DNA from: Thiosulfativibrio zosterae
GTDB taxonomy: Bacteria > Pseudomonadota > Gammaproteobacteria > Thiomicrospirales > Thiomicrospiraceae
Length of the DNA: 64,000 bases
Direction of reading: 5' to 3'
Assembly (NCBI RefSeq): GCF_011398155.1
Contig: NZ_AP021888.1
Location: 1,905,501 to 1,969,500, forward strand
The position numbers and the translations under genes were made by a program. Below the pieces are notes generated by a model. The model was not told the DNA's origin. It worked only from the letters and a program-made list of their open reading frames with translations, and made no database searches. Below, one piece after another: positions 1 through 64,000 of the stretch. Positions within the stretch are counted from its first letter, which is position 1. Each line of letters opens with the position of its first letter.

Positions 1-2
1 CT

Positions 3-653
3 ACGCCCTCTTTGCCCGACTTCTCGCAATATAAAGATGTCAAAGAAAAGAAAAAAGCCTTTTTTCAGTGGATGCTTCCCAAGATTGAAAAAGCCAATCA
101 AGATATTTTGCAAGAGCGCGCTTTTATAGAAAGAAGTACCCCCAAGAAACCTTTGTCTGCTAAATGGCAAGCACTGGTCGAAAAATATCGAATCGACCCC
201 AAAAATAAATCCCCGCAACAAATCAAATCTCTTTTGCTAAGACGCGTTGACATTATTCCGCCTTCTTTAGCGTTAGCACAAGCCGCCAATGAATCTTCTT
301 GGGGCACATCGCGTTTTGCCAAAAAAGCTTTTAACTTTTACGGGCAATGGTGTTTTACGCAGGGTTGTGGCCTGGTGCCTAACCAACGCTCGGCGGGCCT
401 AAAACACGAAGTACGCAAGTTTGAAAACCCCACCGCTTCGGTGAAAAGTTATATGCGTAACCTCAATAGTCACCCTTCGTTTAAAGCACTGCGAGATATC
501 CGCCTCAGTTTGCGCAAAGCAAACCAGCCTTTAGAGGGCAAAGCTTTGAGTGCGGGATTGTTAAGTTATTCGGAGCGTAAACAAGACTATATCAAAGAAC
601 TGAACGCCATGATTCGAGTCAACAAGCTCTCAAAATACGACTTGAAACCTTAA
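3..653 (+). CDS. Bax-like glucosaminidase-domain protein (5' end outside the window)
   Basis: Bax/FlgJ-type glucosaminidase family, thought to cut the glycan strands of peptidoglycan in the periplasm. The reading frame is open back to the window edge. The first start-like codon is a TTG at 12 with no ribosome site, so the true start and signal peptide probably lie upstream. The opening PDFSQYKDVKEKKKAFF matches the conserved block that follows the signal region in Bax proteins. The glucosaminidase core spans about residues 80-200 of the visible part, with the likely catalytic Glu in the NESSWGTSRF motif, followed by FYGQWCF and a YSERKQDY end. The MscS gene follows 25 bp later on the same strand. 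Family assignment is good; physiological role is not shown. Confidence 0.85.
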   Translation, partial: TPSLPDFSQYKDVKEKKKAFFQWMLPKIEKANQDILQERAFIERSTPKKPLSAKWQALVEKYRIDPKNKSPQQIKSLLLRRVDIIPPSLALAQAANESSWGTSRFAKKAFNFYGQWCFTQGCGLVPNQRSAGLKHEVRKFENPTASVKSYMRNLNSHPSFKALRDIRLSLRKANQPLEGKALSAGLLSYSERKQDYIKELNAMIRVNKLSKYDLKP

Positions 654-678
654 AATAACACGCCTAAAAGCGACACTT

Positions 679-1992
679 ATGACCATTACCTATCTCCAAA
701 ACTTTTTTAACACTCAGCTAACGGCAGTATTAAGCTGGGCGCAAAGCCCCAATTTTTATCTGCAGCTGGGCGCTTTAATGACAGCTTTGCTAATCGCCTG
801 GCTCACGGCAAAAGGCTTGTCCTCTAAATTAAAGTCTAGGTTTCCCGCGAGCGAGACCTCACCCGAGAACCCCGCAAATCGTCGTTTGGCTTTTTTACCG
901 CTGCCCAATATTCCAAAGCTACCTGCTCTGTTTTTACCCTTAAGCAGTCTTTTGGCTTTTGCGCTGGTGATTCACCTGTTAAATGAAAACCAAGAAGCGA
1001 GTTGGTTGATTAAGATTGCGCAAGGTTGGGCCATGATTGCGTTAATTTTTTTGATCGTGCGCGACCATGTTCAAAACGAATTTGTCAGTTTTATGCTCAA
1101 ATGGGTCGGCATACCTGTGGTGGCCTTGTATATTTTTAATATTTTAGGCCCGACCATTGGCTTGCTAGAAAGTTTTGCGGTGGATATAGGCGAAATCAAA
1201 ATTTCTTTGTATGCCGTTTTAAGATTGTTTGTATTTGGCGCCATCTTGTTTTGGTTAGGACAAATGCTCAATCGTTATGGGCAAGGGTTGATTCGCGAAA
1301 AAGGCAACCTAGACATTCGCACCAAAGAAGTCTTTGCCAAGCTGTTTGAAATTGTTCTTTATATCGTTATTTTCTTGGTTTTACTGCAAGGCGTCGGCAT
1401 AGACTTAACGGCCTTGGCGGTATTTGGTGGCGCTTTGGGGGTTGGAATAGGGTTTGGTTTGCAACAAATTGCATCCAACTTCATCTCGGGGCTGATTATT
1501 TTATTGGATAAATCCATGGCGATTGGCAACTACATCGAAATGGAAGATGGCAAAGCCGGCATCTTACGCAAACTCAATATGCGTTCTTCGTCACTGGAAA
1601 CCTACGATGGCAAAATCATCGTAATCCCCAATGAAAAATTCATCACCTCTTCTTTTACCAATTGGACGCATGACGACCCAAGACAACGCTACACCCTGAA
1701 TTTTTCGGTGGCTTATGATTCTGACATTCCGGCAATTCCTAAGTTGATATTGGATGCCATCAAGCAACACCCCCAAGTCTTGTTAGAACCAGAACTGCCG
1801 GATTGCGAAATTACCGAGTTTGCCGACTCTGGGGTTAACTTTCAGCTGGAATATTGGATGAGTGGCATTGATGATGGGCCTAATCGAGTGGGGTCTGATT
1901 TATTGATGATTATTTGGAAAACCCTACACGAAAATAATATTCAAATTCCTTTCCCACAAAGAGAAGTGCGAATTCTCAATCCTCAAAATTGA
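679..1992 (+). CDS. MscS-family mechanosensitive ion channel
   Basis: Small-conductance mechanosensitive channel of the inner membrane, expected to release solutes on hypo-osmotic shock. The 437-residue protein has several hydrophobic segments before the MscS core (about residues 30-45, 85-100, 110-130, 145-165, 175-195 and 215-240). The pore helix follows, with the Gly/Ala-rich motif FGGALGVGIGFGLQQIASNF (about 247-266), then the beta domain (KAGILRKLNMRSSSLETYDG) and the alpha/beta C-terminal domain. It is longer than E. coli MscS (286 residues) and closer in size to YbdG-type paralogues because of the extra N-terminal helices. The gene lies 25 bp after the Bax-like gene and ends just before a strong terminator. 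Confidence 0.92.
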   Translation: MTITYLQNFFNTQLTAVLSWAQSPNFYLQLGALMTALLIAWLTAKGLSSKLKSRFPASETSPENPANRRLAFLPLPNIPKLPALFLPLSSLLAFALVIHLLNENQEASWLIKIAQGWAMIALIFLIVRDHVQNEFVSFMLKWVGIPVVALYIFNILGPTIGLLESFAVDIGEIKISLYAVLRLFVFGAILFWLGQMLNRYGQGLIREKGNLDIRTKEVFAKLFEIVLYIVIFLVLLQGVGIDLTALAVFGGALGVGIGFGLQQIASNFISGLIILLDKSMAIGNYIEMEDGKAGILRKLNMRSSSLETYDGKIIVIPNEKFITSSFTNWTHDDPRQRYTLNFSVAYDSDIPAIPKLILDAIKQHPQVLLEPELPDCEITEFADSGVNFQLEYWMSGIDDGPNRVGSDLLMIIWKTLHENNIQIPFPQREVRILNPQN

Positions 1993-1997
1993 CCTGT

Positions 1998-2025
1998 AAA
2001 AAAACCGCTTAACGCGGTTTTTTTA
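1998..2025 (+). terminator. Rho-independent terminator after the MscS gene
   Basis: The stem AAAAACCGC / GCGGTTTTT closes a short TTAA loop and is followed by a T run. It lies directly after the MscS stop. An A run precedes the stem, so it may also terminate the opposing 92-residue gene. Confidence 0.85.
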
Positions 2026-2043
2026 ACTCAGCTGACTGTAAAA

Positions 2044-2322
2044 TTACATTTTTGTGTGAATTTTATGCAAAATTAAATCACGAATAATCTGATCCACCGC
2101 TTGGTCAAAAGTGTAATCTGGATTGGTTAAGGTGAATACATTGTGCGATGAAACCACCTTGTGACGAATGTATTGCGAATGTTTATTAGCGACCATTTTT
2201 TCACCTAAAGAGTTTAAATAGGTTTCGTCTGTGCTGATGGTTTTAAAGGTTGGATGCCCGTGATGGCCAAGTACAATTAAAACATGATCATTGGGGTCTT
2301 CGGGTCTGTTCGCAAATAACAT
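2044..2322 (-). CDS. Conserved-looking hypothetical protein, 92 residues
   Basis: I do not recognise this family. The protein is soluble, His-rich and without a signal peptide. It contains HVLIVLGHHGHPTFKTIS near the N-terminus and an amphipathic C-terminal helix (DQAVDQIIRDLILHKI). It is accepted as real because an AAGGAG ribosome site lies 5 bp before the ATG (GGAGTAAACCATG), it fills the space between two other genes, and it shares a terminator with the convergent MscS gene. The His cluster could bind metal, but nothing in the context supports a function. Confidence 0.65.
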   Translation of the reverse strand: MLFANRPEDPNDHVLIVLGHHGHPTFKTISTDETYLNSLGEKMVANKHSQYIRHKVVSSHNVFTLTNPDYTFDQAVDQIIRDLILHKIHTKM

Positions 2323-2430
2323 GGTTTACTCCTTGATTTTATGCTTGTCAGTATAAGAGATTCATTATAAAAAGCAATGCTTCTAAACCGATATAAGCTG
2401 ACAAAACCTGACGAGTCTTAAACGTGCTAA

Positions 2431-2454
2431 ATTTTAACCAGGCCTGGTTAAAAT
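2431..2454. repeat. Dispersed ACCAGGCCTGGT palindrome, copy 1
   Basis: A perfect 24-bp palindrome with the core ACCAGGCCTGGT at 2437-2448 and flanks ATTTTA/TAAAAT. It lies between the 92-residue gene and the DUF4136 lipoprotein gene, about 45 bp before the latter's start. The same core recurs exactly at 4803, 11368, 21298, 38388 and 50263. Confidence 0.85.
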
Positions 2455-2495
2455 TAGGTCTAAAATAAGGTTAAACTTTAAAAATTGGATGCCAT

Positions 2496-3068
2496 ATGAA
2501 ACTCAACTTTCTTTACCCCGCTTTAATCCTATCCGCCCTGACTTTAACTGGCTGTAGCCAAATTCCGGTGAATCAAGATTACGACAGCAAAGCCACTTTT
2601 ACAGCGCTAACACAATTTCAGTGGTTGCCCGAAAACCAACAGGTTGAACCCACTGCCAAGAGTTTTGCAACCCAAAACCCTTTATTGGCAAAGCGCATAG
2701 AAAATGCCATCATCCAAGAAATTCAAGCTAAAGGATTAACCTTTAGCACAGAATCTGCCAATGCCTATGTCACTTACCATGTGTCTAGTCAAAGTAAATT
2801 ACGCACGGTGCCCGCTTCTACCACCATCGGCTTTGGTATAGGCAGCTGGGGTCGCTACGGCGGCATAGGTTTTCAAAGTGGCCAAGATATTCAGGAATAT
2901 GATGAAGGTAAAATTCAAATTGATATTTTAGATAGCAATGGTCAACTTATGTGGCGCGGCATCAGCCCCACACGGATAGTCGAACAAAGCTCGCCAGAAA
3001 AAACCACCGAGTTTATTAATGAAGTGGTGAAAAAAATATTGGCGCAATTCCCGCCCCAAAAATCTTAA
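2496..3068 (+). CDS. DUF4136 family outer-membrane lipoprotein
   Basis: Predicted lipoprotein with a signal peptide and the lipobox LTGC (Cys at residue 20). The mature part begins QIPVNQDYDSKATFTALTQFQWLP, the usual DUF4136 opening (an Asp-Tyr start, then a Phe/Tyr-x-Trp motif). A Gly-rich stretch, GFGIGSWGRYGGIGFQSG, lies in the middle. The conserved ending has ILDSNGQLMWRG and an amphipathic helix EFINEVVKKILAQFPP. Length (190) is normal for the family. Function is unknown. It stands alone between a dispersed palindrome and a bidirectional terminator. Confidence 0.88.
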   Translation: MKLNFLYPALILSALTLTGCSQIPVNQDYDSKATFTALTQFQWLPENQQVEPTAKSFATQNPLLAKRIENAIIQEIQAKGLTFSTESANAYVTYHVSSQSKLRTVPASTTIGFGIGSWGRYGGIGFQSGQDIQEYDEGKIQIDILDSNGQLMWRGISPTRIVEQSSPEKTTEFINEVVKKILAQFPPQKS

Positions 3069-3085
3069 ATATTTTTCTCCACCAA

Positions 3086-3115
3086 CAAAAAAGCCCAGAT
3101 TAACTGGGCGTTTTT
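3086..3115. terminator. Bidirectional terminator between the DUF4136 gene and ybiT
   Basis: The stem GCCCAG / CTGGGC with an ATTAA loop is flanked by an A run on the left and a T run on the right. It can therefore stop transcription of both convergent genes. Confidence 0.8.
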
Positions 3116-3136
3116 AGGTGAATCTGTTTTTAACGC

Positions 3137-4723
3137 TTAAACCAGCGTTTCTAAATAAGATTCGTAAGTGCCGTGATAAATATCCAAACCTTTTTCACTC
3201 ATCACCAATAATCTTGTCGCCAAAGACGAAACAAACTCTCGGTCATGCGATACAAAAATAATCGTACCTGGATAATCTTCTAAAGCTTGGTTTAACGACT
3301 CAATAGATTCCATGTCTAAATGGTTAGTTGGCTCATCCAAAACCAAAATATTGGGTTTTTGTAACATCAACTTACCAAACAACATACGCCCCTGCTCGCC
3401 CCCAGACAAGACTTTGACTTTTTTATCGATGTCTTTTTGAGAAAACAGCATTTTGCCCAAAATGCCACGCACCACTTGTTCGTCATCATTAGGTGCTTTC
3501 CATTGCGTCATCCAATCCAATAGGCTCATGTTTTCTTCAAAATCATGCGCATGGTCCTGAGCGTAATAGCCAATACTGGCATTTTCAGACCACTTAACCA
3601 CACCACCATTCAAAGGCGTGTCACCCACCAAGGTTTTTAAGAAGGTGGTTTTACCTATGCCGTTTGGCCCTATGACTGCTAATTTTTCGCCCACTTCAAG
3701 CATCATGCTGAGGTTTTTGAAAATGACCTGGTCGTCATAAGACTTAGAAATATTTTCCAATTCCAAGGCTAAGCGGAATAGCTTTTTGTCTTGCTCAAAA
3801 CGAATAAATGGGTTTACACGGCTAGAAGGCTTCACCTCAGTCAATTCAATTTTATCAATCAATTTAGCACGAGAAGTCGCTTGTTTGGCTTTAGACGCGT
3901 TGGCAGAGAAACGACTCACAAAGGTTTTAAGTTCGTTAATCTGAGCTTGTTTTTTGGCATTGTCAGACAATAAACGTTCACGCGCTTGCGTGGCAGCAAA
4001 CATATATTGGTCATAGTTACCAGGATAAACACGCAGTTCGCCATAATCCAAATCCGCCATGTGCGTACAGACAGAATTCAAAAAGTGACGGTCGTGGGAG
4101 ATGATGATCATGGTTGACTTACGCTCATTCAACACATCTTCTAACCAACGAATGGTGTTAATGTCCAAGTTGTTGGTTGGCTCGTCGAGCAATAAAATAT
4201 CTGGATCAGAAAAAAGTGCTTGCGCCAACAAGACGCGTAACTTCCAACCCGGCGCCACTTCAGACATAGGGCCATAATGTTGTTCAACCGGAATATCCAA
4301 GCCCAGTAGTAATTCACCGGCACGAGATTCAGCGGTGTAACCATCCATCTCACCAAACTCAACCTCTAGGTCAGCGACTTTTAAACCATCTTCTTCGGTC
4401 ATTTCGGCCAAACCATAAATGCGATCTCGATCTTGTTTCACTTCCCAAAGACGCGGATTACCCATGATGACGGTATCAACCACACTGAAATTTTCGTAAG
4501 CAAATTGATCCTGTTTCAGTTTACCCAAAACATCATTGGGGTCTAATGAAACATTGCCCGCCGAAGGCTCTAAGTCGCCACCTAATATTTTCATAAAGGT
4601 TGACTTACCGCATCCATTAGCGCCGATAAGACCGTAACGATTGCCTTCGCCAAATTTGACCGAAATATTTTCAAACAATGGCTTTTCGCCAAATTGCATG
4701 GTGATGTTTGCTGTTGAAATCAA
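3137..4723 (-). CDS. ybiT: ABC-F family ATPase, YbiT type
   Basis: Soluble ABC-F protein with two ATPase domains and no membrane part; the family acts on ribosomes. At 528 residues it matches E. coli YbiT (530), with near-identical opening [20 protein letters not shown]. Walker A motifs are GANGCGKST (about 35-43) and GPNGIGKTT (about 352-360). The first signature is the degenerate VAPGWKLR seen in YbiT and the second is canonical LSGGEQGR. Walker B motifs are [13 protein letters not shown] and [13 protein letters not shown]. The inter-domain linker (about 245-320) is charged and helical, as expected for the P-site tRNA-interaction motif. Subfamily assignment is strong. The exact ribosomal role is not evident here. 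Confidence 0.95.
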
Positions 4724-4802
4724 AGCAGAATCCTTAAAATTATTAACCTATTGAAATTGGGGCGTATTTTGCCATATTTAAGGTAATTTATGGGTAAATT
4801 TG

Positions 4803-4814
4803 ACCAGGCCTGGT
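4803..4814. repeat. Dispersed ACCAGGCCTGGT palindrome, copy 2
   Basis: Exact core, extended to a 16-bp palindrome TGACCAGGCCTGGTCA (4801-4816) with AT-rich flanks. It lies in the 208-bp space between the divergent ybiT and ldhA genes. Confidence 0.85.
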
Positions 4815-4931
4815 CATTTTTAGGCAAAAAAGGGCTCAATTGCTGAGAAATTAGCGCGACGACCCACCCCAAGTGACGATTCAGTGTGTTAATATTTTGC
4901 TCATCACTGTTTCGGCACTTAGGAGTCCATC

Positions 4932-5936
4932 ATGAAAGTTGCTTTTTTCAGCACCACCAAAACCGATAAACGCGTCTTTAATGAACACCTAAAACCCACC
5001 TCTAACCTCGAAGTGACCTATTTTGATGCTCATCTCAATCCCCACACGGCTTTATTAGCACAGGGTTTTGATGCCATTTGCGCCTTTGTAAATGACGATC
5101 TCTCTGCGCCAGTGCTACAAGAACTTGCTGATTATGGCATTCGACTCATCACTTTACGTTGTGCAGGGTTTAATAATATCGATCGTGATAAGGCCGCAGA
5201 ACTGGGTATTATGGTACTGCGCGTGCCTGCCTATTCGCCCATGGCGGTAGCAGAACATGCAGTGGCTTTAATGATGGCTTTAAATCGCAAAACCCATCGT
5301 GCTTATAGCCGAGTCAGAGACAGTAACTTTACCCTAGAAGGTTTACTAGGATTTGATATGTTTGGTAAAACGGCTGGCGTTGTGGGCACGGGACGCATCG
5401 GGCAAGAGTTAATTCGTATTTTAAAAGGGTTTGGCATGACGGTTTTGGCCTACGACCCTTTCCCGAATGAGCAGGCTAAAATTTATGGTGCAGATTATGT
5501 CACGCTTGAGGAACTCTATGCCGAGTCAGACATTATTAGCTTTCATGTGCCTTTACTGCCCTCTACCGAACACATGATTAACGCCCAAACACTGGCCACC
5601 ATGAAAGATGGCGTGATGATTATTAACACCAGTCGCGGCGCACTGATGCAAGCTGAAGACTTGGTGGAAGCCCTTAAATCCCGCAAGGTGGGTTATTTGG
5701 GCATTGATGTCTATGAGCAAGAAGAAAACCTCTTTTTTGAAGACCATTCCGAAGAAATTATTGATGATGATATCTTCGAACGCTTGATTACTTTCCCGAA
5801 TGTTTTAATCACGGCGCATCAAGCATTTTTTACCCAAGAAGCGTTGGATAATATCAGCCAAACCACTTTACAAAACCTGCAAGATTTTATGGCAGGACAC
5901 CCCAATCCTCATAACTGTGTTCTATGTGAGCGCTAA
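4932..5936 (+). CDS. ldhA: D-lactate dehydrogenase (NAD-dependent 2-hydroxyacid dehydrogenase)
   Basis: Cytoplasmic enzyme reducing pyruvate to D-lactate with NADH. The 334 residues agree with LdhA (about 330). The Rossmann motif is GVVGTGRIGQ (about 150-159). Catalytic residues of the family are visible: Arg in NTSRGALM, Glu in DVYEQEENLFFED, and His in ITAHQAFFT near the C-terminus. The substrate-site block LRCAGFNNID is typical of D-LDH. The block EQEENLFFEDHS favours D-lactate dehydrogenase over other 2-hydroxyacid dehydrogenases. An AGGAG site precedes the ATG. Two lipoprotein genes follow with gaps of about 10 bp, so they may be co-transcribed. Confidence 0.92.
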   Translation: MKVAFFSTTKTDKRVFNEHLKPTSNLEVTYFDAHLNPHTALLAQGFDAICAFVNDDLSAPVLQELADYGIRLITLRCAGFNNIDRDKAAELGIMVLRVPAYSPMAVAEHAVALMMALNRKTHRAYSRVRDSNFTLEGLLGFDMFGKTAGVVGTGRIGQELIRILKGFGMTVLAYDPFPNEQAKIYGADYVTLEELYAESDIISFHVPLLPSTEHMINAQTLATMKDGVMIINTSRGALMQAEDLVEALKSRKVGYLGIDVYEQEENLFFEDHSEEIIDDDIFERLITFPNVLITAHQAFFTQEALDNISQTTLQNLQDFMAGHPNPHNCVLCER

Positions 5937-5948
5937 AGTGTTAATCCT

Positions 5949-6956
5949 ATGAAAAAATCTCTACCAGCTCTTCTCGCCCTCGTGGCATCTTCTCTATTTT
6001 TAAATGGTTGTTCCACCCAAATGAAGGTGCGCAGCATTGAACCGGCCGAAGTGGATAGAGCCGCCTCTTTAAAACGCATTGCGGTGCTGGACTTTAAAGC
6101 GGATTCTCCCGGGTTGAGTGGCAAAATACAAACCAGCCTGTCTCAAAAACAAATCGAAGGCCAAACTTTTTTTACCGTGGTTGACCGCAAAAACCTAGAT
6201 AACACTTTAAAAGAACAAAAGCTGCAATATAGTGGACTCGTGCAAGAAAAACAATCCGTTGAACTCGGTGAAATGCTGGGCGCTCAAGCCTTAATTTCTG
6301 GTGAGATAACTTCTGCCACGCACAGCGACAGTCGCTATTATGAAAAACGCTACCGTTGTTTAGACAAAGCCTGTAAGCAAATGCAAGAATATGCAGTGCA
6401 TTGCACCAGCCGCACCTTTCATTTAGGCGCAACTGTGCAAATGGTGGATGTTCAGCGCGGCGATATTGTGACCAGTCAATCCTTGGCACAACAAAGCGAT
6501 TATAAACATTGCCAAGACGATAACCGCAACCTGCCCAGTGAATCTCAAGTGCTAGACCAATTAGCCAATCGCATGGCCAATAACTTTACTCGCAAACTGA
6601 CGCCAAATTACATTTATCGCTCGCTAGACTTGCTCGATGACCCAGACATTGATTACAGCAGCCAACAAAAGAAAACCCTTGAAAGCAGCTTGGCGTTTAT
6701 CGAAGCCAATCGATTAGATAAGGCAGAAACCCTGCTGGGTGAGCTGTTTCAAAGCACAGGTGGCAAATCCTATGTGGCTGCCTATAATTTAGGGGCGGTT
6801 TACGAAGCCTTGGGGCAATATGATGAGGCAAAAACTTATTACAACATTGCCGATCAATTACAAACAGAACCGGTTGATGAAATTAATGCCGCAGTGAATC
6901 GAATAGACAGTGTTATCCAAAAGCGTGAAGCCGCTCTACAGCAAATCAGTCGCTGA
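5949..6956 (+). CDS. CsgG-like lipoprotein with C-terminal TPR segment
   Basis: Predicted outer-membrane lipoprotein: signal peptide with lipobox LNGC (Cys 21). Residues about 35-210 show the CsgG/HfaB-like pattern: RIAVLDFKADSPG, FFTVVDRKNLDNTLKEQKLQYSG, and LGAQALISGEI. The C-terminal third (about 235-320) contains TPR-like helices (AYNLGAVYEALGQYDEAKTYYNIAD). The middle is unusually Cys-rich (YRCLDKACKQ, VHCTSRT, KHCQDD), so disulfides in the periplasm are possible. CsgG forms a secretion pore in curli systems, but no curli genes are present, so the role is open. It lies between ldhA and an LPP20 lipoprotein with gaps of 12 and 10 bp. Confidence 0.8.
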   Translation: MKKSLPALLALVASSLFLNGCSTQMKVRSIEPAEVDRAASLKRIAVLDFKADSPGLSGKIQTSLSQKQIEGQTFFTVVDRKNLDNTLKEQKLQYSGLVQEKQSVELGEMLGAQALISGEITSATHSDSRYYEKRYRCLDKACKQMQEYAVHCTSRTFHLGATVQMVDVQRGDIVTSQSLAQQSDYKHCQDDNRNLPSESQVLDQLANRMANNFTRKLTPNYIYRSLDLLDDPDIDYSSQQKKTLESSLAFIEANRLDKAETLLGELFQSTGGKSYVAAYNLGAVYEALGQYDEAKTYYNIADQLQTEPVDEINAAVNRIDSVIQKREAALQQISR

Positions 6957-6966
6957 GGTTGCCATC

Positions 6967-7986
6967 ATGAAAACGCATTTAGCCTCACCTTTATTTGCTT
7001 TAAGTCTCCTGTCGTTAGCTTTAATGGGTTGCCAATCAAGCCCTGAAAAACCCAGCTCTGTAGCACCCACATTGATTTCAGCCCAACCCAGCTGGGTACT
7101 ACAACCACCCACGGATACAGCCGCGGCTCTGTATGGGGTTGGTTCGGGTAAAAACCGTACTGACGCCATTCAAAATGCCCTAGCGGATTTAACCGCTAAA
7201 TTAGGCGTAAAGGTGAATGCACAATTTACCTCACAGCTGACCGTGAAAAACCGTGGCTTTGAATGGGTGAAACAAGATGCACAAAAAACGGTTTCCACGC
7301 AAAATGAAACCATCACTTTATCGCAATATGATGTGGTCGACACTTACCAACCCTTGCCAACTCAGGTAACGGTATTGGTTAAAACCGACAGGCAACGCTT
7401 AGCGCAAGACACGCAATCATCCTTACAAAAAGCGATAGCTTCTGCGCCTTGGCAGCAAACCAATTGGCAAACCCAAGGGGTCATCACCCATTATCAATTA
7501 GCGGAAAAAACCCTAAGCGCTCTACCCCAATACCAGCGTGAATTGTCGCTGTTAAAAACGCTCACACCGCAGCAAGATTTTAACGACCTAGATGCTTATC
7601 CCAGCTTAGTTGAAAAAACTTTTTTAGCCGCTCAAGCGGCGCTGAGTTTTGAAGTGGTCGCCAAAGATAAAATCAGTCAACCCTATGCCGAACGGCTAAA
7701 ACAACACTTAGCATCTGCTCAGTTATTAGCCTCTCCAGCGAGCGCTAGATTGGAAGTCAGCGTTTCGCAAACAACGGATAGTGCTTATGAGTTTAAAGTC
7801 GTCAGAGCAAATCTACAGTTGAATGCCTACGAAAAATCAGGGTTACAAGCGGGTCGTCAATTTCAAATTAAGGGTCAAGGTTTGCAGGAATCACAAGCAC
7901 AGAATCAGGCCTTGTTACGCTTTGAACAACAATTACAGCAAACCCCGCTCATGGAGTTGCTCGGGATTAAACCGGTTTCACAGTAA
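6967..7986 (+). CDS. LPP20 family lipoprotein
   Basis: Outer-membrane lipoprotein of 339 residues. I chose the ATG at 6967, which begins a clean signal peptide MKTHLASPLFALSLLSLALMGC with the Cys at 22; the upstream in-frame start lies inside the previous gene. The LPP20 domain (about 40-150) has PSWVLQPP, LYGVGSGKNRTDAIQNALADLTAKLGVKV (read in two parts) and a strand-rich end TQVTVLVKTDRQRL. The rest has no motif I recognise. LPP20 proteins occur with CsgG-like and Flg-type accessory lipoproteins in several bacteria. The pairing here, 10 bp after a CsgG-like gene, suggests that both act in one outer-membrane assembly (inference). Confidence 0.8.
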   Translation: MKTHLASPLFALSLLSLALMGCQSSPEKPSSVAPTLISAQPSWVLQPPTDTAAALYGVGSGKNRTDAIQNALADLTAKLGVKVNAQFTSQLTVKNRGFEWVKQDAQKTVSTQNETITLSQYDVVDTYQPLPTQVTVLVKTDRQRLAQDTQSSLQKAIASAPWQQTNWQTQGVITHYQLAEKTLSALPQYQRELSLLKTLTPQQDFNDLDAYPSLVEKTFLAAQAALSFEVVAKDKISQPYAERLKQHLASAQLLASPASARLEVSVSQTTDSAYEFKVVRANLQLNAYEKSGLQAGRQFQIKGQGLQESQAQNQALLRFEQQLQQTPLMELLGIKPVSQ

Positions 7987-8004
7987 GCGTTTTTATTTTT
8001 AGAA

Positions 8005-8036
8005 AAGAAAAAACCAGCGCAAGGCTGGTTTTCTTA
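8005..8036. terminator. Bidirectional terminator between convergent lipoprotein clusters
   Basis: The stem AAAACCAGC / GCTGGTTTT with flanking A and T tracts lies between the LPP20 gene and the oppositely oriented coiled-coil gene. Confidence 0.8.
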
Positions 8037-8064
8037 TTTTGAGTAAACACTGTTTTTTGCCATG

Positions 8065-8370
8065 TCATGGATATGCGTAGCGCTTATCCGTGGGGGGCAT
8101 TTCGGGATTTTTAGCAGCCTTCATTTGCTTAGCTTGTTGCTTGACCAAGAGCTCAACTTGCTGCTTTAATTCCTCTACTTGTTTCAAGCCATCCGACATT
8201 TCTGTCAAAGACTTTTTTTGAGCGGAACTTTGCTGCTTAATAATATTGTCTTGTTTAGCGACTTTATTCTCTAAAATCCGCACTCGGGTACTGATACTGG
8301 CGGCGTCTGCCACTGGATACCAGAGCAATAAGCCAATCAGCAACCAACTGCTTAATTGTATTTTTTTCAT
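8065..8370 (-). CDS. Small exported coiled-coil protein
   Basis: A 101-residue protein. The ATG at 8370 is preferred over an upstream in-frame codon because GGGAG lies 8 bp before it and it starts a classical signal peptide (MKKIQLSSWLLIGLLLWYPVADA). The mature part is a continuous heptad-like coiled coil (ISTRVRILENKVAKQD through LVKQQAKQMKAAK), ending in a short tail with Tyr-Ala-Tyr-Pro. The design resembles trimeric or dimeric periplasmic coiled coils such as the YbgF/CpoB N-terminus, but I cannot assign a family. It is last in the minus-strand lipoprotein series, 84 bp after the FlgP-like gene. Confidence 0.7.
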   Translation of the reverse strand: MKKIQLSSWLLIGLLLWYPVADAASISTRVRILENKVAKQDNIIKQQSSAQKKSLTEMSDGLKQVEELKQQVELLVKQQAKQMKAAKNPEMPPTDKRYAYP

Positions 8371-8454
8371 TACGATTCTCCCTAACAAGAACCTGTCTTT
8401 TTCTTTCATAAAGTTTTGATTCTTAGCTGACCGCTGGAATTAACTTTGTGACAA

Positions 8455-9093
8455 TTAATATCCACCGAGTGAACGACATTTCATGCCTTGTCCACATAAT
8501 TCAGCGGCATCCACCGGCTCTTTATAACAAGATCCATCTGTGCAGCTGCTATAAACAAAGGTGTTTCTAAAGAAGCTTTGGTCAATATAAACTTCTAATA
8601 CGGTTTCGTAGTTATTGTCTGCCATAGGGGTGATAGAAACCACTCGGGCACCACGCACCATTGCATTCACTCTGGCTCTAAAACTGTCATTTTTGGCCGT
8701 TAAGGTAGAAACTGCTGTATTACTGTCTACTTTAATACCATATAACTGTTCTGCCAAAGCACGATACGCATCCAGCTTAGAAGAACGGATTGCCATTAAG
8801 CGTCTTTGTCCTGGTGTATAGGCTTCATAAGTGCTTTCGGCACCATAACCGATACCGGTAATTTTGATAAGTTCTGGTTCAACCACTCTTTGAGGCATAG
8901 TTTGCATTGGTTCGGGTGCAGGCTGGGCCATAGTCGGCTGAGGTGCCGAATTGGCAACATTTTGATGCACTTCTTGATAAATGACTTGTTTACTGGCATC
9001 GTCTTGCGCAGATTTATCTGAATTGAACATACATCCACTTAAAACAATAGCACTGGCCAATCCAGTCACCATTAATATCATCTGTTTTTTCAT
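8455..9093 (-). CDS. FlgP-like LPP20 lipoprotein
   Basis: Lipoprotein of 212 residues (ATG at 9093; a GTG one codon earlier is in frame but less likely). The lipobox is LSGC near residue 20. After a Pro/Gln-rich linker, residues about 70-180 carry the LPP20 signature in the form typical of FlgP: ITGIGYGAEST, GQRRLMAIRSSKLDAYRALAE, QLYGIKVDSNTAVS, VNAMVRGARVVSITPM and YETVLEVYID. The C-terminal tail has four Cys (SCTDGSC, ELCGQGMKC), so disulfides are likely. In Vibrio, FlgP is an outer-membrane protein needed for flagellar assembly. No flagellar gene is present here, so that role is not established. Confidence 0.78.
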   Translation of the reverse strand: MKKQMILMVTGLASAIVLSGCMFNSDKSAQDDASKQVIYQEVHQNVANSAPQPTMAQPAPEPMQTMPQRVVEPELIKITGIGYGAESTYEAYTPGQRRLMAIRSSKLDAYRALAEQLYGIKVDSNTAVSTLTAKNDSFRARVNAMVRGARVVSITPMADNNYETVLEVYIDQSFFRNTFVYSSCTDGSCYKEPVDAAELCGQGMKCRSLGGY

Positions 9094-9174
9094 CACAGTT
9101 TCTCCGTTTTACTCAAAATAAGAAGGTTGTGGCGACTCTCAATAAATCACCTTAGTAGTTTGATGCTTCATCCT

Positions 9175-9330
9175 TTAAGGTCTAAGCGCATCGACTTTAT
9201 AAATTTTTCCTGGCATTAAGTGTGCTGGAATGGGTTTACTTTGATAATAAGCTGGCTGCTGATAAGTTGTCCCCAAAAGGGTACAGCCGCTTATTAAAAT
9301 TGTGCTAAACAGTAAACCCAAACGCTTCAT
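9175..9330 (-). CDS. Small lipoprotein, 51 residues
   Basis: A short gene with a signal peptide and lipobox (MKRLGLLFSTILISGC, Cys 16). Its mature part has only about 36 residues and is rich in Tyr, Gln and Pro (TTYQQPAYYQSKPIP), ending KIYKVDALRP. The ribosome site AAAGGTGAG lies about 10 bp before the ATG. It sits 25 bp after the stop of the coiled-coil membrane protein gene and 81 bp before the FlgP-like gene in the same direction, so it probably belongs to the same transcript. I recognise no family. Such size and composition fit an accessory surface lipoprotein. Confidence 0.68.
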   Translation of the reverse strand: MKRLGLLFSTILISGCTLLGTTYQQPAYYQSKPIPAHLMPGKIYKVDALRP

Positions 9331-9355
9331 GTCACACACTCACCTTTATGGTTAT

Positions 9356-10534
9356 TTAAGGATATGAACCATCACGATTATTGTTGTAATCAAATCCTGG
9401 CACGGTGTATTGGTAAGCATTTGATCTTTTAGGCGCTTTTTCAGCTTCTAATGCTTCCGCCTCTGCTTTGGCCAGGGCTTTTTCTTTGGCTTTTTCAACT
9501 TTTGCAGCAATGACTTCTTTTTCTACCGTTTTAACACTGGTGGCTAATGAGCCATATTGCGCTTGCATGTCTTTTAGGCGTTTATTCACTTCAGCAATTC
9601 GAGCTTGAGCAGTGACAATTTGAGCACTCACTTTTGAGAGTTTTTCACCAACCTCAGGATCTGGCTGAGCCATGACAACCGGAGCAACTGGTGCCGCTTG
9701 GTAAGCCATTGGCTGAACTTTTACTGGCGCAGCGTGCGTATTACCATGTGTGTTGGTTACATGTGGGTCAGCATGACCATTTGCTGGCGCATGAGGGTCT
9801 GCGTGAGTGGCCTCTTGCGTCAAATTCAATTCCATCGGTGCAGGACTTTTGGCTAAATGATCCAATTGATTCAGGTCATTATTGATTTGCTCTAACTGGA
9901 AACTGAGGGCATCAATTTTTTTCTCAACCCCTTTCATCAAGTTGCTAGACTCAGAAGCCTTTTGGGTATTTTGTTGAGTACCTACCTTAATGTCTTCCAA
10001 CATTTTGCTAGATTCTTCGTCTAATCCCTTACCGGCTGCAATTGCCGCCCAAATACCCATCGCTATCCCAATAATAGCCAGAGTACTGAGCACTGAGCCA
10101 AAGATAATAATCAGTTTTTTTAAGCCATCCATTTCTGCCACCGTCAATTCTGAATTGTTTTGCTGTGCCGCGCTGGCGGCTGCTCGTTTTTCTAAAAAGC
10201 TTTGTGAGTCGTTATCTGTTATGGGCGCAGGCGGTTTTTCCACCACAGGTGGCGCCTCCACCTCTTTTACGGGCGCAGGTTTCGCGATTTCAACCGGAAT
10301 ATCCGGCACATCAGCCAACTCTTCAGTTGCCGATAATTCTGACTCCAAATCATCCAGTAAAGAATCCGTAGGATCATCTTCGAGAGAATCCAATTCGGAA
10401 AATGCCTCCGGTTCCTCTTCAGGCAACTCCGGAGCCGGCTTAGATTCCACGATAGATTCAATCTCCGCTTCATCTAAGAGGGCATCAATACTGTCTAAGT
10501 CATTGGGATCAATTGAATCCAGTGCGTTAGCCAT
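9356..10534 (-). CDS. Single-span membrane coiled-coil protein with acidic N-terminus and His-rich linker
   Basis: A 392-residue protein of unknown family. An acidic, Pro-rich cytoplasmic part comes first (residues 1-130, many Asp/Glu, e.g. DLDSIDALLDEAEIES). One membrane helix follows at about 140-167 (KLIIIFGSVLSTLAIIGIAM and on). A coiled coil at about 175-230 and a second at about 295-365 (KVSAQIVTAQARIAEVNKRL) are separated by a linker with repeated His/Asp-Pro-His motifs (THADPHAPANGHADPH, about 242-257). The tail is Tyr/Asn-rich. The ribosome site AAAGGTGA precedes the ATG. The His-rich linker may bind metal. Position between an LpoA-like gene and lipoprotein genes suggests an inner-membrane partner of an envelope complex (inference). 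Confidence 0.72.
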   Translation of the reverse strand: MANALDSIDPNDLDSIDALLDEAEIESIVESKPAPELPEEEPEAFSELDSLEDDPTDSLLDDLESELSATEELADVPDIPVEIAKPAPVKEVEAPPVVEKPPAPITDNDSQSFLEKRAAASAAQQNNSELTVAEMDGLKKLIIIFGSVLSTLAIIGIAMGIWAAIAAGKGLDEESSKMLEDIKVGTQQNTQKASESSNLMKGVEKKIDALSFQLEQINNDLNQLDHLAKSPAPMELNLTQEATHADPHAPANGHADPHVTNTHGNTHAAPVKVQPMAYQAAPVAPVVMAQPDPEVGEKLSKVSAQIVTAQARIAEVNKRLKDMQAQYGSLATSVKTVEKEVIAAKVEKAKEKALAKAEAEALEAEKAPKRSNAYQYTVPGFDYNNNRDGSYP

Positions 10535-10616
10535 GCTTCACCTTTAAAAGATTTTGTTTGCACAAAACCTTCAGTTATCAATTCATTCAAACCAACACTG
10601 CTTAATTAAAAAGTTT

Positions 10617-12041
10617 TTAGGGGTTTTGTTGGGTAAAGGAACCCTTATCTAACCAATAAAAACTGGGGGTCAATTGGATGTTTTTATCAACATCCCATTG
10701 CACCTGCCCTAAAGAGGTTGGCATTTGCTGTAACGGCGAAGCTGTCATTTTTTGAACAATTTCTGCCGCCACTTGGCCTAAAGCATAAAAAATGCCAACT
10801 GTGTGAACGGAGCTATTTAAAGTCTCTTTATCAACCGTTTCAGCGGAAGTAAGAGGCAATTTAGCCGTATCAAAGGAAGATTGAGAGGGATTGGCAGCGA
10901 TGGTTGCAGCGACCTGATCAACATAGAACTTTGGCAACATCGCTTGTGTTTCTTGCCAAAAAGGCAAGTTTGCGGAAAAAATTTCCACCGAGGGAAGTCC
11001 TGTGGGCACCCAAAGATGCGCAACAGAATTTAAATGGTAAAAACTTAAAATAGGAGAAACTTGCATCGCACTGCGAAACGGTAAAAAAGACAGGACCAAG
11101 TCTATATCTTGCCGAGCCCTGACCCCTTCTTCTAAATGCTCATCTAGGGTCTTTTGCAACCAAACACGACGAGACTCTGACAACAATGCGCCCAAATGCT
11201 GCTCTAGCGTTTGGTCAATACTGACCTTGATTGGCGCTTGAAGCACTTCATAGCTCATATCAGGCGGAAGCTGGGCTTGTGCTTGCAAAAAAGCCTGCGT
11301 TTGCGCCAATTGGTTTCCCGCAGACAATAACAAAACCCTATGAAAGCCATTTTTTTGGATTAATTTAACCAGGCCTGGTATTTGTGCCGTTCGACTGGGG
11401 GTGAAATATTTCACATAACTGTGATTAGTGGTGATCTCATTAAGCATTAAGGTCGGAATTTGAGTATCAAAAGCGGCAAACTCTTGAGCAAACTCAGGTC
11501 TTAGTGGACCAAATATAAAACTGGGTTTGATGAGTTTAACCAATTCCCATAACTCAAATGCGTTGTCATAAATCGCGGTATCGATTACCTGTAACTCTTT
11601 ATCTGGAAAACCCGATTTTAGTCCAGCCAAAACCTGCTCACCTGCCGCTTGATAAGGACCTGATAAAGGCAATAAAATCAAAGGGTTTTCGGGCTTAAAC
11701 TCAAAAGCTTGTTTAGCAACCTCGGGCGTGCCCTCTTGTGCTTGACTATAAGCATCAAGCTCCCCCAATCTTGCTTGCAAAAATGGCGGGATGGGATTTT
11801 TATGAATTTCTGTCAAATAGGCACGAACTTCTTGCAGCGCTCCATTTTTTTGCGCCAACTCAGCTTTGAGCAATAAAATTTCTAAATCTAACCAAAGAAT
11901 TTGCTGACCCGCAGAGTTAGCAACCCTAGATTCAGGAGTTTCCAAAACGTCAGCTGCTAAGCAAGGCGTAAAAGATAAGGCAATAGTTGCCGTTAGCCCA
12001 TATAACCAATGTTTTTTACGCCCTTGAAAATCTATTTTCAT
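10617..12041 (-). CDS. LpoA-like periplasmic-binding-fold protein (LppC family)
   Basis: A 474-residue exported protein with a type I periplasmic-binding fold resembling the C-terminal domain of LpoA, the outer-membrane activator of penicillin-binding protein 1A. It shows the family pattern: ILLPLSGPYQAAGEQVLAGLKSGF (read in two parts) at about 135-160, FIFGPLRPEFAQEFAAF at about 195-211, TLMLNEI, and VLLLSAGNQLAQTQAFLQ. The N-terminal signal peptide ends near CLAADV. The Cys there is not in a good lipobox, so it may be soluble rather than lipidated, unlike LpoA. The TPR-like N-domain of LpoA is reduced. A copy of the dispersed palindrome lies inside the gene at 11368. The gene follows pepN by 26 bp. 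Confidence 0.72.
   Translation of the reverse strand: MKIDFQGRKKHWLYGLTATIALSFTPCLAADVLETPESRVANSAGQQILWLDLEILLLKAELAQKNGALQEVRAYLTEIHKNPIPPFLQARLGELDAYSQAQEGTPEVAKQAFEFKPENPLILLPLSGPYQAAGEQVLAGLKSGFPDKELQVIDTAIYDNAFELWELVKLIKPSFIFGPLRPEFAQEFAAFDTQIPTLMLNEITTNHSYVKYFTPSRTAQIPGLVKLIQKNGFHRVLLLSAGNQLAQTQAFLQAQAQLPPDMSYEVLQAPIKVSIDQTLEQHLGALLSESRRVWLQKTLDEHLEEGVRARQDIDLVLSFLPFRSAMQVSPILSFYHLNSVAHLWVPTGLPSVEIFSANLPFWQETQAMLPKFYVDQVAATIAANPSQSSFDTAKLPLTSAETVDKETLNSSVHTVGIFYALGQVAAEIVQKMTASPLQQMPTSLGQVQWDVDKNIQLTPSFYWLDKGSFTQQNP
11368..11379. repeat. Dispersed ACCAGGCCTGGT palindrome, copy 3 (inside coding sequence)
   Basis: Exact core within the LpoA-like gene, where it encodes part of IPGLVKL. 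The left flank TTTA matches the intergenic copies and the right flank does not. Confidence 0.8.
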
Positions 12042-12067
12042 AAAGTCTTAATTTCTCAATTGATGGA

Positions 12068-14707
12068 TTAAGCTAAAGATCTCGATACAATTTCATAAAC
12101 ATCTTTGGATAAGTTTTCGGTTGCCAAAATTGACTCTAGTGCTTGACGCATTAATAAACGACGCCCAGAATCATAACGCTTCCAATGAGATAAAGGAGCT
12201 ACCAAACGCGATGCAATTTGTGGATTAATGCCATTCAACTTAATGACCTGTTCGGCCAACAATTGATAACCTGTTCCAGAGGCTTGATGAAACCCTACCC
12301 AATTTAAACGACCAAACACCCCCAGCACACTGCGCACACGATTTGGATTGGTATATTTAAAGTCTGGGTGCTGTAACAACTGGTTAATTTGCGCCAAAAT
12401 ATCTGGCACTTGAGCCGCTGCTTGAATAGAGAACCATTTATCTAACACCAAGCTATCTTTAGACCAATCTTGATAAAACGCCTGTAAACATTTTGCACTA
12501 TCAGCCGTTTGATGATGGCTTAATACCTCTAGGGCACTCAGCACATCGGTCATATTCGATTTTTGTTCAAATTGGTTCACCGCAATGGCTAAATTCTGTG
12601 GCAATTTAGCCAAATACTTCAAACAAACATTTTTTAATTTACGCTGTGCAATGGCTTGTTTTTCATAACGATAAGGTTCGTTAACCTGAAGACTCTCGTA
12701 GGTTTGCAATAAGGCTTGTGAAAACTTTTCTGCCAAGGCCTGCTGTGTAAATTGATGTACTGCCTGGATAGCTTCCAATGGTATTTCTGTATATTGATCT
12801 GCCACATAGGTCATTTCCGGAAGCGTCAAAGCTAATGCTTTCAAAGATAAATCTAAAGAGGAATCCGCCAACACACTGGCAAAAGCGGCCGCAAAACTGG
12901 GCAATAAAGTGAGCGGTTGTTGCTGTTGATAAGCCGAAACACCCTGCTCCATAGAAGCTAAAGCTAAGGCTTGCATTGACTCCCAGCGCACAAAAGCATT
13001 ACTGTCATATTGCGCCAACACCTCTAATTCTGGCAACGCATTAGGGGTTTTTAAAATAATCGGTGCTGAAAAATCACGCAAATACGAGATGACTGGATAT
13101 GTTGCCACCTGCTCAAAGATAAAATCTTGCTTAGGTTCAGTCAACTTAAGCAACCAACTATCGCCTCTCTCTTCAAGGCTATTTTTGTCCTGGACACTTG
13201 GCATAAGCGTTAAAGGCTGACCGTCATAACCCATAAAACCAATTAGCACAGGAATCATCAACGGCTGCTGCGGCACCTTACCTTTAAGGGTTTGCTCCAA
13301 AGAGAGGGTTAAGGTTTGCAATTTGGCGTCGTAATGGGTTTTTGCGGTTACCACAGGCGTACCCTCTTGGACATACCATGCCTGCATTTGACTTAAATCT
13401 ACATGATTCGCATCGGCCATCGCATTTCTAAAATCTTCAACCGTGACCGCTTGTCCGTCATGACGCTGAAAATATAAATCCATCCCTTTACGAAAACCAT
13501 CTCTGCCCAGTAAAGTTTGATAAAGCCTAACAACCTCAGCGCCTTTTTCATAAACGGTCATGGTATAAAAATTATTCATTTCAATATAGGATTGCGGTTG
13601 GATGGGATGCGCCATAGGACCGGCATCTTCAGGAAATTGATTGCTTCTTAAACGCTTAACATCCTCAATGCGCTTTACCGGAATGGACAACATATCACCG
13701 GTAAATTCTTGGTCTCTAAAAACCGTTAAACCTTCTTTAAGGGTTAACTGAAACCAATCACGGCAAGTCACGCGATTGCCAGTCCAATTATGAAAATACT
13801 CATGCGCAATCACCGACTCTATGCCTTCATAATCCACATCTGTTGCGGTTTCTGGCTTAGCCAATACAAACTTAGAGTTGAAAACATTTAGGCCCTTGTT
13901 TTCCATGGCGCCCATGTTAAAGTCATCAACGGCAACAATCATATAAATATCTAAATCATAAACAAGACCATAGCGTTCCTCGTCCCATTGCATGGATTTC
14001 TTTAAAGAAGCCATGGCATGGTCACATTTATCAATATTTTGCGGCTCTACATAAATGCGCAGATCCACTAAACGACCATCCATCGTTTGATAAGTGTCTT
14101 GAATCAGCGATAGGTTTCCCGCCACCAAAGCAAAAAGGTAGCAAGGCTTTTTGAAAGGGTCATGCCAAACGGCATAATGCTTGCCATCAGGCAAATCACT
14201 CGCTTCAACGAGATTACCATTAGAAAGCAAGACCGCATTTTGTGATTTGTCAGCAATAATTTTGGTGGTAAAAAAACTCAAAACATCAGGACGATCTAAA
14301 TAATAAGTAATGGTTTGAAAACCTAAAGCTTCGCACTGAGTGCAATAATTGCCACTGGTTCGATACAAGCCCTCTAAAGAGGTATTATTTTGCGGGGCAC
14401 ACTGGGTGACAATTTTCAATTCAAACGCATCTAGGCTAGGGGATAAGGTTAAAAACTCATCATCAAGGTCGTAATCCTCGGCGGATAAAAGATTCCCATT
14501 AATCCAACATTCTAATAAAGTGATTTTTTGCCCGTTCAGCACCAGACGACGATCATCAGAAGCGTTGGGACTAAAGGTCATCTGCATGACATTCGTCACT
14601 CGGGTTGCTAGAGGGTCTAAATCAAAGGTTAATTCAATTGAATCAATCTGATAGTTTGAAGGTTGATAATCTTTTAAATAATGCGTTACAGGCAATGAAC
14701 TTGACAT
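12068..14707 (-). CDS. pepN: Aminopeptidase N
   Basis: Cytoplasmic zinc aminopeptidase of family M1, removing N-terminal residues in general peptide turnover. The 879 residues match E. coli PepN (870). The substrate-recognition motif is VDDFNMGAMENKGLNVFNSK. The zinc motif is VIAHEYFHNWTGNRVTCRDW (HEYFH, with the third ligand Glu in LKEGLTVFRDQEF), near residue 300. YxMTVYEKGAEVVRLY follows, with the catalytic Tyr. The C-terminal helical domain is complete. It is first of a minus-strand series whose next member, the LpoA-like gene, starts 26 bp downstream. Confidence 0.97.
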   Translation of the reverse strand: MSSSLPVTHYLKDYQPSNYQIDSIELTFDLDPLATRVTNVMQMTFSPNASDDRRLVLNGQKITLLECWINGNLLSAEDYDLDDEFLTLSPSLDAFELKIVTQCAPQNNTSLEGLYRTSGNYCTQCEALGFQTITYYLDRPDVLSFFTTKIIADKSQNAVLLSNGNLVEASDLPDGKHYAVWHDPFKKPCYLFALVAGNLSLIQDTYQTMDGRLVDLRIYVEPQNIDKCDHAMASLKKSMQWDEERYGLVYDLDIYMIVAVDDFNMGAMENKGLNVFNSKFVLAKPETATDVDYEGIESVIAHEYFHNWTGNRVTCRDWFQLTLKEGLTVFRDQEFTGDMLSIPVKRIEDVKRLRSNQFPEDAGPMAHPIQPQSYIEMNNFYTMTVYEKGAEVVRLYQTLLGRDGFRKGMDLYFQRHDGQAVTVEDFRNAMADANHVDLSQMQAWYVQEGTPVVTAKTHYDAKLQTLTLSLEQTLKGKVPQQPLMIPVLIGFMGYDGQPLTLMPSVQDKNSLEERGDSWLLKLTEPKQDFIFEQVATYPVISYLRDFSAPIILKTPNALPELEVLAQYDSNAFVRWESMQALALASMEQGVSAYQQQQPLTLLPSFAAAFASVLADSSLDLSLKALALTLPEMTYVADQYTEIPLEAIQAVHQFTQQALAEKFSQALLQTYESLQVNEPYRYEKQAIAQRKLKNVCLKYLAKLPQNLAIAVNQFEQKSNMTDVLSALEVLSHHQTADSAKCLQAFYQDWSKDSLVLDKWFSIQAAAQVPDILAQINQLLQHPDFKYTNPNRVRSVLGVFGRLNWVGFHQASGTGYQLLAEQVIKLNGINPQIASRLVAPLSHWKRYDSGRRLLMRQALESILATENLSKDVYEIVSRSLA

Positions 14708-14737
14708 GATGATTCCTAATAGGTGTACTCTACAAAC

Positions 14738-14777
14738 AAAAAAGCCCTTCTAGTCGTTGTTGAATAGAAAGGCTTTC
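14738..14777 (-). terminator. Terminator downstream of pal
   Basis: Read on the minus strand, the stem AAAGCCTTTCTA / TAGAAGGGCTTT (one wobble pair) encloses a loop of about 12 bases and is followed by a T run. It lies between pal and pepN, so it separates the two units. Confidence 0.7.
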
Positions 14778-14830
14778 TAAATCCTAAGAGGTAAAATTCT
14801 TAGGGTTTTGATCAACTTAAAATCTGATGA

Positions 14831-15391
14831 TTAATAAGAAAACTCAGCACGACGGTTTTGAGACCAAGCTGCTTCGTTTTGCCCCATGGCGACTGGGTTC
14901 TCTTCACCATAAGAAATGGTGTTGATTCTACTTGGGCTAACCCCTTCAGCAATTAACGCATTTTTAACTGCATTAGCACGACGCTCACCTAAAGCTAGGT
15001 TATATTCACGAGTACCACGCTCATCACAATAACCTTTAATGGTCACGGTTGCAGAAGCATTCATAGACAAATAATCAGCGTTCATTTTTACGACACTGTA
15101 AAACTCAGATTTTACTTCTGAACGGTCAAAATCAAAATTAACTACTTTACCTTGCAGAGCTGCAAATAAGTCACTCGCTTTTTGTGCAGCAGCTGCCGCT
15201 TCTTGTGAAGCAATTGCTGCATCTTCTGCAGCCTTAACTTCTGCTGCTTTCGCATCTGCTTCTGCTTGAGCGGCGATGGCTTGAGCTTCGGCAGCCTGAG
15301 TTTCTTCAGCAGTTGGAGTAGAGCTACAGCCCACCAAAACAAAACCTAAAAAACCGACTACAAATAATTGTTTCAACTGTGTTAAAGACAT
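14831..15391 (-). CDS. pal: Peptidoglycan-associated lipoprotein Pal
   Basis: Outer-membrane lipoprotein that binds peptidoglycan and works with TolB in envelope constriction. The lipobox is LVGC (Cys 22). An Ala/Glu-rich helical spacer (about 30-72, many AEA/KAAE repeats) is longer than in E. coli Pal and looks coiled-coil. The OmpA-like domain (about 80-186) has VNFDFDRSEVKSEF, GYCDERGTREYNLALGERRA and SYGEENPV; the peptidoglycan-binding Asp and Arg are in NLALGERRA. The ribosome site AGGAGG is strong. The usual tolQRAB and cpoB neighbours are absent, so pal stands alone here. An OmpA-type paralogue is the alternative, but the domain matches Pal well. Confidence 0.85.
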   Translation of the reverse strand: MSLTQLKQLFVVGFLGFVLVGCSSTPTAEETQAAEAQAIAAQAEADAKAAEVKAAEDAAIASQEAAAAAQKASDLFAALQGKVVNFDFDRSEVKSEFYSVVKMNADYLSMNASATVTIKGYCDERGTREYNLALGERRANAVKNALIAEGVSPSRINTISYGEENPVAMGQNEAAWSQNRRAEFSY

Positions 15392-15556
15392 GATGCCTCC
15401 TGATTAATTAAATATACAAACAATGCTGATTAATATAACTGAAATTACCACAAATTTTGAAATATTTTATGGTTTTAACCCTGAAATCTGCAATTTTTGA
15501 GACTTCATCGGCTGGTTAATACGAATATAGACAAGGATAAAAAAGAATAGTCACTT

Positions 15557-16267
15557 TTATAAAGCTAAATTTTTGAGTCGATCGATATTTAACACATTCA
15601 CTTCTTTTTTCTTCCAAGACAAAATGTCATCCTTAGCCATTTTCGCCATGACCCTTGAAACCGTTTCAGGGGTCAAGTTTAAGAAAGATGCGACTTCTTT
15701 GTGCAGAATATTCAAACGAAATTGGGTATATTGATAGCCTCGAAGCTGATATCGCTCAACCATGGTCCACAAAAAGTAAGCGACTCGTTGGTCTGCACTC
15801 TTTTTGGTTAGCAATTCATTGTGAATTCTGCCATCAACAATATCACGACTCATGATGGCCAGAATGTGGGTGTATAAATTAGGAACCATTTTAGATAAAT
15901 CTTGTAATTGCTCCATCTCAATAGAACAAACACTGGTGACATCCTGGGCGACCGCATTAAATAGATGCACTTTATCTGCCAAGGCTTCTGAACCTACAAC
16001 ATCACCCGGCAAGTAGAAACCATGGATAATTTCTTCGTCGTTGTCATTAATAGAGTAGATTTTAACCATGCCAGCTTTGATGGCATAAAGAGATTTGAAT
16101 TTATCACCTGCTTTAAAGAGTATTTCTCCTCTATCAAGCGTAGGCATTTTATCGACCACTTGCTCTAAGCGTTCAACATCGGAACGGAAAAGCCCTTTGG
16201 GGAAACAAATTTTTTGTAAACCACACTGCAAACAGTTAGAACGATTGCCATTAAGATTTTCAGTCAT
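15557..16267 (-). CDS. fnr: FNR-type oxygen-sensing transcription regulator
   Basis: CRP/FNR family regulator of anaerobic metabolism, using an oxygen-labile [4Fe-4S] cluster. The cluster ligands are all present: Cys 12, 15 and 21 (CLQCGLQKIC, the exact C-x2-C-x5-C spacing of E. coli FNR) and Cys 114 in TSVCSIEME. The 93-residue distance from the third to the fourth Cys equals that in E. coli (29 to 122). The cyclic-nucleotide-like beta roll spans about 30-130. The helix-turn-helix at about 185-210 has LTPETVSRVMAK, carrying the E-x2-S-R that reads TTGAT half-sites. A perfect FNR box lies 46 bp upstream, so autoregulation is likely. Confidence 0.93.
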   Translation of the reverse strand: MTENLNGNRSNCLQCGLQKICFPKGLFRSDVERLEQVVDKMPTLDRGEILFKAGDKFKSLYAIKAGMVKIYSINDNDEEIIHGFYLPGDVVGSEALADKVHLFNAVAQDVTSVCSIEMEQLQDLSKMVPNLYTHILAIMSRDIVDGRIHNELLTKKSADQRVAYFLWTMVERYQLRGYQYTQFRLNILHKEVASFLNLTPETVSRVMAKMAKDDILSWKKKEVNVLNIDRLKNLAL

Positions 16268-16312
16268 CTAAACCCAACATTTTGTACTACGCGAATAATG
16301 CAACTATTTTAC

Positions 16313-16326
16313 TTGATTTAAATCAA
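16313..16326. promoter_or_regulatory. FNR box upstream of fnr
   Basis: TTGATTTAAATCAA is an exact match to the FNR consensus TTGAT-N4-ATCAA and is a perfect palindrome. It lies 46 bp before the fnr start. I cannot fix the transcription start, so activation or repression is not decided. The stop codon of a possible 45-residue ORF overlaps it. Confidence 0.85.
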
Positions 16327-16460
16327 GAATAGTTTGTTAAATAATTAATAAATTCTTTCTTTAGTGAATTAAGCCCAAATGAAATATCAAAATGCTTTTT
16401 ATCTTTTGATAAAAAATTTTTAATCATTTCCTGTAAAAAACCTTTCATTTTTTTTGTCAT
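16323..16460 (-). CDS. Possible small protein, 45 residues, upstream of fnr
   Basis: A short ORF in the same direction as fnr, starting MTKKMKGFLQEMIKNFLSKD and ending NYLTNYS. It is basic, Lys/Phe-rich and could form an amphipathic helix. The ribosome site AAGGAGG is strong but only 2 bp from the first ATG; a second ATG four codons later would be about 14 bp away. Neither spacing is ideal. The stop lies within the FNR box. The 519-bp space between fnr and the kinase gene is otherwise non-coding and very AT-rich, so the ORF could be chance. I recognise no family. Confidence 0.35.
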   Translation of the reverse strand: MTKKMKGFLQEMIKNFLSKDKKHFDISFGLNSLKKEFINYLTNYS

Positions 16461-16570
16461 GACCTCCTTATATTGAGTTGAAAAATCCAACTGCTTAATT
16501 TTTAATCAGCCTCACAGCTTATCCCTTTTTATGAGCTTTTTACCCAGCTACCACAAAAAAACTCACACAC

Positions 16571-16593
16571 TTATCCACAGCTAATGTGGATAC
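16571..16593. other. Pair of inverted DnaA-box-like sites
   Basis: TTATCCACA (16571-16579) is a perfect DnaA box. TGTGGATAC (16585-16593) is an inverted second box differing at one position (GTATCCACA). They lie in AT-rich DNA in the gap before the kinase gene. One perfect 9-mer is expected by chance about once per two windows of this size, so only the pairing is notable. Confidence 0.4.
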
Positions 16594-16777
16594 TTCACAG
16601 CCCTTAAAAAATCAATAATTTAGAAAAACAAACCCTGATAAACCATTTAAAATCAACAACTAACAATCTTTTTGTATAATGCAAGTTAACTAAAAAAACT
16701 AATATAGAGCTATCAACTGTCAAGCACTTTTTAAACTTTATTCACTTATGCAAACCACCGGACCCTCTTGCTTTTTA

Positions 16778-16786
16778 TGCTAAAAT
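16778..16786 (+). promoter_or_regulatory. Candidate extended -10 promoter of the kinase-Rieske gene
   Basis: TGCTAAAAT reads as an extended -10 (TGn plus TAAAAT) about 43 bp before the ATG at 16829. No good -35 is visible. A second candidate, TATAAT at 16675-16680, lies 150 bp upstream. Confidence 0.4.
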
Positions 16787-16828
16787 TTGCGCCATTTAAA
16801 ATTGTCTATTTTTAAGGGGTCTAATGCC

Positions 16829-18031
16829 ATGTCAAAAATATTGGGTATCGGAAATTGTGTGCTAGATATCATTCTAAGTATCAATGACTACCCCGCTGAA
16901 GACTCAGAGGTCAGGGCTAATAAAAAGACCCTGCAAGTGGGTGGAAATGTTGCCAACACGCTTTATGCCTTGAGCCAACTTAAGCATGAAGTTGCCATTT
17001 GTACGACTTTTGCAACCGATGATCAGGCAAAATGGATCACCAAAACCCTCCAAGAAAGAGGCATTAACACCGAATTTACCCAAAAGTTCATTCAAGGTGC
17101 AACTCCCACCTCCTACATCAACCTCAGTCAATCAAATGGAAGCCGCACAATTGTGCATTATCGCGACCTGCCAGAGGTTAGCTTTGATTTTTTTGCGAAA
17201 ATTGAAATTGAAGACTTTGATTGGTTGCATTTTGAGGGGCGTAACTTAGAACATCTACCAGGCATGCTTAACATAGCCAAAACTTTTTTAACACATCAGC
17301 CCATTTCTCTTGAAGTCGAAAAAGACCGAATTGGCATAGATGCCATCTTGACTCAAGCCAATGTGATTTTTTTCTCACACCATTTCGCCAAGCAACGAGG
17401 CTTTAAGGATGGCGCAGAATGTTTAAAAGCAATGCGACAAGCCGCTCCGCAAGCCCATTTAATTTGCACTTGGGGAGAAAATGGCGCTTGGTTTTCAAGT
17501 CCAAATCAAACGGTCAATCATCATCCCGCCCAGCAAATTAAAGTCATCGATAGTCTTGGGGCTGGTGATGTCTTTAATGCAGGTGTGATTAACGCGCTTG
17601 CCGCAGGAAAAGCTTTAGCTTATGCCGTTAAAGATGGCAGTGACTTGGCCGCTCGTAAATGCCAACAAATAGGGCTGGACAACTTACTTGCCCCCTTAGC
17701 GGTTAAAAAACCCATTGCTAACTTTAAACAACTCAGCAATGCCAAAACTCTAGTGGTTAAGGCACTGGGTCAAAAGCACGGGGTTGTACTCATTAAATAT
17801 GAAGATGAAGTCAGGGCCTATGTGAACAATTGCCCGCATCAGGATGTGCCCTTAACGGAAGCCTACAAAATTGATGTTAATCCGTTTGAAAAAACCATGA
17901 AATGTTCGGTACACGATGCTTTTTTTAAAATTGATGATGGAGAGTGTGTTGAAGGCCCTTGCTTGAACGATTACTTGCAAAGTTTAGAAGTGACTCTTGA
18001 GGAAAACGGTGATATTTATCTAAACGACTGA
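16829..18031 (+). CDS. PfkB-family (ketohexokinase-like) sugar kinase fused to a Rieske [2Fe-2S] domain
   Basis: A 400-residue fusion. I chose the ATG at 16829 (AAGGGGT upstream; protein starts MSKILGIGNCVLDI, the usual PfkB opening). Residues 1-290 are a PfkB carbohydrate kinase: QVGGNVANTLYALSQL (about 36-51) and the nucleotide/catalytic motif DSLGAGDVFNAG (241-252, catalytic Asp 247). The ending KCQQIGLDNL resembles ketohexokinase. Residues about 308-400 are a Rieske domain with ligands Cys 335 and His 337 (CPH) and Cys 359 and His 362 (CSVH), plus DAFFKIDDGECVEGPC. Both domains look intact. Substrate is unknown. The Rieske part may sense redox state or iron, or deliver electrons. The gene is monocistronic, ending at a strong terminator. 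Confidence 0.88.
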   Translation: MSKILGIGNCVLDIILSINDYPAEDSEVRANKKTLQVGGNVANTLYALSQLKHEVAICTTFATDDQAKWITKTLQERGINTEFTQKFIQGATPTSYINLSQSNGSRTIVHYRDLPEVSFDFFAKIEIEDFDWLHFEGRNLEHLPGMLNIAKTFLTHQPISLEVEKDRIGIDAILTQANVIFFSHHFAKQRGFKDGAECLKAMRQAAPQAHLICTWGENGAWFSSPNQTVNHHPAQQIKVIDSLGAGDVFNAGVINALAAGKALAYAVKDGSDLAARKCQQIGLDNLLAPLAVKKPIANFKQLSNAKTLVVKALGQKHGVVLIKYEDEVRAYVNNCPHQDVPLTEAYKIDVNPFEKTMKCSVHDAFFKIDDGECVEGPCLNDYLQSLEVTLEENGDIYLND

Positions 18032-18075
18032 AAAAAAAACGCCCAAACTCAATTGCATGAGTTTGGGCGGTTTTT
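18032..18075. terminator. Strong bidirectional terminator between the kinase-Rieske gene and rlmB
   Basis: An 11-bp perfect stem CGCCCAAACTC / GAGTTTGGGCG (18040-18050 and 18059-18069) with a loop of 8 bases. An A run precedes it and a T run follows it. Confidence 0.9.
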
Positions 18076-18115
18076 CTTGGTTTTGCAAAATCATGGCGAT
18101 TTTTTGACCGTAAAG

Positions 18116-18847
18116 TTAGAGGTTCCTTTGACGAAATGCCTCATATAACGCAACGCCAGCCGCAACAGACACATTCAAACTTTCAACACTGCCTTGCATT
18201 GGAATCGCAGCTAGGTAATCACAAGTTTCTTTGGTCAGTTTACGCAAACCAGAACCTTCTGCCCCCATCACCAACCCAACAGCGCCTTTAAAGTCCATCT
18301 GATAAATGGTTTTGTCGGTTTCTCCGGCCAAGCCCACCATCCAAACACCCGCTTGCTGTAAATCTTTGAGTGTGCGCGTTAAATTATTCACTACGATTAA
18401 CTTAACGGTTTCTGCCGCACCCGACGCCACTTTACGAACGGTTGGGTTAATGCCTACCGAATTATGTTTAGGAATAATCACTGCCGTAACACCCACGGCA
18501 TCAGCAGTTCGCAAAATAGCGCCAAGGTTGTGTGGATCCTGCACTTCATCTAAAAACAAAAACAAAGGATTGCTGGATTTTTCTAAAATCTCTAACAAGT
18601 CTGCTTCTGTTAAATCGTCTTGTTTCGCAACTGTCGCGACAACACCTTGGTGCAACCCTTCAAATTTATTAAAGAAAGCTTTCGTCTCAAATGACAAGGT
18701 TACACCGAGTTTTTTAGCCTGGTCTTGTAATGCTTGCTGTCGTTTATTCATAGGCCCTTTTTCAAAGACCATTTGATAAATTAAATGCGGCGATTGTTTT
18801 AAAAACTTTTCAACCGCATGCAAGCCATAGATTTGCTCTTGCTTCAT
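18116..18847 (-). CDS. rlmB: 23S rRNA (guanosine-2251-2'-O)-methyltransferase
   Basis: SpoU-family (SPOUT) methyltransferase that 2'-O-methylates G2251 in the ribosomal P loop using S-adenosylmethionine. The 243 residues match E. coli RlmB. The N-terminal substrate-binding domain starts IYGLHAVEKFLK. The three SPOUT motifs are present: DEVQDPHNLGAILRTADAVG (about 103-122), VMGAEGSGLRKLT, and IPMQGSVESLNVSVAAGVALYE (read in two parts). The start codon overlaps the rnr stop by 4 bp (ATGA), the conserved rnr-rlmB order. Confidence 0.96.
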   Translation of the reverse strand: MKQEQIYGLHAVEKFLKQSPHLIYQMVFEKGPMNKRQQALQDQAKKLGVTLSFETKAFFNKFEGLHQGVVATVAKQDDLTEADLLEILEKSSNPLFLFLDEVQDPHNLGAILRTADAVGVTAVIIPKHNSVGINPTVRKVASGAAETVKLIVVNNLTRTLKDLQQAGVWMVGLAGETDKTIYQMDFKGAVGLVMGAEGSGLRKLTKETCDYLAAIPMQGSVESLNVSVAAGVALYEAFRQRNL

Positions 18848-21225
18848 TCGCCAGAACCTACTGATTTTTTGCTACGCGAACGCCCGCCTTTTCCACGGTA
18901 GTTACGATTACGACCTTTACGAGGACGCTTCGGCTTTTCATTACCCTCATTAGAGTCAACTTCTGAAGCGTCAGCCTCATCATTAGATTCAAAATCTTCT
19001 GCATTCGCTGCTGAAATAAATTTTAAATCCACTTTACGATCATCTAAGTTGACTTGCGCAACCTGTACTCGAATCTTGTCTCCCAAACGGAAAACCTGAC
19101 CTGTTCTTTCACCTTTTAGACAATGGCGCGCATTGTCATAATGGAAATAGTCTTCACCCAACTCTGTAATATGCACCAAACCTTCTACATAGAGGTCGGC
19201 CAATTCTACAAATAAACCAAAATTGGTTGCAGCAGTGACCACGGCTTCGTATTCTTCACCCAAGCGGTGAGATAAATATTCACATTTTAAGAAAGTCACC
19301 GCATCACGCGTGGCCTCATCGGCACGTCGTTCCATATCCGAACAATGTTGCCCTAAACCAACCATGGCAGCTTCTGAGTGTTCAAAAGCTTCAACCGGTT
19401 TTTTAGTCCATACATGACGAATGGCACGGTGAATTAATAAATCAGGGTAACGGCGTATGGGTGAAGTAAAGTGCGTGTAGTACTCATAATTCAAACCAAA
19501 GTGACCTTTGTTTTCAGGCTGATAAACCGCTTGCTTCATGCTGCGCAACAAAACCGTTTGAACCAAATGTTCGTAAGGCTGGCCTTGCACCTTTTGAGCG
19601 ATCGCGGCAAAATCATGAGCGGTTGGTGCTTCTTCGCTGAAATCCATCTGCACACCAAAATCCCCTAAAAAGGTTCTTAAGCTGGCTAACTTTTCTTCAC
19701 CGGGCGCTTCATGCACGCGATACAACATCGGTACTTTGTGCCACTTTAAGAAGCGTGCTGTCGCGACATTGGCCATCAACATACATTCTTCGATAATCTT
19801 GTGAGCTTCATTGCGCACTACCGGAATGATTTTTTCGATTTTGCGTTCACCATCAAACACAATACGCGTTTCAGTTGTTTCAAACTCTAATGCACCGCGC
19901 TCTTCTCTGGCTTGTTTCAGCACTTGGAACAAACCATTTAAGGCATCCAAATCATCTAAAAACTCAGCAAAGGTTTCACGGTGTGGACTATCGGGGTTAT
20001 GTAAAATGTCATGCACTTGGTTGTAGGTTAAACGCGCTTTTGAGTTCATCACCGCTTGATAAAATTGCGTGCGCTCCAACTTGCCGGTATCGTCAATATA
20101 CATATCGCAGACCATACATAAACGGTCAACTTTAGGATTTAATGAACACAATTCGTTAGAAAGCTTTTCTGGCAACATAGGGATAACACGTTGCGGAAAA
20201 TAAACCGAAGTGCCTCGCTCAAACGCTTCTTTATCTAAAGCAGAGCCCACTTTCACATAATGCGAAACATCCGCAATCGCTACCACTAAACGCCAACCAT
20301 TTTTGCGACGCTTAGCATAAACCGCGTCATCGAAATCTTTAGAGTCTTCTCCATCAATGGTGACCAAGTTCAAAGATCGCAAATCTTTGCGATCTTCCAA
20401 ATCGGCTTCGGTCAATTCGTTTGGAATGGCGTCCAATTCCGCCAACAATTCTGGGCTCCATTCATTGGGAATGCCAAATGCGTGGATAGCGGTGTCAATT
20501 TCCATGCCTGGCGCCATATAGTCACCAACCACTTCAATGATTTTACCGATGGCACTGGTACGTTTGGAGGGGCGATGTAAAATCTCAACTAAAACAATTT
20601 GACCTTCTTGCGCCGATAATAAGCCATCATTTGGCACAAAAATATCTTGTGCAATTCGATTGTTATTGGGTTGCACCCATGCCAAACCATCTTCAAAATG
20701 CAAACGCCCCATGATTTGTTCGTGAGTATGCTCTAATACTTCAACAATCAAACCTTCACGACGACCGCGCTTATCCAAACCGATCACCGAGGCTAGCACC
20801 TTGTCGCCATGGAAAACTTTGTGCATTTCCGTGTCTGACAAAAATAAATCATCTCCGCCTTCATCAGGCACCACAAAACCAAAGCCAGCTGGATGACCGA
20901 GCACTTTACCTTTGATTAAGTCCATTTTGTGAATTAAGGCAAAACAACCACGGCGGTTACGCATAATTTGATTGTCGCGCACCATGGCTTTTAAACGACG
21001 GTTTAGGGCTTCAAAACGCTCATCATCTTCAATGGCTAGCGTGTCTGCGATTTGCTTAATACGAAGAGGTTTTTGGGTTTTTTCTAGAAGCTCAAGAATA
21101 AATTCTCGGCTTGGGATGGGGTTCTCATATTTATCTGCTTCTCTTGAAGCGTGTTGATCTTGCAAGGGTTGTTCTACCATATCAAGGCCTTGATTGTCGC
21201 CTTGTTGTATTTTTTCTTCAGTCAC
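18844..21225 (-). CDS. rnr: Ribonuclease R
   Basis: Processive 3'-to-5' exoribonuclease of the RNB family that degrades structured RNA and takes part in rRNA and tmRNA quality control. Of 793 residues (E. coli 813), about 30-110 form a winged-helix domain. Cold-shock domains follow (GKVLGHPAGFGFVVPDEGGDD). The RNB catalytic centre has VTIDGEDSKDFDDAVYA (Mg-binding Asp cluster) with FTSPIRRYPDLLIHRAI further on. An S1 domain is at about 660-745. The tail is basic (KPKRPRKGRNRNYRGKGGRS), as in RNase R. The first start is a GTG at 21225 with GAGAG upstream; an ATG 15 codons later is an alternative. Confidence 0.96.
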   Translation of the reverse strand: MTEEKIQQGDNQGLDMVEQPLQDQHASREADKYENPIPSREFILELLEKTQKPLRIKQIADTLAIEDDERFEALNRRLKAMVRDNQIMRNRRGCFALIHKMDLIKGKVLGHPAGFGFVVPDEGGDDLFLSDTEMHKVFHGDKVLASVIGLDKRGRREGLIVEVLEHTHEQIMGRLHFEDGLAWVQPNNNRIAQDIFVPNDGLLSAQEGQIVLVEILHRPSKRTSAIGKIIEVVGDYMAPGMEIDTAIHAFGIPNEWSPELLAELDAIPNELTEADLEDRKDLRSLNLVTIDGEDSKDFDDAVYAKRRKNGWRLVVAIADVSHYVKVGSALDKEAFERGTSVYFPQRVIPMLPEKLSNELCSLNPKVDRLCMVCDMYIDDTGKLERTQFYQAVMNSKARLTYNQVHDILHNPDSPHRETFAEFLDDLDALNGLFQVLKQAREERGALEFETTETRIVFDGERKIEKIIPVVRNEAHKIIEECMLMANVATARFLKWHKVPMLYRVHEAPGEEKLASLRTFLGDFGVQMDFSEEAPTAHDFAAIAQKVQGQPYEHLVQTVLLRSMKQAVYQPENKGHFGLNYEYYTHFTSPIRRYPDLLIHRAIRHVWTKKPVEAFEHSEAAMVGLGQHCSDMERRADEATRDAVTFLKCEYLSHRLGEEYEAVVTAATNFGLFVELADLYVEGLVHITELGEDYFHYDNARHCLKGERTGQVFRLGDKIRVQVAQVNLDDRKVDLKFISAANAEDFESNDEADASEVDSNEGNEKPKRPRKGRNRNYRGKGGRSRSKKSVGSGE

Positions 21226-21297
21226 TAGACTCTCTACTTCTCATTTTGGGAGTATTTGCCAGTTTGCCTTTTCAAGTTCTAAAGTGCTCTAAAAAGC

Positions 21298-21309
21298 ACC
21301 AGGCCTGGT
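21298..21309. repeat. Dispersed ACCAGGCCTGGT palindrome, copy 4
   Basis: Exact core in the 314-bp space upstream of rnr, with right flank CAAATTT. That space also holds a hairpin at 21371-21426 and a terminator at 21436-21470; nothing else in it looks like a gene. Confidence 0.85.
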
Positions 21310-21370
21310 CAAATTTACTCATTTTAGTGGCATTTTTTTAACTAAAAATGCGGTTTACTTTCTTGTTTTG

Positions 21371-21426
21371 GGTTGGCGCCTTTCTCACGAAATTAGAACT
21401 GCAACTTCCAACGAAGGGCGCGAACC
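21371..21426. other. Long imperfect hairpin upstream of rnr
   Basis: The arms GGTTGGCGCCTT and AAGGGCGCGAACC pair over about 12 bp with one mismatch around a loop of about 31 bases. It lies between a terminator and the rnr start, so it may be part of the rnr 5' leader or a small RNA. No known family signature was seen. Confidence 0.35.
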
Positions 21427-21435
21427 TTTAAATAG

Positions 21436-21470
21436 CAAAAAGTCCCAAACTGGGTGGGACTTTTAAAATT
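21436..21470. terminator. Terminator after the Lpd-like gene
   Basis: The stem AAAAGTCCCA / TGGGACTTTT with an AACTGGG loop and A/T tracts on both sides. It lies about 70 bp beyond the stop of the minus-strand flavoprotein gene. Confidence 0.75.
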
Positions 21471-21539
21471 GCTTTTAAAAACAGTTTATTATAACTCAAT
21501 TTAAGATTTAACAATGCAGATTGTCAAATCCGCGTGTTA

Positions 21540-22943
21540 TTAAACCAAAACATCAAGCTCTGAACGCTCTTCAGGGGTATAGAGCTCGCTTGCCAATTGA
21601 TTAATCGCGCCTTGAATCGCTTCTTCCAATACGGGATGATAGAAAGGCATTTTAACTAAATCTAAAATCTTCATCTCTTGCGCTACCGCCCAAGTTAACA
21701 GGTGCGTAAAATGTTCCGCGTGTGGCATCACCATTTCTCCACCTAATAACTTTTTGGTGTTTTTATCCGCATACAAACAAATCACACCATGATCTTCACC
21801 CATCACGATGGCACGACCATTGTTACGCTCTAAATTAAAGTTAGAGATCAGAGTTTCTTCCAGGTTTAAAGTTGAATAATGCTGGCCAAAAAAACCAATC
21901 TGCGGATCGGTAAATGCAATACCTAAAGGCGTTTTGCGCTGATAAGGCGTTACCTCAGGATAGCTCATGGCATTTAAAGCCGCCATTCTGCCCTCATAGC
22001 CTGCCTCATGCAAAATGGGACGGAACACATTCACATCACCGGCAATAAAAATGGGGGTATCTTCAATTTGCATGGTGTGAATATTAAAATTAGGCATACC
22101 GCGCTCGTTAAGCGTCACCCCAATATTCTCAATACCAATTTGATCGATATTCGGGCGACGACCCAAGGATGCCAAAACCGCATCCACTTCAAAAGATCCT
22201 GCAGAGGTGGTGACTCTGACTCCGGTTTCAGTATTTTCTAAATTTGCAGCTTCGCCCAAGTAAATTGGAAACTCTTTGCTGATCAACTTAACCGCTTCTT
22301 TAGACGCTTCTGGGGATGCGAGTCCACCTATGGTATTGAGCATTTCAAACCCGATGACCTCCACCCCCAAGCGCGACATGGCTTGCCCAAGCTCTAGACC
22401 TATAATTCCCAAACCAACAACGGCAACTCTTTTGGGCAAGGTTTCTAACTCAAAAATTTCATCACTGGTTAACAATTTATCACCCAAAGCCAGCCAAGGA
22501 CCCGGAACAACGGGACGAGAACCTGTGGCAATAATGATGCGCTCTCCCTGAATAATTTCACCATTCACCTCCACTTGATTAGCAGACACAAACTTGGCAT
22601 ACCCAGAAATCAACTGACCTTCTTTTAAGGTTTCAGTAGAAAAAGATTTAACGCCCCCAGTAAAACGATCTCTAAACGCTCGAACCCTTTTCATCATCGC
22701 AGGCACATCGGCAGTTAATCCTTGAGCACCTTCAATGCCAAAAGCCGCCATTTTATGGCGCGCATTAAAATGTTCTGCACAATGGATTAAGGCTTTTGAC
22801 GGCATACAGCCCACGCGCGCGCAAGTTGTTCCGTAATGGCCACCGTTGATCATGACAAAATCATCTGTGGTTTTGCGAATAATTCCCATGGCTGTTAAAC
22901 CCGCAGAACCTGCCCCTAAAATAATGTATTTCACTTGACGCAT
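21540..22943 (-). CDS. Dihydrolipoyl-dehydrogenase-like flavoprotein disulfide reductase
   Basis: Class I pyridine nucleotide-disulfide oxidoreductase of 467 residues. The FAD motif is YIILGAGSAGLTAMG at the N-terminus. The redox-active disulfide is TTCARVGCMPSK (about 40-51). The NAD motif is VAVVGLGIIGLELGQAMSRLG (read in two parts; about 173-193). A second FAD motif, IFIAGDVNVFRPILHEA, follows, and the dimer-interface active-site His/Glu pair is in FYHPVLEEAI. Sequence order fits dihydrolipoamide dehydrogenase. No pyruvate, oxoglutarate or glycine-cleavage genes are nearby, so the partner disulfide is unknown and mercuric- or glutathione-reductase-like roles cannot be excluded. AGGGGGT precedes the ATG. 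Confidence 0.82.
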   Translation of the reverse strand: MRQVKYIILGAGSAGLTAMGIIRKTTDDFVMINGGHYGTTCARVGCMPSKALIHCAEHFNARHKMAAFGIEGAQGLTADVPAMMKRVRAFRDRFTGGVKSFSTETLKEGQLISGYAKFVSANQVEVNGEIIQGERIIIATGSRPVVPGPWLALGDKLLTSDEIFELETLPKRVAVVGLGIIGLELGQAMSRLGVEVIGFEMLNTIGGLASPEASKEAVKLISKEFPIYLGEAANLENTETGVRVTTSAGSFEVDAVLASLGRRPNIDQIGIENIGVTLNERGMPNFNIHTMQIEDTPIFIAGDVNVFRPILHEAGYEGRMAALNAMSYPEVTPYQRKTPLGIAFTDPQIGFFGQHYSTLNLEETLISNFNLERNNGRAIVMGEDHGVICLYADKNTKKLLGGEMVMPHAEHFTHLLTWAVAQEMKILDLVKMPFYHPVLEEAIQGAINQLASELYTPEERSELDVLV

Positions 22944-23113
22944 CTTTGTTACCCCCTAACATTAAGCACTAATATTAGGACATTCTACAACGATTAAAGG
23001 CACATAAATAGCTTCGTCAAAAAAACTTAATATACCCACCCAAAAGAGAATTTATTTTAAGGTCAGAAACTTTTGCAGTAGAATGCAAGTAACTTAACTT
23101 TTAGAGTGGTTCT

Positions 23114-24658
23114 ATGCCCCTAGAAAACAACAAAAAACACTGCCCTTGCTTCAGCATTGTCTTACCCATATTTCTGTTGTTGATTTCTAACCTAGCTTTT
23201 AGCGCCACCAATTCTGCGGCTAACAACCAAAATCTTAAACCTATTCAAGACATCCCCATATCCATAACCAAGCGCATCCAAGAACCTTTTTTTGGTGATT
23301 TAAAAGCGCTGAGAGAAAGGCGCATTATTCGCGTTTTAGTCAGCTATAACCGCACCAATTTTTTTGTTACTGAAAAAGGCTATCGCGGATCTGAATATGA
23401 TCTGCTCAAAGGCTATGAAAACTATTTAAATCGAGGCCCGCTCAAACAAAGATATCAAACCCAATTGGTGTTCATCCCCCTTCCTTTTCAAGACCTACTC
23501 ACACAACTACAAGCCGGCAAAGGCGATATGGTCGCCTCTGGGATTACGGTGATTCCAGAGCGCAAAACACTGATCGACTTCACCGAACCCTATATCTTTA
23601 ATGTCCGCGAAATTTTAGTTTCTAATAAAAACGCGCCGCCCATCAAATCATTACAAGACTTGTCTGGCAAACAAATTGTTGTGGTGGCAAACAGTAGCTA
23701 CATTATTCACTTAGAAGCCTTTAATCAAGCCCTAGCCAGACTGGCTTTACAACCTATCGAAATTATCAAAGCGGATGCCCTTTTAGAAGCCGAAGATATT
23801 TTAGAGATGGTCAATGCAGGGATTTATGACTACACAGTTTCGGACAACCATATCGCTTTGGTTTGGGGCAAAATCTTAGACAATATGGAAGTGCATCAAG
23901 ACATTATTTTCCACTATGAGGGAAAAATTGCTTGGGCCATCAATAAAAATAAGCCTGAGCTCAAAAAATCGCTAGACACTTTTATTGAAAATCACGCGAA
24001 ACAAGGGCGGCTACTTGGTAACAGCGTTTATAAAAAATATTTTGAAGAGACCTACTGGATCAAAAAACCGCTCACGCATAATTTACTTAGTAAAGTGGAT
24101 TGCTTAAAAACCTACTTTCAGCTGTATGGCGACTTTTATGGGTTTGACTGGCATTTGTTAGCTGCCCAAGGGTACCAAGAGTCGCACTTTGAGCAAAACA
24201 AAAAAAGTCCGCGTGGCGCAATCGGTATTATGCAAATAAAACCTTCAACTGCGCGTGAAAAATACATAAAAATCAATAACATTCATCTGGTTGAAAACAA
24301 TATTCATGCGGGCGTGAAATACATGGCTTTTTTACGAGATGTTTATTTTCAGGGCGACCAATACACGCCTGAAGACAAAGTCAATTTTGCGTTAGCGGCC
24401 TATAATGCTGGACCCAATCGAATCAGAAACTTTCAAGCCCTTGCCCAAGAAGCCGGCCTTGACCCACACAAATGGTTCTACAATGTCGAAAATATTGCGA
24501 GAAGCCGTGTCGGTCAAGAAACGGTTAATTATGTGGCCAATATTCAAAAAACAAAACTGTTTTTACGCGCCTCAAAAGAGCTCGATTTTAAACGCCAACT
24601 GCATTTAGACAAGCTCACGGAAGCTCACCAAGAAAACCTAGCCCAACAGCAACCCTAA
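23114..24658 (+). CDS. mltF: Membrane-bound lytic murein transglycosylase F
   Basis: Periplasmic lytic transglycosylase that cleaves peptidoglycan to 1,6-anhydromuropeptides. A signal peptide or anchor occupies residues about 12-33 (FSIVLPIFLLLISNLAFS). An extracellular solute-binding family 3 domain follows (about 50-295; IIRVLVSYNRTNFFV, DMVASGITVIPERKTLIDFT). The SLT domain is at about 325-450, with the catalytic Glu in AAQGYQESHFEQ and the motifs SPRGAIGIMQIKPSTA, YNAGPNRI and ETVNYV. The length of 514 matches E. coli MltF (518). It stands alone and converges on the HDOD gene; I see no clear terminator in the 57-bp gap. Confidence 0.92.
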   Translation: MPLENNKKHCPCFSIVLPIFLLLISNLAFSATNSAANNQNLKPIQDIPISITKRIQEPFFGDLKALRERRIIRVLVSYNRTNFFVTEKGYRGSEYDLLKGYENYLNRGPLKQRYQTQLVFIPLPFQDLLTQLQAGKGDMVASGITVIPERKTLIDFTEPYIFNVREILVSNKNAPPIKSLQDLSGKQIVVVANSSYIIHLEAFNQALARLALQPIEIIKADALLEAEDILEMVNAGIYDYTVSDNHIALVWGKILDNMEVHQDIIFHYEGKIAWAINKNKPELKKSLDTFIENHAKQGRLLGNSVYKKYFEETYWIKKPLTHNLLSKVDCLKTYFQLYGDFYGFDWHLLAAQGYQESHFEQNKKSPRGAIGIMQIKPSTAREKYIKINNIHLVENNIHAGVKYMAFLRDVYFQGDQYTPEDKVNFALAAYNAGPNRIRNFQALAQEAGLDPHKWFYNVENIARSRVGQETVNYVANIQKTKLFLRASKELDFKRQLHLDKLTEAHQENLAQQQP

Positions 24659-24715
24659 ACCTACTTGAGTGCATTTTGTAGTCTTGTGCACAACGACAAA
24701 CTTGAGCAAAGTTTT

Positions 24716-25552
24716 CTAAAGCGAGTTGGACATGACCGATAAACGAATTTCACTGACCACATCAGGTGCAATTAAGAGTTCTTGCTGCGCATTTTCTGAC
24801 ATTTCTCGCACTTCGGAGCCCAAATAGGTATCAAAAGAAACCTCGCTAACGATGGCATTGGCTAATTGAATAATCGCGACTAAAGTGCGTACTTTTTCAT
24901 TAGCAATTTTTGAGAGGTCTTTCTGATGATGTACTAAAATCACCTGAGAAAACACATTATCTAAATTCCACTTTTTGGATATCAGTAGACCATAAACATT
25001 ATGTGACACTTTATAACGCTGAGCCTCTCTTGCCAAACCGCTGTAGCAATGAGTAATGGTTTTGTAAAAAAAGTCTTCATAATCATCAAACTTCATTGCC
25101 AAAATAAACGCACCGGCATTATGAAAAAGACCCGCCAAATAAGCCTCATCGGCATCCACACCATCAACCCAACGACTCACCGCTGCCGACACACGAGCAA
25201 TATCTAAGCTGTGATCGATTAAGGCATCAAAAACATGACCTTTGACTTGTGCCTTAAAGCCCAATCCAATCACCAAGTTTTTAACTCGCCCAACACCTAG
25301 AGCGTCTAATGCTCCCTTAATACTCTTAACTTGATCCGCGCCTTTACGCAAAAAAATTGGCTGATTAGCCAACTTAATCACCTCCCCCGAGAGCACTGTA
25401 TTGCGCTCGATAATACTCGCTACCTCTTGCATATCGGGAAACTCGGTTGAAGAGAATAATCTTTGTAACTCAACAATTTCTGCCGGCATCATCGGTATCT
25501 CAAAACCACTCATCATTTGATGCGCCAAAACCATCTGTTGCTTTAAATCCAT
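24716..25552 (-). CDS. HDOD-domain protein
   Basis: A 278-residue soluble signalling protein. The HDOD domain (an HD-related fold usually without catalytic His-Asp) covers about residues 20-215, with MMPAEIVELQRLF, IKGALDALGVGRVKNLVIGLGF (read in two parts) and AYLAGLFHNAGAFILA. The HxxD-type metal site is incomplete: FHNAGA appears where FHDIG would be in a hydrolase. HDOD proteins occur in two-component, cyclic-di-GMP and chemotaxis networks, but no such gene adjoins. The remaining 60 residues are helical and have no motif I recognise. Confidence 0.82.
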   Translation of the reverse strand: MDLKQQMVLAHQMMSGFEIPMMPAEIVELQRLFSSTEFPDMQEVASIIERNTVLSGEVIKLANQPIFLRKGADQVKSIKGALDALGVGRVKNLVIGLGFKAQVKGHVFDALIDHSLDIARVSAAVSRWVDGVDADEAYLAGLFHNAGAFILAMKFDDYEDFFYKTITHCYSGLAREAQRYKVSHNVYGLLISKKWNLDNVFSQVILVHHQKDLSKIANEKVRTLVAIIQLANAIVSEVSFDTYLGSEVREMSENAQQELLIAPDVVSEIRLSVMSNSL

Positions 25553-25771
25553 GAATTAAGTTACCTTTTAAATCATTAACACTAAATATCAAGCCATTAT
25601 AAAAGATTGAAATCCGCACACCCGGATTAATTTATGTAAAAACACTCACTTGGAAGTCATCGACTTTCAAAACCCTGTACAAACCCACTGGCAAAATTGA
25701 TTTTTAAGTGATTCTAGGTTAAGCTAAACAGCGTTTTAAACCATTTTTATTATCTAAAAGAGAACGATCAA

Positions 25772-26746
25772 ATGAAAAGACTAGATCAAGTATTAGCGAG
25801 CGAAGGCGTTCCAGCGGAACTAGAGCTTGTTATTGACCACGTAATGATTGCGTGCAAAGACATCGCTTACAAATTAGGTCAAGGCGAATTAGCAGGTATT
25901 CTAGGCGCAACTGAAGACGAAAACATCCAGGGTGAAACGCAAAAAATGCTTGATGTTATTTCAAACGACTTGTTAAAAGACATTCTTTGCGACAACCCTT
26001 ATGTTAAGGGCGTTGGTTCAGAAGAAGAAGACTATACTATTGCTGGTAACCCTAACGGTAAATACCTAGTAACTTTTGACCCTTTAGATGGTTCTTCTAA
26101 CATTGATGTTAACTTATCTGTCGGTACGATTTTCTCTATTCTTGAAGCCCCTGCAGATGACCGTACCGGTGACGATCAAGGCGTTTTCTTACAAACAGGT
26201 CGTAAGCAAGTTGCTGCAGGTTATGTTCTTTACGGTCCTTCAGCCTTATTGGTAATGACCACTGGTAAAGGCGTGAACTTATTCACTCTAGACCGCAATG
26301 TGGGTGAGTTCGTTTTAACGAAGTCTGGCATTCAAATTCCTGAAGATACTGCAGAGTTTGCTATTAACATGTCTAACCAACGCTTCTGGGAACCAGAAAT
26401 GAAACAGTACATTGATGACTGTTTATTAGGTGAAGAAGGTCCATTAGGCAAGCGTTACAACATGCGTTGGGTTGCTTCAATGGTTGCAGAAGTTCACCGT
26501 ATCCTTATCCGTGGTGGTATTTTCATGTACCCTTACGACAAGCGTGATCCTTCAAAAGCGGGCAAATTGCGTTTAATGTACGAAGGTAACCCTATGTCTA
26601 TGATCGTTGAACAAGCCGGTGGCGCTTCTTCTACGGGTCGTATGGATATTATGGATGTTCAACCAAAAGGTATTCATGACCGTGTTCCAGTCGTTTTAGG
26701 TTCTAAAAACGAAGTGGCTAAAGTGGTTGCTTACCATAAATCATAA
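25772..26746 (+). CDS. fbp: Fructose-1,6-bisphosphatase, class I
   Basis: Hydrolyses fructose 1,6-bisphosphate to fructose 6-phosphate in gluconeogenesis and, in autotrophs, the Calvin cycle. The 324 residues match class I enzymes (E. coli 332). The metal-binding motif is FDPLDGSSNIDVNLSVGTIF (about 104-123), preceded by the acidic GSEEEDYTI. The substrate motif GKLRLMYEGNPMSMIVEQAGG (read in two parts) is near residue 270. AGAGAACG precedes the ATG. The 219-bp upstream space holds a small inverted repeat, AAGTC-ATC-GACTT (25654-25666), of doubtful meaning. ppa follows after a terminator. Codon choice looks biased to frequent codons, which suggests high expression. Confidence 0.95.
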   Translation: MKRLDQVLASEGVPAELELVIDHVMIACKDIAYKLGQGELAGILGATEDENIQGETQKMLDVISNDLLKDILCDNPYVKGVGSEEEDYTIAGNPNGKYLVTFDPLDGSSNIDVNLSVGTIFSILEAPADDRTGDDQGVFLQTGRKQVAAGYVLYGPSALLVMTTGKGVNLFTLDRNVGEFVLTKSGIQIPEDTAEFAINMSNQRFWEPEMKQYIDDCLLGEEGPLGKRYNMRWVASMVAEVHRILIRGGIFMYPYDKRDPSKAGKLRLMYEGNPMSMIVEQAGGASSTGRMDIMDVQPKGIHDRVPVVLGSKNEVAKVVAYHKS

Positions 26747-26767
26747 TGGATTAAATCCATAAATCTG

Positions 26768-26794
26768 AAACACCCGCTTCTGGCGGGTGTTTTG
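26768..26794 (+). terminator. Terminator after fbp
   Basis: The stem ACACCCGC / GCGGGTGT with a TTCTG loop, followed by TTTTG. It separates fbp from ppa. Confidence 0.8.
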
Positions 26795-26832
26795 CATTAG
26801 AATTCTCAAAAAATTATATAAAGGAAACTCTC

Positions 26833-27363
26833 ATGGGCTATTCAGCAGTTCCAGCCGGTAAAGATGTACCGAATGATGTTAATGTGATTATCGAAATCCC
26901 AGCGTTTGCACCGCCAATCAAATACGAAGTCGACAAAGAAACAGATCTTGTTTGGGTTGACCGTTTACAAGGCGCCACCATGTCATACCCAGCTAACTAC
27001 GGTTACATCAACGACACCTTGTCTGACGATGGCGATCCAGTGGATGTATTGGTCGTGACACCTCATCCATTGATGATTGGTTCAGTCATTCGTTGTCGTC
27101 CAATTGGCATTTTCCACATGACTGACGATGGCGGACAAGATGCTAAAGTGATTGCCGTGCCCGTGCAAAAACTAACGCCTATCTACAATCATGTTGAAAA
27201 AGTGGAAGACATTCCATTGCTGAAAGAACAAGTTGAGTTATTCTTCAGCCATTACAAAGATATTGAACCAGGTAAATGGGTTAAAGTGGATGGTTGGGGC
27301 GATATTGAAGCCGCTCGTCAAGAAATCCTAAATGGTGTTGCGGCGTTTAAAGCTAAAAAATAA
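26833..27363 (+). CDS. ppa: Inorganic pyrophosphatase
   Basis: Family I soluble pyrophosphatase, hydrolysing PPi to orthophosphate and so pulling biosynthetic reactions forward. The 176 residues match E. coli Ppa (176). The active-site signature is DGDPVDVLV with upstream [18 protein letters not shown], the basic and acidic pocket is [10 protein letters not shown], and [13 protein letters not shown] carries further metal ligands. The end [16 protein letters not shown] is typical. An AAGGAAAC site precedes the ATG. Confidence 0.96.
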
Positions 27364-27390
27364 GCTTTATACCTCTGTGCAATGACCTAC

Positions 27391-27418
27391 AAAAATGCCC
27401 TCAATTGAGGGCATTTTT
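27391..27418. terminator. Perfect-palindrome bidirectional terminator after ppa
   Basis: A 28-bp perfect palindrome, AAAAATGCCCTC followed by its complement, lies between the convergent ppa and DUF3817 genes. A and T tracts form the ends of the stem itself. Confidence 0.88.
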
Positions 27419-27438
27419 ATTTATTGCCTTCAGGTCAA

Positions 27439-27711
27439 TTACTTTAAAACCTTATACTTGTAGACAAAAGTGCCAAAGGGAATCAAGGAAGCAAAAAATC
27501 CCAATACCGCTTTTACGCCACTCAAATGCCCTTTTGCCGCATACCCAAACAACACCGCATTAAACGCCAAGAACAAAACCCCATGAATGGGGCCAATTAA
27601 CTTGACTGCTTCAGGCATATCAAAGTGATATTTCAACGGCATCGCAATCAACAGTAACACCAAAAGTGATGTGCCTTCTAACAAAGCCATAAAGCGTACA
27701 AAACTTAACAT
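27439..27711 (-). CDS. DUF3817 family small membrane protein
   Basis: A 90-residue inner-membrane protein with three hydrophobic segments (about 5-25, 38-60 and 65-85). It has the DUF3817 pattern MALLEGTSLLVLLLIAMPLKY, IGPIHGVLFLAF and SLIPFGTFVYKYK. The start codon overlaps the sulP stop (TAATG), so translation is probably coupled. Function is unknown. The overlap implies a structural or regulatory partner of the SulP transporter (inference). Confidence 0.85.
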   Translation of the reverse strand: MLSFVRFMALLEGTSLLVLLLIAMPLKYHFDMPEAVKLIGPIHGVLFLAFNAVLFGYAAKGHLSGVKAVLGFFASLIPFGTFVYKYKVLK

Positions 27712-29300
27712 TACTGCGCTCCTTTACCACTGATAGACACATGATAATGCGGATCTTCTGACACATTCACTTCAATTAAATCCTTAGCATCTTGCAATAA
27801 CACCTGGCACTCAGGACTTAAGTGTTTTAGGGTAATTTTTTTACCCAGCGTTTGATATTTTTGCGTCAAGCTATGTATTGCTTCAATCCCGGTGTGGTCA
27901 TAAACACGCGAATGCATGAAATCAATCGTCACACAATCAGGGTCATTTTTGGCATCAAACAAGTCCATAAAGTTTTTTGCGGAAGCAAAAAATAACGGAC
28001 CATTCACTTTATAGGTTTTAGTGGTGACACCCTCAACCTCCTCTAAAGAGGTTTCTAATAAAATACGCTCTGCATGCTGCCATGCAAACACCAAAGCCGC
28101 AACAACGATACCGGCAATGACTGCAACAGCCAAATCAAATACCACGGTTAAAACCGTTACCAACACCATTACAAAGGCATCAGCTTTCGTCATACCGCGC
28201 ATAATGTTCCAGCTAGACCAGTTAAAGGTTGCAATCACCACAAAAAACATCAAACCAACCAAGGCACCAATCGGCACCATCTCAATTAAGGGCGATGCAA
28301 TCAACACAATCACCAGCAATCCTAAAGCCGCTGTCACGCCAGACAAACGCCCTGTACCACCCGATTTGACATTAATCATAGACTGACCAATTAACGCACA
28401 CCCCCCCATGGTGCCAAATGCACCAGCCGTGCAATTGGCTGCGCCTAAAGCGATACATTCTTTATTGGCTTTGCCACGCGTTTCGGTAATGTCATCAATT
28501 AAGGTCATGGTTAATAAGGATTCTACGGAACCGATAATGGTCAAAATAATCGCATAGGGCAACACAATCCAAAGGGTTTCCAAAGACCAAAAGTTTGCTG
28601 GCAAGTCCATAAACCAACTCAAGCCCTGAAAGCCACCTGCCACACCATCACCGTAAACCAAAGATTCTAAAGTGCCCGATACTGACGCCTTATCGCCTAC
28701 GGTAATCGCATTAATATCAAAAAACACCACCGCAACCGACACCAGTACTATGGCTGCTAAAGCAGAAGGGATGGCTTTAGTCAGTCGAGGGAGCAGATAA
28801 ATAATGGCCAAAGTCGCCACAATAATGGCAATCATAATATTCAAACTTTGCCCAGTTAACCACTCGCCATCGGCGGTTTTAAACTGGGTAAACTGCGCAA
28901 TTAAAATAATCAACGCTAAGCCATTGACAAAGCCCAACATGACCGAACTGGGCACCATGCGAATAAACCGCCCCCACTTCATCACGCCTATGAATATTTG
29001 AAATGCCCCCATCATAATGACGGCTAAAAATAAAAAGGAAGCGCCATGCTCCATCACCAAATGCATCATCACCACCGCCAAAGAGCCTGCGGCGGCGGTA
29101 ATCATGCCGGGGCGACCGCCAAATATTGCGGTAATCATGCCCACAATAATAGCGGCATATAAACCCACTAAAGGGTGAACGCCAGCCACAAAAGCAAAGG
29201 CCACCGCCTCTGGCACCAATGCCAAAGCAACCGTAATACCCGATAAGGTGTCGTTTTTGTAAACACGCCAATCGAAATTGGCTTGTGGTGTTGGATTCAT
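27711..29300 (-). CDS. SulP family anion transporter with STAS domain
   Basis: Inner-membrane SLC26/SulP transporter of 529 residues. The transmembrane core (about 15-410) includes the TM1 region LSGITVALALVPEAVAFAF and the TM3 Gly-rich FGGRPGMITAAAGSLAVVM. A C-terminal STAS domain follows (about 420-525; TKTYKVNGPLFFASAKNF, VTIDFMHSRVYDHTGIEAIHSL). The family moves sulfate, bicarbonate or other anions. In marine cyanobacteria BicA is a SulP bicarbonate importer, and SulP genes have been linked to inorganic carbon uptake in autotrophic relatives. Sequence alone does not choose the anion. AAGGAAG precedes the ATG. It overlaps the DUF3817 gene downstream. Confidence 0.92.
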   Translation of the reverse strand: MNPTPQANFDWRVYKNDTLSGITVALALVPEAVAFAFVAGVHPLVGLYAAIIVGMITAIFGGRPGMITAAAGSLAVVMMHLVMEHGASFLFLAVIMMGAFQIFIGVMKWGRFIRMVPSSVMLGFVNGLALIILIAQFTQFKTADGEWLTGQSLNIMIAIIVATLAIIYLLPRLTKAIPSALAAIVLVSVAVVFFDINAITVGDKASVSGTLESLVYGDGVAGGFQGLSWFMDLPANFWSLETLWIVLPYAIILTIIGSVESLLTMTLIDDITETRGKANKECIALGAANCTAGAFGTMGGCALIGQSMINVKSGGTGRLSGVTAALGLLVIVLIASPLIEMVPIGALVGLMFFVVIATFNWSSWNIMRGMTKADAFVMVLVTVLTVVFDLAVAVIAGIVVAALVFAWQHAERILLETSLEEVEGVTTKTYKVNGPLFFASAKNFMDLFDAKNDPDCVTIDFMHSRVYDHTGIEAIHSLTQKYQTLGKKITLKHLSPECQVLLQDAKDLIEVNVSEDPHYHVSISGKGAQ

Positions 29301-29403
29301 GCTAAAACTTCCTTTCCTAAAATTTAACGCATGATTTTAACAGAATGTGGCTAAAATAGGGCAGCAACCCCAACACAGAATAGAACTTCAAGAGGAAAAA
29401 GGC

Positions 29404-29550
29404 ATGTGGATTCACCATATTGGCGAAATTGCGATTGGATTATTTGTATTATTATTTGCTGCGCATTTTGGTTTACATTTTTTATTTAAATGGCAAAAGC
29501 ACCGTCGTCAGGCAGACGAACACAAATCTGAAAATACCCAAGAAAAGTAA
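29404..29550 (+). CDS. Small single-span membrane protein, 48 residues
   Basis: I place the start at the ATG at 29404 (AGAGGAAAAAGGC upstream) rather than at the longer in-frame option 57 bp earlier. The protein has one hydrophobic helix (IGEIAIGLFVLLFAAHFGLH, about residues 5-24), then a basic and charged tail (KWQKHRRQADEHKSEN), so the C-terminus is likely cytoplasmic. I recognise no family. It is divergent from sulP with a gap of about 100 bp, and a structured terminator follows at once. It could be a membrane-complex subunit or regulator. Confidence 0.6.
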   Translation: MWIHHIGEIAIGLFVLLFAAHFGLHFLFKWQKHRRQADEHKSENTQEK

Positions 29551-29619
29551 AAAAAAGCCGCTAAATTTAACCAGCACCCTAAAGGGCATAAAGCCTGGTT
29601 GTTTTTAACGGCTTTTTTA
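29550..29619. terminator. Branched bidirectional terminator
   Basis: The outer stem AAAAAAGCCG / CGGCTTTTTT encloses AACCAG / CTGGTT and a small CCCT-AAA-GGG hairpin. It ends both the small membrane-protein gene and the convergent ppnP. The inner AACCAG...CCTGGTT resembles the dispersed palindrome split by an insert of about 19 bp. Confidence 0.7.
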
Positions 29620-29646
29620 GGTTTAAAACGGTTTTAAATGGCGTAA

Positions 29647-29961
29647 TTAAACCAAATAAGTACAGCAGTAATCCGCAACGGTTTTGACTTTAATACCAAA
29701 CTTAGAATGGGCAGGCACTTCAAAGGTTTCACCTGCTGGAATGGTTTGCCATTGCGTTTGGCCAGGCAATAAAACTTCAACTTCACCGGCTAACATTTCC
29801 ATGATTTCAGCGGCATCTGTCCCAAACTCGTACTCACCTGGCATCATGATACCTAGGGTTTTATAAGAACCATCCGCAAAAATAACCTTACGGCTAGTTA
29901 CCTTACCTTCAAAATACACATTGGCTTCACGCACAACGGTGACATTGTTAAATTCAGACAT
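29647..29961 (-). CDS. ppnP: Pyrimidine/purine nucleoside phosphorylase
   Basis: Small cupin enzyme (formerly YaiE/DUF1255) that phosphorolyses several nucleosides. The 104 residues match the family (E. coli 94). The pattern is [25 protein letters not shown] (read in two parts), [35 protein letters not shown], then [17 protein letters not shown] with the conserved PAHS, and the ending YCCTYLV. A good ribosome site (AAAAAGGAAA) precedes the ATG. It stands alone between a terminator and the RND operon end. Confidence 0.9.
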
Positions 29962-30003
29962 GTTTTTTCCTTTTTGTAAATTGCTGGCGAATTATACCCA
30001 AAC

Positions 30004-30240
30004 TTAAACCGACTCAGGTGTTTTTAAAGTTTTGGCCACCAAGCGTTTTACAATCGGTGCAACCACCACCACTATCGGGAAAGCAATCGCCCAAGTGGGA
30101 ATCCACGCAGATAACCAACGCATCACAAAATGTTCAACCAACCCTAAATTAATCATGGTAATAAAAAACGACATAATAAAAGACATTAAAAATGACATAT
30201 AAAAAGCAAACACCACACCTTGGTATTTTGGATGAATCAT
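30004..30240 (-). CDS. DUF2798 family small membrane protein
   Basis: A 78-residue protein with two hydrophobic helices (about 8-32 and 45-63) in the DUF2798 pattern: FAFYMSFLMSFIMSFFITMINLG (read in two parts), then WAIAFPIVVVVAPIVKRLV. It starts 2 bp after the RND permease stop, so it is the third gene of the efflux operon. Function is unknown. Position suggests an accessory to the pump or to the response that induces it. Confidence 0.82.
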   Translation of the reverse strand: MIHPKYQGVVFAFYMSFLMSFIMSFFITMINLGLVEHFVMRWLSAWIPTWAIAFPIVVVVAPIVKRLVAKTLKTPESV

Positions 30241-30242
30241 AA

Positions 30243-33200
30243 CTAAACTCGCTTCTTTAAAAACTGTTGAACCAATACAAAAAACATTGGGATAAAAAAT
30301 ATGCCTAACAAAGTCGCCGACAACATACCGCCAATAACGCCATTCCCGATGGCATTATGCGCCCCAGAACCGGCGCCCGTGCTCAGTGCCAAAGGCAACA
30401 CACCAAACCCAAAGGCTAGCGAGGTCATGATGATTGGACGCAAACGCATTCTGGCCGCATTCACGGTCGCTTCCACCAACTCTACGCCCTGCTCGACTTG
30501 CTCTTTGGCAAACTCCACAATCAAAATGGCATTTTTAGTGGCTAAACCTAAGATGGTTAACATCCCCACCTGAAAGTAAATGTCGCTCGGCTTACCGGTC
30601 AGCATGGCAGCTAATAAAACCCCCAGTACACCCAAAGGCAATACCAGCATAACCGAAATGGGTAAGCCCCAGCTTTCGTACAAAGCCGCTAACACTAGGA
30701 AAATAACCAATACCGACAAGATATAGAGCAGCATCGCCTGTTGGCCAGATTTTTTCTCTTCATAAGACAAACCTGTCCAATCTAAAGAAACGCCCGCTGG
30801 CAATTTAGCCACCAAGCCCTCCATCAAACTCAGTGCTTGACCCGAACTGATAAAGGGCAAAGACATCCCCATCACTTCCATCGCAGCCTCGCCATTGTAA
30901 CGCTCTAACTTAGGCGACTCTTGCGTCCAAGACAAGGTTGCAAACGACGACACGGGCACTAAATCACCTTGATTATTACGCACATACCAACTTTTTAAAT
31001 CTTCTGGTGTCATACGAGAATCGGCATCTGCTTGTACAAAAACGCGCTTAACCTTACCCTGATAAATAAAGTCATCCACATAAGCACTTCCCCAAGCAAT
31101 CGACAGGGATTTATTGACCTCCGCCAAAGACAAGCCTAAAGCGGCAGCTTTATCACGATCAACCTCTAACTTTAATGTAGGCGCTGGTTCTTGACCATTT
31201 GGGCGAACGCCAATCAAACCCGGTGTTTGGCTGGCCATTCCCAATAATTGATTGCGGGCATTTATTAAGGCTTCACGCCCCATCCCGACATTGTCTTTTA
31301 AGAACATATCAAAACCAGCCGCATTCCCCAACTCCATCACCGCTGGCGGGGCAAAAGCAAACACCATGGCTTCGTTGATTTGACTGAAGGCTTGCATCGC
31401 TCGCCCGCTAATGGCATTCACTGACTGAGATGGTAGAGGGCGTTCACTCCAATCCTTCAATTTAATAAATGCCATCGCTGTATTTTGACCTGTTCCAGAG
31501 AAGTTGAAACCTAAGATGGTGAACAAGCCATCAATATTATTGGCTTCTTTCTCCAAGAAATGCGCTTCTAATTTTTTCACCACTGCCAAAGTTTGCTCTT
31601 GAGTTGCCCCCGCTGGCATCATCACTTGGCTCATCATCATGCCCTGGTCTTCATTGGGCAGAAAACCTGAAGGGGTTTTCAAATACAAAAAAGTCACGCC
31701 AGCAATCACGGCTAAATACAAAATCACAAACCCATAACGCCAGCGAATAACCGCTCTCACACCAGACGCATAACCTCGCGTGGTTGCCATAAACCCGCGG
31801 TTAAACCAACCGTAAAACCCTTTATTTTCGGCTTCTTTATCAACAGGTTTTAAAATAGTCGCACACAAGGCAGGTGTTAAGATAAATGCCGTTAAAACCG
31901 ACAACACCATCGCCGAAACGATGGTCACGGAAAATTGCTGATAAATTACCCCCGCTGAACCCGGGAAAAAGGCCATGGGTAAAAAGACCGCACTCAATAC
32001 CAATCCAATCCCAATCAACGCGCCAGAGATTTGATTCATTGAACGCTGCGTGGCTTCTTTAGCAGATACACCCTCTTCATGCATAATCCGCTCAACATTT
32101 TCCACCACGACTATGGCATCATCCACTAATAACCCTATGGCCAACACCATTGCGAACATGGTTAGAGTATTAATGGAGTATCCAAATAATGCCAAAACGC
32201 CAAATGTTCCCAGCAAAACGACTGGCACTGCAATGGTTGGAATCAGCGTGGCTCTAAAATTCCCTAAGAACAAATACATCACCAAAAATACTAAAACGAT
32301 GGCTTCTAGCAAAGTTTGAATGACCGATTGAATCGACATTTTCACGAAAGGCGTGGTGTCATAAGCCACCACATAATCCATGCCTTTCGGGAAAAAGACT
32401 TTGAGTTCTTCCAGTTTTTTGATGACATTTTCTTGAGTGTCTAAAGCATTGGCGCCACTGGCCAGTTTAACTGCCAAACCAGCAACCGGAACCCCTTTGT
32501 AGCGAGCGATGCGGCCATAACCTTCTGCACCCAACTCAACTCGTGCAACATCTTTAATTCTGATCACCGAGCCTTGCTCATCACTTTTAATCAAAATATT
32601 GCCAAAATCTTCAGCCGTTTTAAGCCTGCCTTGCAAATGGATGGTCGCATTAATGGGTTGCCCTGCCACAGAGGGAACATCGCCCAACTGCCCAGCCGTT
32701 ACGACCGCATTATTGGCTTGCAATGCATTAACCACATCAATTGAAGTCAATGAATACTGATTTAATTTATCCTGGTTTAACCAAACCCGCATCGCGTATT
32801 GCGATGAAAATAAAGTCACTTCACCAACGCCTTCAACCCGGCTCATGGCATCGGCAATATAGGTGTTAATGTAATCACCCAAATCAATTGCAGTTTGACT
32901 GCCATCTTTAGAAATAAAACCAATCACCGACAAGAAATTACGCACGGCTTTATTCACTTGAAGCCCTTGACGCTGGACTTCGCTGGGCAAAGACGCTGTG
33001 GCCAACTGTAACTTGTTTTGCACCTGCATTTGCGCGGTGTCGATATTGGTTTTGTTATCAAAGGTGAGGGTAATGGTTGCCGTGCCCGTTGATTCGCTGG
33101 CCGAGCGCATATACAACAGGCCATCCAACCCTTTCATTTTATTTTCAATGACTTGCGTCACCGTTTCTTCAATGGTTTTGGCTGATGCCCCAGGATAGGT

Positions 33201-33374
33201 TGCCACAATCGAAATAGACGGTGGTGCAATACTGGGGTACTGAGCAATTGGTAAATTCATTAAAGAAATACTGCCGCCCAACATCACTAAAATGGCCAAA
33301 GCCCAAGCAAATACTGGGCGATGGGCAAAAAAGTTGGCAAAAGTTGCGCGATTTAAATCAGGCAAAGCATTCAT
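30243..33374 (-). CDS. RND multidrug efflux permease (HAE1 family)
   Basis: AcrB/MexB-type proton-driven inner-membrane pump; 1043 residues is normal. The N-terminus FANFFAHRPVFAWALAI leads into the first helix. Two large periplasmic loops (about 40-330 and 560-865) bracket the helix bundles. The proton-relay Asp pair is in GLLVDDAIVVVENVERIM (about 405-420) and the relay Lys is in ILGLATKNAILIVEFAKE (about 940-957). The likely substrates are hydrophobic antibiotics, detergents or solvents. The gene overlaps the adaptor gene by 4 bp (ATGA). No TolC-type outer-membrane channel is encoded nearby, so a distant one must serve. Confidence 0.95.
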   Translation of the reverse strand: MNALPDLNRATFANFFAHRPVFAWALAILVMLGGSISLMNLPIAQYPSIAPPSISIVATYPGASAKTIEETVTQVIENKMKGLDGLLYMRSASESTGTATITLTFDNKTNIDTAQMQVQNKLQLATASLPSEVQRQGLQVNKAVRNFLSVIGFISKDGSQTAIDLGDYINTYIADAMSRVEGVGEVTLFSSQYAMRVWLNQDKLNQYSLTSIDVVNALQANNAVVTAGQLGDVPSVAGQPINATIHLQGRLKTAEDFGNILIKSDEQGSVIRIKDVARVELGAEGYGRIARYKGVPVAGLAVKLASGANALDTQENVIKKLEELKVFFPKGMDYVVAYDTTPFVKMSIQSVIQTLLEAIVLVFLVMYLFLGNFRATLIPTIAVPVVLLGTFGVLALFGYSINTLTMFAMVLAIGLLVDDAIVVVENVERIMHEEGVSAKEATQRSMNQISGALIGIGLVLSAVFLPMAFFPGSAGVIYQQFSVTIVSAMVLSVLTAFILTPALCATILKPVDKEAENKGFYGWFNRGFMATTRGYASGVRAVIRWRYGFVILYLAVIAGVTFLYLKTPSGFLPNEDQGMMMSQVMMPAGATQEQTLAVVKKLEAHFLEKEANNIDGLFTILGFNFSGTGQNTAMAFIKLKDWSERPLPSQSVNAISGRAMQAFSQINEAMVFAFAPPAVMELGNAAGFDMFLKDNVGMGREALINARNQLLGMASQTPGLIGVRPNGQEPAPTLKLEVDRDKAAALGLSLAEVNKSLSIAWGSAYVDDFIYQGKVKRVFVQADADSRMTPEDLKSWYVRNNQGDLVPVSSFATLSWTQESPKLERYNGEAAMEVMGMSLPFISSGQALSLMEGLVAKLPAGVSLDWTGLSYEEKKSGQQAMLLYILSVLVIFLVLAALYESWGLPISVMLVLPLGVLGVLLAAMLTGKPSDIYFQVGMLTILGLATKNAILIVEFAKEQVEQGVELVEATVNAARMRLRPIIMTSLAFGFGVLPLALSTGAGSGAHNAIGNGVIGGMLSATLLGIFFIPMFFVLVQQFLKKRV

Positions 33375-34579
33375 GCACCCACCTCGTTTTTAGGCTTGGC
33401 AACGGCCGCAGCAGACTCTATTTCAACTTGAACCACCGTACCAGGACGCAAGGTTTGTAATCCTTTGGTAATGACCAAATCACCCTCTTTTAGACCTTGG
33501 GTAATCACCCACTGCCCCTCAAACAAACCGGCTTCTGTGACCGGTTGTGGCATGGCTTTATCATCTGCCCCCACAAGCATGACTTTTGCCTGACCCACAT
33601 TATCGCGACTTAAAGCTTGAGGCGGCAGCAATATCACCTGCTCTCTCTCCCCTAATTGAAACTCACCACGCACAAACAAGCCGGGCAGGAGTTGTGCACT
33701 GGCATTATCAAAAGCGACTCTAACCACAACGGTGTCTTTTGCCGCATTGACCGCCTGCTCAATCAAAATAATTTGCCCTGCAACTTTGGCATCAGATGTT
33801 TTGGATTTTAAGTTAACTGGCGCCCATTGCTGAGTCGTTTGAAAGGTTGATTGCAATTTTAAAGCAACCGATGATGGCACAGAAAAATCCACATAAACTT
33901 GATTTAAATCTTGCACCAAAGCCAAAGCACCTGCCTGATTTGCCGTGACCAAAGCCCCAGGCATCACAAAAGAGCGCCCTATGACCCCGCTAATGGGAGA
34001 ACGGATTTGGGTGCGTTCTAAATTAATTTCGGCATTTTTTAAAGCTGCTTGCGCCACCAACACCTGCGCTTCGGCGGTATTTTGTGCCGCAATTGAGTTA
34101 TCAACATCTTGTTCACTGATGGCATTAATTTTGACAATGCGCTGGTTACGCTTAACGGTTAATTTGGCATTTTCTAAAGTCGACTTAGCCGCGCTCACCG
34201 AGGCCAAAGCACTTTCATAAGCGGCGCGATAACTTTCATCATCTATTTGATACAACACTTGATCTTTTTCAACGCGCGCACCTTCGACAAAGTTTTTGGA
34301 CAACACGATGCCTGTCACCTGCGGTCTAATTTCTGCCAAATCCTTGGCAACCACGCGCCCCATGGCTTCAGCTAACTCTGGAATGTTTTGCGGTGCAACC
34401 TGAATGGCAGAGACTTTAGGCGCTGGCTTTTGGGGCATAGCGGGTTTGGCAGCCGCTTCTTTTTGCGAAGCATCAGCGGCTAACGCAACCCCTTGACCCG
34501 TCGCTAAAAAGGCAGCAAAAGTTAACAGTGCCAAAACTTTGATTTTATTTTTTAATAGAGAGTTCGGAGCGTAAAACAT
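33371..34579 (-). CDS. RND efflux periplasmic adaptor (membrane fusion protein)
   Basis: AcrA/MexA-type adaptor linking pump to outer-membrane channel. The start at 34579 (AAGGAAG six bp before) gives 402 residues. The signal peptide IKVLALLTFAAFLATGQGVALA has no lipobox, unlike AcrA, so the protein is probably soluble in the periplasm. The order is: lipoyl half (EIRPQVTGIVLSKNFVEGARVEKDQVLYQID, about 85-115, read in parts), alpha-hairpin (about 118-190), second lipoyl half (TQIRSPISGVIGRSFVMPGALV), beta barrel and membrane-proximal domain (VILLPPQALSRD). It is first in the operon and faces the MarR gene. Confidence 0.92.
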   Translation of the reverse strand: MFYAPNSLLKNKIKVLALLTFAAFLATGQGVALAADASQKEAAAKPAMPQKPAPKVSAIQVAPQNIPELAEAMGRVVAKDLAEIRPQVTGIVLSKNFVEGARVEKDQVLYQIDDESYRAAYESALASVSAAKSTLENAKLTVKRNQRIVKINAISEQDVDNSIAAQNTAEAQVLVAQAALKNAEINLERTQIRSPISGVIGRSFVMPGALVTANQAGALALVQDLNQVYVDFSVPSSVALKLQSTFQTTQQWAPVNLKSKTSDAKVAGQIILIEQAVNAAKDTVVVRVAFDNASAQLLPGLFVRGEFQLGEREQVILLPPQALSRDNVGQAKVMLVGADDKAMPQPVTEAGLFEGQWVITQGLKEGDLVITKGLQTLRPGTVVQVEIESAAAVAKPKNEVGA

Positions 34580-34623
34580 GCAAGGCTTCCTTGTAATAGG
34601 GTTTGGCTGCAAATCAGAAATGA

Positions 34624-34635
34624 CTTTCTGGAAAG
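34624..34635. promoter_or_regulatory. Operator-like palindrome 1 between the RND operon and marR
   Basis: CTTTCTGGAAAG is an inverted repeat with 5-bp arms. It shares its arms with a perfect palindrome 42 bp further on (centre to centre, four helical turns). This is a likely binding site for the divergently encoded MarR regulator. Confidence 0.65.
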
Positions 34636-34665
34636 ATAATTAACCGTATTCTAACCAAAAACTAT

Positions 34666-34677
34666 CTTTCTAGAAAG
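34666..34677. promoter_or_regulatory. Operator-like palindrome 2 between the RND operon and marR
   Basis: CTTTCTAGAAAG is a perfect 12-bp palindrome with the wider context ATCTTTCTAGAAAGGT. It lies 42 bp upstream of the marR start and pairs with the site at 34624. Confidence 0.7.
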
Positions 34678-34719
34678 GTTTTTTATATAATTCTTCAAAT
34701 GAATTAACGGGAATTCTAA

Positions 34720-35214
34720 ATGACAAATAATGACGAATCGCCAAAACTACTGGAGCCAAAAGATGATGCTGATGGAGCGATGCAAAAACTGCTGTTAAAT
34801 TTGTTTTTGTCGCAAAAAATTATACTGCAACAGTCCGAACAAATTGTGCATCGGCATCGTTTTACCACCTTAGAATTTGATGTTTTAGCAACACTCCATA
34901 GAATGCGCCAAAACGAGCAACAGCAGATGAAACCCAGTGATATTGTTAAGAACCTCTGCGTGTCCTCTGGTGGCATTACCAAAGTATTGAAATCCTTAGA
35001 AATTGCACAACTCATTAGCCGTCAAGCAGATGCCAATGACAAACGCATTATTTGGGTCACCTTAACAGCCTTGGGCGAATCTACCTGTCTAGCCATTTTT
35101 GAAGAACTGCACCAACTTCATAACACCAAAATTGCTCCAGTGTTATCTGAAGATGAAATTGCACTTCTCGGCAATGCACTTGAGAAGCTGGCTAGACAGC
35201 TTAATCCTATCTAA
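34720..35214 (+). CDS. MarR family transcriptional regulator
   Basis: Dimeric winged-helix regulator of 164 residues. The fold is visible: dimer helix (about 25-50), helix-turn-helix with MKPSDIVKNLCVSSGGITKVLKSLEIAQLI (about 68-97, read in two parts), wing SRQADANDKRIIWVTLTALG with the usual D-x-R-x-x-x-V-x-L-T signature, and a C-terminal dimer helix. It is divergent from an RND efflux operon across 140 bp containing two operator-like palindromes. It therefore probably represses the pump and itself until it binds a toxic ligand. Confidence 0.93.
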   Translation: MTNNDESPKLLEPKDDADGAMQKLLLNLFLSQKIILQQSEQIVHRHRFTTLEFDVLATLHRMRQNEQQQMKPSDIVKNLCVSSGGITKVLKSLEIAQLISRQADANDKRIIWVTLTALGESTCLAIFEELHQLHNTKIAPVLSEDEIALLGNALEKLARQLNPI

Positions 35215-35228
35215 ATCATTCAAATGGA

Positions 35229-35807
35229 TTATTTTTTAATCCCTTCAATATGCAACTCTAATAGCACAGTTGCCGATGCTGGCCCTAAATCTTTGGTGAT
35301 ATTAAAATCTGCCAATTTCAGTTCGGTAGCCCCCTCAAATCCACTGCGATAACCGCCCCAAGGGTCTTTACCTTCGCCAACTTTATGCGCTTTAATCACC
35401 AGCGGCTTGGTCACACCATTCAAGGTAAACTGTCCTTTGACCGTCATGTTTTCATTAGAGCCACTGATGCTGGTACTTTCAAACATGGCTTCTGGATATT
35501 TTTTAACATTTAGAAAATCCGCACTGCGCAAATGCTTATCACGCTCAGCATGATTCGAGTTCACACTGTTTGTATCAATTTTGACTTGAATTTGGCTTTG
35601 CTTAATATCTTCTGCATCGTAAACATATTGGCCGCTGAATTTTTCAAAGCGCCCCGTTAACCAGCTATACCCCAAATGCTGAATTTTAAAATTAATGGAG
35701 GCATGCATCCCGCCAGTATCTATGTCATAGTTGACCGGTGCTGCTTGAGCCATGGACGCCATCCCCATTCCCAAAACCATTGCCAAGACTCTTGTATTTG
35801 TTTTCAT
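35229..35807 (-). CDS. yceI: YceI family periplasmic lipocalin-like protein
   Basis: Periplasmic beta-barrel protein of the YceI/TT1927B family, which binds isoprenoid-type lipids. The 192 residues match E. coli YceI (191). The signal peptide MKTNTRVLAMVLGMGMASMAQA precedes the mature start APVNYDID. Motifs: HASINFKIQHLGYSWLTGRF, VNSNHAERDKHLRSADFLNV, PEAMFESTSI, FTLNGVTKPLVI and FEGATELKLADFNI. It lies 37 bp after the cytochrome b561 gene, the same yceJ-yceI order as in E. coli, suggesting a quinone- or isoprenoid-linked role. Confidence 0.93.
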   Translation of the reverse strand: MKTNTRVLAMVLGMGMASMAQAAPVNYDIDTGGMHASINFKIQHLGYSWLTGRFEKFSGQYVYDAEDIKQSQIQVKIDTNSVNSNHAERDKHLRSADFLNVKKYPEAMFESTSISGSNENMTVKGQFTLNGVTKPLVIKAHKVGEGKDPWGGYRSGFEGATELKLADFNITKDLGPASATVLLELHIEGIKK

Positions 35808-35844
35808 AATTTTCTCCTAATCATTGATTTATTATTAACTGTCA

Positions 35845-36384
35845 TTAACTCAACATAGGCTTTAAAGTTTGATCCTTATCCCAAAAATGATGCTTTAGTG
35901 CGCCTAAAAGGTGTATTGCAACCAACGCCATTAATCCATAACTCATCCACTGATGAAACGCCCCCGCCCAATCAGCTTGGTTTTCAAAAGCCACGACACT
36001 GGGAATACTCAGCCAATCAAATACCATCAAGTCATGGCCTTCTGCGGTTGAAATTAAATAACCTGATATCCCTAGACTCAAAAATCCCACATAAAAAACC
36101 CTATGAATGGCACGAATCGCCCGTTTTAGCCAAGGCTGTTGAACATTGATGAGCTGAGGTTTTGGATTCGCTAGCACCCAAATCCATCTAAACAGCAAAA
36201 CCAGCATCAATAAAAAACCCATTGACTTATGTAACTCTGGCGCTTGGTGATACCAAGACGAATAATAGTCCAGTGTCACCATCCACAAACCTAAACCAAA
36301 TAAACTGAAAATCCACAGGGCACTCAACCAATGTAACCATCGATTCATCCAACCATAGGACTCTTGAGTATTCAGCATAGCCAT
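35845..36384 (-). CDS. yceJ: Cytochrome b561, YceJ type
   Basis: Inner-membrane di-haem b cytochrome of 179 residues with four membrane helices. Likely haem-ligand His occur in MNRWLHWLSALWIF (helix 1), PELHKSMGFLLMLVLL (helix 2) and FHQWMSYGLMALVAIHLLGALKHHF (helix 4, read in two parts). I prefer the ATG at 36384 (AAGGTG five bp before); a GTG one codon upstream and an ATG two codons downstream are also in frame. It likely passes electrons between quinol and a periplasmic acceptor. It is in an operon with yceI. Confidence 0.9.
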   Translation of the reverse strand: MAMLNTQESYGWMNRWLHWLSALWIFSLFGLGLWMVTLDYYSSWYHQAPELHKSMGFLLMLVLLFRWIWVLANPKPQLINVQQPWLKRAIRAIHRVFYVGFLSLGISGYLISTAEGHDLMVFDWLSIPSVVAFENQADWAGAFHQWMSYGLMALVAIHLLGALKHHFWDKDQTLKPMLS

Positions 36385-36505
36385 CACATCACCTTAAAAA
36401 CCGCTCTAAACGAATTGACTGTTATCTTATCTTTGAACTTATATTAAACAAATAGCCCATTTATCAATTCATTATTGCCATAAAAGCAACAATTAACACC
36501 AGACA

Positions 36506-36532
36506 CAAAAAAACCGGCGTTACGCCGGTTAG
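36506..36532 (-). terminator. Terminator after gloA
   Basis: Read on the minus strand, the stem AACCGGCG / CGCCGGTT with a three-base loop is followed by seven T. It lies 33 bp beyond the gloA stop. Confidence 0.85.
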
Positions 36533-36564
36533 TTTTGAAACCCAATTTAAATCACATACAAACT

Positions 36565-36960
36565 CTATTTTCGAATGTGATTTTCGCCAATAAACTCAAT
36601 CTGATACCCATCCGGGTCTTCGGCAAAGGCGATGATGGTTGTGCCAGCATTCATAGGCCCAGCCTCACGAATGATTTTGCCACCAGCCGCTTTAATGGCC
36701 GCCGCCGTTTCATAGACATCGGGCACTTCAATGGCTATGTGTCCATAGCCTTTACCCAAATCATAGGATTCAACACCCCAGTTATAGGTCAACTCTAGCA
36801 CGGTATTATTTTCTTCATCGCCATAGCCCAAAAAGGCAAGGGTAAACTCGCCTGCGGGATAGTCTTTTTGGCGCAACAGTTTCATACCCAAAACTTGAGT
36901 ATAAAATTCAATCGACTTTTGTAAGTTGCCAACACGCAACATGGTGTGTAGTAATCTCAT
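36565..36960 (-). CDS. gloA: Lactoylglutathione lyase (glyoxalase I)
   Basis: Metal-dependent isomerase converting the methylglyoxal-glutathione hemithioacetal to S-lactoylglutathione. The 131 residues match E. coli GloA (135). Metal ligands: His in [10 protein letters not shown], Glu in [10 protein letters not shown], His in GYGHIAIEV and Glu in GYQIEFIGE. The short single-domain form without inserts fits the Ni/Co-type bacterial enzyme. AGGAAACCCC precedes the ATG. It lies between metY and its own terminator. Confidence 0.94.
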
Positions 36961-37001
36961 GGGGTTTCCTTTCTTAAAATTATTGGCTTAATGTTAATAA
37001 T

Positions 37002-38273
37002 TTATACCGCTTCTAAAGCCTGCTCAATATCTGCCAAAATATCATCAATGTGTTCAATGCCAATCGACAAGCGAACTAAATCTTCAGATACTCCGGCTTT
37101 AGCAAGCTCTTCAGGATTGAGCTGACGATGCGTAGTGGTGGCAGGATGACACGCCAAAGACTTCGCATCACCAATATTGACCAAACGCAAAATCATTTTA
37201 AGCGCATCAATAAATTGCCCACCGGCTTCGCGCCCACCTTTCACACCAAAACTGATAATCCCAGAGGCTTTACCACCAGTGATACGCTGACACAGATCAT
37301 AATAATGATTACTTGGCAAAGCCGCATAATTAACCCAAGTGACCTTAGGATGTTTGAGTAAATAGTCTGCAACCTTTAACGTATTTTCACAGTGGCGCTC
37401 CATTCTGATACCCAGCGTTTCTAGCCCCATCATAATTAAGAAGGCGCTCTGAGCCGACAAGGCACCACCGGTATTTCGCAAAGGAATCACTCTGCAGCGT
37501 GCAATATAGGCCGCCGCACCAAAAGATTCGGTAAACACCACACCGTGATAAGACGGATCAGGCTCATTAAGCATCGGAAAGCGTAAGGCATTGGCTTTCC
37601 AATCAAACTGACCAGAATCCACCACCACACCGCCGATGGTTGTGCCATGCCCACCCATATATTTGGTTAAGGAGTGGATAACGATATCCGCACCCAATTC
37701 AATCGGTTTACACAAATAAGGCGTAGCCACCGTGTTATCAACCATTAAAGGAATGCCATGACGATGCGCAATTTCAGCTAGGCGTTTAATGTCCACAATA
37801 TTACCCGCTGGGTTACCAATTGATTCGCAATAAATCGCTTTGGTTTTGGCATCAATCGCCGCTTCAAAGCCATCAAAGTCATCCGCTTTAATCATGCGTA
37901 CTTCAAGCCCTTGGCGCGGGAAGGTATGGGCAAATAAATTATAGGTGCCGCCATACAACTGACTGGTGCTCAAAATATTATCACCTGCTTGAGCGATGGT
38001 TTGAATGGCGTAGGTAATCGCCGTCATACCAGAAGCCACAGCTAAAGCGGCAATACCACCTTCCATTTCGGCAACGCGTGCTTCAAGCACCGCATTGGTG
38101 GGGTTCATCATGCGGCTATAAATATTGCCCGCTACTTTCAAATCAAATAAATCTGCGCCATGCTGAGTATTGTCAAATGTATAAGAAGTGGTTTGATAAA
38201 TTGGAACAGCCGCAGCTTTAGTGGTTGCTTCGGAGGTATAGCCAGAGTGTAATGCAATCGATTCTAATTTCAT
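37002..38273 (-). CDS. metY: O-acetylhomoserine sulfhydrylase (MetY type)
   Basis: PLP enzyme of the Cys/Met metabolism family forming homocysteine from O-acetylhomoserine and sulfide. The ATG at 38273 (GAGGAACTC before it) gives 423 residues starting MKLESIALHSGY. The PLP Lys is in DIVIHSLTKYMGGHGTTIGG (about residue 210). Other landmarks are AVASGMTAITYAI, DNTVATPYLCKPIELGAD and the ending HPATTTHRQLNPEELAKAGV with LVRLSIGIEHIDDILADI. The length and the insert near SYHGVVFTESFG fit MetY rather than the shorter MetB or MetC. It suggests direct sulfhydrylation of homoserine esters. Confidence 0.93.
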   Translation of the reverse strand: MKLESIALHSGYTSEATTKAAAVPIYQTTSYTFDNTQHGADLFDLKVAGNIYSRMMNPTNAVLEARVAEMEGGIAALAVASGMTAITYAIQTIAQAGDNILSTSQLYGGTYNLFAHTFPRQGLEVRMIKADDFDGFEAAIDAKTKAIYCESIGNPAGNIVDIKRLAEIAHRHGIPLMVDNTVATPYLCKPIELGADIVIHSLTKYMGGHGTTIGGVVVDSGQFDWKANALRFPMLNEPDPSYHGVVFTESFGAAAYIARCRVIPLRNTGGALSAQSAFLIMMGLETLGIRMERHCENTLKVADYLLKHPKVTWVNYAALPSNHYYDLCQRITGGKASGIISFGVKGGREAGGQFIDALKMILRLVNIGDAKSLACHPATTTHRQLNPEELAKAGVSEDLVRLSIGIEHIDDILADIEQALEAV

Positions 38274-38380
38274 GAGTTCCTCGTTGATCTTTTTATTGTT
38301 TGAAATCGAACCCACATACTAGGCAGAATTGATAAACCTGTCAATCGGTTAGACGGGTAAAAACATCGATTTTCAAGCCT

Positions 38381-38406
38381 AAATTTAACCAGGCCTGGTT
38401 AAATTT
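38381..38406. repeat. Dispersed ACCAGGCCTGGT palindrome, copy 5 (longest)
   Basis: A perfect 26-bp palindrome: core at 38388-38399 flanked by AAATTTA and TAAATTT. It lies between the TDT transporter gene and metY, next to a hairpin at 38412-38439. Confidence 0.88.
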
Positions 38407-38411
38407 GGGAA

Positions 38412-38445
38412 CTTTTAGGGCTAAGAAAAGCCCTAAAAGGGCTTT
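38412..38445 (-). terminator. Overlapping hairpins, probable terminator of the TDT transporter gene
   Basis: CTTTTAGGGCT pairs with AGCCCTAAAAG (38412-38439). The same right arm can pair instead with AAGGGCTTT (38428-38445). It lies just beyond the transporter stop on the minus strand. The T tract on that strand is modest. Confidence 0.55.
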
Positions 38446-38462
38446 GAAAATAGGCCAACCAC

Positions 38463-39434
38463 TCAGTGGTCATTGGTGCAAATTTTGCCCGCTTTAAAAG
38501 CCTTGAAGGTTTTAAACCCAAACCACAACACCATCACACTCAACACACTGAGCACGACCATACCTATCCCTTGATAAAAACTTTCGCCCGATTTTTGCGC
38601 CATTAAAAACGACGCAATCGACATAGCCGCCAAAGGAAAGGTGTAAGCCCACCAAGACAAAGCAAAGTTGAGCTTGCAGAACTTGCCAAACGACACCGCC
38701 ATCAACAGGGTTAAAAACAGTGCAAACATATACAGCACCTTGGCAAACTGATTGACCTCACCGCCATTCAACGCCACATAAGAAATAAAGCCCACCGCCG
38801 GTGGTGCAATAAAAATAAACAAGGTGGGCACTAAGCGTTCTGCCAAGGGCGCATGGAAAATAATGCGGTTGAGCAAAATCGCTTTCAACGCGACCCAAAA
38901 AATGAGTCCTATCGAAAAGAAAAACCAACTGATATCCAGCGGCGCATGATGCACGCCGGCTATGGGAACCACGATATTACCCACTATTGGAATAAACCAA
39001 GCCGGATTAGAATGTTCGGGCACAAAAAAGTCATGATGCACCCAGTTGTAGAGTACCCACAAGGTCAAAGAAAGTTGAATCACAGCGCCCACTATCCATA
39101 AAATTCGCGACACCCCAACTTGCTCTAAACCATAAAACGCAATACTCAAGAGCAGTAAACTGATGCTGATGGCTGGCACAAAATTCATCTTAACCGGATG
39201 CTTCAACTCAACCGCCACTTCCTTAGGGAAGCGCACGATTTTGGCGGCATACGCCAGTGCTAAAATGGCAAATAGCAGCGTGGCAAAATACACCAAGCCC
39301 TGCCCCATCACACTGCCGAATCCCCAAAAAGACTCGGTCTTTTTAAAGGCAATGGCAGTGCCAGTGATTCCCATAATCATGCCAAAAAAGCTGGCGGGAA
39401 AATACGCCAAACGCCCCAAAGATGGTTCACTCAT
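38463..39434 (-). CDS. TDT/SLAC1 family anion transporter (TehA-like)
   Basis: Inner-membrane protein of 323 residues with about ten hydrophobic segments (LGRLAYFPASFFGMIMGITG at the start, then regular helices to residue about 310). The pattern fits the tellurite-resistance/dicarboxylate transporter family, which includes TehA and the plant SLAC1 anion channel. I chose the ATG at 39434 (GAGGA eight bp before) instead of an in-frame codon eight residues upstream. The pore-occluding Phe of TehA cannot be placed without alignment. Substrate is unknown; candidates are chloride, nitrate, sulfite and dicarboxylates. Confidence 0.85.
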   Translation of the reverse strand: MSEPSLGRLAYFPASFFGMIMGITGTAIAFKKTESFWGFGSVMGQGLVYFATLLFAILALAYAAKIVRFPKEVAVELKHPVKMNFVPAISISLLLLSIAFYGLEQVGVSRILWIVGAVIQLSLTLWVLYNWVHHDFFVPEHSNPAWFIPIVGNIVVPIAGVHHAPLDISWFFFSIGLIFWVALKAILLNRIIFHAPLAERLVPTLFIFIAPPAVGFISYVALNGGEVNQFAKVLYMFALFLTLLMAVSFGKFCKLNFALSWWAYTFPLAAMSIASFLMAQKSGESFYQGIGMVVLSVLSVMVLWFGFKTFKAFKAGKICTNDH

Positions 39435-39513
39435 ATTGAAATTCCTCGTTGAACTCAAAAAATAAAAGACTATACACTTATCAAAAAAATGGACTATGAA
39501 TTAAATATGATAT

Positions 39514-40677
39514 TTAAAGTGCCTGTTTGCGACACAACTGCGCATAAGTCAACATAATGGCCAGCACCACCAACCCTGCACTCAATCCAAAAGCCCAGCT
39601 TGCACCACCAAAAGTCCAAGCATAACCGGCACACAACATCCCCAAAGCGCCACCCAAACCGTGACTGCTCGACGCAAAAATGGCTTGACCTTTACCTTGA
39701 TTCGCACCGCTAAAATGTTCGTCGATCAAATAAATGGCCGCTGCATGAAACAACCCAAAACTGGCGGCGTGTAACAGTTGCGCAAACAGCAACACACTGA
39801 GAGAATCTGGAAACAGCGGAATCAAAACCCAGCGCAATAATGTTAGCCACAGGCTGATTAAAATTAATTTAGTGGCGGCAAATTTTTGCAGCAACGGCGC
39901 CATCCAATAAAAAATCGCAATTTCTGCAATCACGCCTAACGCCCATAACCAAGCAATCAGTGTTTTAGAATAACCGGTGTCGTTCAAAAAAATGCTGTAA
40001 AAACTGTAATAGGTGCCATGTGAAAACTGCATTAAAAAACTCACGCCCAGCAAACTCAACACCCAAGGCTGGCGCACAATATTCATAAATGGCAAGGCTT
40101 CTACGCTCACTTGCGTGGTTTGGCGGTCTTTAACCCAAAGCGTGGTGAGCCAAACGCCTAGCAGCAATAACAAAATACTCCATGGCAAAACGGCAACCGA
40201 GTTGTGTTCAATCAAACTGCCTAATACCACCACTGCCACAATAAAACCCACTGAACCCCATAAGCGCACTTGCCCATAGCGATGTTTATTGGCTTTGCCT
40301 AACAAGGTAAACGCATAGGATTCATATTGTGGCAAGGCAGCGTGCCAGAAAAAACTGAAGATAAAAACCGTGATTAAAAGCGCATAAAACTGCTCAAAAA
40401 TAACCAGGCCTGCCCCTGCCAGCAGGGCAAAAAAAGTGGCCAAACGCACCCATTTAATCGGGGCTGCTTGTTTATCCGATAACCAACCCAGCAAATTAGG
40501 GGCAATCACCTTAGTGCCAATCAGCACGGCTAATAATTGACCGATTTGTACGGGGCTAAAACTTAAGGATTGAAAGTAAAGACTTAAATAAGGCAGCACT
40601 ACGCCTAGAACAGCGAAGTAAAAAAAGTAAAAACTGGAAAGTTTGGGGTAAACTGCTTGGTAAGCAAGCTGAGGCAT
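39514..40677 (-). CDS. MFS transporter, HcaT/MFS_1-like family
   Basis: Twelve-helix major facilitator of 387 residues. The opening YPKLSSFYFFYFAVLGVVLPYLSLYF and the loop after helix 2 (NLLGWLSDKQAAPIKWVRLA) are typical of the MFS_1-like group that includes E. coli HcaT. The central loop is short, as usual for that group. HYRYGQVRLWGSVGF-type helix 5 is present as HRYGQVRLWGSVGFIVAVVV. Substrate is unknown; HcaT assignment to phenylpropionate rests on homology only. A degenerate copy of the dispersed palindrome lies inside at 40403. Confidence 0.85.
   Translation of the reverse strand: MPQLAYQAVYPKLSSFYFFYFAVLGVVLPYLSLYFQSLSFSPVQIGQLLAVLIGTKVIAPNLLGWLSDKQAAPIKWVRLATFFALLAGAGLVIFEQFYALLITVFIFSFFWHAALPQYESYAFTLLGKANKHRYGQVRLWGSVGFIVAVVVLGSLIEHNSVAVLPWSILLLLLGVWLTTLWVKDRQTTQVSVEALPFMNIVRQPWVLSLLGVSFLMQFSHGTYYSFYSIFLNDTGYSKTLIAWLWALGVIAEIAIFYWMAPLLQKFAATKLILISLWLTLLRWVLIPLFPDSLSVLLFAQLLHAASFGLFHAAAIYLIDEHFSGANQGKGQAIFASSSHGLGGALGMLCAGYAWTFGGASWAFGLSAGLVVLAIMLTYAQLCRKQAL
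40403..40414. repeat. Degenerate copy of the dispersed palindrome
   Basis: ACCAGGCCTGCC matches 10 of 12 core positions, inside the MFS transporter gene. The left flank AAATA is AT-rich like the others. Confidence 0.45.
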
Positions 40678-40734
40678 AATAAGCTCTAAAGTTGGGGGAA
40701 AGCGATATAAAGCGGTACTTGAATTATGTTCAAA

Positions 40735-40992
40735 TCAAGCGTAAGTATCGACATTGTTACCTAAGTTGCCGACAGGTTGAGGTTTGCGCCCCACATCACT
40801 GCCGTAATTAGAATCCGCCTTAACCTGCTCTTTTTGCGCCTGTTGTTGCGCAATATTGCTCTTGGCGATGTTGTTTTGGGCAATCTCCACATTCGGATTA
40901 GGATTGTTGAGTTTACCGTCATTTAAATTAGGACCAATACGACCATACAACATGGTGGCTGCCGCATCTGGATTAATTGGAAAAGCACTCAT
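40735..40992 (-). CDS. Asn/Gln-rich hypothetical protein, 85 residues
   Basis: I do not recognise this family. The protein has no signal peptide or membrane helix. The centre is Asn/Gln/Ala-rich with a heptad look (VEIAQNNIAKSNIAQQQAQKEQV). The ends are Pro/Gly-rich and look disordered. A very strong ribosome site (TAGGAGGT, 5-6 bp before the ATG) and its position 27 bp after the aroC stop support expression, probably from the aroC transcript. Confidence 0.65.
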   Translation of the reverse strand: MSAFPINPDAAATMLYGRIGPNLNDGKLNNPNPNVEIAQNNIAKSNIAQQQAQKEQVKADSNYGSDVGRKPQPVGNLGNNVDTYA

Positions 40993-41019
40993 AGCTTACC
41001 TCCTAAATCGCCTCAAAAA

Positions 41020-42114
41020 TTAGCGTTTTGCCAAGTCCATTAAGGGTGGCACAACATCGCCATTTTGAGCGCGGTTACGCATAAAATGGTCAAGCAATAC
41101 TATCGCCACTTGCGCTTCAGCAATCGGCGTTGCACGAATCCCCACACAAGGATCGTGACGACCTTTGGTGACCATTTCAATATCTTCACCCGAAGTATTA
41201 ATCGACTTGCCTGGCGTCATAATGCTGGAGGTTGGCTTGAGCGCAATATGCGCTACTATGTCTTGACCCGATGAGATACCACCCAAAATACCCCCCGAAT
41301 GATTGGCTAAAAAACCTTGTGAACTCATTTGGTCACGGTGTTCTGTGCCACGCTGTCCCGCCACGGCAAATCCATCACCAATCTCCACACCTTTTACCGC
41401 ATTAATGCTCATTAAAGCGTGCGCTAAATCGGCATCCAAACGGTCAAACACTGGCTCGCCTAATCCCACCGGCACATTTTTAGCAACGATGGTAATTTTG
41501 GCACCTACCGAATCTTTTTGCTTGAGCAATTCATCCATGTAAACGCGAATTTCAGCTTGCTTTTCAACGCTCGGGCAAAAATATTCATTGTCATTGTCAA
41601 ACGGCCAGGTCACATTTTCAACCTTAATCGGGCCGAGTTGCGACAAAAATCCTTTTATTTCAACGCCTAAACGCTCTTTGAGATATTTTTTGGCAATGGC
41701 GCCCGCCGCCACACGCATCGCAGTTTCGCGGGCTGATGAGCGACCGCCACCACGATAATCTCTAAAACCATACTTTTGCGTGTAGGTGTAATCGGCGTGC
41801 GAAGGACGAAAGGTTTCGGCGACTTTAGAATAGTCTTGCGAGCGTTGGTCTTTGTTATGAATAATTAAGCCAATCGGTGTACCAGTGGTTTTACCCTCAA
41901 ATACCCCTGATAAAATTTGCACCTCATCATCTTCGCGGCGTGCAGTGGCGTGTTTTGAGGTGCCAGGCTTACGGCGATCGAGTTCAATTTGAATATCTGC
42001 CTCACACAATGCAAGCCCTGGCGGACAACCATCAATAATCGCACCCAAGGCAATGCCATGGCTTTCGCCAAAGGTGGTGACTTTAAAATTTTGACCTAGG
42101 GTATTTCCTGACAT
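41020..42114 (-). CDS. aroC: Chorismate synthase
   Basis: Last shikimate-pathway enzyme, converting 5-enolpyruvylshikimate 3-phosphate to chorismate with reduced FMN. The 364 residues match E. coli AroC (361). Signature blocks: [20 protein letters not shown] (His 17-type catalytic base), [30 protein letters not shown] (read in parts), [15 protein letters not shown] and [16 protein letters not shown]. The ending PLMDLAKR is typical. It shares a likely transcript with the downstream 85-residue gene. Confidence 0.97.
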
Positions 42115-42171
42115 TGGGCTCTTCTCTTCAAATTTAATGGCGCTTATTATAGCGAAATTACAACAATAATG

Positions 42172-45100
42172 TCATATCGACAAACTCACACCGGGTTGTG
42201 GCTCATCTTTTAGGGAGGGATGACACAGCGTTAAACGATTTGATTCAACACCTTTACTAACCAATTGCTCTTTGACCAGTCCTTGTCGGGCTTGGGCGAG
42301 TTTGAATAATCGGTCTGGCAACTCGGCGGCAGACACTTGTTTTTGGGTCAAATAATCTTGGTCAGCCGCGGTGTAATAACCACACACCTTTAAGTTCACC
42401 GCGGGTTGTTTTTTCAATAAATCGGCCACTTTATTTAAATAATCATCCATGTCTGGTTTTAAGGTTGCCTGCCCAACTACTGCTTTGACATTTTCTAAAT
42501 AAATGGCTGTCGCCTTGTCATACGCATATTTGGTTGCTAAGGCAATTGCGCCATAAGGCTGTAGCGTCATGAGTAACATGGCCTTTGACCCAGATGTCAG
42601 CGCATTTTGCAGCGCAACCCGAATCACTTGAGCCGGATGAAAACTGGGATCATTTAAATCTCCGCTGATCGGTACATCGAGCACAATATTATTATTTTTA
42701 TCTCTGAGCAAATCGATGGCTAAAGCCGTCGCAACCCCAGAAGCCTCTGCCCCCACTTTAGGAGAGTCTGGCATCTCACTGCTATTGGATTCATCTAAAA
42801 TTGAATTTTTCACTTCCGAGGTCTGCTTGGTTTGCGCTGGCTCTTTTTCTAAGGCAAATCCAATCAATTTAAGGTGATTTTTAGCCTCTAATTTGGAATC
42901 CACAATCTTGGTGGTGTTTTGTAGATTTAAGCCGCCACTTTCGATTCGGTAACCCAAGTCACGCTTAATCAAAGGCGATAAGTGATATAAATCCAAATCA
43001 GAAATATCTGCTTTGAGTTGAGCATTCACTTTTTCACCAAAAGGTTCAACAACACCCTTCAAAGAAAGCTGCGCATAATCGTCCACTTGGACTTGAATAT
43101 CCAAAGGCGTTGAATGCTTTGGCAAAGCAGATTTTATCGCCCCTATCTCAAACTGCTTAACACGCACCAGACTTTCAATCGCAGGCACCGTGGCTTGGGT
43201 GGTTATCTTGAGTTGGCTATCTGGCGAAATGGTCAAGCTGGCAATGTCAATCACAGGTTGTTTCTTGGCCTTTTCTTCAATGGGTTTATCCCCCAATTTC
43301 TCTTGGGACTTATCTTGCGACTTATCTTGCGTCGACTCTTCATGGTGTTGCGTTCTGCCCAACGCCGCCAGGGTTTGGTCGAGTTGTGGCAATTGTTTTT
43401 CTGGATTAATCAATAACGCTGACGCCAGCCGTTCTAAATGAACTTTACCAATCTGCAATGATTGATCATCTTCCAAATTTAAAGTATCGATTTGCAGGCT
43501 ATCCCACTGCACCAAAGGCAAGGTGGCGTTTTCGGGTTGGCCAAACTTAAAGCCTTGTAAATCAAAGTGGCTTAAGGCCAGAGTTTGTGGTGTGGTAAAG
43601 CCGATATCTGAGCTTAAACCTTGCCAATCCACAATAGTGGTTTTTTGCTTGGGGTTATCCAGTTTTAAAAGGCCTAATTTTAAATTGCCTAAAACCGCTA
43701 ACTGCAAACTGTTGTGTTTATCAGCGGTTTCATCGGATGCCTTTAACGGCAAGCTAACTTGCACCTTGCCTTGCCACTGGTTGTCTTTGACAGCCGCATG
43801 AAGCTCTTGTTGAGTGGCTGAAAAATCTGTTAAAGATTGCGTTGTTTGCATATCCAAGCTGAGTTGTTGATCGAGCATTTTGCCTTGCCCATCCACACTC
43901 ACATTGAATGAGTTGAGTGCCGCCGTTAAATCCTGCGCTTTAGCGTGTAACTTACCTTCTTTAAGCGCCAAAGCCTGTTGATAAGCAAAATTAAACCTGG
44001 GAAATTCTTGAGCCGTTTTAGGCAAGCTGCCTTCAAAACTGGCTTGCCCTTTTAAGGCGATTTGATTGACTTTTGTGCTGTTTTGCTTTGACTCTGGCGA
44101 AGTTAAATTGGCCATCAAATCTGACAGCGTTAAATCGCCTTGATAAGTGCCTTGCAGATTTCCTGCCTTTTGCGACACACTGACTTTATGGGGAAAATGC
44201 AAGGTTTGAAAGCTGAGCTGTTGATTGGGTTGTTTAAAGTCAAAACCGTGTGAATCGGCTAAGCCCTCTAAACGGATTGCCAAATCGCCTGTTGGATGCC
44301 AGTCTACATTGAGGTTACCCACCCAATCAAATTGGGTTTGCGAAATTGCCCGCTCACCTAATGACCACTGCAAATCTTTGAGCGATAAACCCAAGTTATT
44401 TTTAAGGGATATTTGGCTATGATGTTGCGTCAACTCCAGCGCAATTTTAGTGGTTAACAATCCTTGTAAATTGCCGACCTCAGCTGGATAAAAGGCTTGT
44501 TGGCGCGCGAAATTAAACTGATTAAGCAGCACATTACCTTTGAGCGTTTTGATCTCTGAGAAAGGCTGCACCCAAAAATCACCCGCTAATTGACCGCCTA
44601 TCGCATCTGGACCTATGACTATTTTAAAGGTCAGTTGTGCCAAGTCTTGCGGTTGCCAGCTTTGTAAATGGTTTAAGGTGATTTCATCGATTAGAACTTG
44701 TCTTTTCCCCTGAGGGAGTTCCACAATCAACTGAACATTGCTTAACCTCAAGGTATCAACGCCCATAGTTATTCCCAACGCCACAAGAGGATTAGGCTGG
44801 TCTGTTTCTGTGGAAGGCTTTTTGTCGGTGTCATTTAAAGGAATTGTAAATCCTGCCACCTCCAGACTCTGACCAGGCGTGAAACGCAGAATGATTTGGG
44901 TATTATCAAGGGCAACCTTTTGCAAAGACAGGCGTCTTTGCAATAATCCTAACCAATTCAAATCGACTTCTAGGTGCTGTAACTTTAAGGGCTCGGCTTG
45001 TGACGTTTTTAAGGTTAAACCATCCAAAGTCAGGCGTCCGCTGAACACATTAAAGCCCAGAGATTGCAGCTCTACGGTCTGAAAACCCTGTTTTTGTAAT

Positions 45101-45234
45101 TGCGTAATCAATAGGTTTTTTAAAATCAAGGGCAACACTAAGCTGGTCGCTATGAGTAACACGATGACAAACAGCAACACTTTTAGCTTTAAAGAGTAAT
45201 TGCGCCACTTTTGAAGACTTGAACGGATGACCAA
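42172..45234 (-). CDS. Large DUF748/AsmA-like envelope protein
   Basis: A 1020-residue inner-membrane-anchored periplasmic protein. One N-terminal helix (about 18-40, VLLFVIVLLIATSLVLPLIL) is followed by long beta-rich repeats of the AsmA/YhdP type. The C-terminal DUF748 block includes AIDLLRDKNNNIVLDVPISGDLNDPSFH (read in two parts) and AIALATKYAYDKATAIYLENV, then an OmpA-like end (LKKQPAVNLKVCGYYTAADQDYL). A TTG start at 45234 is supported by AAGGGAG five bp before. AsmA-like proteins form hydrophobic grooves that carry phospholipids across the periplasm; that role here is inference. A Lys/Asp/Glu/Gln-rich repeat (DKSQDKSQEK) lies mid-protein. Confidence 0.82.
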   Translation of the reverse strand: MVIRSSLQKWRNYSLKLKVLLFVIVLLIATSLVLPLILKNLLITQLQKQGFQTVELQSLGFNVFSGRLTLDGLTLKTSQAEPLKLQHLEVDLNWLGLLQRRLSLQKVALDNTQIILRFTPGQSLEVAGFTIPLNDTDKKPSTETDQPNPLVALGITMGVDTLRLSNVQLIVELPQGKRQVLIDEITLNHLQSWQPQDLAQLTFKIVIGPDAIGGQLAGDFWVQPFSEIKTLKGNVLLNQFNFARQQAFYPAEVGNLQGLLTTKIALELTQHHSQISLKNNLGLSLKDLQWSLGERAISQTQFDWVGNLNVDWHPTGDLAIRLEGLADSHGFDFKQPNQQLSFQTLHFPHKVSVSQKAGNLQGTYQGDLTLSDLMANLTSPESKQNSTKVNQIALKGQASFEGSLPKTAQEFPRFNFAYQQALALKEGKLHAKAQDLTAALNSFNVSVDGQGKMLDQQLSLDMQTTQSLTDFSATQQELHAAVKDNQWQGKVQVSLPLKASDETADKHNSLQLAVLGNLKLGLLKLDNPKQKTTIVDWQGLSSDIGFTTPQTLALSHFDLQGFKFGQPENATLPLVQWDSLQIDTLNLEDDQSLQIGKVHLERLASALLINPEKQLPQLDQTLAALGRTQHHEESTQDKSQDKSQEKLGDKPIEEKAKKQPVIDIASLTISPDSQLKITTQATVPAIESLVRVKQFEIGAIKSALPKHSTPLDIQVQVDDYAQLSLKGVVEPFGEKVNAQLKADISDLDLYHLSPLIKRDLGYRIESGGLNLQNTTKIVDSKLEAKNHLKLIGFALEKEPAQTKQTSEVKNSILDESNSSEMPDSPKVGAEASGVATALAIDLLRDKNNNIVLDVPISGDLNDPSFHPAQVIRVALQNALTSGSKAMLLMTLQPYGAIALATKYAYDKATAIYLENVKAVVGQATLKPDMDDYLNKVADLLKKQPAVNLKVCGYYTAADQDYLTQKQVSAAELPDRLFKLAQARQGLVKEQLVSKGVESNRLTLCHPSLKDEPQPGVSLSI

Positions 45235-45311
45235 ACGCTACTCCCTTGAAGTGATTGGATTCACAAACTAACAACACAAGATATTAGTGCACAGAATACT
45301 AAAATTCAGAC

Positions 45312-45342
45312 AAAAAAAAACCGAGATTGCTCTCGGTTTTTT
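45312..45342 (-). terminator. Terminator after rpsT
   Basis: On the minus strand, the stem AAAACCGAGA / TCTCGGTTTT with a four-base loop is followed by a long T run. It lies 27 bp after the rpsT stop. Confidence 0.88.
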
Positions 45343-45368
45343 CAAAAGTTAAGTTTAAGTTAACTTTA

Positions 45369-45632
45369 TTACGCCATTGCTTTGATGCGAGCGTTGATAC
45401 GGCTCTTTAAACGAGACGCTTTGTTCTTTGCAATAATGCCTTTACCAGCCATGTTGTCTAGGCTAGATTGTGCAACACGGAAAGCCGCAGTTGAGGCTGC
45501 TTTGTCGCCAGAAGCGATGGCTGCTAAAACTTTTTTAACGGTCGTGCGCATTGCAGAACGCATTGAAGCATTGTGAATACGTGCTTTAGCCGCTTGACGG
45601 GCTCTTTTAGTTGCTTGTGCTGAGTTTGCCAC
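45369..45632 (-). CDS. rpsT: 30S ribosomal protein S20
   Basis: Primary 16S rRNA-binding protein of the small subunit. The 87 residues match E. coli S20 (87) with the basic start [21 protein letters not shown] and the internal [14 protein letters not shown]. The ending [17 protein letters not shown] is canonical. It is monocistronic, with its own terminator. Its usual neighbours (murJ, ribF) are absent. Regulation in E. coli is by feedback on translation; no clear leader structure was identified here. Confidence 0.97.
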
Positions 45633-45804
45633 TGTTTTTTCTCCAGGTATTTTTACATATTGAGATCCGTAGACCGCAAATACAACAGGTTTTATTAATC
45701 AAGCTTAAGTCCCCAAACCTGAAAGAACATTAAGAAAAACGGAATTATCCACTAATTCAATCACTTGTCAAATGAATTCCTAGGATTGAATTTAATCTAA
45801 CCCT

Positions 45805-47820
45805 TTAAACGCCGGTAAACACCAAAGCAATTACATCGTTGGTATAGCCATCGCCATTTTTATACTCACGATAACCTTGACTCACTTTGTAACCTATCAA
45901 ATAGGTCGACTGCAATCCTTTCCACAACACCGTATTTATCTGACCATTTTCAGCACTTAATAACTTAGCCGGCAAAGACAATTGCGCGCCTACTTTTAAA
46001 GACGCATGAGTAGTTGAAATGATATGGCCCTGACGATCGACAAACGCACTGAAAGTACTCTCGTTGACAGCTTGGGTTCGATACACCGGCTGAGTTTCTT
46101 GTAGCATGGCAGCAAACTGCGGTTCACTGTCGAAAATCAGCGCGATGCCCCCGACATTTTTGTGGCTAACCTGCCAATCTTTCACCGCAGCATGATAAAT
46201 GTAAGTGTGTTTGTCGTCATATAAAGGCGTGGCTTTAAACTCAGATACAAAATACGCTTGGGTATCTTGCAATTTTAAACACTGACTGACTTCGCTCATA
46301 TTGGGCATGGTCGTCCCTATCAGTTTGGTTTGTGACTTATCTGAAACCGCCAAAATTTTACCGTGCGTGTCATACAAAATGATGTTGGTATAGACCGTGT
46401 AAAGCTGGTTAATGTAGGCCAAAATTCGGCTAAGCTCATGAGTATCTTCGCCAGACACCTTGTTACCATCAACGGCTTTTGACAGCACTTTTCTAAAGGT
46501 GCTGTTCAGCGCCCACCAACGACAATCGTTAGCACGCTCGTACAAGTTTCTATCCATCACCTCAATCGATAAAGAGGCGCTCGATGCTATTTTGTCCTGA
46601 ATGGTCTTAACCAAAATATTGTGAATGTGGTGAATAAAACGTGTAAAAATTTCTTGAATATCAATACTGATATTTTGAAAACTATCCAAGACAGGCAAGA
46701 AAGATTTGACATCTCGTTTCAGCGATAAAATTTTACCATTTAAAATCACAATCAAGAGCAGGGTACTGACTTTAAGATTGGTTTCTTCCAACTCACTTAA
46801 ATAAAGAGGCGACTCACGCTCGATGGTTAAATCAATGGCGTCTAAATAATCTTTATCTGAAAACACCACTTGATTCGGCGCGCGCACCAATCCATACCAA
46901 GGTAACCCACAATACCCTTGATAGCCTTGAGTTTTGGTCGCAAACTGCAAACAAGGCCCTTCCATTCTGGGTTCTTGGTAACTGTCTGGGTTTTGAATTT
47001 GTAGCCCTGCTGAAAATTTTTCGGGCATATTGCAAGAAAAGGATTTGCCCATTTTGTCGAGCAACATAATCACATAGTCGGGTTGATTTTGATTAAGCAC
47101 TTGATAAATGCGCTTCATCTCATCTTCAAAGTTAAAACTTAAGCATAAGAGCCCCACGGTACGCAGCTGGCCGCCAATATTGGCTTGCATTTTTTTGGCA
47201 AATACATGAGCAGCTGACTTTTGAGGAAACAATTCGCAAGCACGATAAATTTCAACATAGTCTGCTTGAGAGTTGATGGTTTCATGGATGAGCGGGTCGT
47301 GACACTGCGAACTATGATTGGCTTCATCCAACTTTACCGCCACTTCACCCGATGGCGTGAGCAAAACCACATCATCATATACAGAATACTTAGCCACATA
47401 TTCTTGCAGACGGCGATGAATAAAGGCTTTTTGCTCGGGCGTTTTTTCTGCCGAGGCCATAAATTCAACCAAGTCATCATCGGTTGCCAAAAAGCCCACA
47501 TCGGCGGTTCGTTCAAACAAGTTTCTAATCAAGATATCAATGGCTGCTTGTGCTTTTAGCATCACTTCACTGTTGGCTTGGTTGATATAGCGCCCAATCA
47601 ATTCATTAATCATGATGTCGCGCAAATCTTGAAACTCTTTTTGCGTTTCAACAATCGACACCAGTAATTGCGGATCAATATTTTCATTGTTGATTTTGCC
47701 AACCATGGCAACCGTGGTCCACCACAGATCTTGATGCTGCAATTCTGCCAAATACTTTTTCACTTCAGGTAAGTATTGGGCAAACTGCTGATTGGATTTG
47801 CTGCCAGTCGATGAAAACAT
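45805..47820 (-). CDS. Soluble protein with two Cache-like sensor modules
   Basis: A 671-residue protein. The ATG at 47820 has AAGG nine bp before it; a TTG three codons upstream is also in frame. It has no signal peptide or convincing membrane helix. Two similar modules are seen: residues about 99-345 (RNLFERTADVGFLATDDDLVEFM, VYDDVVLLTPSGEVAVKLDE) and about 425-665 (RNLYERANDCRWWALNSTF, VYTNIILYDTHGKILAVSDK). Each has the Cache-like strand pattern with an Asp/Pro-x-Gly-x-[VI] turn. A helical N-terminal region with SIVETQKEFQDLRDIM precedes them. Related modules occur joined to CheW or signalling domains, but no output domain is visible here. Probably a cytoplasmic ligand sensor or scaffold (inference). 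Confidence 0.68.
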   Translation of the reverse strand: MFSSTGSKSNQQFAQYLPEVKKYLAELQHQDLWWTTVAMVGKINNENIDPQLLVSIVETQKEFQDLRDIMINELIGRYINQANSEVMLKAQAAIDILIRNLFERTADVGFLATDDDLVEFMASAEKTPEQKAFIHRRLQEYVAKYSVYDDVVLLTPSGEVAVKLDEANHSSQCHDPLIHETINSQADYVEIYRACELFPQKSAAHVFAKKMQANIGGQLRTVGLLCLSFNFEDEMKRIYQVLNQNQPDYVIMLLDKMGKSFSCNMPEKFSAGLQIQNPDSYQEPRMEGPCLQFATKTQGYQGYCGLPWYGLVRAPNQVVFSDKDYLDAIDLTIERESPLYLSELEETNLKVSTLLLIVILNGKILSLKRDVKSFLPVLDSFQNISIDIQEIFTRFIHHIHNILVKTIQDKIASSASLSIEVMDRNLYERANDCRWWALNSTFRKVLSKAVDGNKVSGEDTHELSRILAYINQLYTVYTNIILYDTHGKILAVSDKSQTKLIGTTMPNMSEVSQCLKLQDTQAYFVSEFKATPLYDDKHTYIYHAAVKDWQVSHKNVGGIALIFDSEPQFAAMLQETQPVYRTQAVNESTFSAFVDRQGHIISTTHASLKVGAQLSLPAKLLSAENGQINTVLWKGLQSTYLIGYKVSQGYREYKNGDGYTNDVIALVFTGV

Positions 47821-47944
47821 AAAAAACAACCTTGTTTAATGAGTGCGAATAAAGGAGAGTTTCAGCAACTAGCATACCAATCCTAAAAACCAGGGTTATG
47901 AATCCCCTGGAAACGAATTTTAGCATTTATTTTATGTAAAAAGA

Positions 47945-47956
47945 CCCAGGCCTGGT
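47945..47956. repeat. Near-exact copy of the dispersed palindrome
   Basis: CCCAGGCCTGGT matches 11 of 12 core positions, with flanks AAAAAGA and TATTTTT. It lies between yaiI and the double-Cache gene; the rest of that 191-bp gap shows nothing else. Confidence 0.65.
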
Positions 47957-48011
47957 TATTTTTACGCAATCTTGCACCAAAATAATCAATTTTGCGTAAG
48001 GAAAATAACAT

Positions 48012-48461
48012 TCAAGCGGGTTTAAATTTCACTAACCACTTGTCTAGTTGATTGGCAAACGCCATCTTATCGGCATTGCTAAAGGTAGAAGGGCCGCCGG
48101 TTTGAATGCCACTGGAACGCAGGCTTTCCATAAAGTCGCGCATATTCAAACGCTGGCGAATATTTTCGGTGGTGTAAAACTGGCCGCGCGGATTCAACGC
48201 CAACCCGCCCTTCTCAATCACTTCCGCCGCCAAAGGAATATCAGCGGTGATCACCAAATCTCCGGCGCTGAGTTCTTGAACAATATGATTATCAGCGACA
48301 TCAAATCCTGAACCCACCAGCTTAAACGACACATTAGCCGCCGGCGGAATGCGCATGGCATGGTTAGCGACCAACACCATTTTAATGCCCGTACGCGCTG
48401 CGGCTCGAAACAAGATCTCTTTAATCACTACCGGACAAGCATCGGCATCCACCCAAATCAT
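48012..48461 (-). CDS. yaiI: YaiI/YqxD family (DUF188) protein
   Basis: A 149-residue protein of the UPF0178 family, related to PIN-like nucleases. The start [21 protein letters not shown] and the internal [22 protein letters not shown] are the family's two conserved Asp-containing blocks, which could bind metal. The ending [12 protein letters not shown] is followed by [20 protein letters not shown]. The start overlaps the preceding oxidoreductase stop by 4 bp (ATGA). Biological role is unknown in any organism I can name. Confidence 0.9.
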
Positions 48462-51271
48462 GTTGCGTCCCTCGTGGCCAAGTCAAAAATCTGCGCCACA
48501 TGCAAGCCTTCACGCGCAGATAAATCCGCAATTTGATGACGACAACTGGTGCCAGTCGCCACAATCAAATCATCGGCCTGCGCTGCTTTAACCGCTGGCA
48601 ACAAGGCTTGATTAGCAATTTTGAGCGACACATCATAATGCTTATAACCAAAATCTCCCGCCATACCACAACAACCGGAATTGATGGTTTGCAATTGAAT
48701 ATCTGGAATCAGTTTAAGCGCCGCAATCACATCGCTTTGCTTGGCTAGAGATTTTTGATGACAATGAGTGTGCACCCAGACTTTTTGGAGTAAAGGTTTG
48801 AGTTTCTCGGTGTTGAGCTGGCCTTGCTGTTGCATGTGCAACAGCCATTCTTCAAACAATAAAAAGTCTTTGGGGGGCAACTCGTTTTTAAGCAACTTAG
48901 CCGCTTCATCGTGCCACACCAAAAGCTCTGAGGGTTCTATGCCAATCACTTGCGTCAGGTTTGGATGCTGCTGTAACTGGCTTTGAATCTGTGTTAAGGC
49001 ATTAAACGCCTCGTCCAATAATCCTTGCGAAATCAAAGCACGCGGCGAGGTTGCCATAAAAATCGGCACAGGGTTAAAGCCAAGTGCCTGCAAACAGCTA
49101 AACAGCGCCTTGCCAACTTCCGGCTCTTGGTATTGGGTATATAAATCGACCAACACCAAAACGGGTTCGGCATTTGGTTTAGGGATTTGGGCTTGCCACC
49201 AGCTTTGCAGCGTTTGTGGCTGAATTTTGGGCAACTGACGACGCTCATCCACGCCCATGGCGCGCTTTACAAGCGTCAAGGATTGCAGTTTGTTATAAGC
49301 TAGCGGCAAAATACTGCCCAACTTCATTAAGCTACCGTAATGTTGAATAGCCAATTGTGACAGCTTTTGCGCACTGGATTGCTTGCGGGTTTTGCGGGTT
49401 TGATACAGCACCTCAGCTTTCAAACTGGCCATATCAACACTGGCAGGACATTCCGAGGCACAGGCTTTGCAACTTAAACACAGCTCTAACGCATCTTGTA
49501 ATTCGTCACTCGATAAGGCTTCTAGCGGATTGGGTTCGGTTAGGGCATAGCGCAATAAATTACTGCGCCCTCTGGTGGAATAGGCTTCTTCACGAGTGGC
49601 TTGATAAGACGGACACATGGTGCCGCGCCCCGCCGATTTACGACAAGCCCCTGCGCCATTGCATTTTTCAACGGCATCTATCAAGGATAAGTCGGCAGAC
49701 CAATCGAGTTTGGGTGAGAGCAGTTGTTTGGGCTGACGGTCGGCGCGCAAATTTTGCGTAATCGGCATATCGCCGATAATCACGCCAGGATTTAGAAGAT
49801 TATGCGGATCAAAGGTTTGCTTAAGTTTAACCAAGCAACCATAAACTTCTTCGCCCACCTGTTCTTTGATAAAGGGCGCACGAATCCGACCATCGCCATG
49901 TTCGCCAGAAATCGCGCCACGGTATTTTTTAACCAATTTAGAATTGCGCTCGGCAATGGTTTGAAAGAGTTGTTTGCCTTCAGGCGTAACCAAATCCAGT
50001 TCGGGGCGAATGTGAATCAGTCCGACGGACGCATGACCGTAATAGACACACCCCACCTGAAGTTCGGCCATTAAGGCCTGCACATCTTCGTAATAATCCG
50101 GCAAAGACGCCACTGGCACGGCGGCATCTTCAATCACGGCCACTGCTTTTTGGCGAGTGGGTTTGCCCATTAATAAGCCCAAGCCGGCTTTGCGGATTTC
50201 CCAAACCTTATTGCTGTCTTGTGGCGCAATCATGGAAACGGCATAAGCACCGCGGTTTTTTAACCAGGCCTGGTCATTTTTAAGGCGTTTTTGCAGGTTT
50301 TCAGCCTCTTCATCAAACAGTTCAATCACCAAAACCGCTTGCGGATCACCTTCTATCCAAAAACGATTTTGCTGTTGCTCACGATTATTCAGCGTGCCAT
50401 CCAGCGTCGCCTTATCAATTAACTCAACCGCCGCAGGTTTAAACGCCAAATAATCTGGCACACACTCCAACGCAGCACGCACCGAATTAAAATGGGCGCA
50501 CAACAGCTGCCGATGTTTGGGCAACGCCACCAAGTTGAGCGTTGCCGTTTTGATGATGGCGAGCGTGCCTTCGCTACCGCAAATCAAAGGCGTTAGATTA
50601 AAGGGTTTGCCGTCAGGGTTAAAGGGTTGATGATGACGATAGAGTTCATCCAATGCATAACCGGTGTTACGGCGTTTAATACTGGGATGCGGAAAGTTGT
50701 CTAAAATCGCTTGGCCGTGTTGTTCAAGGATTTCAATGACCGTGCGATAAATCTCGCCCTCAAGATTTTGCAATTGTAATTTGGCGTGAAGTTCTGCCGA
50801 GCTGAGTTCTTTAAACTCTGTTTCCGAACCATCCGCCAAAATCACTTCAACCGATTTCACATGTTCGCGTGTCGTGCCGTAATAAACCGAGTAAGAACCA
50901 CAAGAATTATTACCAATCATACCGCCAATCATGGCGCGGTTTGAGGTTGAAGTATCCGGCGCAAAACGCAGGTTATGCGCCTTAACCACATCATTCAAAT
51001 CATCCTGAATCACCCCAGGCTCAACCATCACTTCTTTGCGCTCAGGCGAAAACCCTAAAATGTGCGTTAAATGCTGAGAAACATCAACAATCACACCCGA
51101 TCCAATCGCCTGCCCACCCAAAGAAGTACCGCCTGCGCGTAGCGTGATAGGCTGATTTTTAGATATTACAGTTTTAACCGTTTGTGCTAAATCGTATATT
51201 GTTTTTGGCGAATTAACCGTAAGTGGAATGATTTCATAAATGGAAGCATCCGTTCTAAACAAATGACTCAT
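48458..51271 (-). CDS. FAD-linked oxidase fused to iron-sulfur subunit (GlcD-GlcF/YdiJ type)
   Basis: A 937-residue fusion. Residues about 20-240 form a PCMH-type FAD-binding domain ([39 protein letters not shown]). About 240-500 form the FAD-oxidase C-domain ([32 protein letters not shown]). Then come Cys motifs ([38 protein letters not shown]), which fit [4Fe-4S] clusters, and a CCG-type domain ([24 protein letters not shown]). Related proteins oxidise D-lactate, D-2-hydroxyglutarate or glycolate and feed the quinone pool. A D-lactate substrate would fit the ldhA gene 42 kb away, but this is only suggestive. A palindrome copy is inside at 50263. Confidence 0.9.
50263..50274. repeat. Dispersed ACCAGGCCTGGT palindrome, copy 6 (inside coding sequence)
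   Basis: Exact core with flanks TTTTTTA and CATTTTTA inside the FAD/iron-sulfur oxidase gene, where it encodes part of NDQAWLKN. The flanks match the intergenic copies even though they are coding. Confidence 0.85.
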
Positions 51272-51273
51272 AA

Positions 51274-52056
51274 CTAGCGAAACTTAGTGGTGTGTGGGTT
51301 TTCTTTGGGTTGGCGCACACCGCGTTTTAACTCAAGCAAACAGGCTTGATACACTAATATGTAGATGCTTCGTTGCAACGCCATATAAAGCCCTGCCCAA
51401 CCATCTAGAAAGCCCAATTTGAAAATGTAGCGGCGAATAAACTTCCAAAAGGCACCCGCCGTTTTCCAAGCACTGAAACGCGCGCCCTTTTCATAATCCA
51501 CTTCGGCTTCAATGGTAGCCAGCTTAAAGCTTTTACCCCACCAAAAATCTAAGGTCGGCGCCATGTCATGCCTGACAACCCCCTCTAAAGTGGCGCGCTT
51601 GACATCTTCACAAATATAGGTGTGTTGCGAATCACAATAACTGACTTGGTTACGATTCACTAAACGAATATTTTTTTCAATTGAGCCGCCATATTTCAAC
51701 CAATGACCCAACAAGGCATTTTGCCGCTTAATGCGATAGGCTAAATAGTGCGGCGTGGACTCCATGAGTTTGCGAATATTCTGCGCCAACTCCAGCGTGA
51801 CCACTTCATCCTGATCGGTGAAAAACACCCAATCATGCGACGCGTTATTCAAGGCAAATTGCAATTGCAGCCCATACCCCGGCCAAGCATTTTGTAGCAC
51901 TCTTACTCCGAGAGACTGGGCTATTTCAACCGTTTTATCGGCACTAAAGGAATCCACTATCATCACCTCATCTGCCCACATAAGACTTTCTAGACAGCCC
52001 TTAAGGTATTTTTCTGCGTTATAGGTCAGAACAAAAGCGGTAATTTTGTGAGCCAT
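51274..52056 (-). CDS. Family 2 glycosyltransferase, LPS core type (WaaE-like)
   Basis: Cytoplasmic GT-A transferase of 260 residues. The opening ITAFVLTYNAEKYLKGCLES and the EVMIVDSFSADKTVEIA block give the nucleotide-binding half. The metal motif is FFTDQDEVV (D-x-D-E) and the later KRQNALLGHWLKYGG is typical of the WaaE/KdtX group, which adds glucose or another hexose to inner-core heptose. It lies in the LPS operon, 2 bp before the FAD oxidase gene and 8 bp after the GT87 gene. Sugar specificity cannot be read from the sequence. Confidence 0.85.
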   Translation of the reverse strand: MAHKITAFVLTYNAEKYLKGCLESLMWADEVMIVDSFSADKTVEIAQSLGVRVLQNAWPGYGLQLQFALNNASHDWVFFTDQDEVVTLELAQNIRKLMESTPHYLAYRIKRQNALLGHWLKYGGSIEKNIRLVNRNQVSYCDSQHTYICEDVKRATLEGVVRHDMAPTLDFWWGKSFKLATIEAEVDYEKGARFSAWKTAGAFWKFIRRYIFKLGFLDGWAGLYMALQRSIYILVYQACLLELKRGVRQPKENPHTTKFR

Positions 52057-52064
52057 AAGATTCC

Positions 52065-53333
52065 CTAAATATGAACATCTGTTGTGCGTGGTGTTTGGAT
52101 CGAAACAGGTGGTTTAAATAGCCAGTATAAGTACACTAAAAATAATATTAATAAACCGATGACTCTTAAATTGAAATCCCAAGACCAATCATGAATAAAG
52201 GTCCCCCTAAACAAATCTGAAGTAGACATGGATGTTAAAACAAAGAGACTTATTAAGGCCCAGATCATCTCGCTCTTACTATTTTCATTAAAGTGCCATA
52301 ATTGCCACAAGGTAATAAGATAGACAGGCCCTAAAAAAACCAATGTTGGCCCTTCTGTTCTTGGACTAAAAACCAAAATATACATGAGTGAAGCCGCCAA
52401 TATCATCATGAGTTGAGGCTGAGTAAAATGATGTTTTTGCGTGATCCAACGCTGAACTAAAACAGCAATCCCAACCAATGCCGCAAAAAACAGCATAATC
52501 AAAAAATAAGACTCTGCAAAAACTAAATTAAAGTTAACCTGCAAAAAAGCTCTTAAGTTTAAGAAAAAATGAATATAGGGTTCTTGATAAACCAGCGCCT
52601 TATCAATGACTAAAGTGCCAATCCAATCTGAATACAATTTGATTGCTGTTTCGCTTCCCCATAATAGAAATGGAATCGCGATTAAAAGCAAATGCCAAAA
52701 AAGGGTTGCCCATATGAAACGCATTCTTAAGTCTAAAAACAATAGTAATACCAAAACAATTGGATATAACTTCATATTGGTCACAAACGCTAAAACCAAT
52801 GCGGCCCATAACCATTGTTTTCGAATATAAAGTGCAACGCCAATCATCATTCCGGCAACAACAATTGTGTTTGATTGCAGATAGGTTCCGTTTAAGTGAA
52901 AATCTGTCAAAAACAAAAAGGTGCCCAAAATCACCAACCAAGATGGCAGGTTTGATAGAGAGGTCATAACTTGTTTAAACCCTGCATTATCTGTAAACCA
53001 TAACTTAAAAAGCCAATAACCCGCCAAAAAATAACTGAGCGTAGAAATCAACTGCCATAAAATTGCAGACGGGATTAAGGGTAAACCTGACATGGGAAGC
53101 AAGGGAAAGGCTAAAAATGTAGGACTGTACTTATAGAGATCAAACCCAGGGTATTGCGCATAAGGACTTAAGCCCTCTTTAAAATAATTAACAGCCTTGT
53201 AGAAGGTTTCATAAGCATAAGCGTTCGACTTAAGCTCTACAATGGGTACAGACAATAAATGCAAGGTCACGATTACAAAAAGTAGTAATGAAAATTTCAT
53301 TCCATTAGATAGTCTTGGCATACTTAAAGTCAT
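52065..53333 (-). CDS. Polytopic GT87/DUF2029-like glycosyltransferase
   Basis: Inner-membrane protein of 422 residues with about ten helices. The pattern FYKAVNYFKEGLSPYAQYPGFDLYKYSPTF (about 42-71, read in two parts) with its Tyr-Lys-Tyr-Ser-Pro motif is characteristic of the GT87 family, GT-C enzymes that use polyprenyl-phosphate sugars. The acidic residue in DFHLNGTYLQSN (first periplasmic loops) may be catalytic. It overlaps the upstream GT9 gene by 4 bp. The acceptor is probably an LPS or glycan intermediate; this is inferred from context. Confidence 0.78.
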   Translation of the reverse strand: MTLSMPRLSNGMKFSLLLFVIVTLHLLSVPIVELKSNAYAYETFYKAVNYFKEGLSPYAQYPGFDLYKYSPTFLAFPLLPMSGLPLIPSAILWQLISTLSYFLAGYWLFKLWFTDNAGFKQVMTSLSNLPSWLVILGTFLFLTDFHLNGTYLQSNTIVVAGMMIGVALYIRKQWLWAALVLAFVTNMKLYPIVLVLLLFLDLRMRFIWATLFWHLLLIAIPFLLWGSETAIKLYSDWIGTLVIDKALVYQEPYIHFFLNLRAFLQVNFNLVFAESYFLIMLFFAALVGIAVLVQRWITQKHHFTQPQLMMILAASLMYILVFSPRTEGPTLVFLGPVYLITLWQLWHFNENSKSEMIWALISLFVLTSMSTSDLFRGTFIHDWSWDFNLRVIGLLILFLVYLYWLFKPPVSIQTPRTTDVHI

Positions 53334-54340
53334 TCCAGTTTCTCTCTTAAAGTCTTAAAAACCATCTCGGGTGTAATGTCTGATAAACACTCTAGTTGAT
53401 AAGGACAACGCTCCTTAACGCATGGACTACAAAAGACTTTGGCGTTTAAAACCGTTGTTAAGGGTGAAGGCGGAGCAATCTCTGCTTCATTTGCAGCGCC
53501 GAACCAAGTTACAACTGGAACACCAATCGCACTGGCAGCATGCATAGGACCAGTATCATTGGTCACGACCGCCTTAGACGCTTTAAAAAGGAATAGGGTT
53601 TCTCTAAGAGTGGTTTGCCCTGCCAAATTGATAACGGCGTCATTCTCTGAACATAGCCCTTTAACTTGGTTGGCAAGGTCAATATCATCTGGGCCACCCA
53701 AAATAACCACCTTAAGCCCTAATTTAAGAGTAATGTTCAAAGCAACTTGAGCAAAATTGTTAGGAAACCAGCGTCGCGTTGGTGATATGGAACCGACTAT
53801 AAACGCAACATAAGCCTTTTCTGAGAGTTGATGTTTCAACAACAAATCATCCGTCGTACCCAACTCATCTTGACTAAAGTAGAGTTGAGGCAATATTAAG
53901 CGGCTATTCACCCCAAGAAAATCCGCTAATCGAGCATTATGCTCAAGACGATGAACAACTGTTTTAGACAAGGGTAAATGATGCGTTAATAAAAAACTTC
54001 TCAGCTCTTTTTCATAACCGATTCTGACGGGTACTTCTGCAATAAAAGGAAGCAATGCATACTTAAACGCATTGTGTAAAACGATGCAGGCATCAAAATC
54101 TGCACCTTTTAAGTCGGCTAAGCAAAAGCGCCAAAAAACTTTTTTAGAATAGACATGCAATTGATCAATAAACGGATTGGCAAGATAAATATCTTTCACC
54201 TGAGGTTCTGAGAAAACCTCAATAATTGCCTCTGGATAGCGTTGCTTCAATGCTTCAAAAATGGGTAGGGTATAAATGGCATCGCCAATTCGTTTTAACC
54301 CTAAAACCGCTATCTTATGAACTTTATTGGGAGTCATCAT
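53330..54340 (-). CDS. Family 9 glycosyltransferase (heptosyltransferase-like, WaaF/WaaQ group)
   Basis: GT-B transferase of 336 residues. The N-terminal KIAVLGLKRIGDAIYTLPIFEAL has the invariant Gly-Asp of heptosyltransferases. The C-terminal half has VILGGPDDIDLANQV, AVVTNDTGPMHAASAIGVPVV (NDTGPMH, read in two parts) and WFGAANEAEIAP. The Cys-rich ending CSPCVKERCPYQLECL is typical of WaaF and WaaQ. Which heptose it adds is not certain; heptosyltransferase II is the simplest fit beside waaC. It overlaps the VirK-like gene by 17 bp and the GT87 gene by 4 bp. Confidence 0.87.
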   Translation of the reverse strand: MMTPNKVHKIAVLGLKRIGDAIYTLPIFEALKQRYPEAIIEVFSEPQVKDIYLANPFIDQLHVYSKKVFWRFCLADLKGADFDACIVLHNAFKYALLPFIAEVPVRIGYEKELRSFLLTHHLPLSKTVVHRLEHNARLADFLGVNSRLILPQLYFSQDELGTTDDLLLKHQLSEKAYVAFIVGSISPTRRWFPNNFAQVALNITLKLGLKVVILGGPDDIDLANQVKGLCSENDAVINLAGQTTLRETLFLFKASKAVVTNDTGPMHAASAIGVPVVTWFGAANEAEIAPPSPLTTVLNAKVFCSPCVKERCPYQLECLSDITPEMVFKTLREKLE

Positions 54341-55196
54341 GCTCTAAACTTTTTTGCACAGTCGTGGCAACTTCATCCATCAAAACATATCGTTTACGAT
54401 AGGTGGAGCGCTTTTTATTGATAATTTCTTCTAACGGCTTTTGGATATATTCTGTGGGTAGTCGCATCCACTCAGCTGAAAAAGGTTCTCCGCCAAGTTC
54501 CAGCCAAAAAGACTCAAAATCAAAAATCACTTTATTTTGCGACTTAGATTCATTTTGATAAACATGGTAATTGTTTTTAATGGCATAAATCTTAGGTTGC
54601 TTCCAAGCATAACAAACTTGGGTAAATGCAAAATAGACAAAGTTTTGCGGGCGCAAGCCAAACGTAATCTTAGTAAAGGCTCTATTCAACTCTAACTGCC
54701 CCTTTGCCCCCTGAATACCGCCAATATAAGCGCCATCTGAGGATAAAACAAAGTGCAAGTAATAGAGTTCAATCTCGTTGACCAACAGTTTTAAAGTCAT
54801 CAGGCCTTCAAAGCGCATCCGCTCATCATATTCGATGGACAGTTTAATGTCATAACCGTCCAAATTGGCTTCATAAATAACCAGTCCGTAGTGATAAATC
54901 GCTTTTAGTTGCGTAGCTGACAACTGCTCAGAAACCACTTCAAAATGTGCCAACGCTATTTTTTGAATAATCTTTGCATCATCATAAGATTTACTCATGA
55001 ATGAATGCATACGAAACATATAAAGCAAATAGACTTGCGAATCTAACAACTCTGTCAAATGTAATTGCTGAAACTTACGCTCAAAATTGATCACCCATTG
55101 ATATTTAACCAGGCTCCAGAAAATAAACTTAAATTTTTTATCCCAGGATTGCGCTGAATATAAAAAACGCTTGAGGGCTTTAAAATAATCAAACAT
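54324..55196 (-). CDS. VirK/YbjX family (DUF535) protein
   Basis: A 290-residue cytoplasmic-looking protein. I place the start at the ATG at 55196 (MFDYFKALKRFLYSAQSWDK); an earlier in-frame start would lie deep in the O-antigen ligase gene. Family blocks: LSSDGAYIGGIQGAKG, TFGLRPQNFVYFAFTQV, KIYAIKNNYHVYQNES, SFWLELGGEP and NKKRSTYRKRYVLMDEV. VirK and YbjX have been linked to outer-membrane modification and antimicrobial-peptide resistance; the mechanism is unknown. It overlaps its two neighbours by 8 and 17 bp inside the LPS operon, which supports an LPS-related job. Confidence 0.82.
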   Translation of the reverse strand: MFDYFKALKRFLYSAQSWDKKFKFIFWSLVKYQWVINFERKFQQLHLTELLDSQVYLLYMFRMHSFMSKSYDDAKIIQKIALAHFEVVSEQLSATQLKAIYHYGLVIYEANLDGYDIKLSIEYDERMRFEGLMTLKLLVNEIELYYLHFVLSSDGAYIGGIQGAKGQLELNRAFTKITFGLRPQNFVYFAFTQVCYAWKQPKIYAIKNNYHVYQNESKSQNKVIFDFESFWLELGGEPFSAEWMRLPTEYIQKPLEEIINKKRSTYRKRYVLMDEVATTVQKSLEHDDSQ

Positions 55197-56451
55197 TATT
55201 TGAAACCTTAGAGGAGTGGTTTGCATAAAGTAATGCACTGAAAACAATGAACAAAACGGCTGTCCCATGCGCCAATAATAACGAGTCAGACAGCATCACA
55301 ATTCCCATAAAAACTAAAAATGCCACGCGGTGTGGTTGAAAATTATCTTTTTGAGACCTTGCAACTTTAATCATCGCCGCAAACATAGCCATAAAAGTCA
55401 TGAACCCCATTAAACCCAGTGCGCCTAACTCATAAAGATATTGATTATGAGGGTGACTGTGGTGTCCTGGCTCAGTGCCAGCATAAAGTTTAACCGCATT
55501 GGGATCTTTTAGAGAAGCCGTATAATCGGCAGGAAAATCACCAACACCTGAACCCAACAAAAACTGATCAATAGGTCTATTCATCGACATTTCCAAGGTG
55601 TTAATATAAAACCCAACTCGAGTGCCGACTGAAGTTTGATCACTGGGTTGAAAATTTTGCACCTCAGATACGGCTAAATTAACCCTCTGATTGAAGAGAG
55701 GGCTGCTGTAATAAGCGATTGCAACAACAGTGATTACAAATACTAAAGCGACGACAACGCCACGCACGATATGACCTCTTGCGGCAAAGTATTGCAAAAA
55801 AATTAGTCCACTCAAGATTAAAAATGCAATCTGACCGCTTCGACCTTCTGTAATAAACATATTAATGGTCATGGTCGTTGCAAACAGGGCAAAAAAGAAT
55901 TTAATCGGTAAACTTCTATGCTCATATAACAAACCCTGCAAAACCAAATAAAGTCCCCATGCCAGCATAGGGTTATAAATCGTGTGACGGTAAAAAGGGC
56001 TGGGATTTTCTGGACTAATCCCCTCTAAGTGTAGCCATTCAAACCAAACTAAATAAGAAGTTAACTCTGTTAATGTCATCCCCATAATAAATGCAGCTAA
56101 GTACTTAGGAAGATCTTCATAACGACTGGCCATTAACAAAAATGGAAACAATAAAAAAATCATATGGCGCTCAACCATATGGGCACCCCAGGCTTGATCT
56201 TCAGACCAAATTAAAGATAAAGGATAAATGACCAAATAGGCCATAAAAGCCCAAAACAGGGGTTGAGACTTAACCTTAAGCCAACTTTCTTGATACTGCC
56301 CCTTTATAATCCACAACAGAATCAATAACAAGCCTAACAGGTTGGGTGCAGCAGGAGAAATTGGAATAAAAAATACAATCCCAATTATGGAATAACGCTC
56401 TAGCCTTTCGATAAAGGCTCTTTTCTCCTGTAAGTTTATAAAAGACAACAT
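55189..56451 (-). CDS. O-antigen ligase family protein (WaaL/Wzy_C)
   Basis: Inner-membrane protein of 420 residues with about eleven helices. The large periplasmic loop (about 260-345) carries GTRVGFYINTLEMSMNRPIDQFLLGSGVGDF (read in two parts) and then EPGHHSHPHNQYLYELGALG, the HxxHN-type pattern of the Wzy_C/WaaL domain. These enzymes attach O-antigen or other glycans from undecaprenyl diphosphate to lipid A-core. No wzx, wzy or O-antigen sugar genes are in the window, so the donor glycan must be made elsewhere. The gap to waaC is 1 bp. Confidence 0.87.
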   Translation of the reverse strand: MLSFINLQEKRAFIERLERYSIIGIVFFIPISPAAPNLLGLLLILLWIIKGQYQESWLKVKSQPLFWAFMAYLVIYPLSLIWSEDQAWGAHMVERHMIFLLFPFLLMASRYEDLPKYLAAFIMGMTLTELTSYLVWFEWLHLEGISPENPSPFYRHTIYNPMLAWGLYLVLQGLLYEHRSLPIKFFFALFATTMTINMFITEGRSGQIAFLILSGLIFLQYFAARGHIVRGVVVALVFVITVVAIAYYSSPLFNQRVNLAVSEVQNFQPSDQTSVGTRVGFYINTLEMSMNRPIDQFLLGSGVGDFPADYTASLKDPNAVKLYAGTEPGHHSHPHNQYLYELGALGLMGFMTFMAMFAAMIKVARSQKDNFQPHRVAFLVFMGIVMLSDSLLLAHGTAVLFIVFSALLYANHSSKVSNNV

Positions 56452-56452
56452 A

Positions 56453-57544
56453 TTAAGACCTCAAGCTTTGGGGATTTTGCCAAGTAGAAATCACTTGCTG
56501 AACGCTTAAACCGGCTAAAGAGGTTTTTTCCTGCTCTGAAGAATGAAATTGCTTGATATATTGACTCGCCAAAGGTGAATTCAAATACTGAACTTTCTTA
56601 CCCATAGCACCTACTTTTAAGGGATCGGTTACTCGATATAAGACCACCATCGGTACATCTAAAGCAGCTGCGACATGTGAAAGACCCGTATCCACCGATA
56701 CCACGCTCTGTGCAAACTTTAAGCAGCGTGCCATTTCATTCAGACTCAGCTGTTGTTCTGGCACCCAAATGAATTTATGAGTGTTTATAGAATCTAAATT
56801 TGACCAGGCTTTATGCCCTTCAGGGTGCAGGTTGTTTTTAAGGGCTTTTTGAATGTTTTCTGTCATCCGCAAAGCGCGTTGTTGCTCTTCAATATTGCCC
56901 CAGGGCATAACCAAATTCAACCCTTGCTCTGCCAGCTTTTGCCCTAATTCACCCCATCGCTCTTCTGGCCAAAGTTTAGTATCCCAAGTCGTGCCGTGTA
57001 AAAAAACCACATAGGGCTGCTGCAAGTTTTCTAGCGGTTGCCAGCTTTGGGTATTGAGTCCATATTCAATGTGTTGGGAATTGGGAAGCGGATAACCCAA
57101 AGCTGTAGCAAATAATTCGCGTAATCGCCAAATGGCATGCTGGTTTTTGTCCACAGCGACTTTGACATCATAAAACCAAGAGGCAAGTGGTTCACGAGCT
57201 GATGACCAATCTAACCCCACCTTTTTACCTTTCAATTTACGCATGACCCAAGCACTTTTTAAAAGCCCTTGCGCATCAATTATCAGATCATAATTGTGTT
57301 GCTGAATTTGAGCAAAAAATGCCTTAATGTCTGCCCGATAACGCCACGGATGCTTGCGCCATTTGCGTAACTCGATGGGATACACCTTAACGACAACTGG
57401 ATGCCACGCAGGTATCTCAGCAAACGATTTTTCGACAATCCAATCGACTTTTAAATTGGAAATGGCCGCTTGCGCATCTGAAAGCGCGGGAAAGGTATGA
57501 AATACATCTCCCATAGAGGACATTTTAATCAGCAAAATACGCAT
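56453..57544 (-). CDS. waaC: LPS heptosyltransferase I
   Basis: GT9 transferase adding the first L,D-heptose to Kdo on lipid A at the inner membrane's cytoplasmic face. The 363 residues are a little longer than E. coli WaaC (about 320). The opening MRILLIKMSSMGDVFHTFPALSDA has the signature SSMGDV. VDWIVEKSFAEIPAWHP, DAQGLLKSAWVM and SVVSVDTGLSHVAAALDVPMVVLY (VDTGLSH, read in two parts) fix heptosyltransferase I rather than II. It lies 3 bp after hldD, which makes the donor's sugar. Confidence 0.93.
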   Translation of the reverse strand: MRILLIKMSSMGDVFHTFPALSDAQAAISNLKVDWIVEKSFAEIPAWHPVVVKVYPIELRKWRKHPWRYRADIKAFFAQIQQHNYDLIIDAQGLLKSAWVMRKLKGKKVGLDWSSAREPLASWFYDVKVAVDKNQHAIWRLRELFATALGYPLPNSQHIEYGLNTQSWQPLENLQQPYVVFLHGTTWDTKLWPEERWGELGQKLAEQGLNLVMPWGNIEEQQRALRMTENIQKALKNNLHPEGHKAWSNLDSINTHKFIWVPEQQLSLNEMARCLKFAQSVVSVDTGLSHVAAALDVPMVVLYRVTDPLKVGAMGKKVQYLNSPLASQYIKQFHSSEQEKTSLAGLSVQQVISTWQNPQSLRS

Positions 57545-57547
57545 GAA

Positions 57548-58516
57548 TTATTTTCTAAAATTCAGCGTGTGTGGATTTTCGGTTAACCAAGTAAGGTATT
57601 TTTTGACCCCTTGCGCCACACTGTGAAAAGGTGCATCGTAACCAGCAGCGCGCAAGTTTGAATTGTCCGCCTGGGTAAAACTTTGATAAGCCCCTTTTAA
57701 ATGCTCCGGGAAAGGAATGTATTCAATTTGTCCTTTGCCGTGGAACTCAATCACTGCTTCGGCAATATTTTTGAAAGGTTCTGCAGCAGCAGGCCCCAAA
57801 TTAAAAATACCCGATTTTTCAGGATGCGCCATAAACCACAAGTTAACCTTAACCACGTCTTCCACATACACAAAGTCACGGGTTTGCATGCCGGGGCCGT
57901 AACCGTCATATTCACCAAAAAGTTTAAGATTTTCGCCGGCTAAAATTTGGTTATGTAATTTAAAAGCCACACTCGCCATATCACCCTTGTGTTGTTCGCG
58001 TGGTCCATACACATTAAAGTATCTAAAACCCACCACCTGGCTTTCTGCATGTGGCAAAATTTGGCGAATATATTGGTCAAATTGAAACTTTGAAAAGCCA
58101 TAAACATTCAGCGGCTTCTCATATTGACGATCTTCGATAAAATCTGGACCATCGCCATACACAGATGCAGATGAAGCGTAAAAAAATGGTATTCGGCGAT
58201 TTAGGCAATAGTTTAATAAGTCTTTAGAGTATTCATAATTGTTGTCCATCATAAATTTGCCATCCCATTCGGTCGTGGCCGAACAAGCACCCTGATGGAA
58301 AATACATTCAATTTCTGGCAAGCCTTCTTCAGCAAAAATACGGCCTTGAAAATCTTCTTTATCTAGGTAGTCTGCGAAATCACAATCTGCCAAGTTAATG
58401 AATTTTTTACCATTTTTAAGATTATCCACCACTAAAATATCAGTTCGCCCTTGTGCATTAAGGGCTTTAACAATATTTGAACCTATAAAACCCGCACCAC
58501 CTGTTACAACAATCAT
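57548..58516 (-). CDS. hldD: ADP-L-glycero-D-manno-heptose 6-epimerase
   Basis: NADP-dependent extended SDR making the heptose donor for LPS inner core. The ATG at 58516 (GGGAG five bp before) gives 322 residues (E. coli 310), starting [16 protein letters not shown] with the Rossmann Gly motif. [14 protein letters not shown] is the HldD-specific block. The catalytic Tyr and Lys are in [32 protein letters not shown] and [18 protein letters not shown] follow. It heads a tight nine-gene minus-strand operon running to yaiI at 48012. Confidence 0.95.
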
Positions 58517-58630
58517 GTTCGCTCCCACACTTCACTTAACCACCGAATTTTAGCATTTCTTAAATTCGGGTTTCTTAAAAAAGGTAAAATTGCGTCAAAG
58601 TTAACCTCAAAATAATAGAAACGCAATCGA

Positions 58631-59290
58631 ATGTATCAAATCAAAACGCCCTGGCAGCGCATCAAAGCTCATTTAAGTGCATGGTTAATCGACCATGAAA
58701 TCCTGAGAGTCTTTTTTCGCAACTTTTATCGCATTTCAGATAAAGCTTACCGCAGCAACCATCCTTCACCTGGTTTTATTAAAACGCTCAAAGAAAAACA
58801 TGACATTAAAACCATTATTAACTTAAGAGGCGCCAATAAAACAGGACAATATATGTTAGAAAAGGAAGCCTGTGAAAAATATGACATCAAATTAATTAGC
58901 ATTCCTTTCTCTTCTCGATCGGCTCCTTGGCCAGAAGATATACACGATATTTTTAATGCATTTGATCACGCAGAATACCCCATACTTTTACACTGCAAAT
59001 CAGGCGCTGATCGAGCAGGACTTGGCAGTGCACTTTATGAGTTTTATGTTGAAAACATCCCTTTATCTGAAAGCAAACAACTTGACATTAAATATGGCCA
59101 CATTAAAAGTTCCGAAACAGGGGTTTTAGATTTTTTTATCCAAAAATGGACTGAATATCATCTAGCCAACCCTGAAGTTCCCTTTTTAACTTGGGTGGAT
59201 ACAACCTATGATTACAAAGCCATTAATGCCGAATTCAAAGCTTCTAAGTGGAGCAACCTTTTGGTCAATAAAATTTTAAGACGCGAATAA
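58631..59290 (+). CDS. Tyrosine/dual-specificity phosphatase-like protein
   Basis: A 219-residue cytoplasmic protein. The phosphatase P-loop is HCKSGADRAG (Cys and Arg of the CX5R motif, about 122-131). Upstream, IKTIINLRGANKTGQYMLEKEA (read in two parts) and a possible general acid in the SRSAPWPEDI loop fit DSP-like enzymes. The N-terminal stretch RISDKAYRSNHPSP is characteristic of bacterial proteins joined or adjacent to lipid-phosphate genes. Its stop abuts the msbA start directly (TAA then ATG). It may dephosphorylate an LPS intermediate or a protein; the substrate is not evident. No strong ribosome site is seen. Confidence 0.8.
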   Translation: MYQIKTPWQRIKAHLSAWLIDHEILRVFFRNFYRISDKAYRSNHPSPGFIKTLKEKHDIKTIINLRGANKTGQYMLEKEACEKYDIKLISIPFSSRSAPWPEDIHDIFNAFDHAEYPILLHCKSGADRAGLGSALYEFYVENIPLSESKQLDIKYGHIKSSETGVLDFFIQKWTEYHLANPEVPFLTWVDTTYDYKAINAEFKASKWSNLLVNKILRRE

Positions 59291-61030
59291 ATGTCAAAGA
59301 CTCCCAATCCCAGCACTCAAGAACTTTATAAACGCCTATTGCAATACATTAAACCCTATTGGAAAGTGGTCGGATTAATGCTACTGGCATTGGTCATTAC
59401 GGCTGCCATGGAACCCCTAATGCCCGCTCTATTAAAACCTTTAATTGACGACAGCATGATTAAAAAGGATATGGACGCGATTGTGCAAGTGCCCTTACTG
59501 TTGATGCTTGTTTTTTTAATTAAAGGGCTCGCAGAATATTTCAGTAAAGTACTGTCTGAATGGGTTGCTTATAAAGCCATTTTAGATATTCGCTTTGATA
59601 TGTTTAAAAAAATCAATTCACTCCCCTTAGAAACCCATCACGCCTATACCACCGGCAAACTCATGTCTAAAATCACCTACGATGTGCAACAAGTCGGCAA
59701 TACCCTCAGCGAGGCTTGGGTGATTGTAATTCGAGATATTTTAATTATTCTCGGCTTATTAGGGTTCTTGTTTTATACCTCATGGCAATTAACACTGTTA
59801 ATTGTTTTGGTAGGGCCTGTGATTGGCTTTATTATTGATCGCGCCAGTAAACTGATGCGCGGTTCCAGCACAGAAATGCAAAACAGCATGGGCAGCATGA
59901 CCCAAAACCTTGAAGAAAGCATCAGCGCCCACAAAGACATTAAAATTTACGGTGCCGAAAGTTACGAAGAAAATAAGTTTTACCAAGTTTCAGACACGCT
60001 TCGCAAACACACCATGGCGGTGATTAAAGTCTCTGCTGCCAATGTTCCCTTAGTGCAAGTACTGGCAGCCATGGCTTTAGCGGGTGTACTTTATGCTGTG
60101 TCTCTCATGTCAGCCGACAATCTTTTCACGCCAGGTGAACTCATTGCTTTTATTGTGGCAGCTGCGATGATTTTTGAACCGATTCGTCGACTAACCAATA
60201 TTAATGAAACCATCCAAAAAGGCATGGCGGCAGCAGAAAGCATATTTGAATTGCTAGACCAACCAGAAGAAGTTGACACAGGAAAGATCCAACTTCAAGA
60301 CTGCAAAGGAAAAATAGAGTTTAAAGCCATGAGCTTTCAATATCCACAGGCTGAAAAACAGCTCATTAAAGAACTCAACCTAAGTTTTCCCGCCCAAAAA
60401 ACTACCGCTTTAGTGGGCGAATCGGGCAGTGGCAAAACAACCTTAGCCAATATGCTCGCTGGCTTTTATCGTCCAACTGACGGGCAAATTCTACTCGACG
60501 AACAGCCACTAGACACCTACACACTTGCCAGCTTGCGCCAACAAATCGCTTACGTCAGTCAAGATGTGGTGCTGTTTAATGATACAGTAAGAGCCAATAT
60601 TGCTTATGGACACAGCGATTTTGATGATGAAAAAATTGTCGCTGCCGCTAAGGCCGCCCACGCCTGGGAGTTTATTGAAAAGCTGCCAAATGGATTGGAT
60701 ACCCTAATTGGAGACAAGGGTTCCTCTTTATCAGGTGGGCAACGCCAACGGCTCGCCATTGCGCGTGCCTTTTTAAAAAACGCGCCCATACTCATTTTAG
60801 ATGAAGCGACCTCTGCACTTGATAATCAAAGCGAAGCTATGATTCAAAATGCGCTCAATTTATTGCGCCAAAATAGAACCGTTATCGTGATTGCTCACCG
60901 CTTAAGCACCATTGAATCGGCTGACCACATTGTGGTTATGAAAAATGGGCAAGTTATAGAGCAAGGTACACACAAGCAACTCATTCAACAGCAAGGCCAT
61001 TATCAGCAACTCTATCAACAAGGTACATGA
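59291..61030 (+). CDS. msbA: Lipid A/core flippase MsbA
   Basis: Homodimeric ABC exporter that flips lipid A-core across the inner membrane. The 579 residues match E. coli MsbA (582). Six helices occur in about residues 25-315. The ATPase has Walker A GESGSGKTT (about 378-386), the Q-loop in IAYVSQDVVLFNDTV, signature LSGGQRQRLAIARAF, Walker B ILILDEATSALD and the H-loop VIVIAHRLSTI. Its position between LPS genes and an LpxL-type acyltransferase supports lipid A rather than drug export. It starts immediately after the phosphatase-like gene. Confidence 0.93.
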   Translation: MSKTPNPSTQELYKRLLQYIKPYWKVVGLMLLALVITAAMEPLMPALLKPLIDDSMIKKDMDAIVQVPLLLMLVFLIKGLAEYFSKVLSEWVAYKAILDIRFDMFKKINSLPLETHHAYTTGKLMSKITYDVQQVGNTLSEAWVIVIRDILIILGLLGFLFYTSWQLTLLIVLVGPVIGFIIDRASKLMRGSSTEMQNSMGSMTQNLEESISAHKDIKIYGAESYEENKFYQVSDTLRKHTMAVIKVSAANVPLVQVLAAMALAGVLYAVSLMSADNLFTPGELIAFIVAAAMIFEPIRRLTNINETIQKGMAAAESIFELLDQPEEVDTGKIQLQDCKGKIEFKAMSFQYPQAEKQLIKELNLSFPAQKTTALVGESGSGKTTLANMLAGFYRPTDGQILLDEQPLDTYTLASLRQQIAYVSQDVVLFNDTVRANIAYGHSDFDDEKIVAAAKAAHAWEFIEKLPNGLDTLIGDKGSSLSGGQRQRLAIARAFLKNAPILILDEATSALDNQSEAMIQNALNLLRQNRTVIVIAHRLSTIESADHIVVMKNGQVIEQGTHKQLIQQQGHYQQLYQQGT

Positions 61031-61033
61031 AAA

Positions 61034-61990
61034 TTGCAACCTTCTAACGCTTTTCAACTTTCTTTTTTGCACCCAAAATATTGGGGCATTTGGCTGGGTT
61101 ATGGATTCCTTAAACTATTAAGTTTCATTCCTTATCACGCAAAGTTTTGGGTTGGTAAAAAATTGGGTAGATTACTTTTGACAATTGCTAAAAGTCGTCG
61201 AGAACTCGCTCGCAAAAATATTCAACTGTGCTTTCCAGAAAAAACGGCGCTTGAAGTTCAGGACATCCTTAAAGAGCATTTTGAATCGCTGGGCATAAAC
61301 CTATTAGAATCCAGCACCAATATGTGGGGCAAACATCGTTATAATGCCAATCAAAATGAGTCGGAACACTTCATCTTTAAAGGGCTTGAAAACCTTCAAA
61401 AACAACCAGGCCTGGGTAAAATTCTGGTAATTCCACACTTCACTACGATTGAAATGACTGGGTTGATGGTCTCGTTTATTACCCCCTATCGCCCAATCTA
61501 CCGCCCGCATGATAATCCTTTAATGGAGTATCTGATCACCACCAGCCGAACAGTGGTTAATATCCCCAACCAACCTAATCGCTCAGTGATACCCGTTTCA
61601 AACAAAGACACAAGGGCTATGGTTAAACATTTAAAAGCCGGCGGCACACTCTTTATTTTGCCAGATCAAAAATACGGTGGACAAGGCTCTATAAGCGTCC
61701 CGTTTTTTGGATACAATGTGCCCAGTAACCCAGGCGTTAACAAGTTAGCAAAGATGGGACAAGCGGCTGTTTTTCCAGTATTTACGCGTCGCATAAAAAA
61801 CAAATACGAATTAACCATCCACCCCGCTTTAGAAAACTTTCCATCGGGTGATGATTATGCAGACACGCTTAGACTCCATAAACTTTACGAGGCTGAAATT
61901 CGTGAAAACCCCGCTCAATATCTTTGGGTTCACGACCGATGGGATATTAAAAACCATAATCCAGCACTTCCCGAAAGCCTATATCATTAG
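61034..61990 (+). CDS. Lipid A late acyltransferase (LpxL/LpxM family)
   Basis: Inner-membrane acyltransferase adding a secondary fatty acid to lipid A. The 318 residues fit the family (306-323). One N-terminal helix (WLGYGFLKLLSFIPYH) is followed by the catalytic HX4E motif in IPHFTTIEMTGLMV (about 130-143). RPHDNPLMEYLI, LFILPDQKYGGQGSISVPFFG (read in two parts) and YLWVHDRWD follow. The start is a TTG three bp after the msbA stop; the nearest ATG is out of frame. AAGGT lies nine bp before the TTG. Whether it adds laurate (LpxL) or myristate (LpxM) cannot be told. Confidence 0.9.
   Translation: MQPSNAFQLSFLHPKYWGIWLGYGFLKLLSFIPYHAKFWVGKKLGRLLLTIAKSRRELARKNIQLCFPEKTALEVQDILKEHFESLGINLLESSTNMWGKHRYNANQNESEHFIFKGLENLQKQPGLGKILVIPHFTTIEMTGLMVSFITPYRPIYRPHDNPLMEYLITTSRTVVNIPNQPNRSVIPVSNKDTRAMVKHLKAGGTLFILPDQKYGGQGSISVPFFGYNVPSNPGVNKLAKMGQAAVFPVFTRRIKNKYELTIHPALENFPSGDDYADTLRLHKLYEAEIRENPAQYLWVHDRWDIKNHNPALPESLYH
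61405..61416. repeat. Near-exact copy of the dispersed palindrome (inside coding sequence)
   Basis: ACCAGGCCTGGG matches 11 of 12 core positions inside the lipid A acyltransferase gene, encoding part of QPGLGK. The right flank TAAAATT is AT-rich. Confidence 0.55.
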
Positions 61991-62030
61991 GTCATTCAAT
62001 TAATTGCCCCCCCATAACAATTTTAAATAA

Positions 62031-62039
62031 TGCTATAAT
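62031..62039 (+). promoter_or_regulatory. Extended -10 promoter of ppc
   Basis: TGCTATAAT is a perfect extended -10 (TGn plus TATAAT) about 36 bp before the ppc ATG. No good -35 is seen at 17 bp. A TTGCCC at 62004 is too far away. Confidence 0.6.
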
Positions 62040-62074
62040 TCAATCAATTTTGTAATTTTTGGAAGTGGACACTC

Positions 62075-64000
62075 ATGGCTGCAACTCTTCGTGACAAACA
62101 ACTGCGTTCTCGCGTTAAATTACTTGGCTCATTATTGGGTGAAGTCATCGAAACTCAAGTCGGCACGCCGATTTTAGAAGCGGTTGAAAAGCTGCGTAAA
62201 GGTTATATTCAGCTTCATGAAGCTGAGGATGCCAACTTAAGAGCTGAGCTCAAAGCTTTTATCGAAGCTCAAACCCCCGAAGACCTTATTTTAATCATCC
62301 GAGCCTTTAACCTTTATTTCAGCCTTGTAAACTTAGCTGAAGAAGAGCATCAATACCACGAACGCCAAAGCCAACTCAAATCAGATGGCCCGCTATGGAT
62401 GGGTTCTGTTTTAAATACCATTGGTGAGTTTAAAAACAGTGGCATGACGGCTGAAGAAGTCACCCTCTTACTGAACAAAATCAACTACATACCGGTATTT
62501 ACAGCGCACCCAACTGAATCCAAGCGTCGTGCCATCACCGACAACTTAAGACGCATCTTTGTGACTTTAGGTGAATTAAACGAAGCTGAAGCTTACAAAA
62601 ATCCTTATGCTCAAGATGAAATCATCAAAAAGCTGCAATACCAGATTCAGGTGCTTTGGAAAACCGACGAAGTGCGTCGCATGAAGCCAACGGTTGAAGA
62701 TGAAGTGCGCAATGGTATTTACTTTTTCCGTCAGTCACTTTTTAAAGCGGTTCCCGTGGTGTATCGTTATATGGAGCGTGCTTTGGCTCGCCACTACCCA
62801 GACGACAATATTGCCACCCCTAACTTTTTAACCTTCGGTTCTTGGATTGGTGGCGATAGAGATGGCAACCCCTTTGTAACCCACAAAACTACCGTAAATG
62901 CACTTTACATGCAATCGCGCGCGGTGATTTATGAGTATCAAAAACGCGTATTTGAACTGAGTTCACAATTAACCCAGTCAAAATTTATTTCAGACATTAA
63001 TCAAGAAGTGATTAATCGCGCAACCATTGTTGATGCCGATTTGCTTGAATCTGTTTTTCACCGAAGAACTGAGCGTTTTAGAGACGAACCCTATCGTCGA
63101 TTCCTATACATTATTCGCGGACGCCTTAGCCATAACCTAGAATATATTGAAGCGCAATTAAATGGAACACACATTAAAAAAAGCCGCTTTGCCTATGCCT
63201 CTGAAAATGACTTTTTAGAAGACCTGCAATTGATCGACTCTTCCTTAAGAGGTCATGGTGACCACAATATCGCCAATGCCGACTTAAAAGACTTAATTCG
63301 CTTAGTGCAAACTTTTGGTTTCTATCTAATGCGCTTGGATATTCGTCAAGAATCGAATGTACACAGTGATGCGGTTGCGGATTTACTTCAACATTTAAAT
63401 ATCGACTACTTCAGCCTTTCTGAAGCAGAGCGTTTGGACCTATTAGCCAAACATGTCGCCTCGCCAACCATTATCGACACGCAACATTTGTCTCTCAAGA
63501 AAATGACCAAAGAAGTGCTAGATGTCTTCCATGTGATTCACAATATGCGGGAAGAAATCAGTCATAAAGCCTTCAACAACTATGTTATTTCTATGACGCA
63601 TGAAGCCAGCCATGTTATGGAAGTGCTATTCCTTGCGCATCAAGTGGGATTAGCGGGCTACAATGCTGGCAAACCTTATTGCAAGGTTCGCATTGCACCG
63701 CTATTTGAAACCATTACCGACCTTGAGCACATAGTGCCAGTGACTAAAGCGCTGTTTGACAACCCAACTTATAATGCCATGCTGAAAGCCTCTGGCAACC
63801 AACAAGAAATCATGCTGGGTTACTCAGACTCGGCAAAAGACGGTGGAAACTTGTCCTCGGCTTGGAGCTTGTATCAAGCGCAACAACAAATTATGAAGCT
63901 GGCTGATGAACACCGCATTGAATGCCGTTTGTTCCACGGTCGCGGTGGAACGGTTGGTCGTGGTGGAGGACCTACGCACACCGCCATCCTGTCACAACCA
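62075..64000 (+). CDS. ppc: Phosphoenolpyruvate carboxylase (3' end outside the window)
   Basis: Anaplerotic enzyme adding bicarbonate to phosphoenolpyruvate to give oxaloacetate. The first 642 codons are present and open to the window edge (E. coli enzyme 883). The ATG at 62075 is preceded by a GGAAGTGG-type ribosome site. Motifs in order: FTAHPTESKRRAI (catalytic His), SWIGGDRDGNPFVT, LRGHGDHNIANADL, MRLDIRQES, then LGYSDSAKDGG and FHGRGGTVGRGGGPTHTAIL (the PEP/Mg site) close to the edge. The presence of a bicarbonate-using enzyme fits a carbon-fixing lifestyle but does not prove it. Confidence 0.97.
   Translation, partial: MAATLRDKQLRSRVKLLGSLLGEVIETQVGTPILEAVEKLRKGYIQLHEAEDANLRAELKAFIEAQTPEDLILIIRAFNLYFSLVNLAEEEHQYHERQSQLKSDGPLWMGSVLNTIGEFKNSGMTAEEVTLLLNKINYIPVFTAHPTESKRRAITDNLRRIFVTLGELNEAEAYKNPYAQDEIIKKLQYQIQVLWKTDEVRRMKPTVEDEVRNGIYFFRQSLFKAVPVVYRYMERALARHYPDDNIATPNFLTFGSWIGGDRDGNPFVTHKTTVNALYMQSRAVIYEYQKRVFELSSQLTQSKFISDINQEVINRATIVDADLLESVFHRRTERFRDEPYRRFLYIIRGRLSHNLEYIEAQLNGTHIKKSRFAYASENDFLEDLQLIDSSLRGHGDHNIANADLKDLIRLVQTFGFYLMRLDIRQESNVHSDAVADLLQHLNIDYFSLSEAERLDLLAKHVASPTIIDTQHLSLKKMTKEVLDVFHVIHNMREEISHKAFNNYVISMTHEASHVMEVLFLAHQVGLAGYNAGKPYCKVRIAPLFETITDLEHIVPVTKALFDNPTYNAMLKASGNQQEIMLGYSDSAKDGGNLSSAWSLYQAQQQIMKLADEHRIECRLFHGRGGTVGRGGGPTHTAILSQP

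Follow-up and report, generated by a model that had tools for sequence, protein, structure and literature searches.

Background

The closest described system is ketohexokinase (KHK), the animal fructokinase, which shares with the kinase part of the protein described here the best match in sequence and in fold, the contacts to fructose and the catalytic aspartate, with 33–35% identity in fold alignments. The solved chains of KHK, however, end at the end of the kinase domain, whereas the protein described here continues directly into a Rieske domain. A second relative, YihV from E. coli, belongs to the same superfamily, has 24–26% identity to the kinase part in fold alignments and carries no Rieske domain. 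HldE is a further PfkB kinase with a second domain. Its additional part, however, is a nucleotidyltransferase that uses the same metabolite as the kinase, while the fusion protein has a redox cluster domain instead.

On the Rieske side, CarAc, the biphenyl dioxygenase ferredoxin and T4moC have the CxH...CxxH ligands in common with the fusion protein and give weak profile matches to it. The fusion Rieske domain differs from such Rieske-type ferredoxins in that the stretch between the two ligand pairs is 3–5 residues longer (in two alignments), in its GxCxxGPC motif and in being fused to or paired with a kinase.

In the open-licence literature, as far as its text was available, no description of an architecture joining a kinase (ketohexokinase, PfkB or sugar kinase) to a Rieske domain was found; the one paper found to contain both terms, ketohexokinase and Rieske, is an algal stress study (PMC10607294) that mentions each once. 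Both halves are thus known, while their combination and the wide pairing of their genes appear to be undescribed, although domain databases may list the architecture.

Results and discussion

A kinase and a Rieske domain in one continuous frame

The following features were found for the fusion gene in the window, that is the whole stretch of 64,000 nucleotides that was analysed.

16829..18031, + strand: fusion gene, ketohexokinase-like PfkB kinase plus Rieske [2Fe-2S] domain (open frame, Pfam, 36 of 36 family genomes)
16835..17683, + strand: PfkB/ketohexokinase-like kinase domain, residues 3–285 (Pfam, PDB, fold, KHK contacts)
17711..17971, + strand: Rieske domain, residues 295–381 (Pfam, ligands C335, H337, C359, H362)

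Translation of 16829–18031 (+) yields 400 residues in a single frame with one terminal stop. A Pfam scan of this protein returned PfkB with an E-value of 2.8e-32 (residues 3–285; 112.7 bits for PF00294 at a cut-off of 25.8) and Rieske with an E-value of 8.4e-12 (residues 295–381), both above the gathering cut-offs and separated by nine residues. The preliminary description had read the locus as a complete PfkB domain running without a stop into a complete Rieske domain, with DSLGAGD at residues 241–247, CPH at 335–337 and CSVH at 359–362, and all of these motifs were indeed found at these residues; both domains are complete, and the cluster ligands and the kinase active-site residues are conserved. 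The ATG start at 16829 is preceded by AAGGGG and same-family matches align from residue 1 of the fusion protein; with an alternative start codon, TTG at 16787, the protein would be 14 residues longer.

The fusion is present as one stop-free frame in 36 of 36 same-family genomes (the own genome and 35 others), among 57 genomes searched, and the 35 other proteins are 45–66% identical to that of the window. Of 16 named fusion loci, 13 belong to Hydrogenovibrio, Thiomicrorhabdus or Thiomicrospira, the rest being labelled Thiotrichales bacterium (two) and Piscirickettsiaceae bacterium (one). In one of the 16, L045 from a MAG, the frame is interrupted within the kinase part and the join between kinase and Rieske domain is intact. 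Because all 36 genomes keep the fusion open, chance as well as an artefact of sequencing, frame or assembly can be ruled out, and with them the frameshift or missed stop that had been considered at the outset. The kinase-Rieske fusion is real in one family of sulfur-oxidising bacteria.

The kinase part resembles ketohexokinase

The kinase part falls within the PfkB/ribokinase family by its PfkB score over the curated cut-off and by its GAGD motif with the catalytic aspartate. The ten best PDB sequence matches are all KHK (E-values from 5e-46 to 1e-44), and a fold comparison of the predicted model, which confirmed the kinase fold, placed KHK at all of ranks 1–21. After KHK, the best-matching solved structure is that of the sulfofructose kinase YihV, both by sequence (E-value 1.5e-18) and by fold. 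The 25 of 29 NCBIfam models that were listed all stayed under their own cut-offs, and no KHK model was among them.

According to the available text of PMC2651755, KHK-A binds fructose through hydrogen bonds with Asp15, Gly41, Asn42, Asn45 and Asp258, and Cys289 of human KHK packs against the adenine. In an alignment with KHK, the fructose contacts correspond to D13, G39, N40, N43 and D247 of the fusion protein and Cys289 to C278. All 20 family loci compared keep these five residues, and of 98 loci outside the family 98, 98, 98, 97 and 97, respectively, do so; at D247, the catalytic aspartate, the remaining outside locus has a gap. Position 278, the cysteine at the adenine end, is less constant (C in 15/20 family and 73/98 outside loci), and at the position of KHK Asp27 six of 20 family and seven of 98 outside loci have N. 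Judged from closest homology in sequence and fold and from the five fructose contacts, the kinase part is ketohexokinase-like; since these contacts are kept, fructose or a close ketose is its likely substrate. As a separate observation, GAGD is changed to AAGD in the kinases of L082, L083, L084 and L167, and A occupies the first position of this motif in 16 of 98 outside loci and one of 20 family loci.

The own genome contains three PfkB genes over the family cut-off, the fusion included. The second is a frame of 482 aa, which by its length we take to be HldE-like; PfkB frames of 476–486 aa are present in the genomes searched and presumably match HldE in length. The third lies about 2.5 kb from a weak match to PF00862 (sucrose synthesis). 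Sucrose metabolism as the source of fructose was considered and rejected: PF00862 matches occur in 13 of 39 genomes and, among 24 family genomes, in ten, all of them weak, while the fusion is found in all 24, and the match in the own genome lies close to the other PfkB gene.

The Rieske part probably retains its cluster

For the Rieske alignment, 38 sequences were used, namely the window and 37 of 56 linked loci. The ligands C335, H337, C359 and H362 are invariant in 38/38 of these sequences from fused and paired loci, as are two further cysteines, C373 and C378, within GxCxxGPC. Of all the linked loci, 54 of 56 show the CxH...CxxH pattern; it is lacking in L159, where a contig end truncates the frame, and in L160, whose frame is interrupted. 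With the ligands invariant and accompanied by the C..GPC cysteines, the Rieske part probably retains a [2Fe-2S] cluster. As GxCxxGPC also occurs in 20 of 20 stand-alone Rieske relatives read, the motif marks this Rieske family and not the fusion.

The solved relatives of the Rieske part comprise 13 weak matches (best E-value 4e-7), mostly dioxygenase and toluene-4-monooxygenase ferredoxins. A structure prediction of the fusion protein from a 16-sequence alignment reached a pLDDT of 77, with about 40–57 for residues 331–380; with the Rieske stretch poorly modelled, this model contains no interpretable domain interface.

Kinase and Rieske genes are paired outside the family

From a search of 369 genomes of the class, 98 kinase loci outside the family (E < 1e-40) were obtained. 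The same Rieske type is linked to the kinase at 36 of them, in 24 family codes besides that of the window. In five of these it is fused, namely in G180, in G395, G192 and G302 (which share one family code) and in G089, and in 31 it is encoded by a separate gene on the same strand. The separate Rieske domain is encoded downstream of the kinase in 30 of the 31 cases and upstream in one. In the 30 downstream cases the distance from the kinase stop to the Rieske domain ranges from -1 to 86 bases (median 21.5); in 29 the domain begins 11–86 bases past the stop, and the other, which is contig-cut, overlaps slightly. From genomes of thousands of genes, we infer that this adjacency is far beyond chance placement.

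The preliminary description had named separate kinase and Rieske genes in homologues as a ground against the fusion. Such separate genes do exist in other families, but they do not dissolve the fusion, whose frame is real here; with the genes separate and paired elsewhere and fused in this family, the functional link is rather strengthened. The same two-domain architecture, for which a search of protein databases had been proposed, was found in 36/36 family genomes and at 5/98 outside kinase loci. Among 398 genomes of the phylum, none of the matches listed from beyond the class extends over both domains; the best of them has an E-value of 1.1e-25. The fusion thus serves as a "Rosetta stone" for a gene pair that recurs elsewhere, and fusion and neighbouring genes in many related bacteria suggest that the kinase and the Rieske cluster work together.

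Both genes also occur alone, and the partnership is therefore not obligatory. The kinase is kept without the Rieske protein, since a linked Rieske domain is absent from the fetched stretch at 62 of the 98 outside loci (four with less than 500 bases of contig downstream) and since 43 of the 102 kinase-positive genomes of the class lack this Rieske type. Conversely, the Rieske type is present without the kinase in 62 of the 369 genomes and hence has other uses. In detail, 102 genomes contain the kinase (E < 1e-40), 121 the Rieske type (at least 97.7 bits), 59 both and 205 neither, a co-occurrence with a Fisher p of 6e-10, which is not corrected for relatedness; the Rieske gene of L160 (G193) is linked and yet falls under the 97.7-bit threshold. 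In 20 stand-alone Rieske loci no stable gene context was seen; a few of them share an ABC-transporter gene or a large cNMP-binding/rhodanese/FGE-sulfatase protein.

In one genome, G467, a different PfkB gene, presumably adenosine-kinase-like, is separated by 9 bases from a following Rieske gene of this type (L198:1321-2652). This second pairing was seen in G467 only, among 63 genomes searched; in the other 12 with that kinase the two genes lie on different contigs.

Origin of the fusion

The kinase tree comprised 111 rows, 13 of them family loci, with four contig-edge rows left out of the counts; a subset tree had 43 rows and the Rieske tree 65. On the kinase tree, parsimony requires at least 20 changes of linkage and at least three of fusion, the places of fusion being the family of the window, the group of G180 and f158, and G089. 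The Rieske tree needs four changes for the fusion. Support is poor for many branches of the kinase tree, and an AU test does not reject the grouping of all fused kinases in one clade (p 0.078).

Gene neighbourhood of the fusion and candidate signals

The surroundings of the fusion gene in the window contain the following features.

15557..16267, - strand: divergent fnr-like regulator, a neighbour (cNMP_binding and HTH_Crp_2, CxxCx5C near the N-terminus)
16653..16680, + strand: sigma-70-like promoter candidate for the fusion gene (TCAACA-16-TATAAT, 10/12)
18040..18069, unstranded: bidirectional intrinsic-terminator-like hairpin between the fusion gene and the SpoU-type methylase gene
18116-18847, - strand: convergent SpoU-type methylase gene, neighbour 3' of the fusion gene

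The promoter candidate is weak, as five such sites are found in the region and 7.5 in shuffles. The fnr-like gene is divergent from the fusion, as first described, and adjoins it in 15 of 19 family loci; the SpoU-type gene and the large gene following it are kept in 17 of 19. In L047-L050 the fusion is present and no fnr match occurs in the stretch read; in L050 this stretch is truncated 308 bases ahead of the fusion gene.

The preliminary description had pointed to this neighbour as an oxygen sensor, but a link between FNR and the fusion was not supported. The only exact TTGATNNNNATCAA site of the window (16313-16326) is found about 45 bases ahead of fnr, at a distance of about 500 bases from the kinase start; its position next to fnr suggests that fnr may be autoregulated through it. 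Within 650 bases upstream of the fusion, such a site (at most one mismatch) was found in one of 15 other family loci, where it is exact, so that the window and these 15 loci show no conserved FNR box at the fusion promoter. With the site not conserved and the neighbourhood not universal, FNR regulation is not supported as the reason for this gene arrangement.

Between fnr and the fusion, a 55-aa frame (16323-16490, -) has an internal ATG at about 16461 after GGAGGTC and could encode a small protein. The same intergenic region holds a lone perfect DnaA-box-like TTATCCACA (16571-16579); matches to it in the window are no more frequent than by chance (1 match, 3.2 expected).

Other neighbours of the kinase

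In 18 of the 98 outside loci, the kinase is preceded by the gene of a large protein that combines cNMP-binding, rhodanese and FGE-sulfatase domains (e.g. L081:332-5161, L164:568-4725 and L139:112-4896), with one or two genes in between in L164 and L165. These 18 loci were assigned by eye from the cluster label; Pfam was run on six, returning all three domains in L081, L139, L164 and L165 and FGE alone in the shorter frames of L097 and L138. Opposite-strand genes with FGE only (three scanned) share the label and were left out of the count. The large protein is commoner where a Rieske domain is linked (13/18 vs 23/80 loci; Fisher p 0.0009, not corrected for relatedness). It was not found in the own genome and five family genomes at an E-value of 1e-20. 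In L178 (1203-5810) its gene precedes a stand-alone Rieske gene by 68 bases, in a genome without the kinase at the threshold used.

A DAO-type FAD oxidoreductase occurs in eight loci, all eight without a linked Rieske domain. No ring-type oxygenase or ferredoxin reductase was found among the 20 neighbour-cluster representatives scanned, and neither of the two immediate neighbours of the fusion in the window is an oxygenase or reductase gene. A third partner common to all lineages was not found among the neighbours of the kinase loci. In addition, 18 outside loci have, upstream of the kinase and on its strand, a gene for a protein of some 102 aa (L096:4922-5227 and relatives) that contains two CxxC pairs and hydrophobic stretches and has no Pfam match.

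A kinase that might be gated by its cluster

We suggest, tentatively and at somewhat less than an even chance, that the protein is a ketohexokinase-type kinase with a built-in Rieske module, the state of the cluster most likely setting kinase activity. The kinase part would use ATP to phosphorylate fructose, or a ketose like it, at the C1 hydroxyl. In human KHK, Cys289 lies at the open, ATP end of the cleft; as its counterpart, residue 278, lies about 17 residues before the start of the Rieske domain, this domain is probably located by the nucleotide end of the kinase cleft. A cluster that is oxidised, reduced or lost could there admit ATP or shut it out. In other lineages, the Rieske protein encoded by the adjacent gene could act as a separate regulatory subunit. 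What speaks for such gating is that the two parts are fused or paired, that the ligands do not vary, that the linker is short and that the Rieske domain probably sits at the nucleotide end. In the more complete version, which is possible but more doubtful, the protein is a redox- or oxygen-gated ketohexokinase: the Rieske domain, elsewhere an electron carrier, would act as a sensor that switches a metabolic small-molecule kinase, within the same molecule in bacteria of the Thiomicrospira type and as a dedicated regulatory subunit in some two dozen other families of the class.

The Rieske domain may instead be an ordinary ferredoxin supplying an oxygenase or reductase of the same pathway, fused for co-expression or co-localisation only, with a kinase that is not regulated by the cluster. 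The ferredoxins that predominate among its 13 solved relatives (best E-value 4e-7) and the occurrence of the Rieske type without the kinase in 62/369 genomes argue for this, as does the large and possibly redox-active protein, which is found upstream in 18/98 outside loci and preferentially together with a linked Rieske domain. That protein, however, was not found in the six family genomes searched (E-value 1e-20), the FAD oxidoreductase of eight loci never accompanies a linked Rieske domain and the 20 scanned neighbour representatives include no ring-type oxygenase or ferredoxin reductase. To our knowledge, electron carriers fused to small-molecule kinases are also unusual, and we regard this reading as rather unlikely. 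Redox- or oxygen-gated phosphorylation of a ketose, although itself uncertain, is preferred over a co-localised ferredoxin.

It is unlikely, to a greater degree than for the ferredoxin, that the fusion is structural or neutral, abutting genes having merged by loss of a stop and the Rieske domain aiding stability or solubility or working independently. With 29 of 30 downstream Rieske domains beginning 11–86 bases past the kinase stop, few mutations would be needed for a fusion, and the kinase tree requires 20 or more changes of linkage; against this stand the invariant ligands, the retention of the fusion in 36 family genomes down to 45% identity and its three places of origin by parsimony, although a single origin keeps an AU p of 0.078. 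The substrate might also be another one, for example a ketose other than fructose or a sugar-like damage product, with the cluster reporting the oxidative conditions that produce it. YihV as the next-best solved relative and the asparagine found in some loci at the position of KHK Asp27 would fit this, as would the PfkB gene about 2.5 kb from the weak PF00862 match, which provides fructose from sucrose with a candidate kinase of its own. Hydrogenovibrio, moreover, consists of chemolithoautotrophs according to the available text of PMC11439405, and this points in the same direction. The five direct fructose contacts are kept, however, and KHK matches far better than YihV (5e-46 vs 1.5e-18). We regard a different substrate as rather unlikely.

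Conclusion

The kinase part is homologous to human ketohexokinase, for which many inhibitor complexes have been solved. Because the gene pair recurs, a control of the kinase by the cluster can be tested for in many lineages, and in the fused form both halves are available in one protein. If the cluster does control the kinase, the phosphorylation of a sugar would be tied directly to the redox state or to oxygen, which would be a new job for a Rieske domain.
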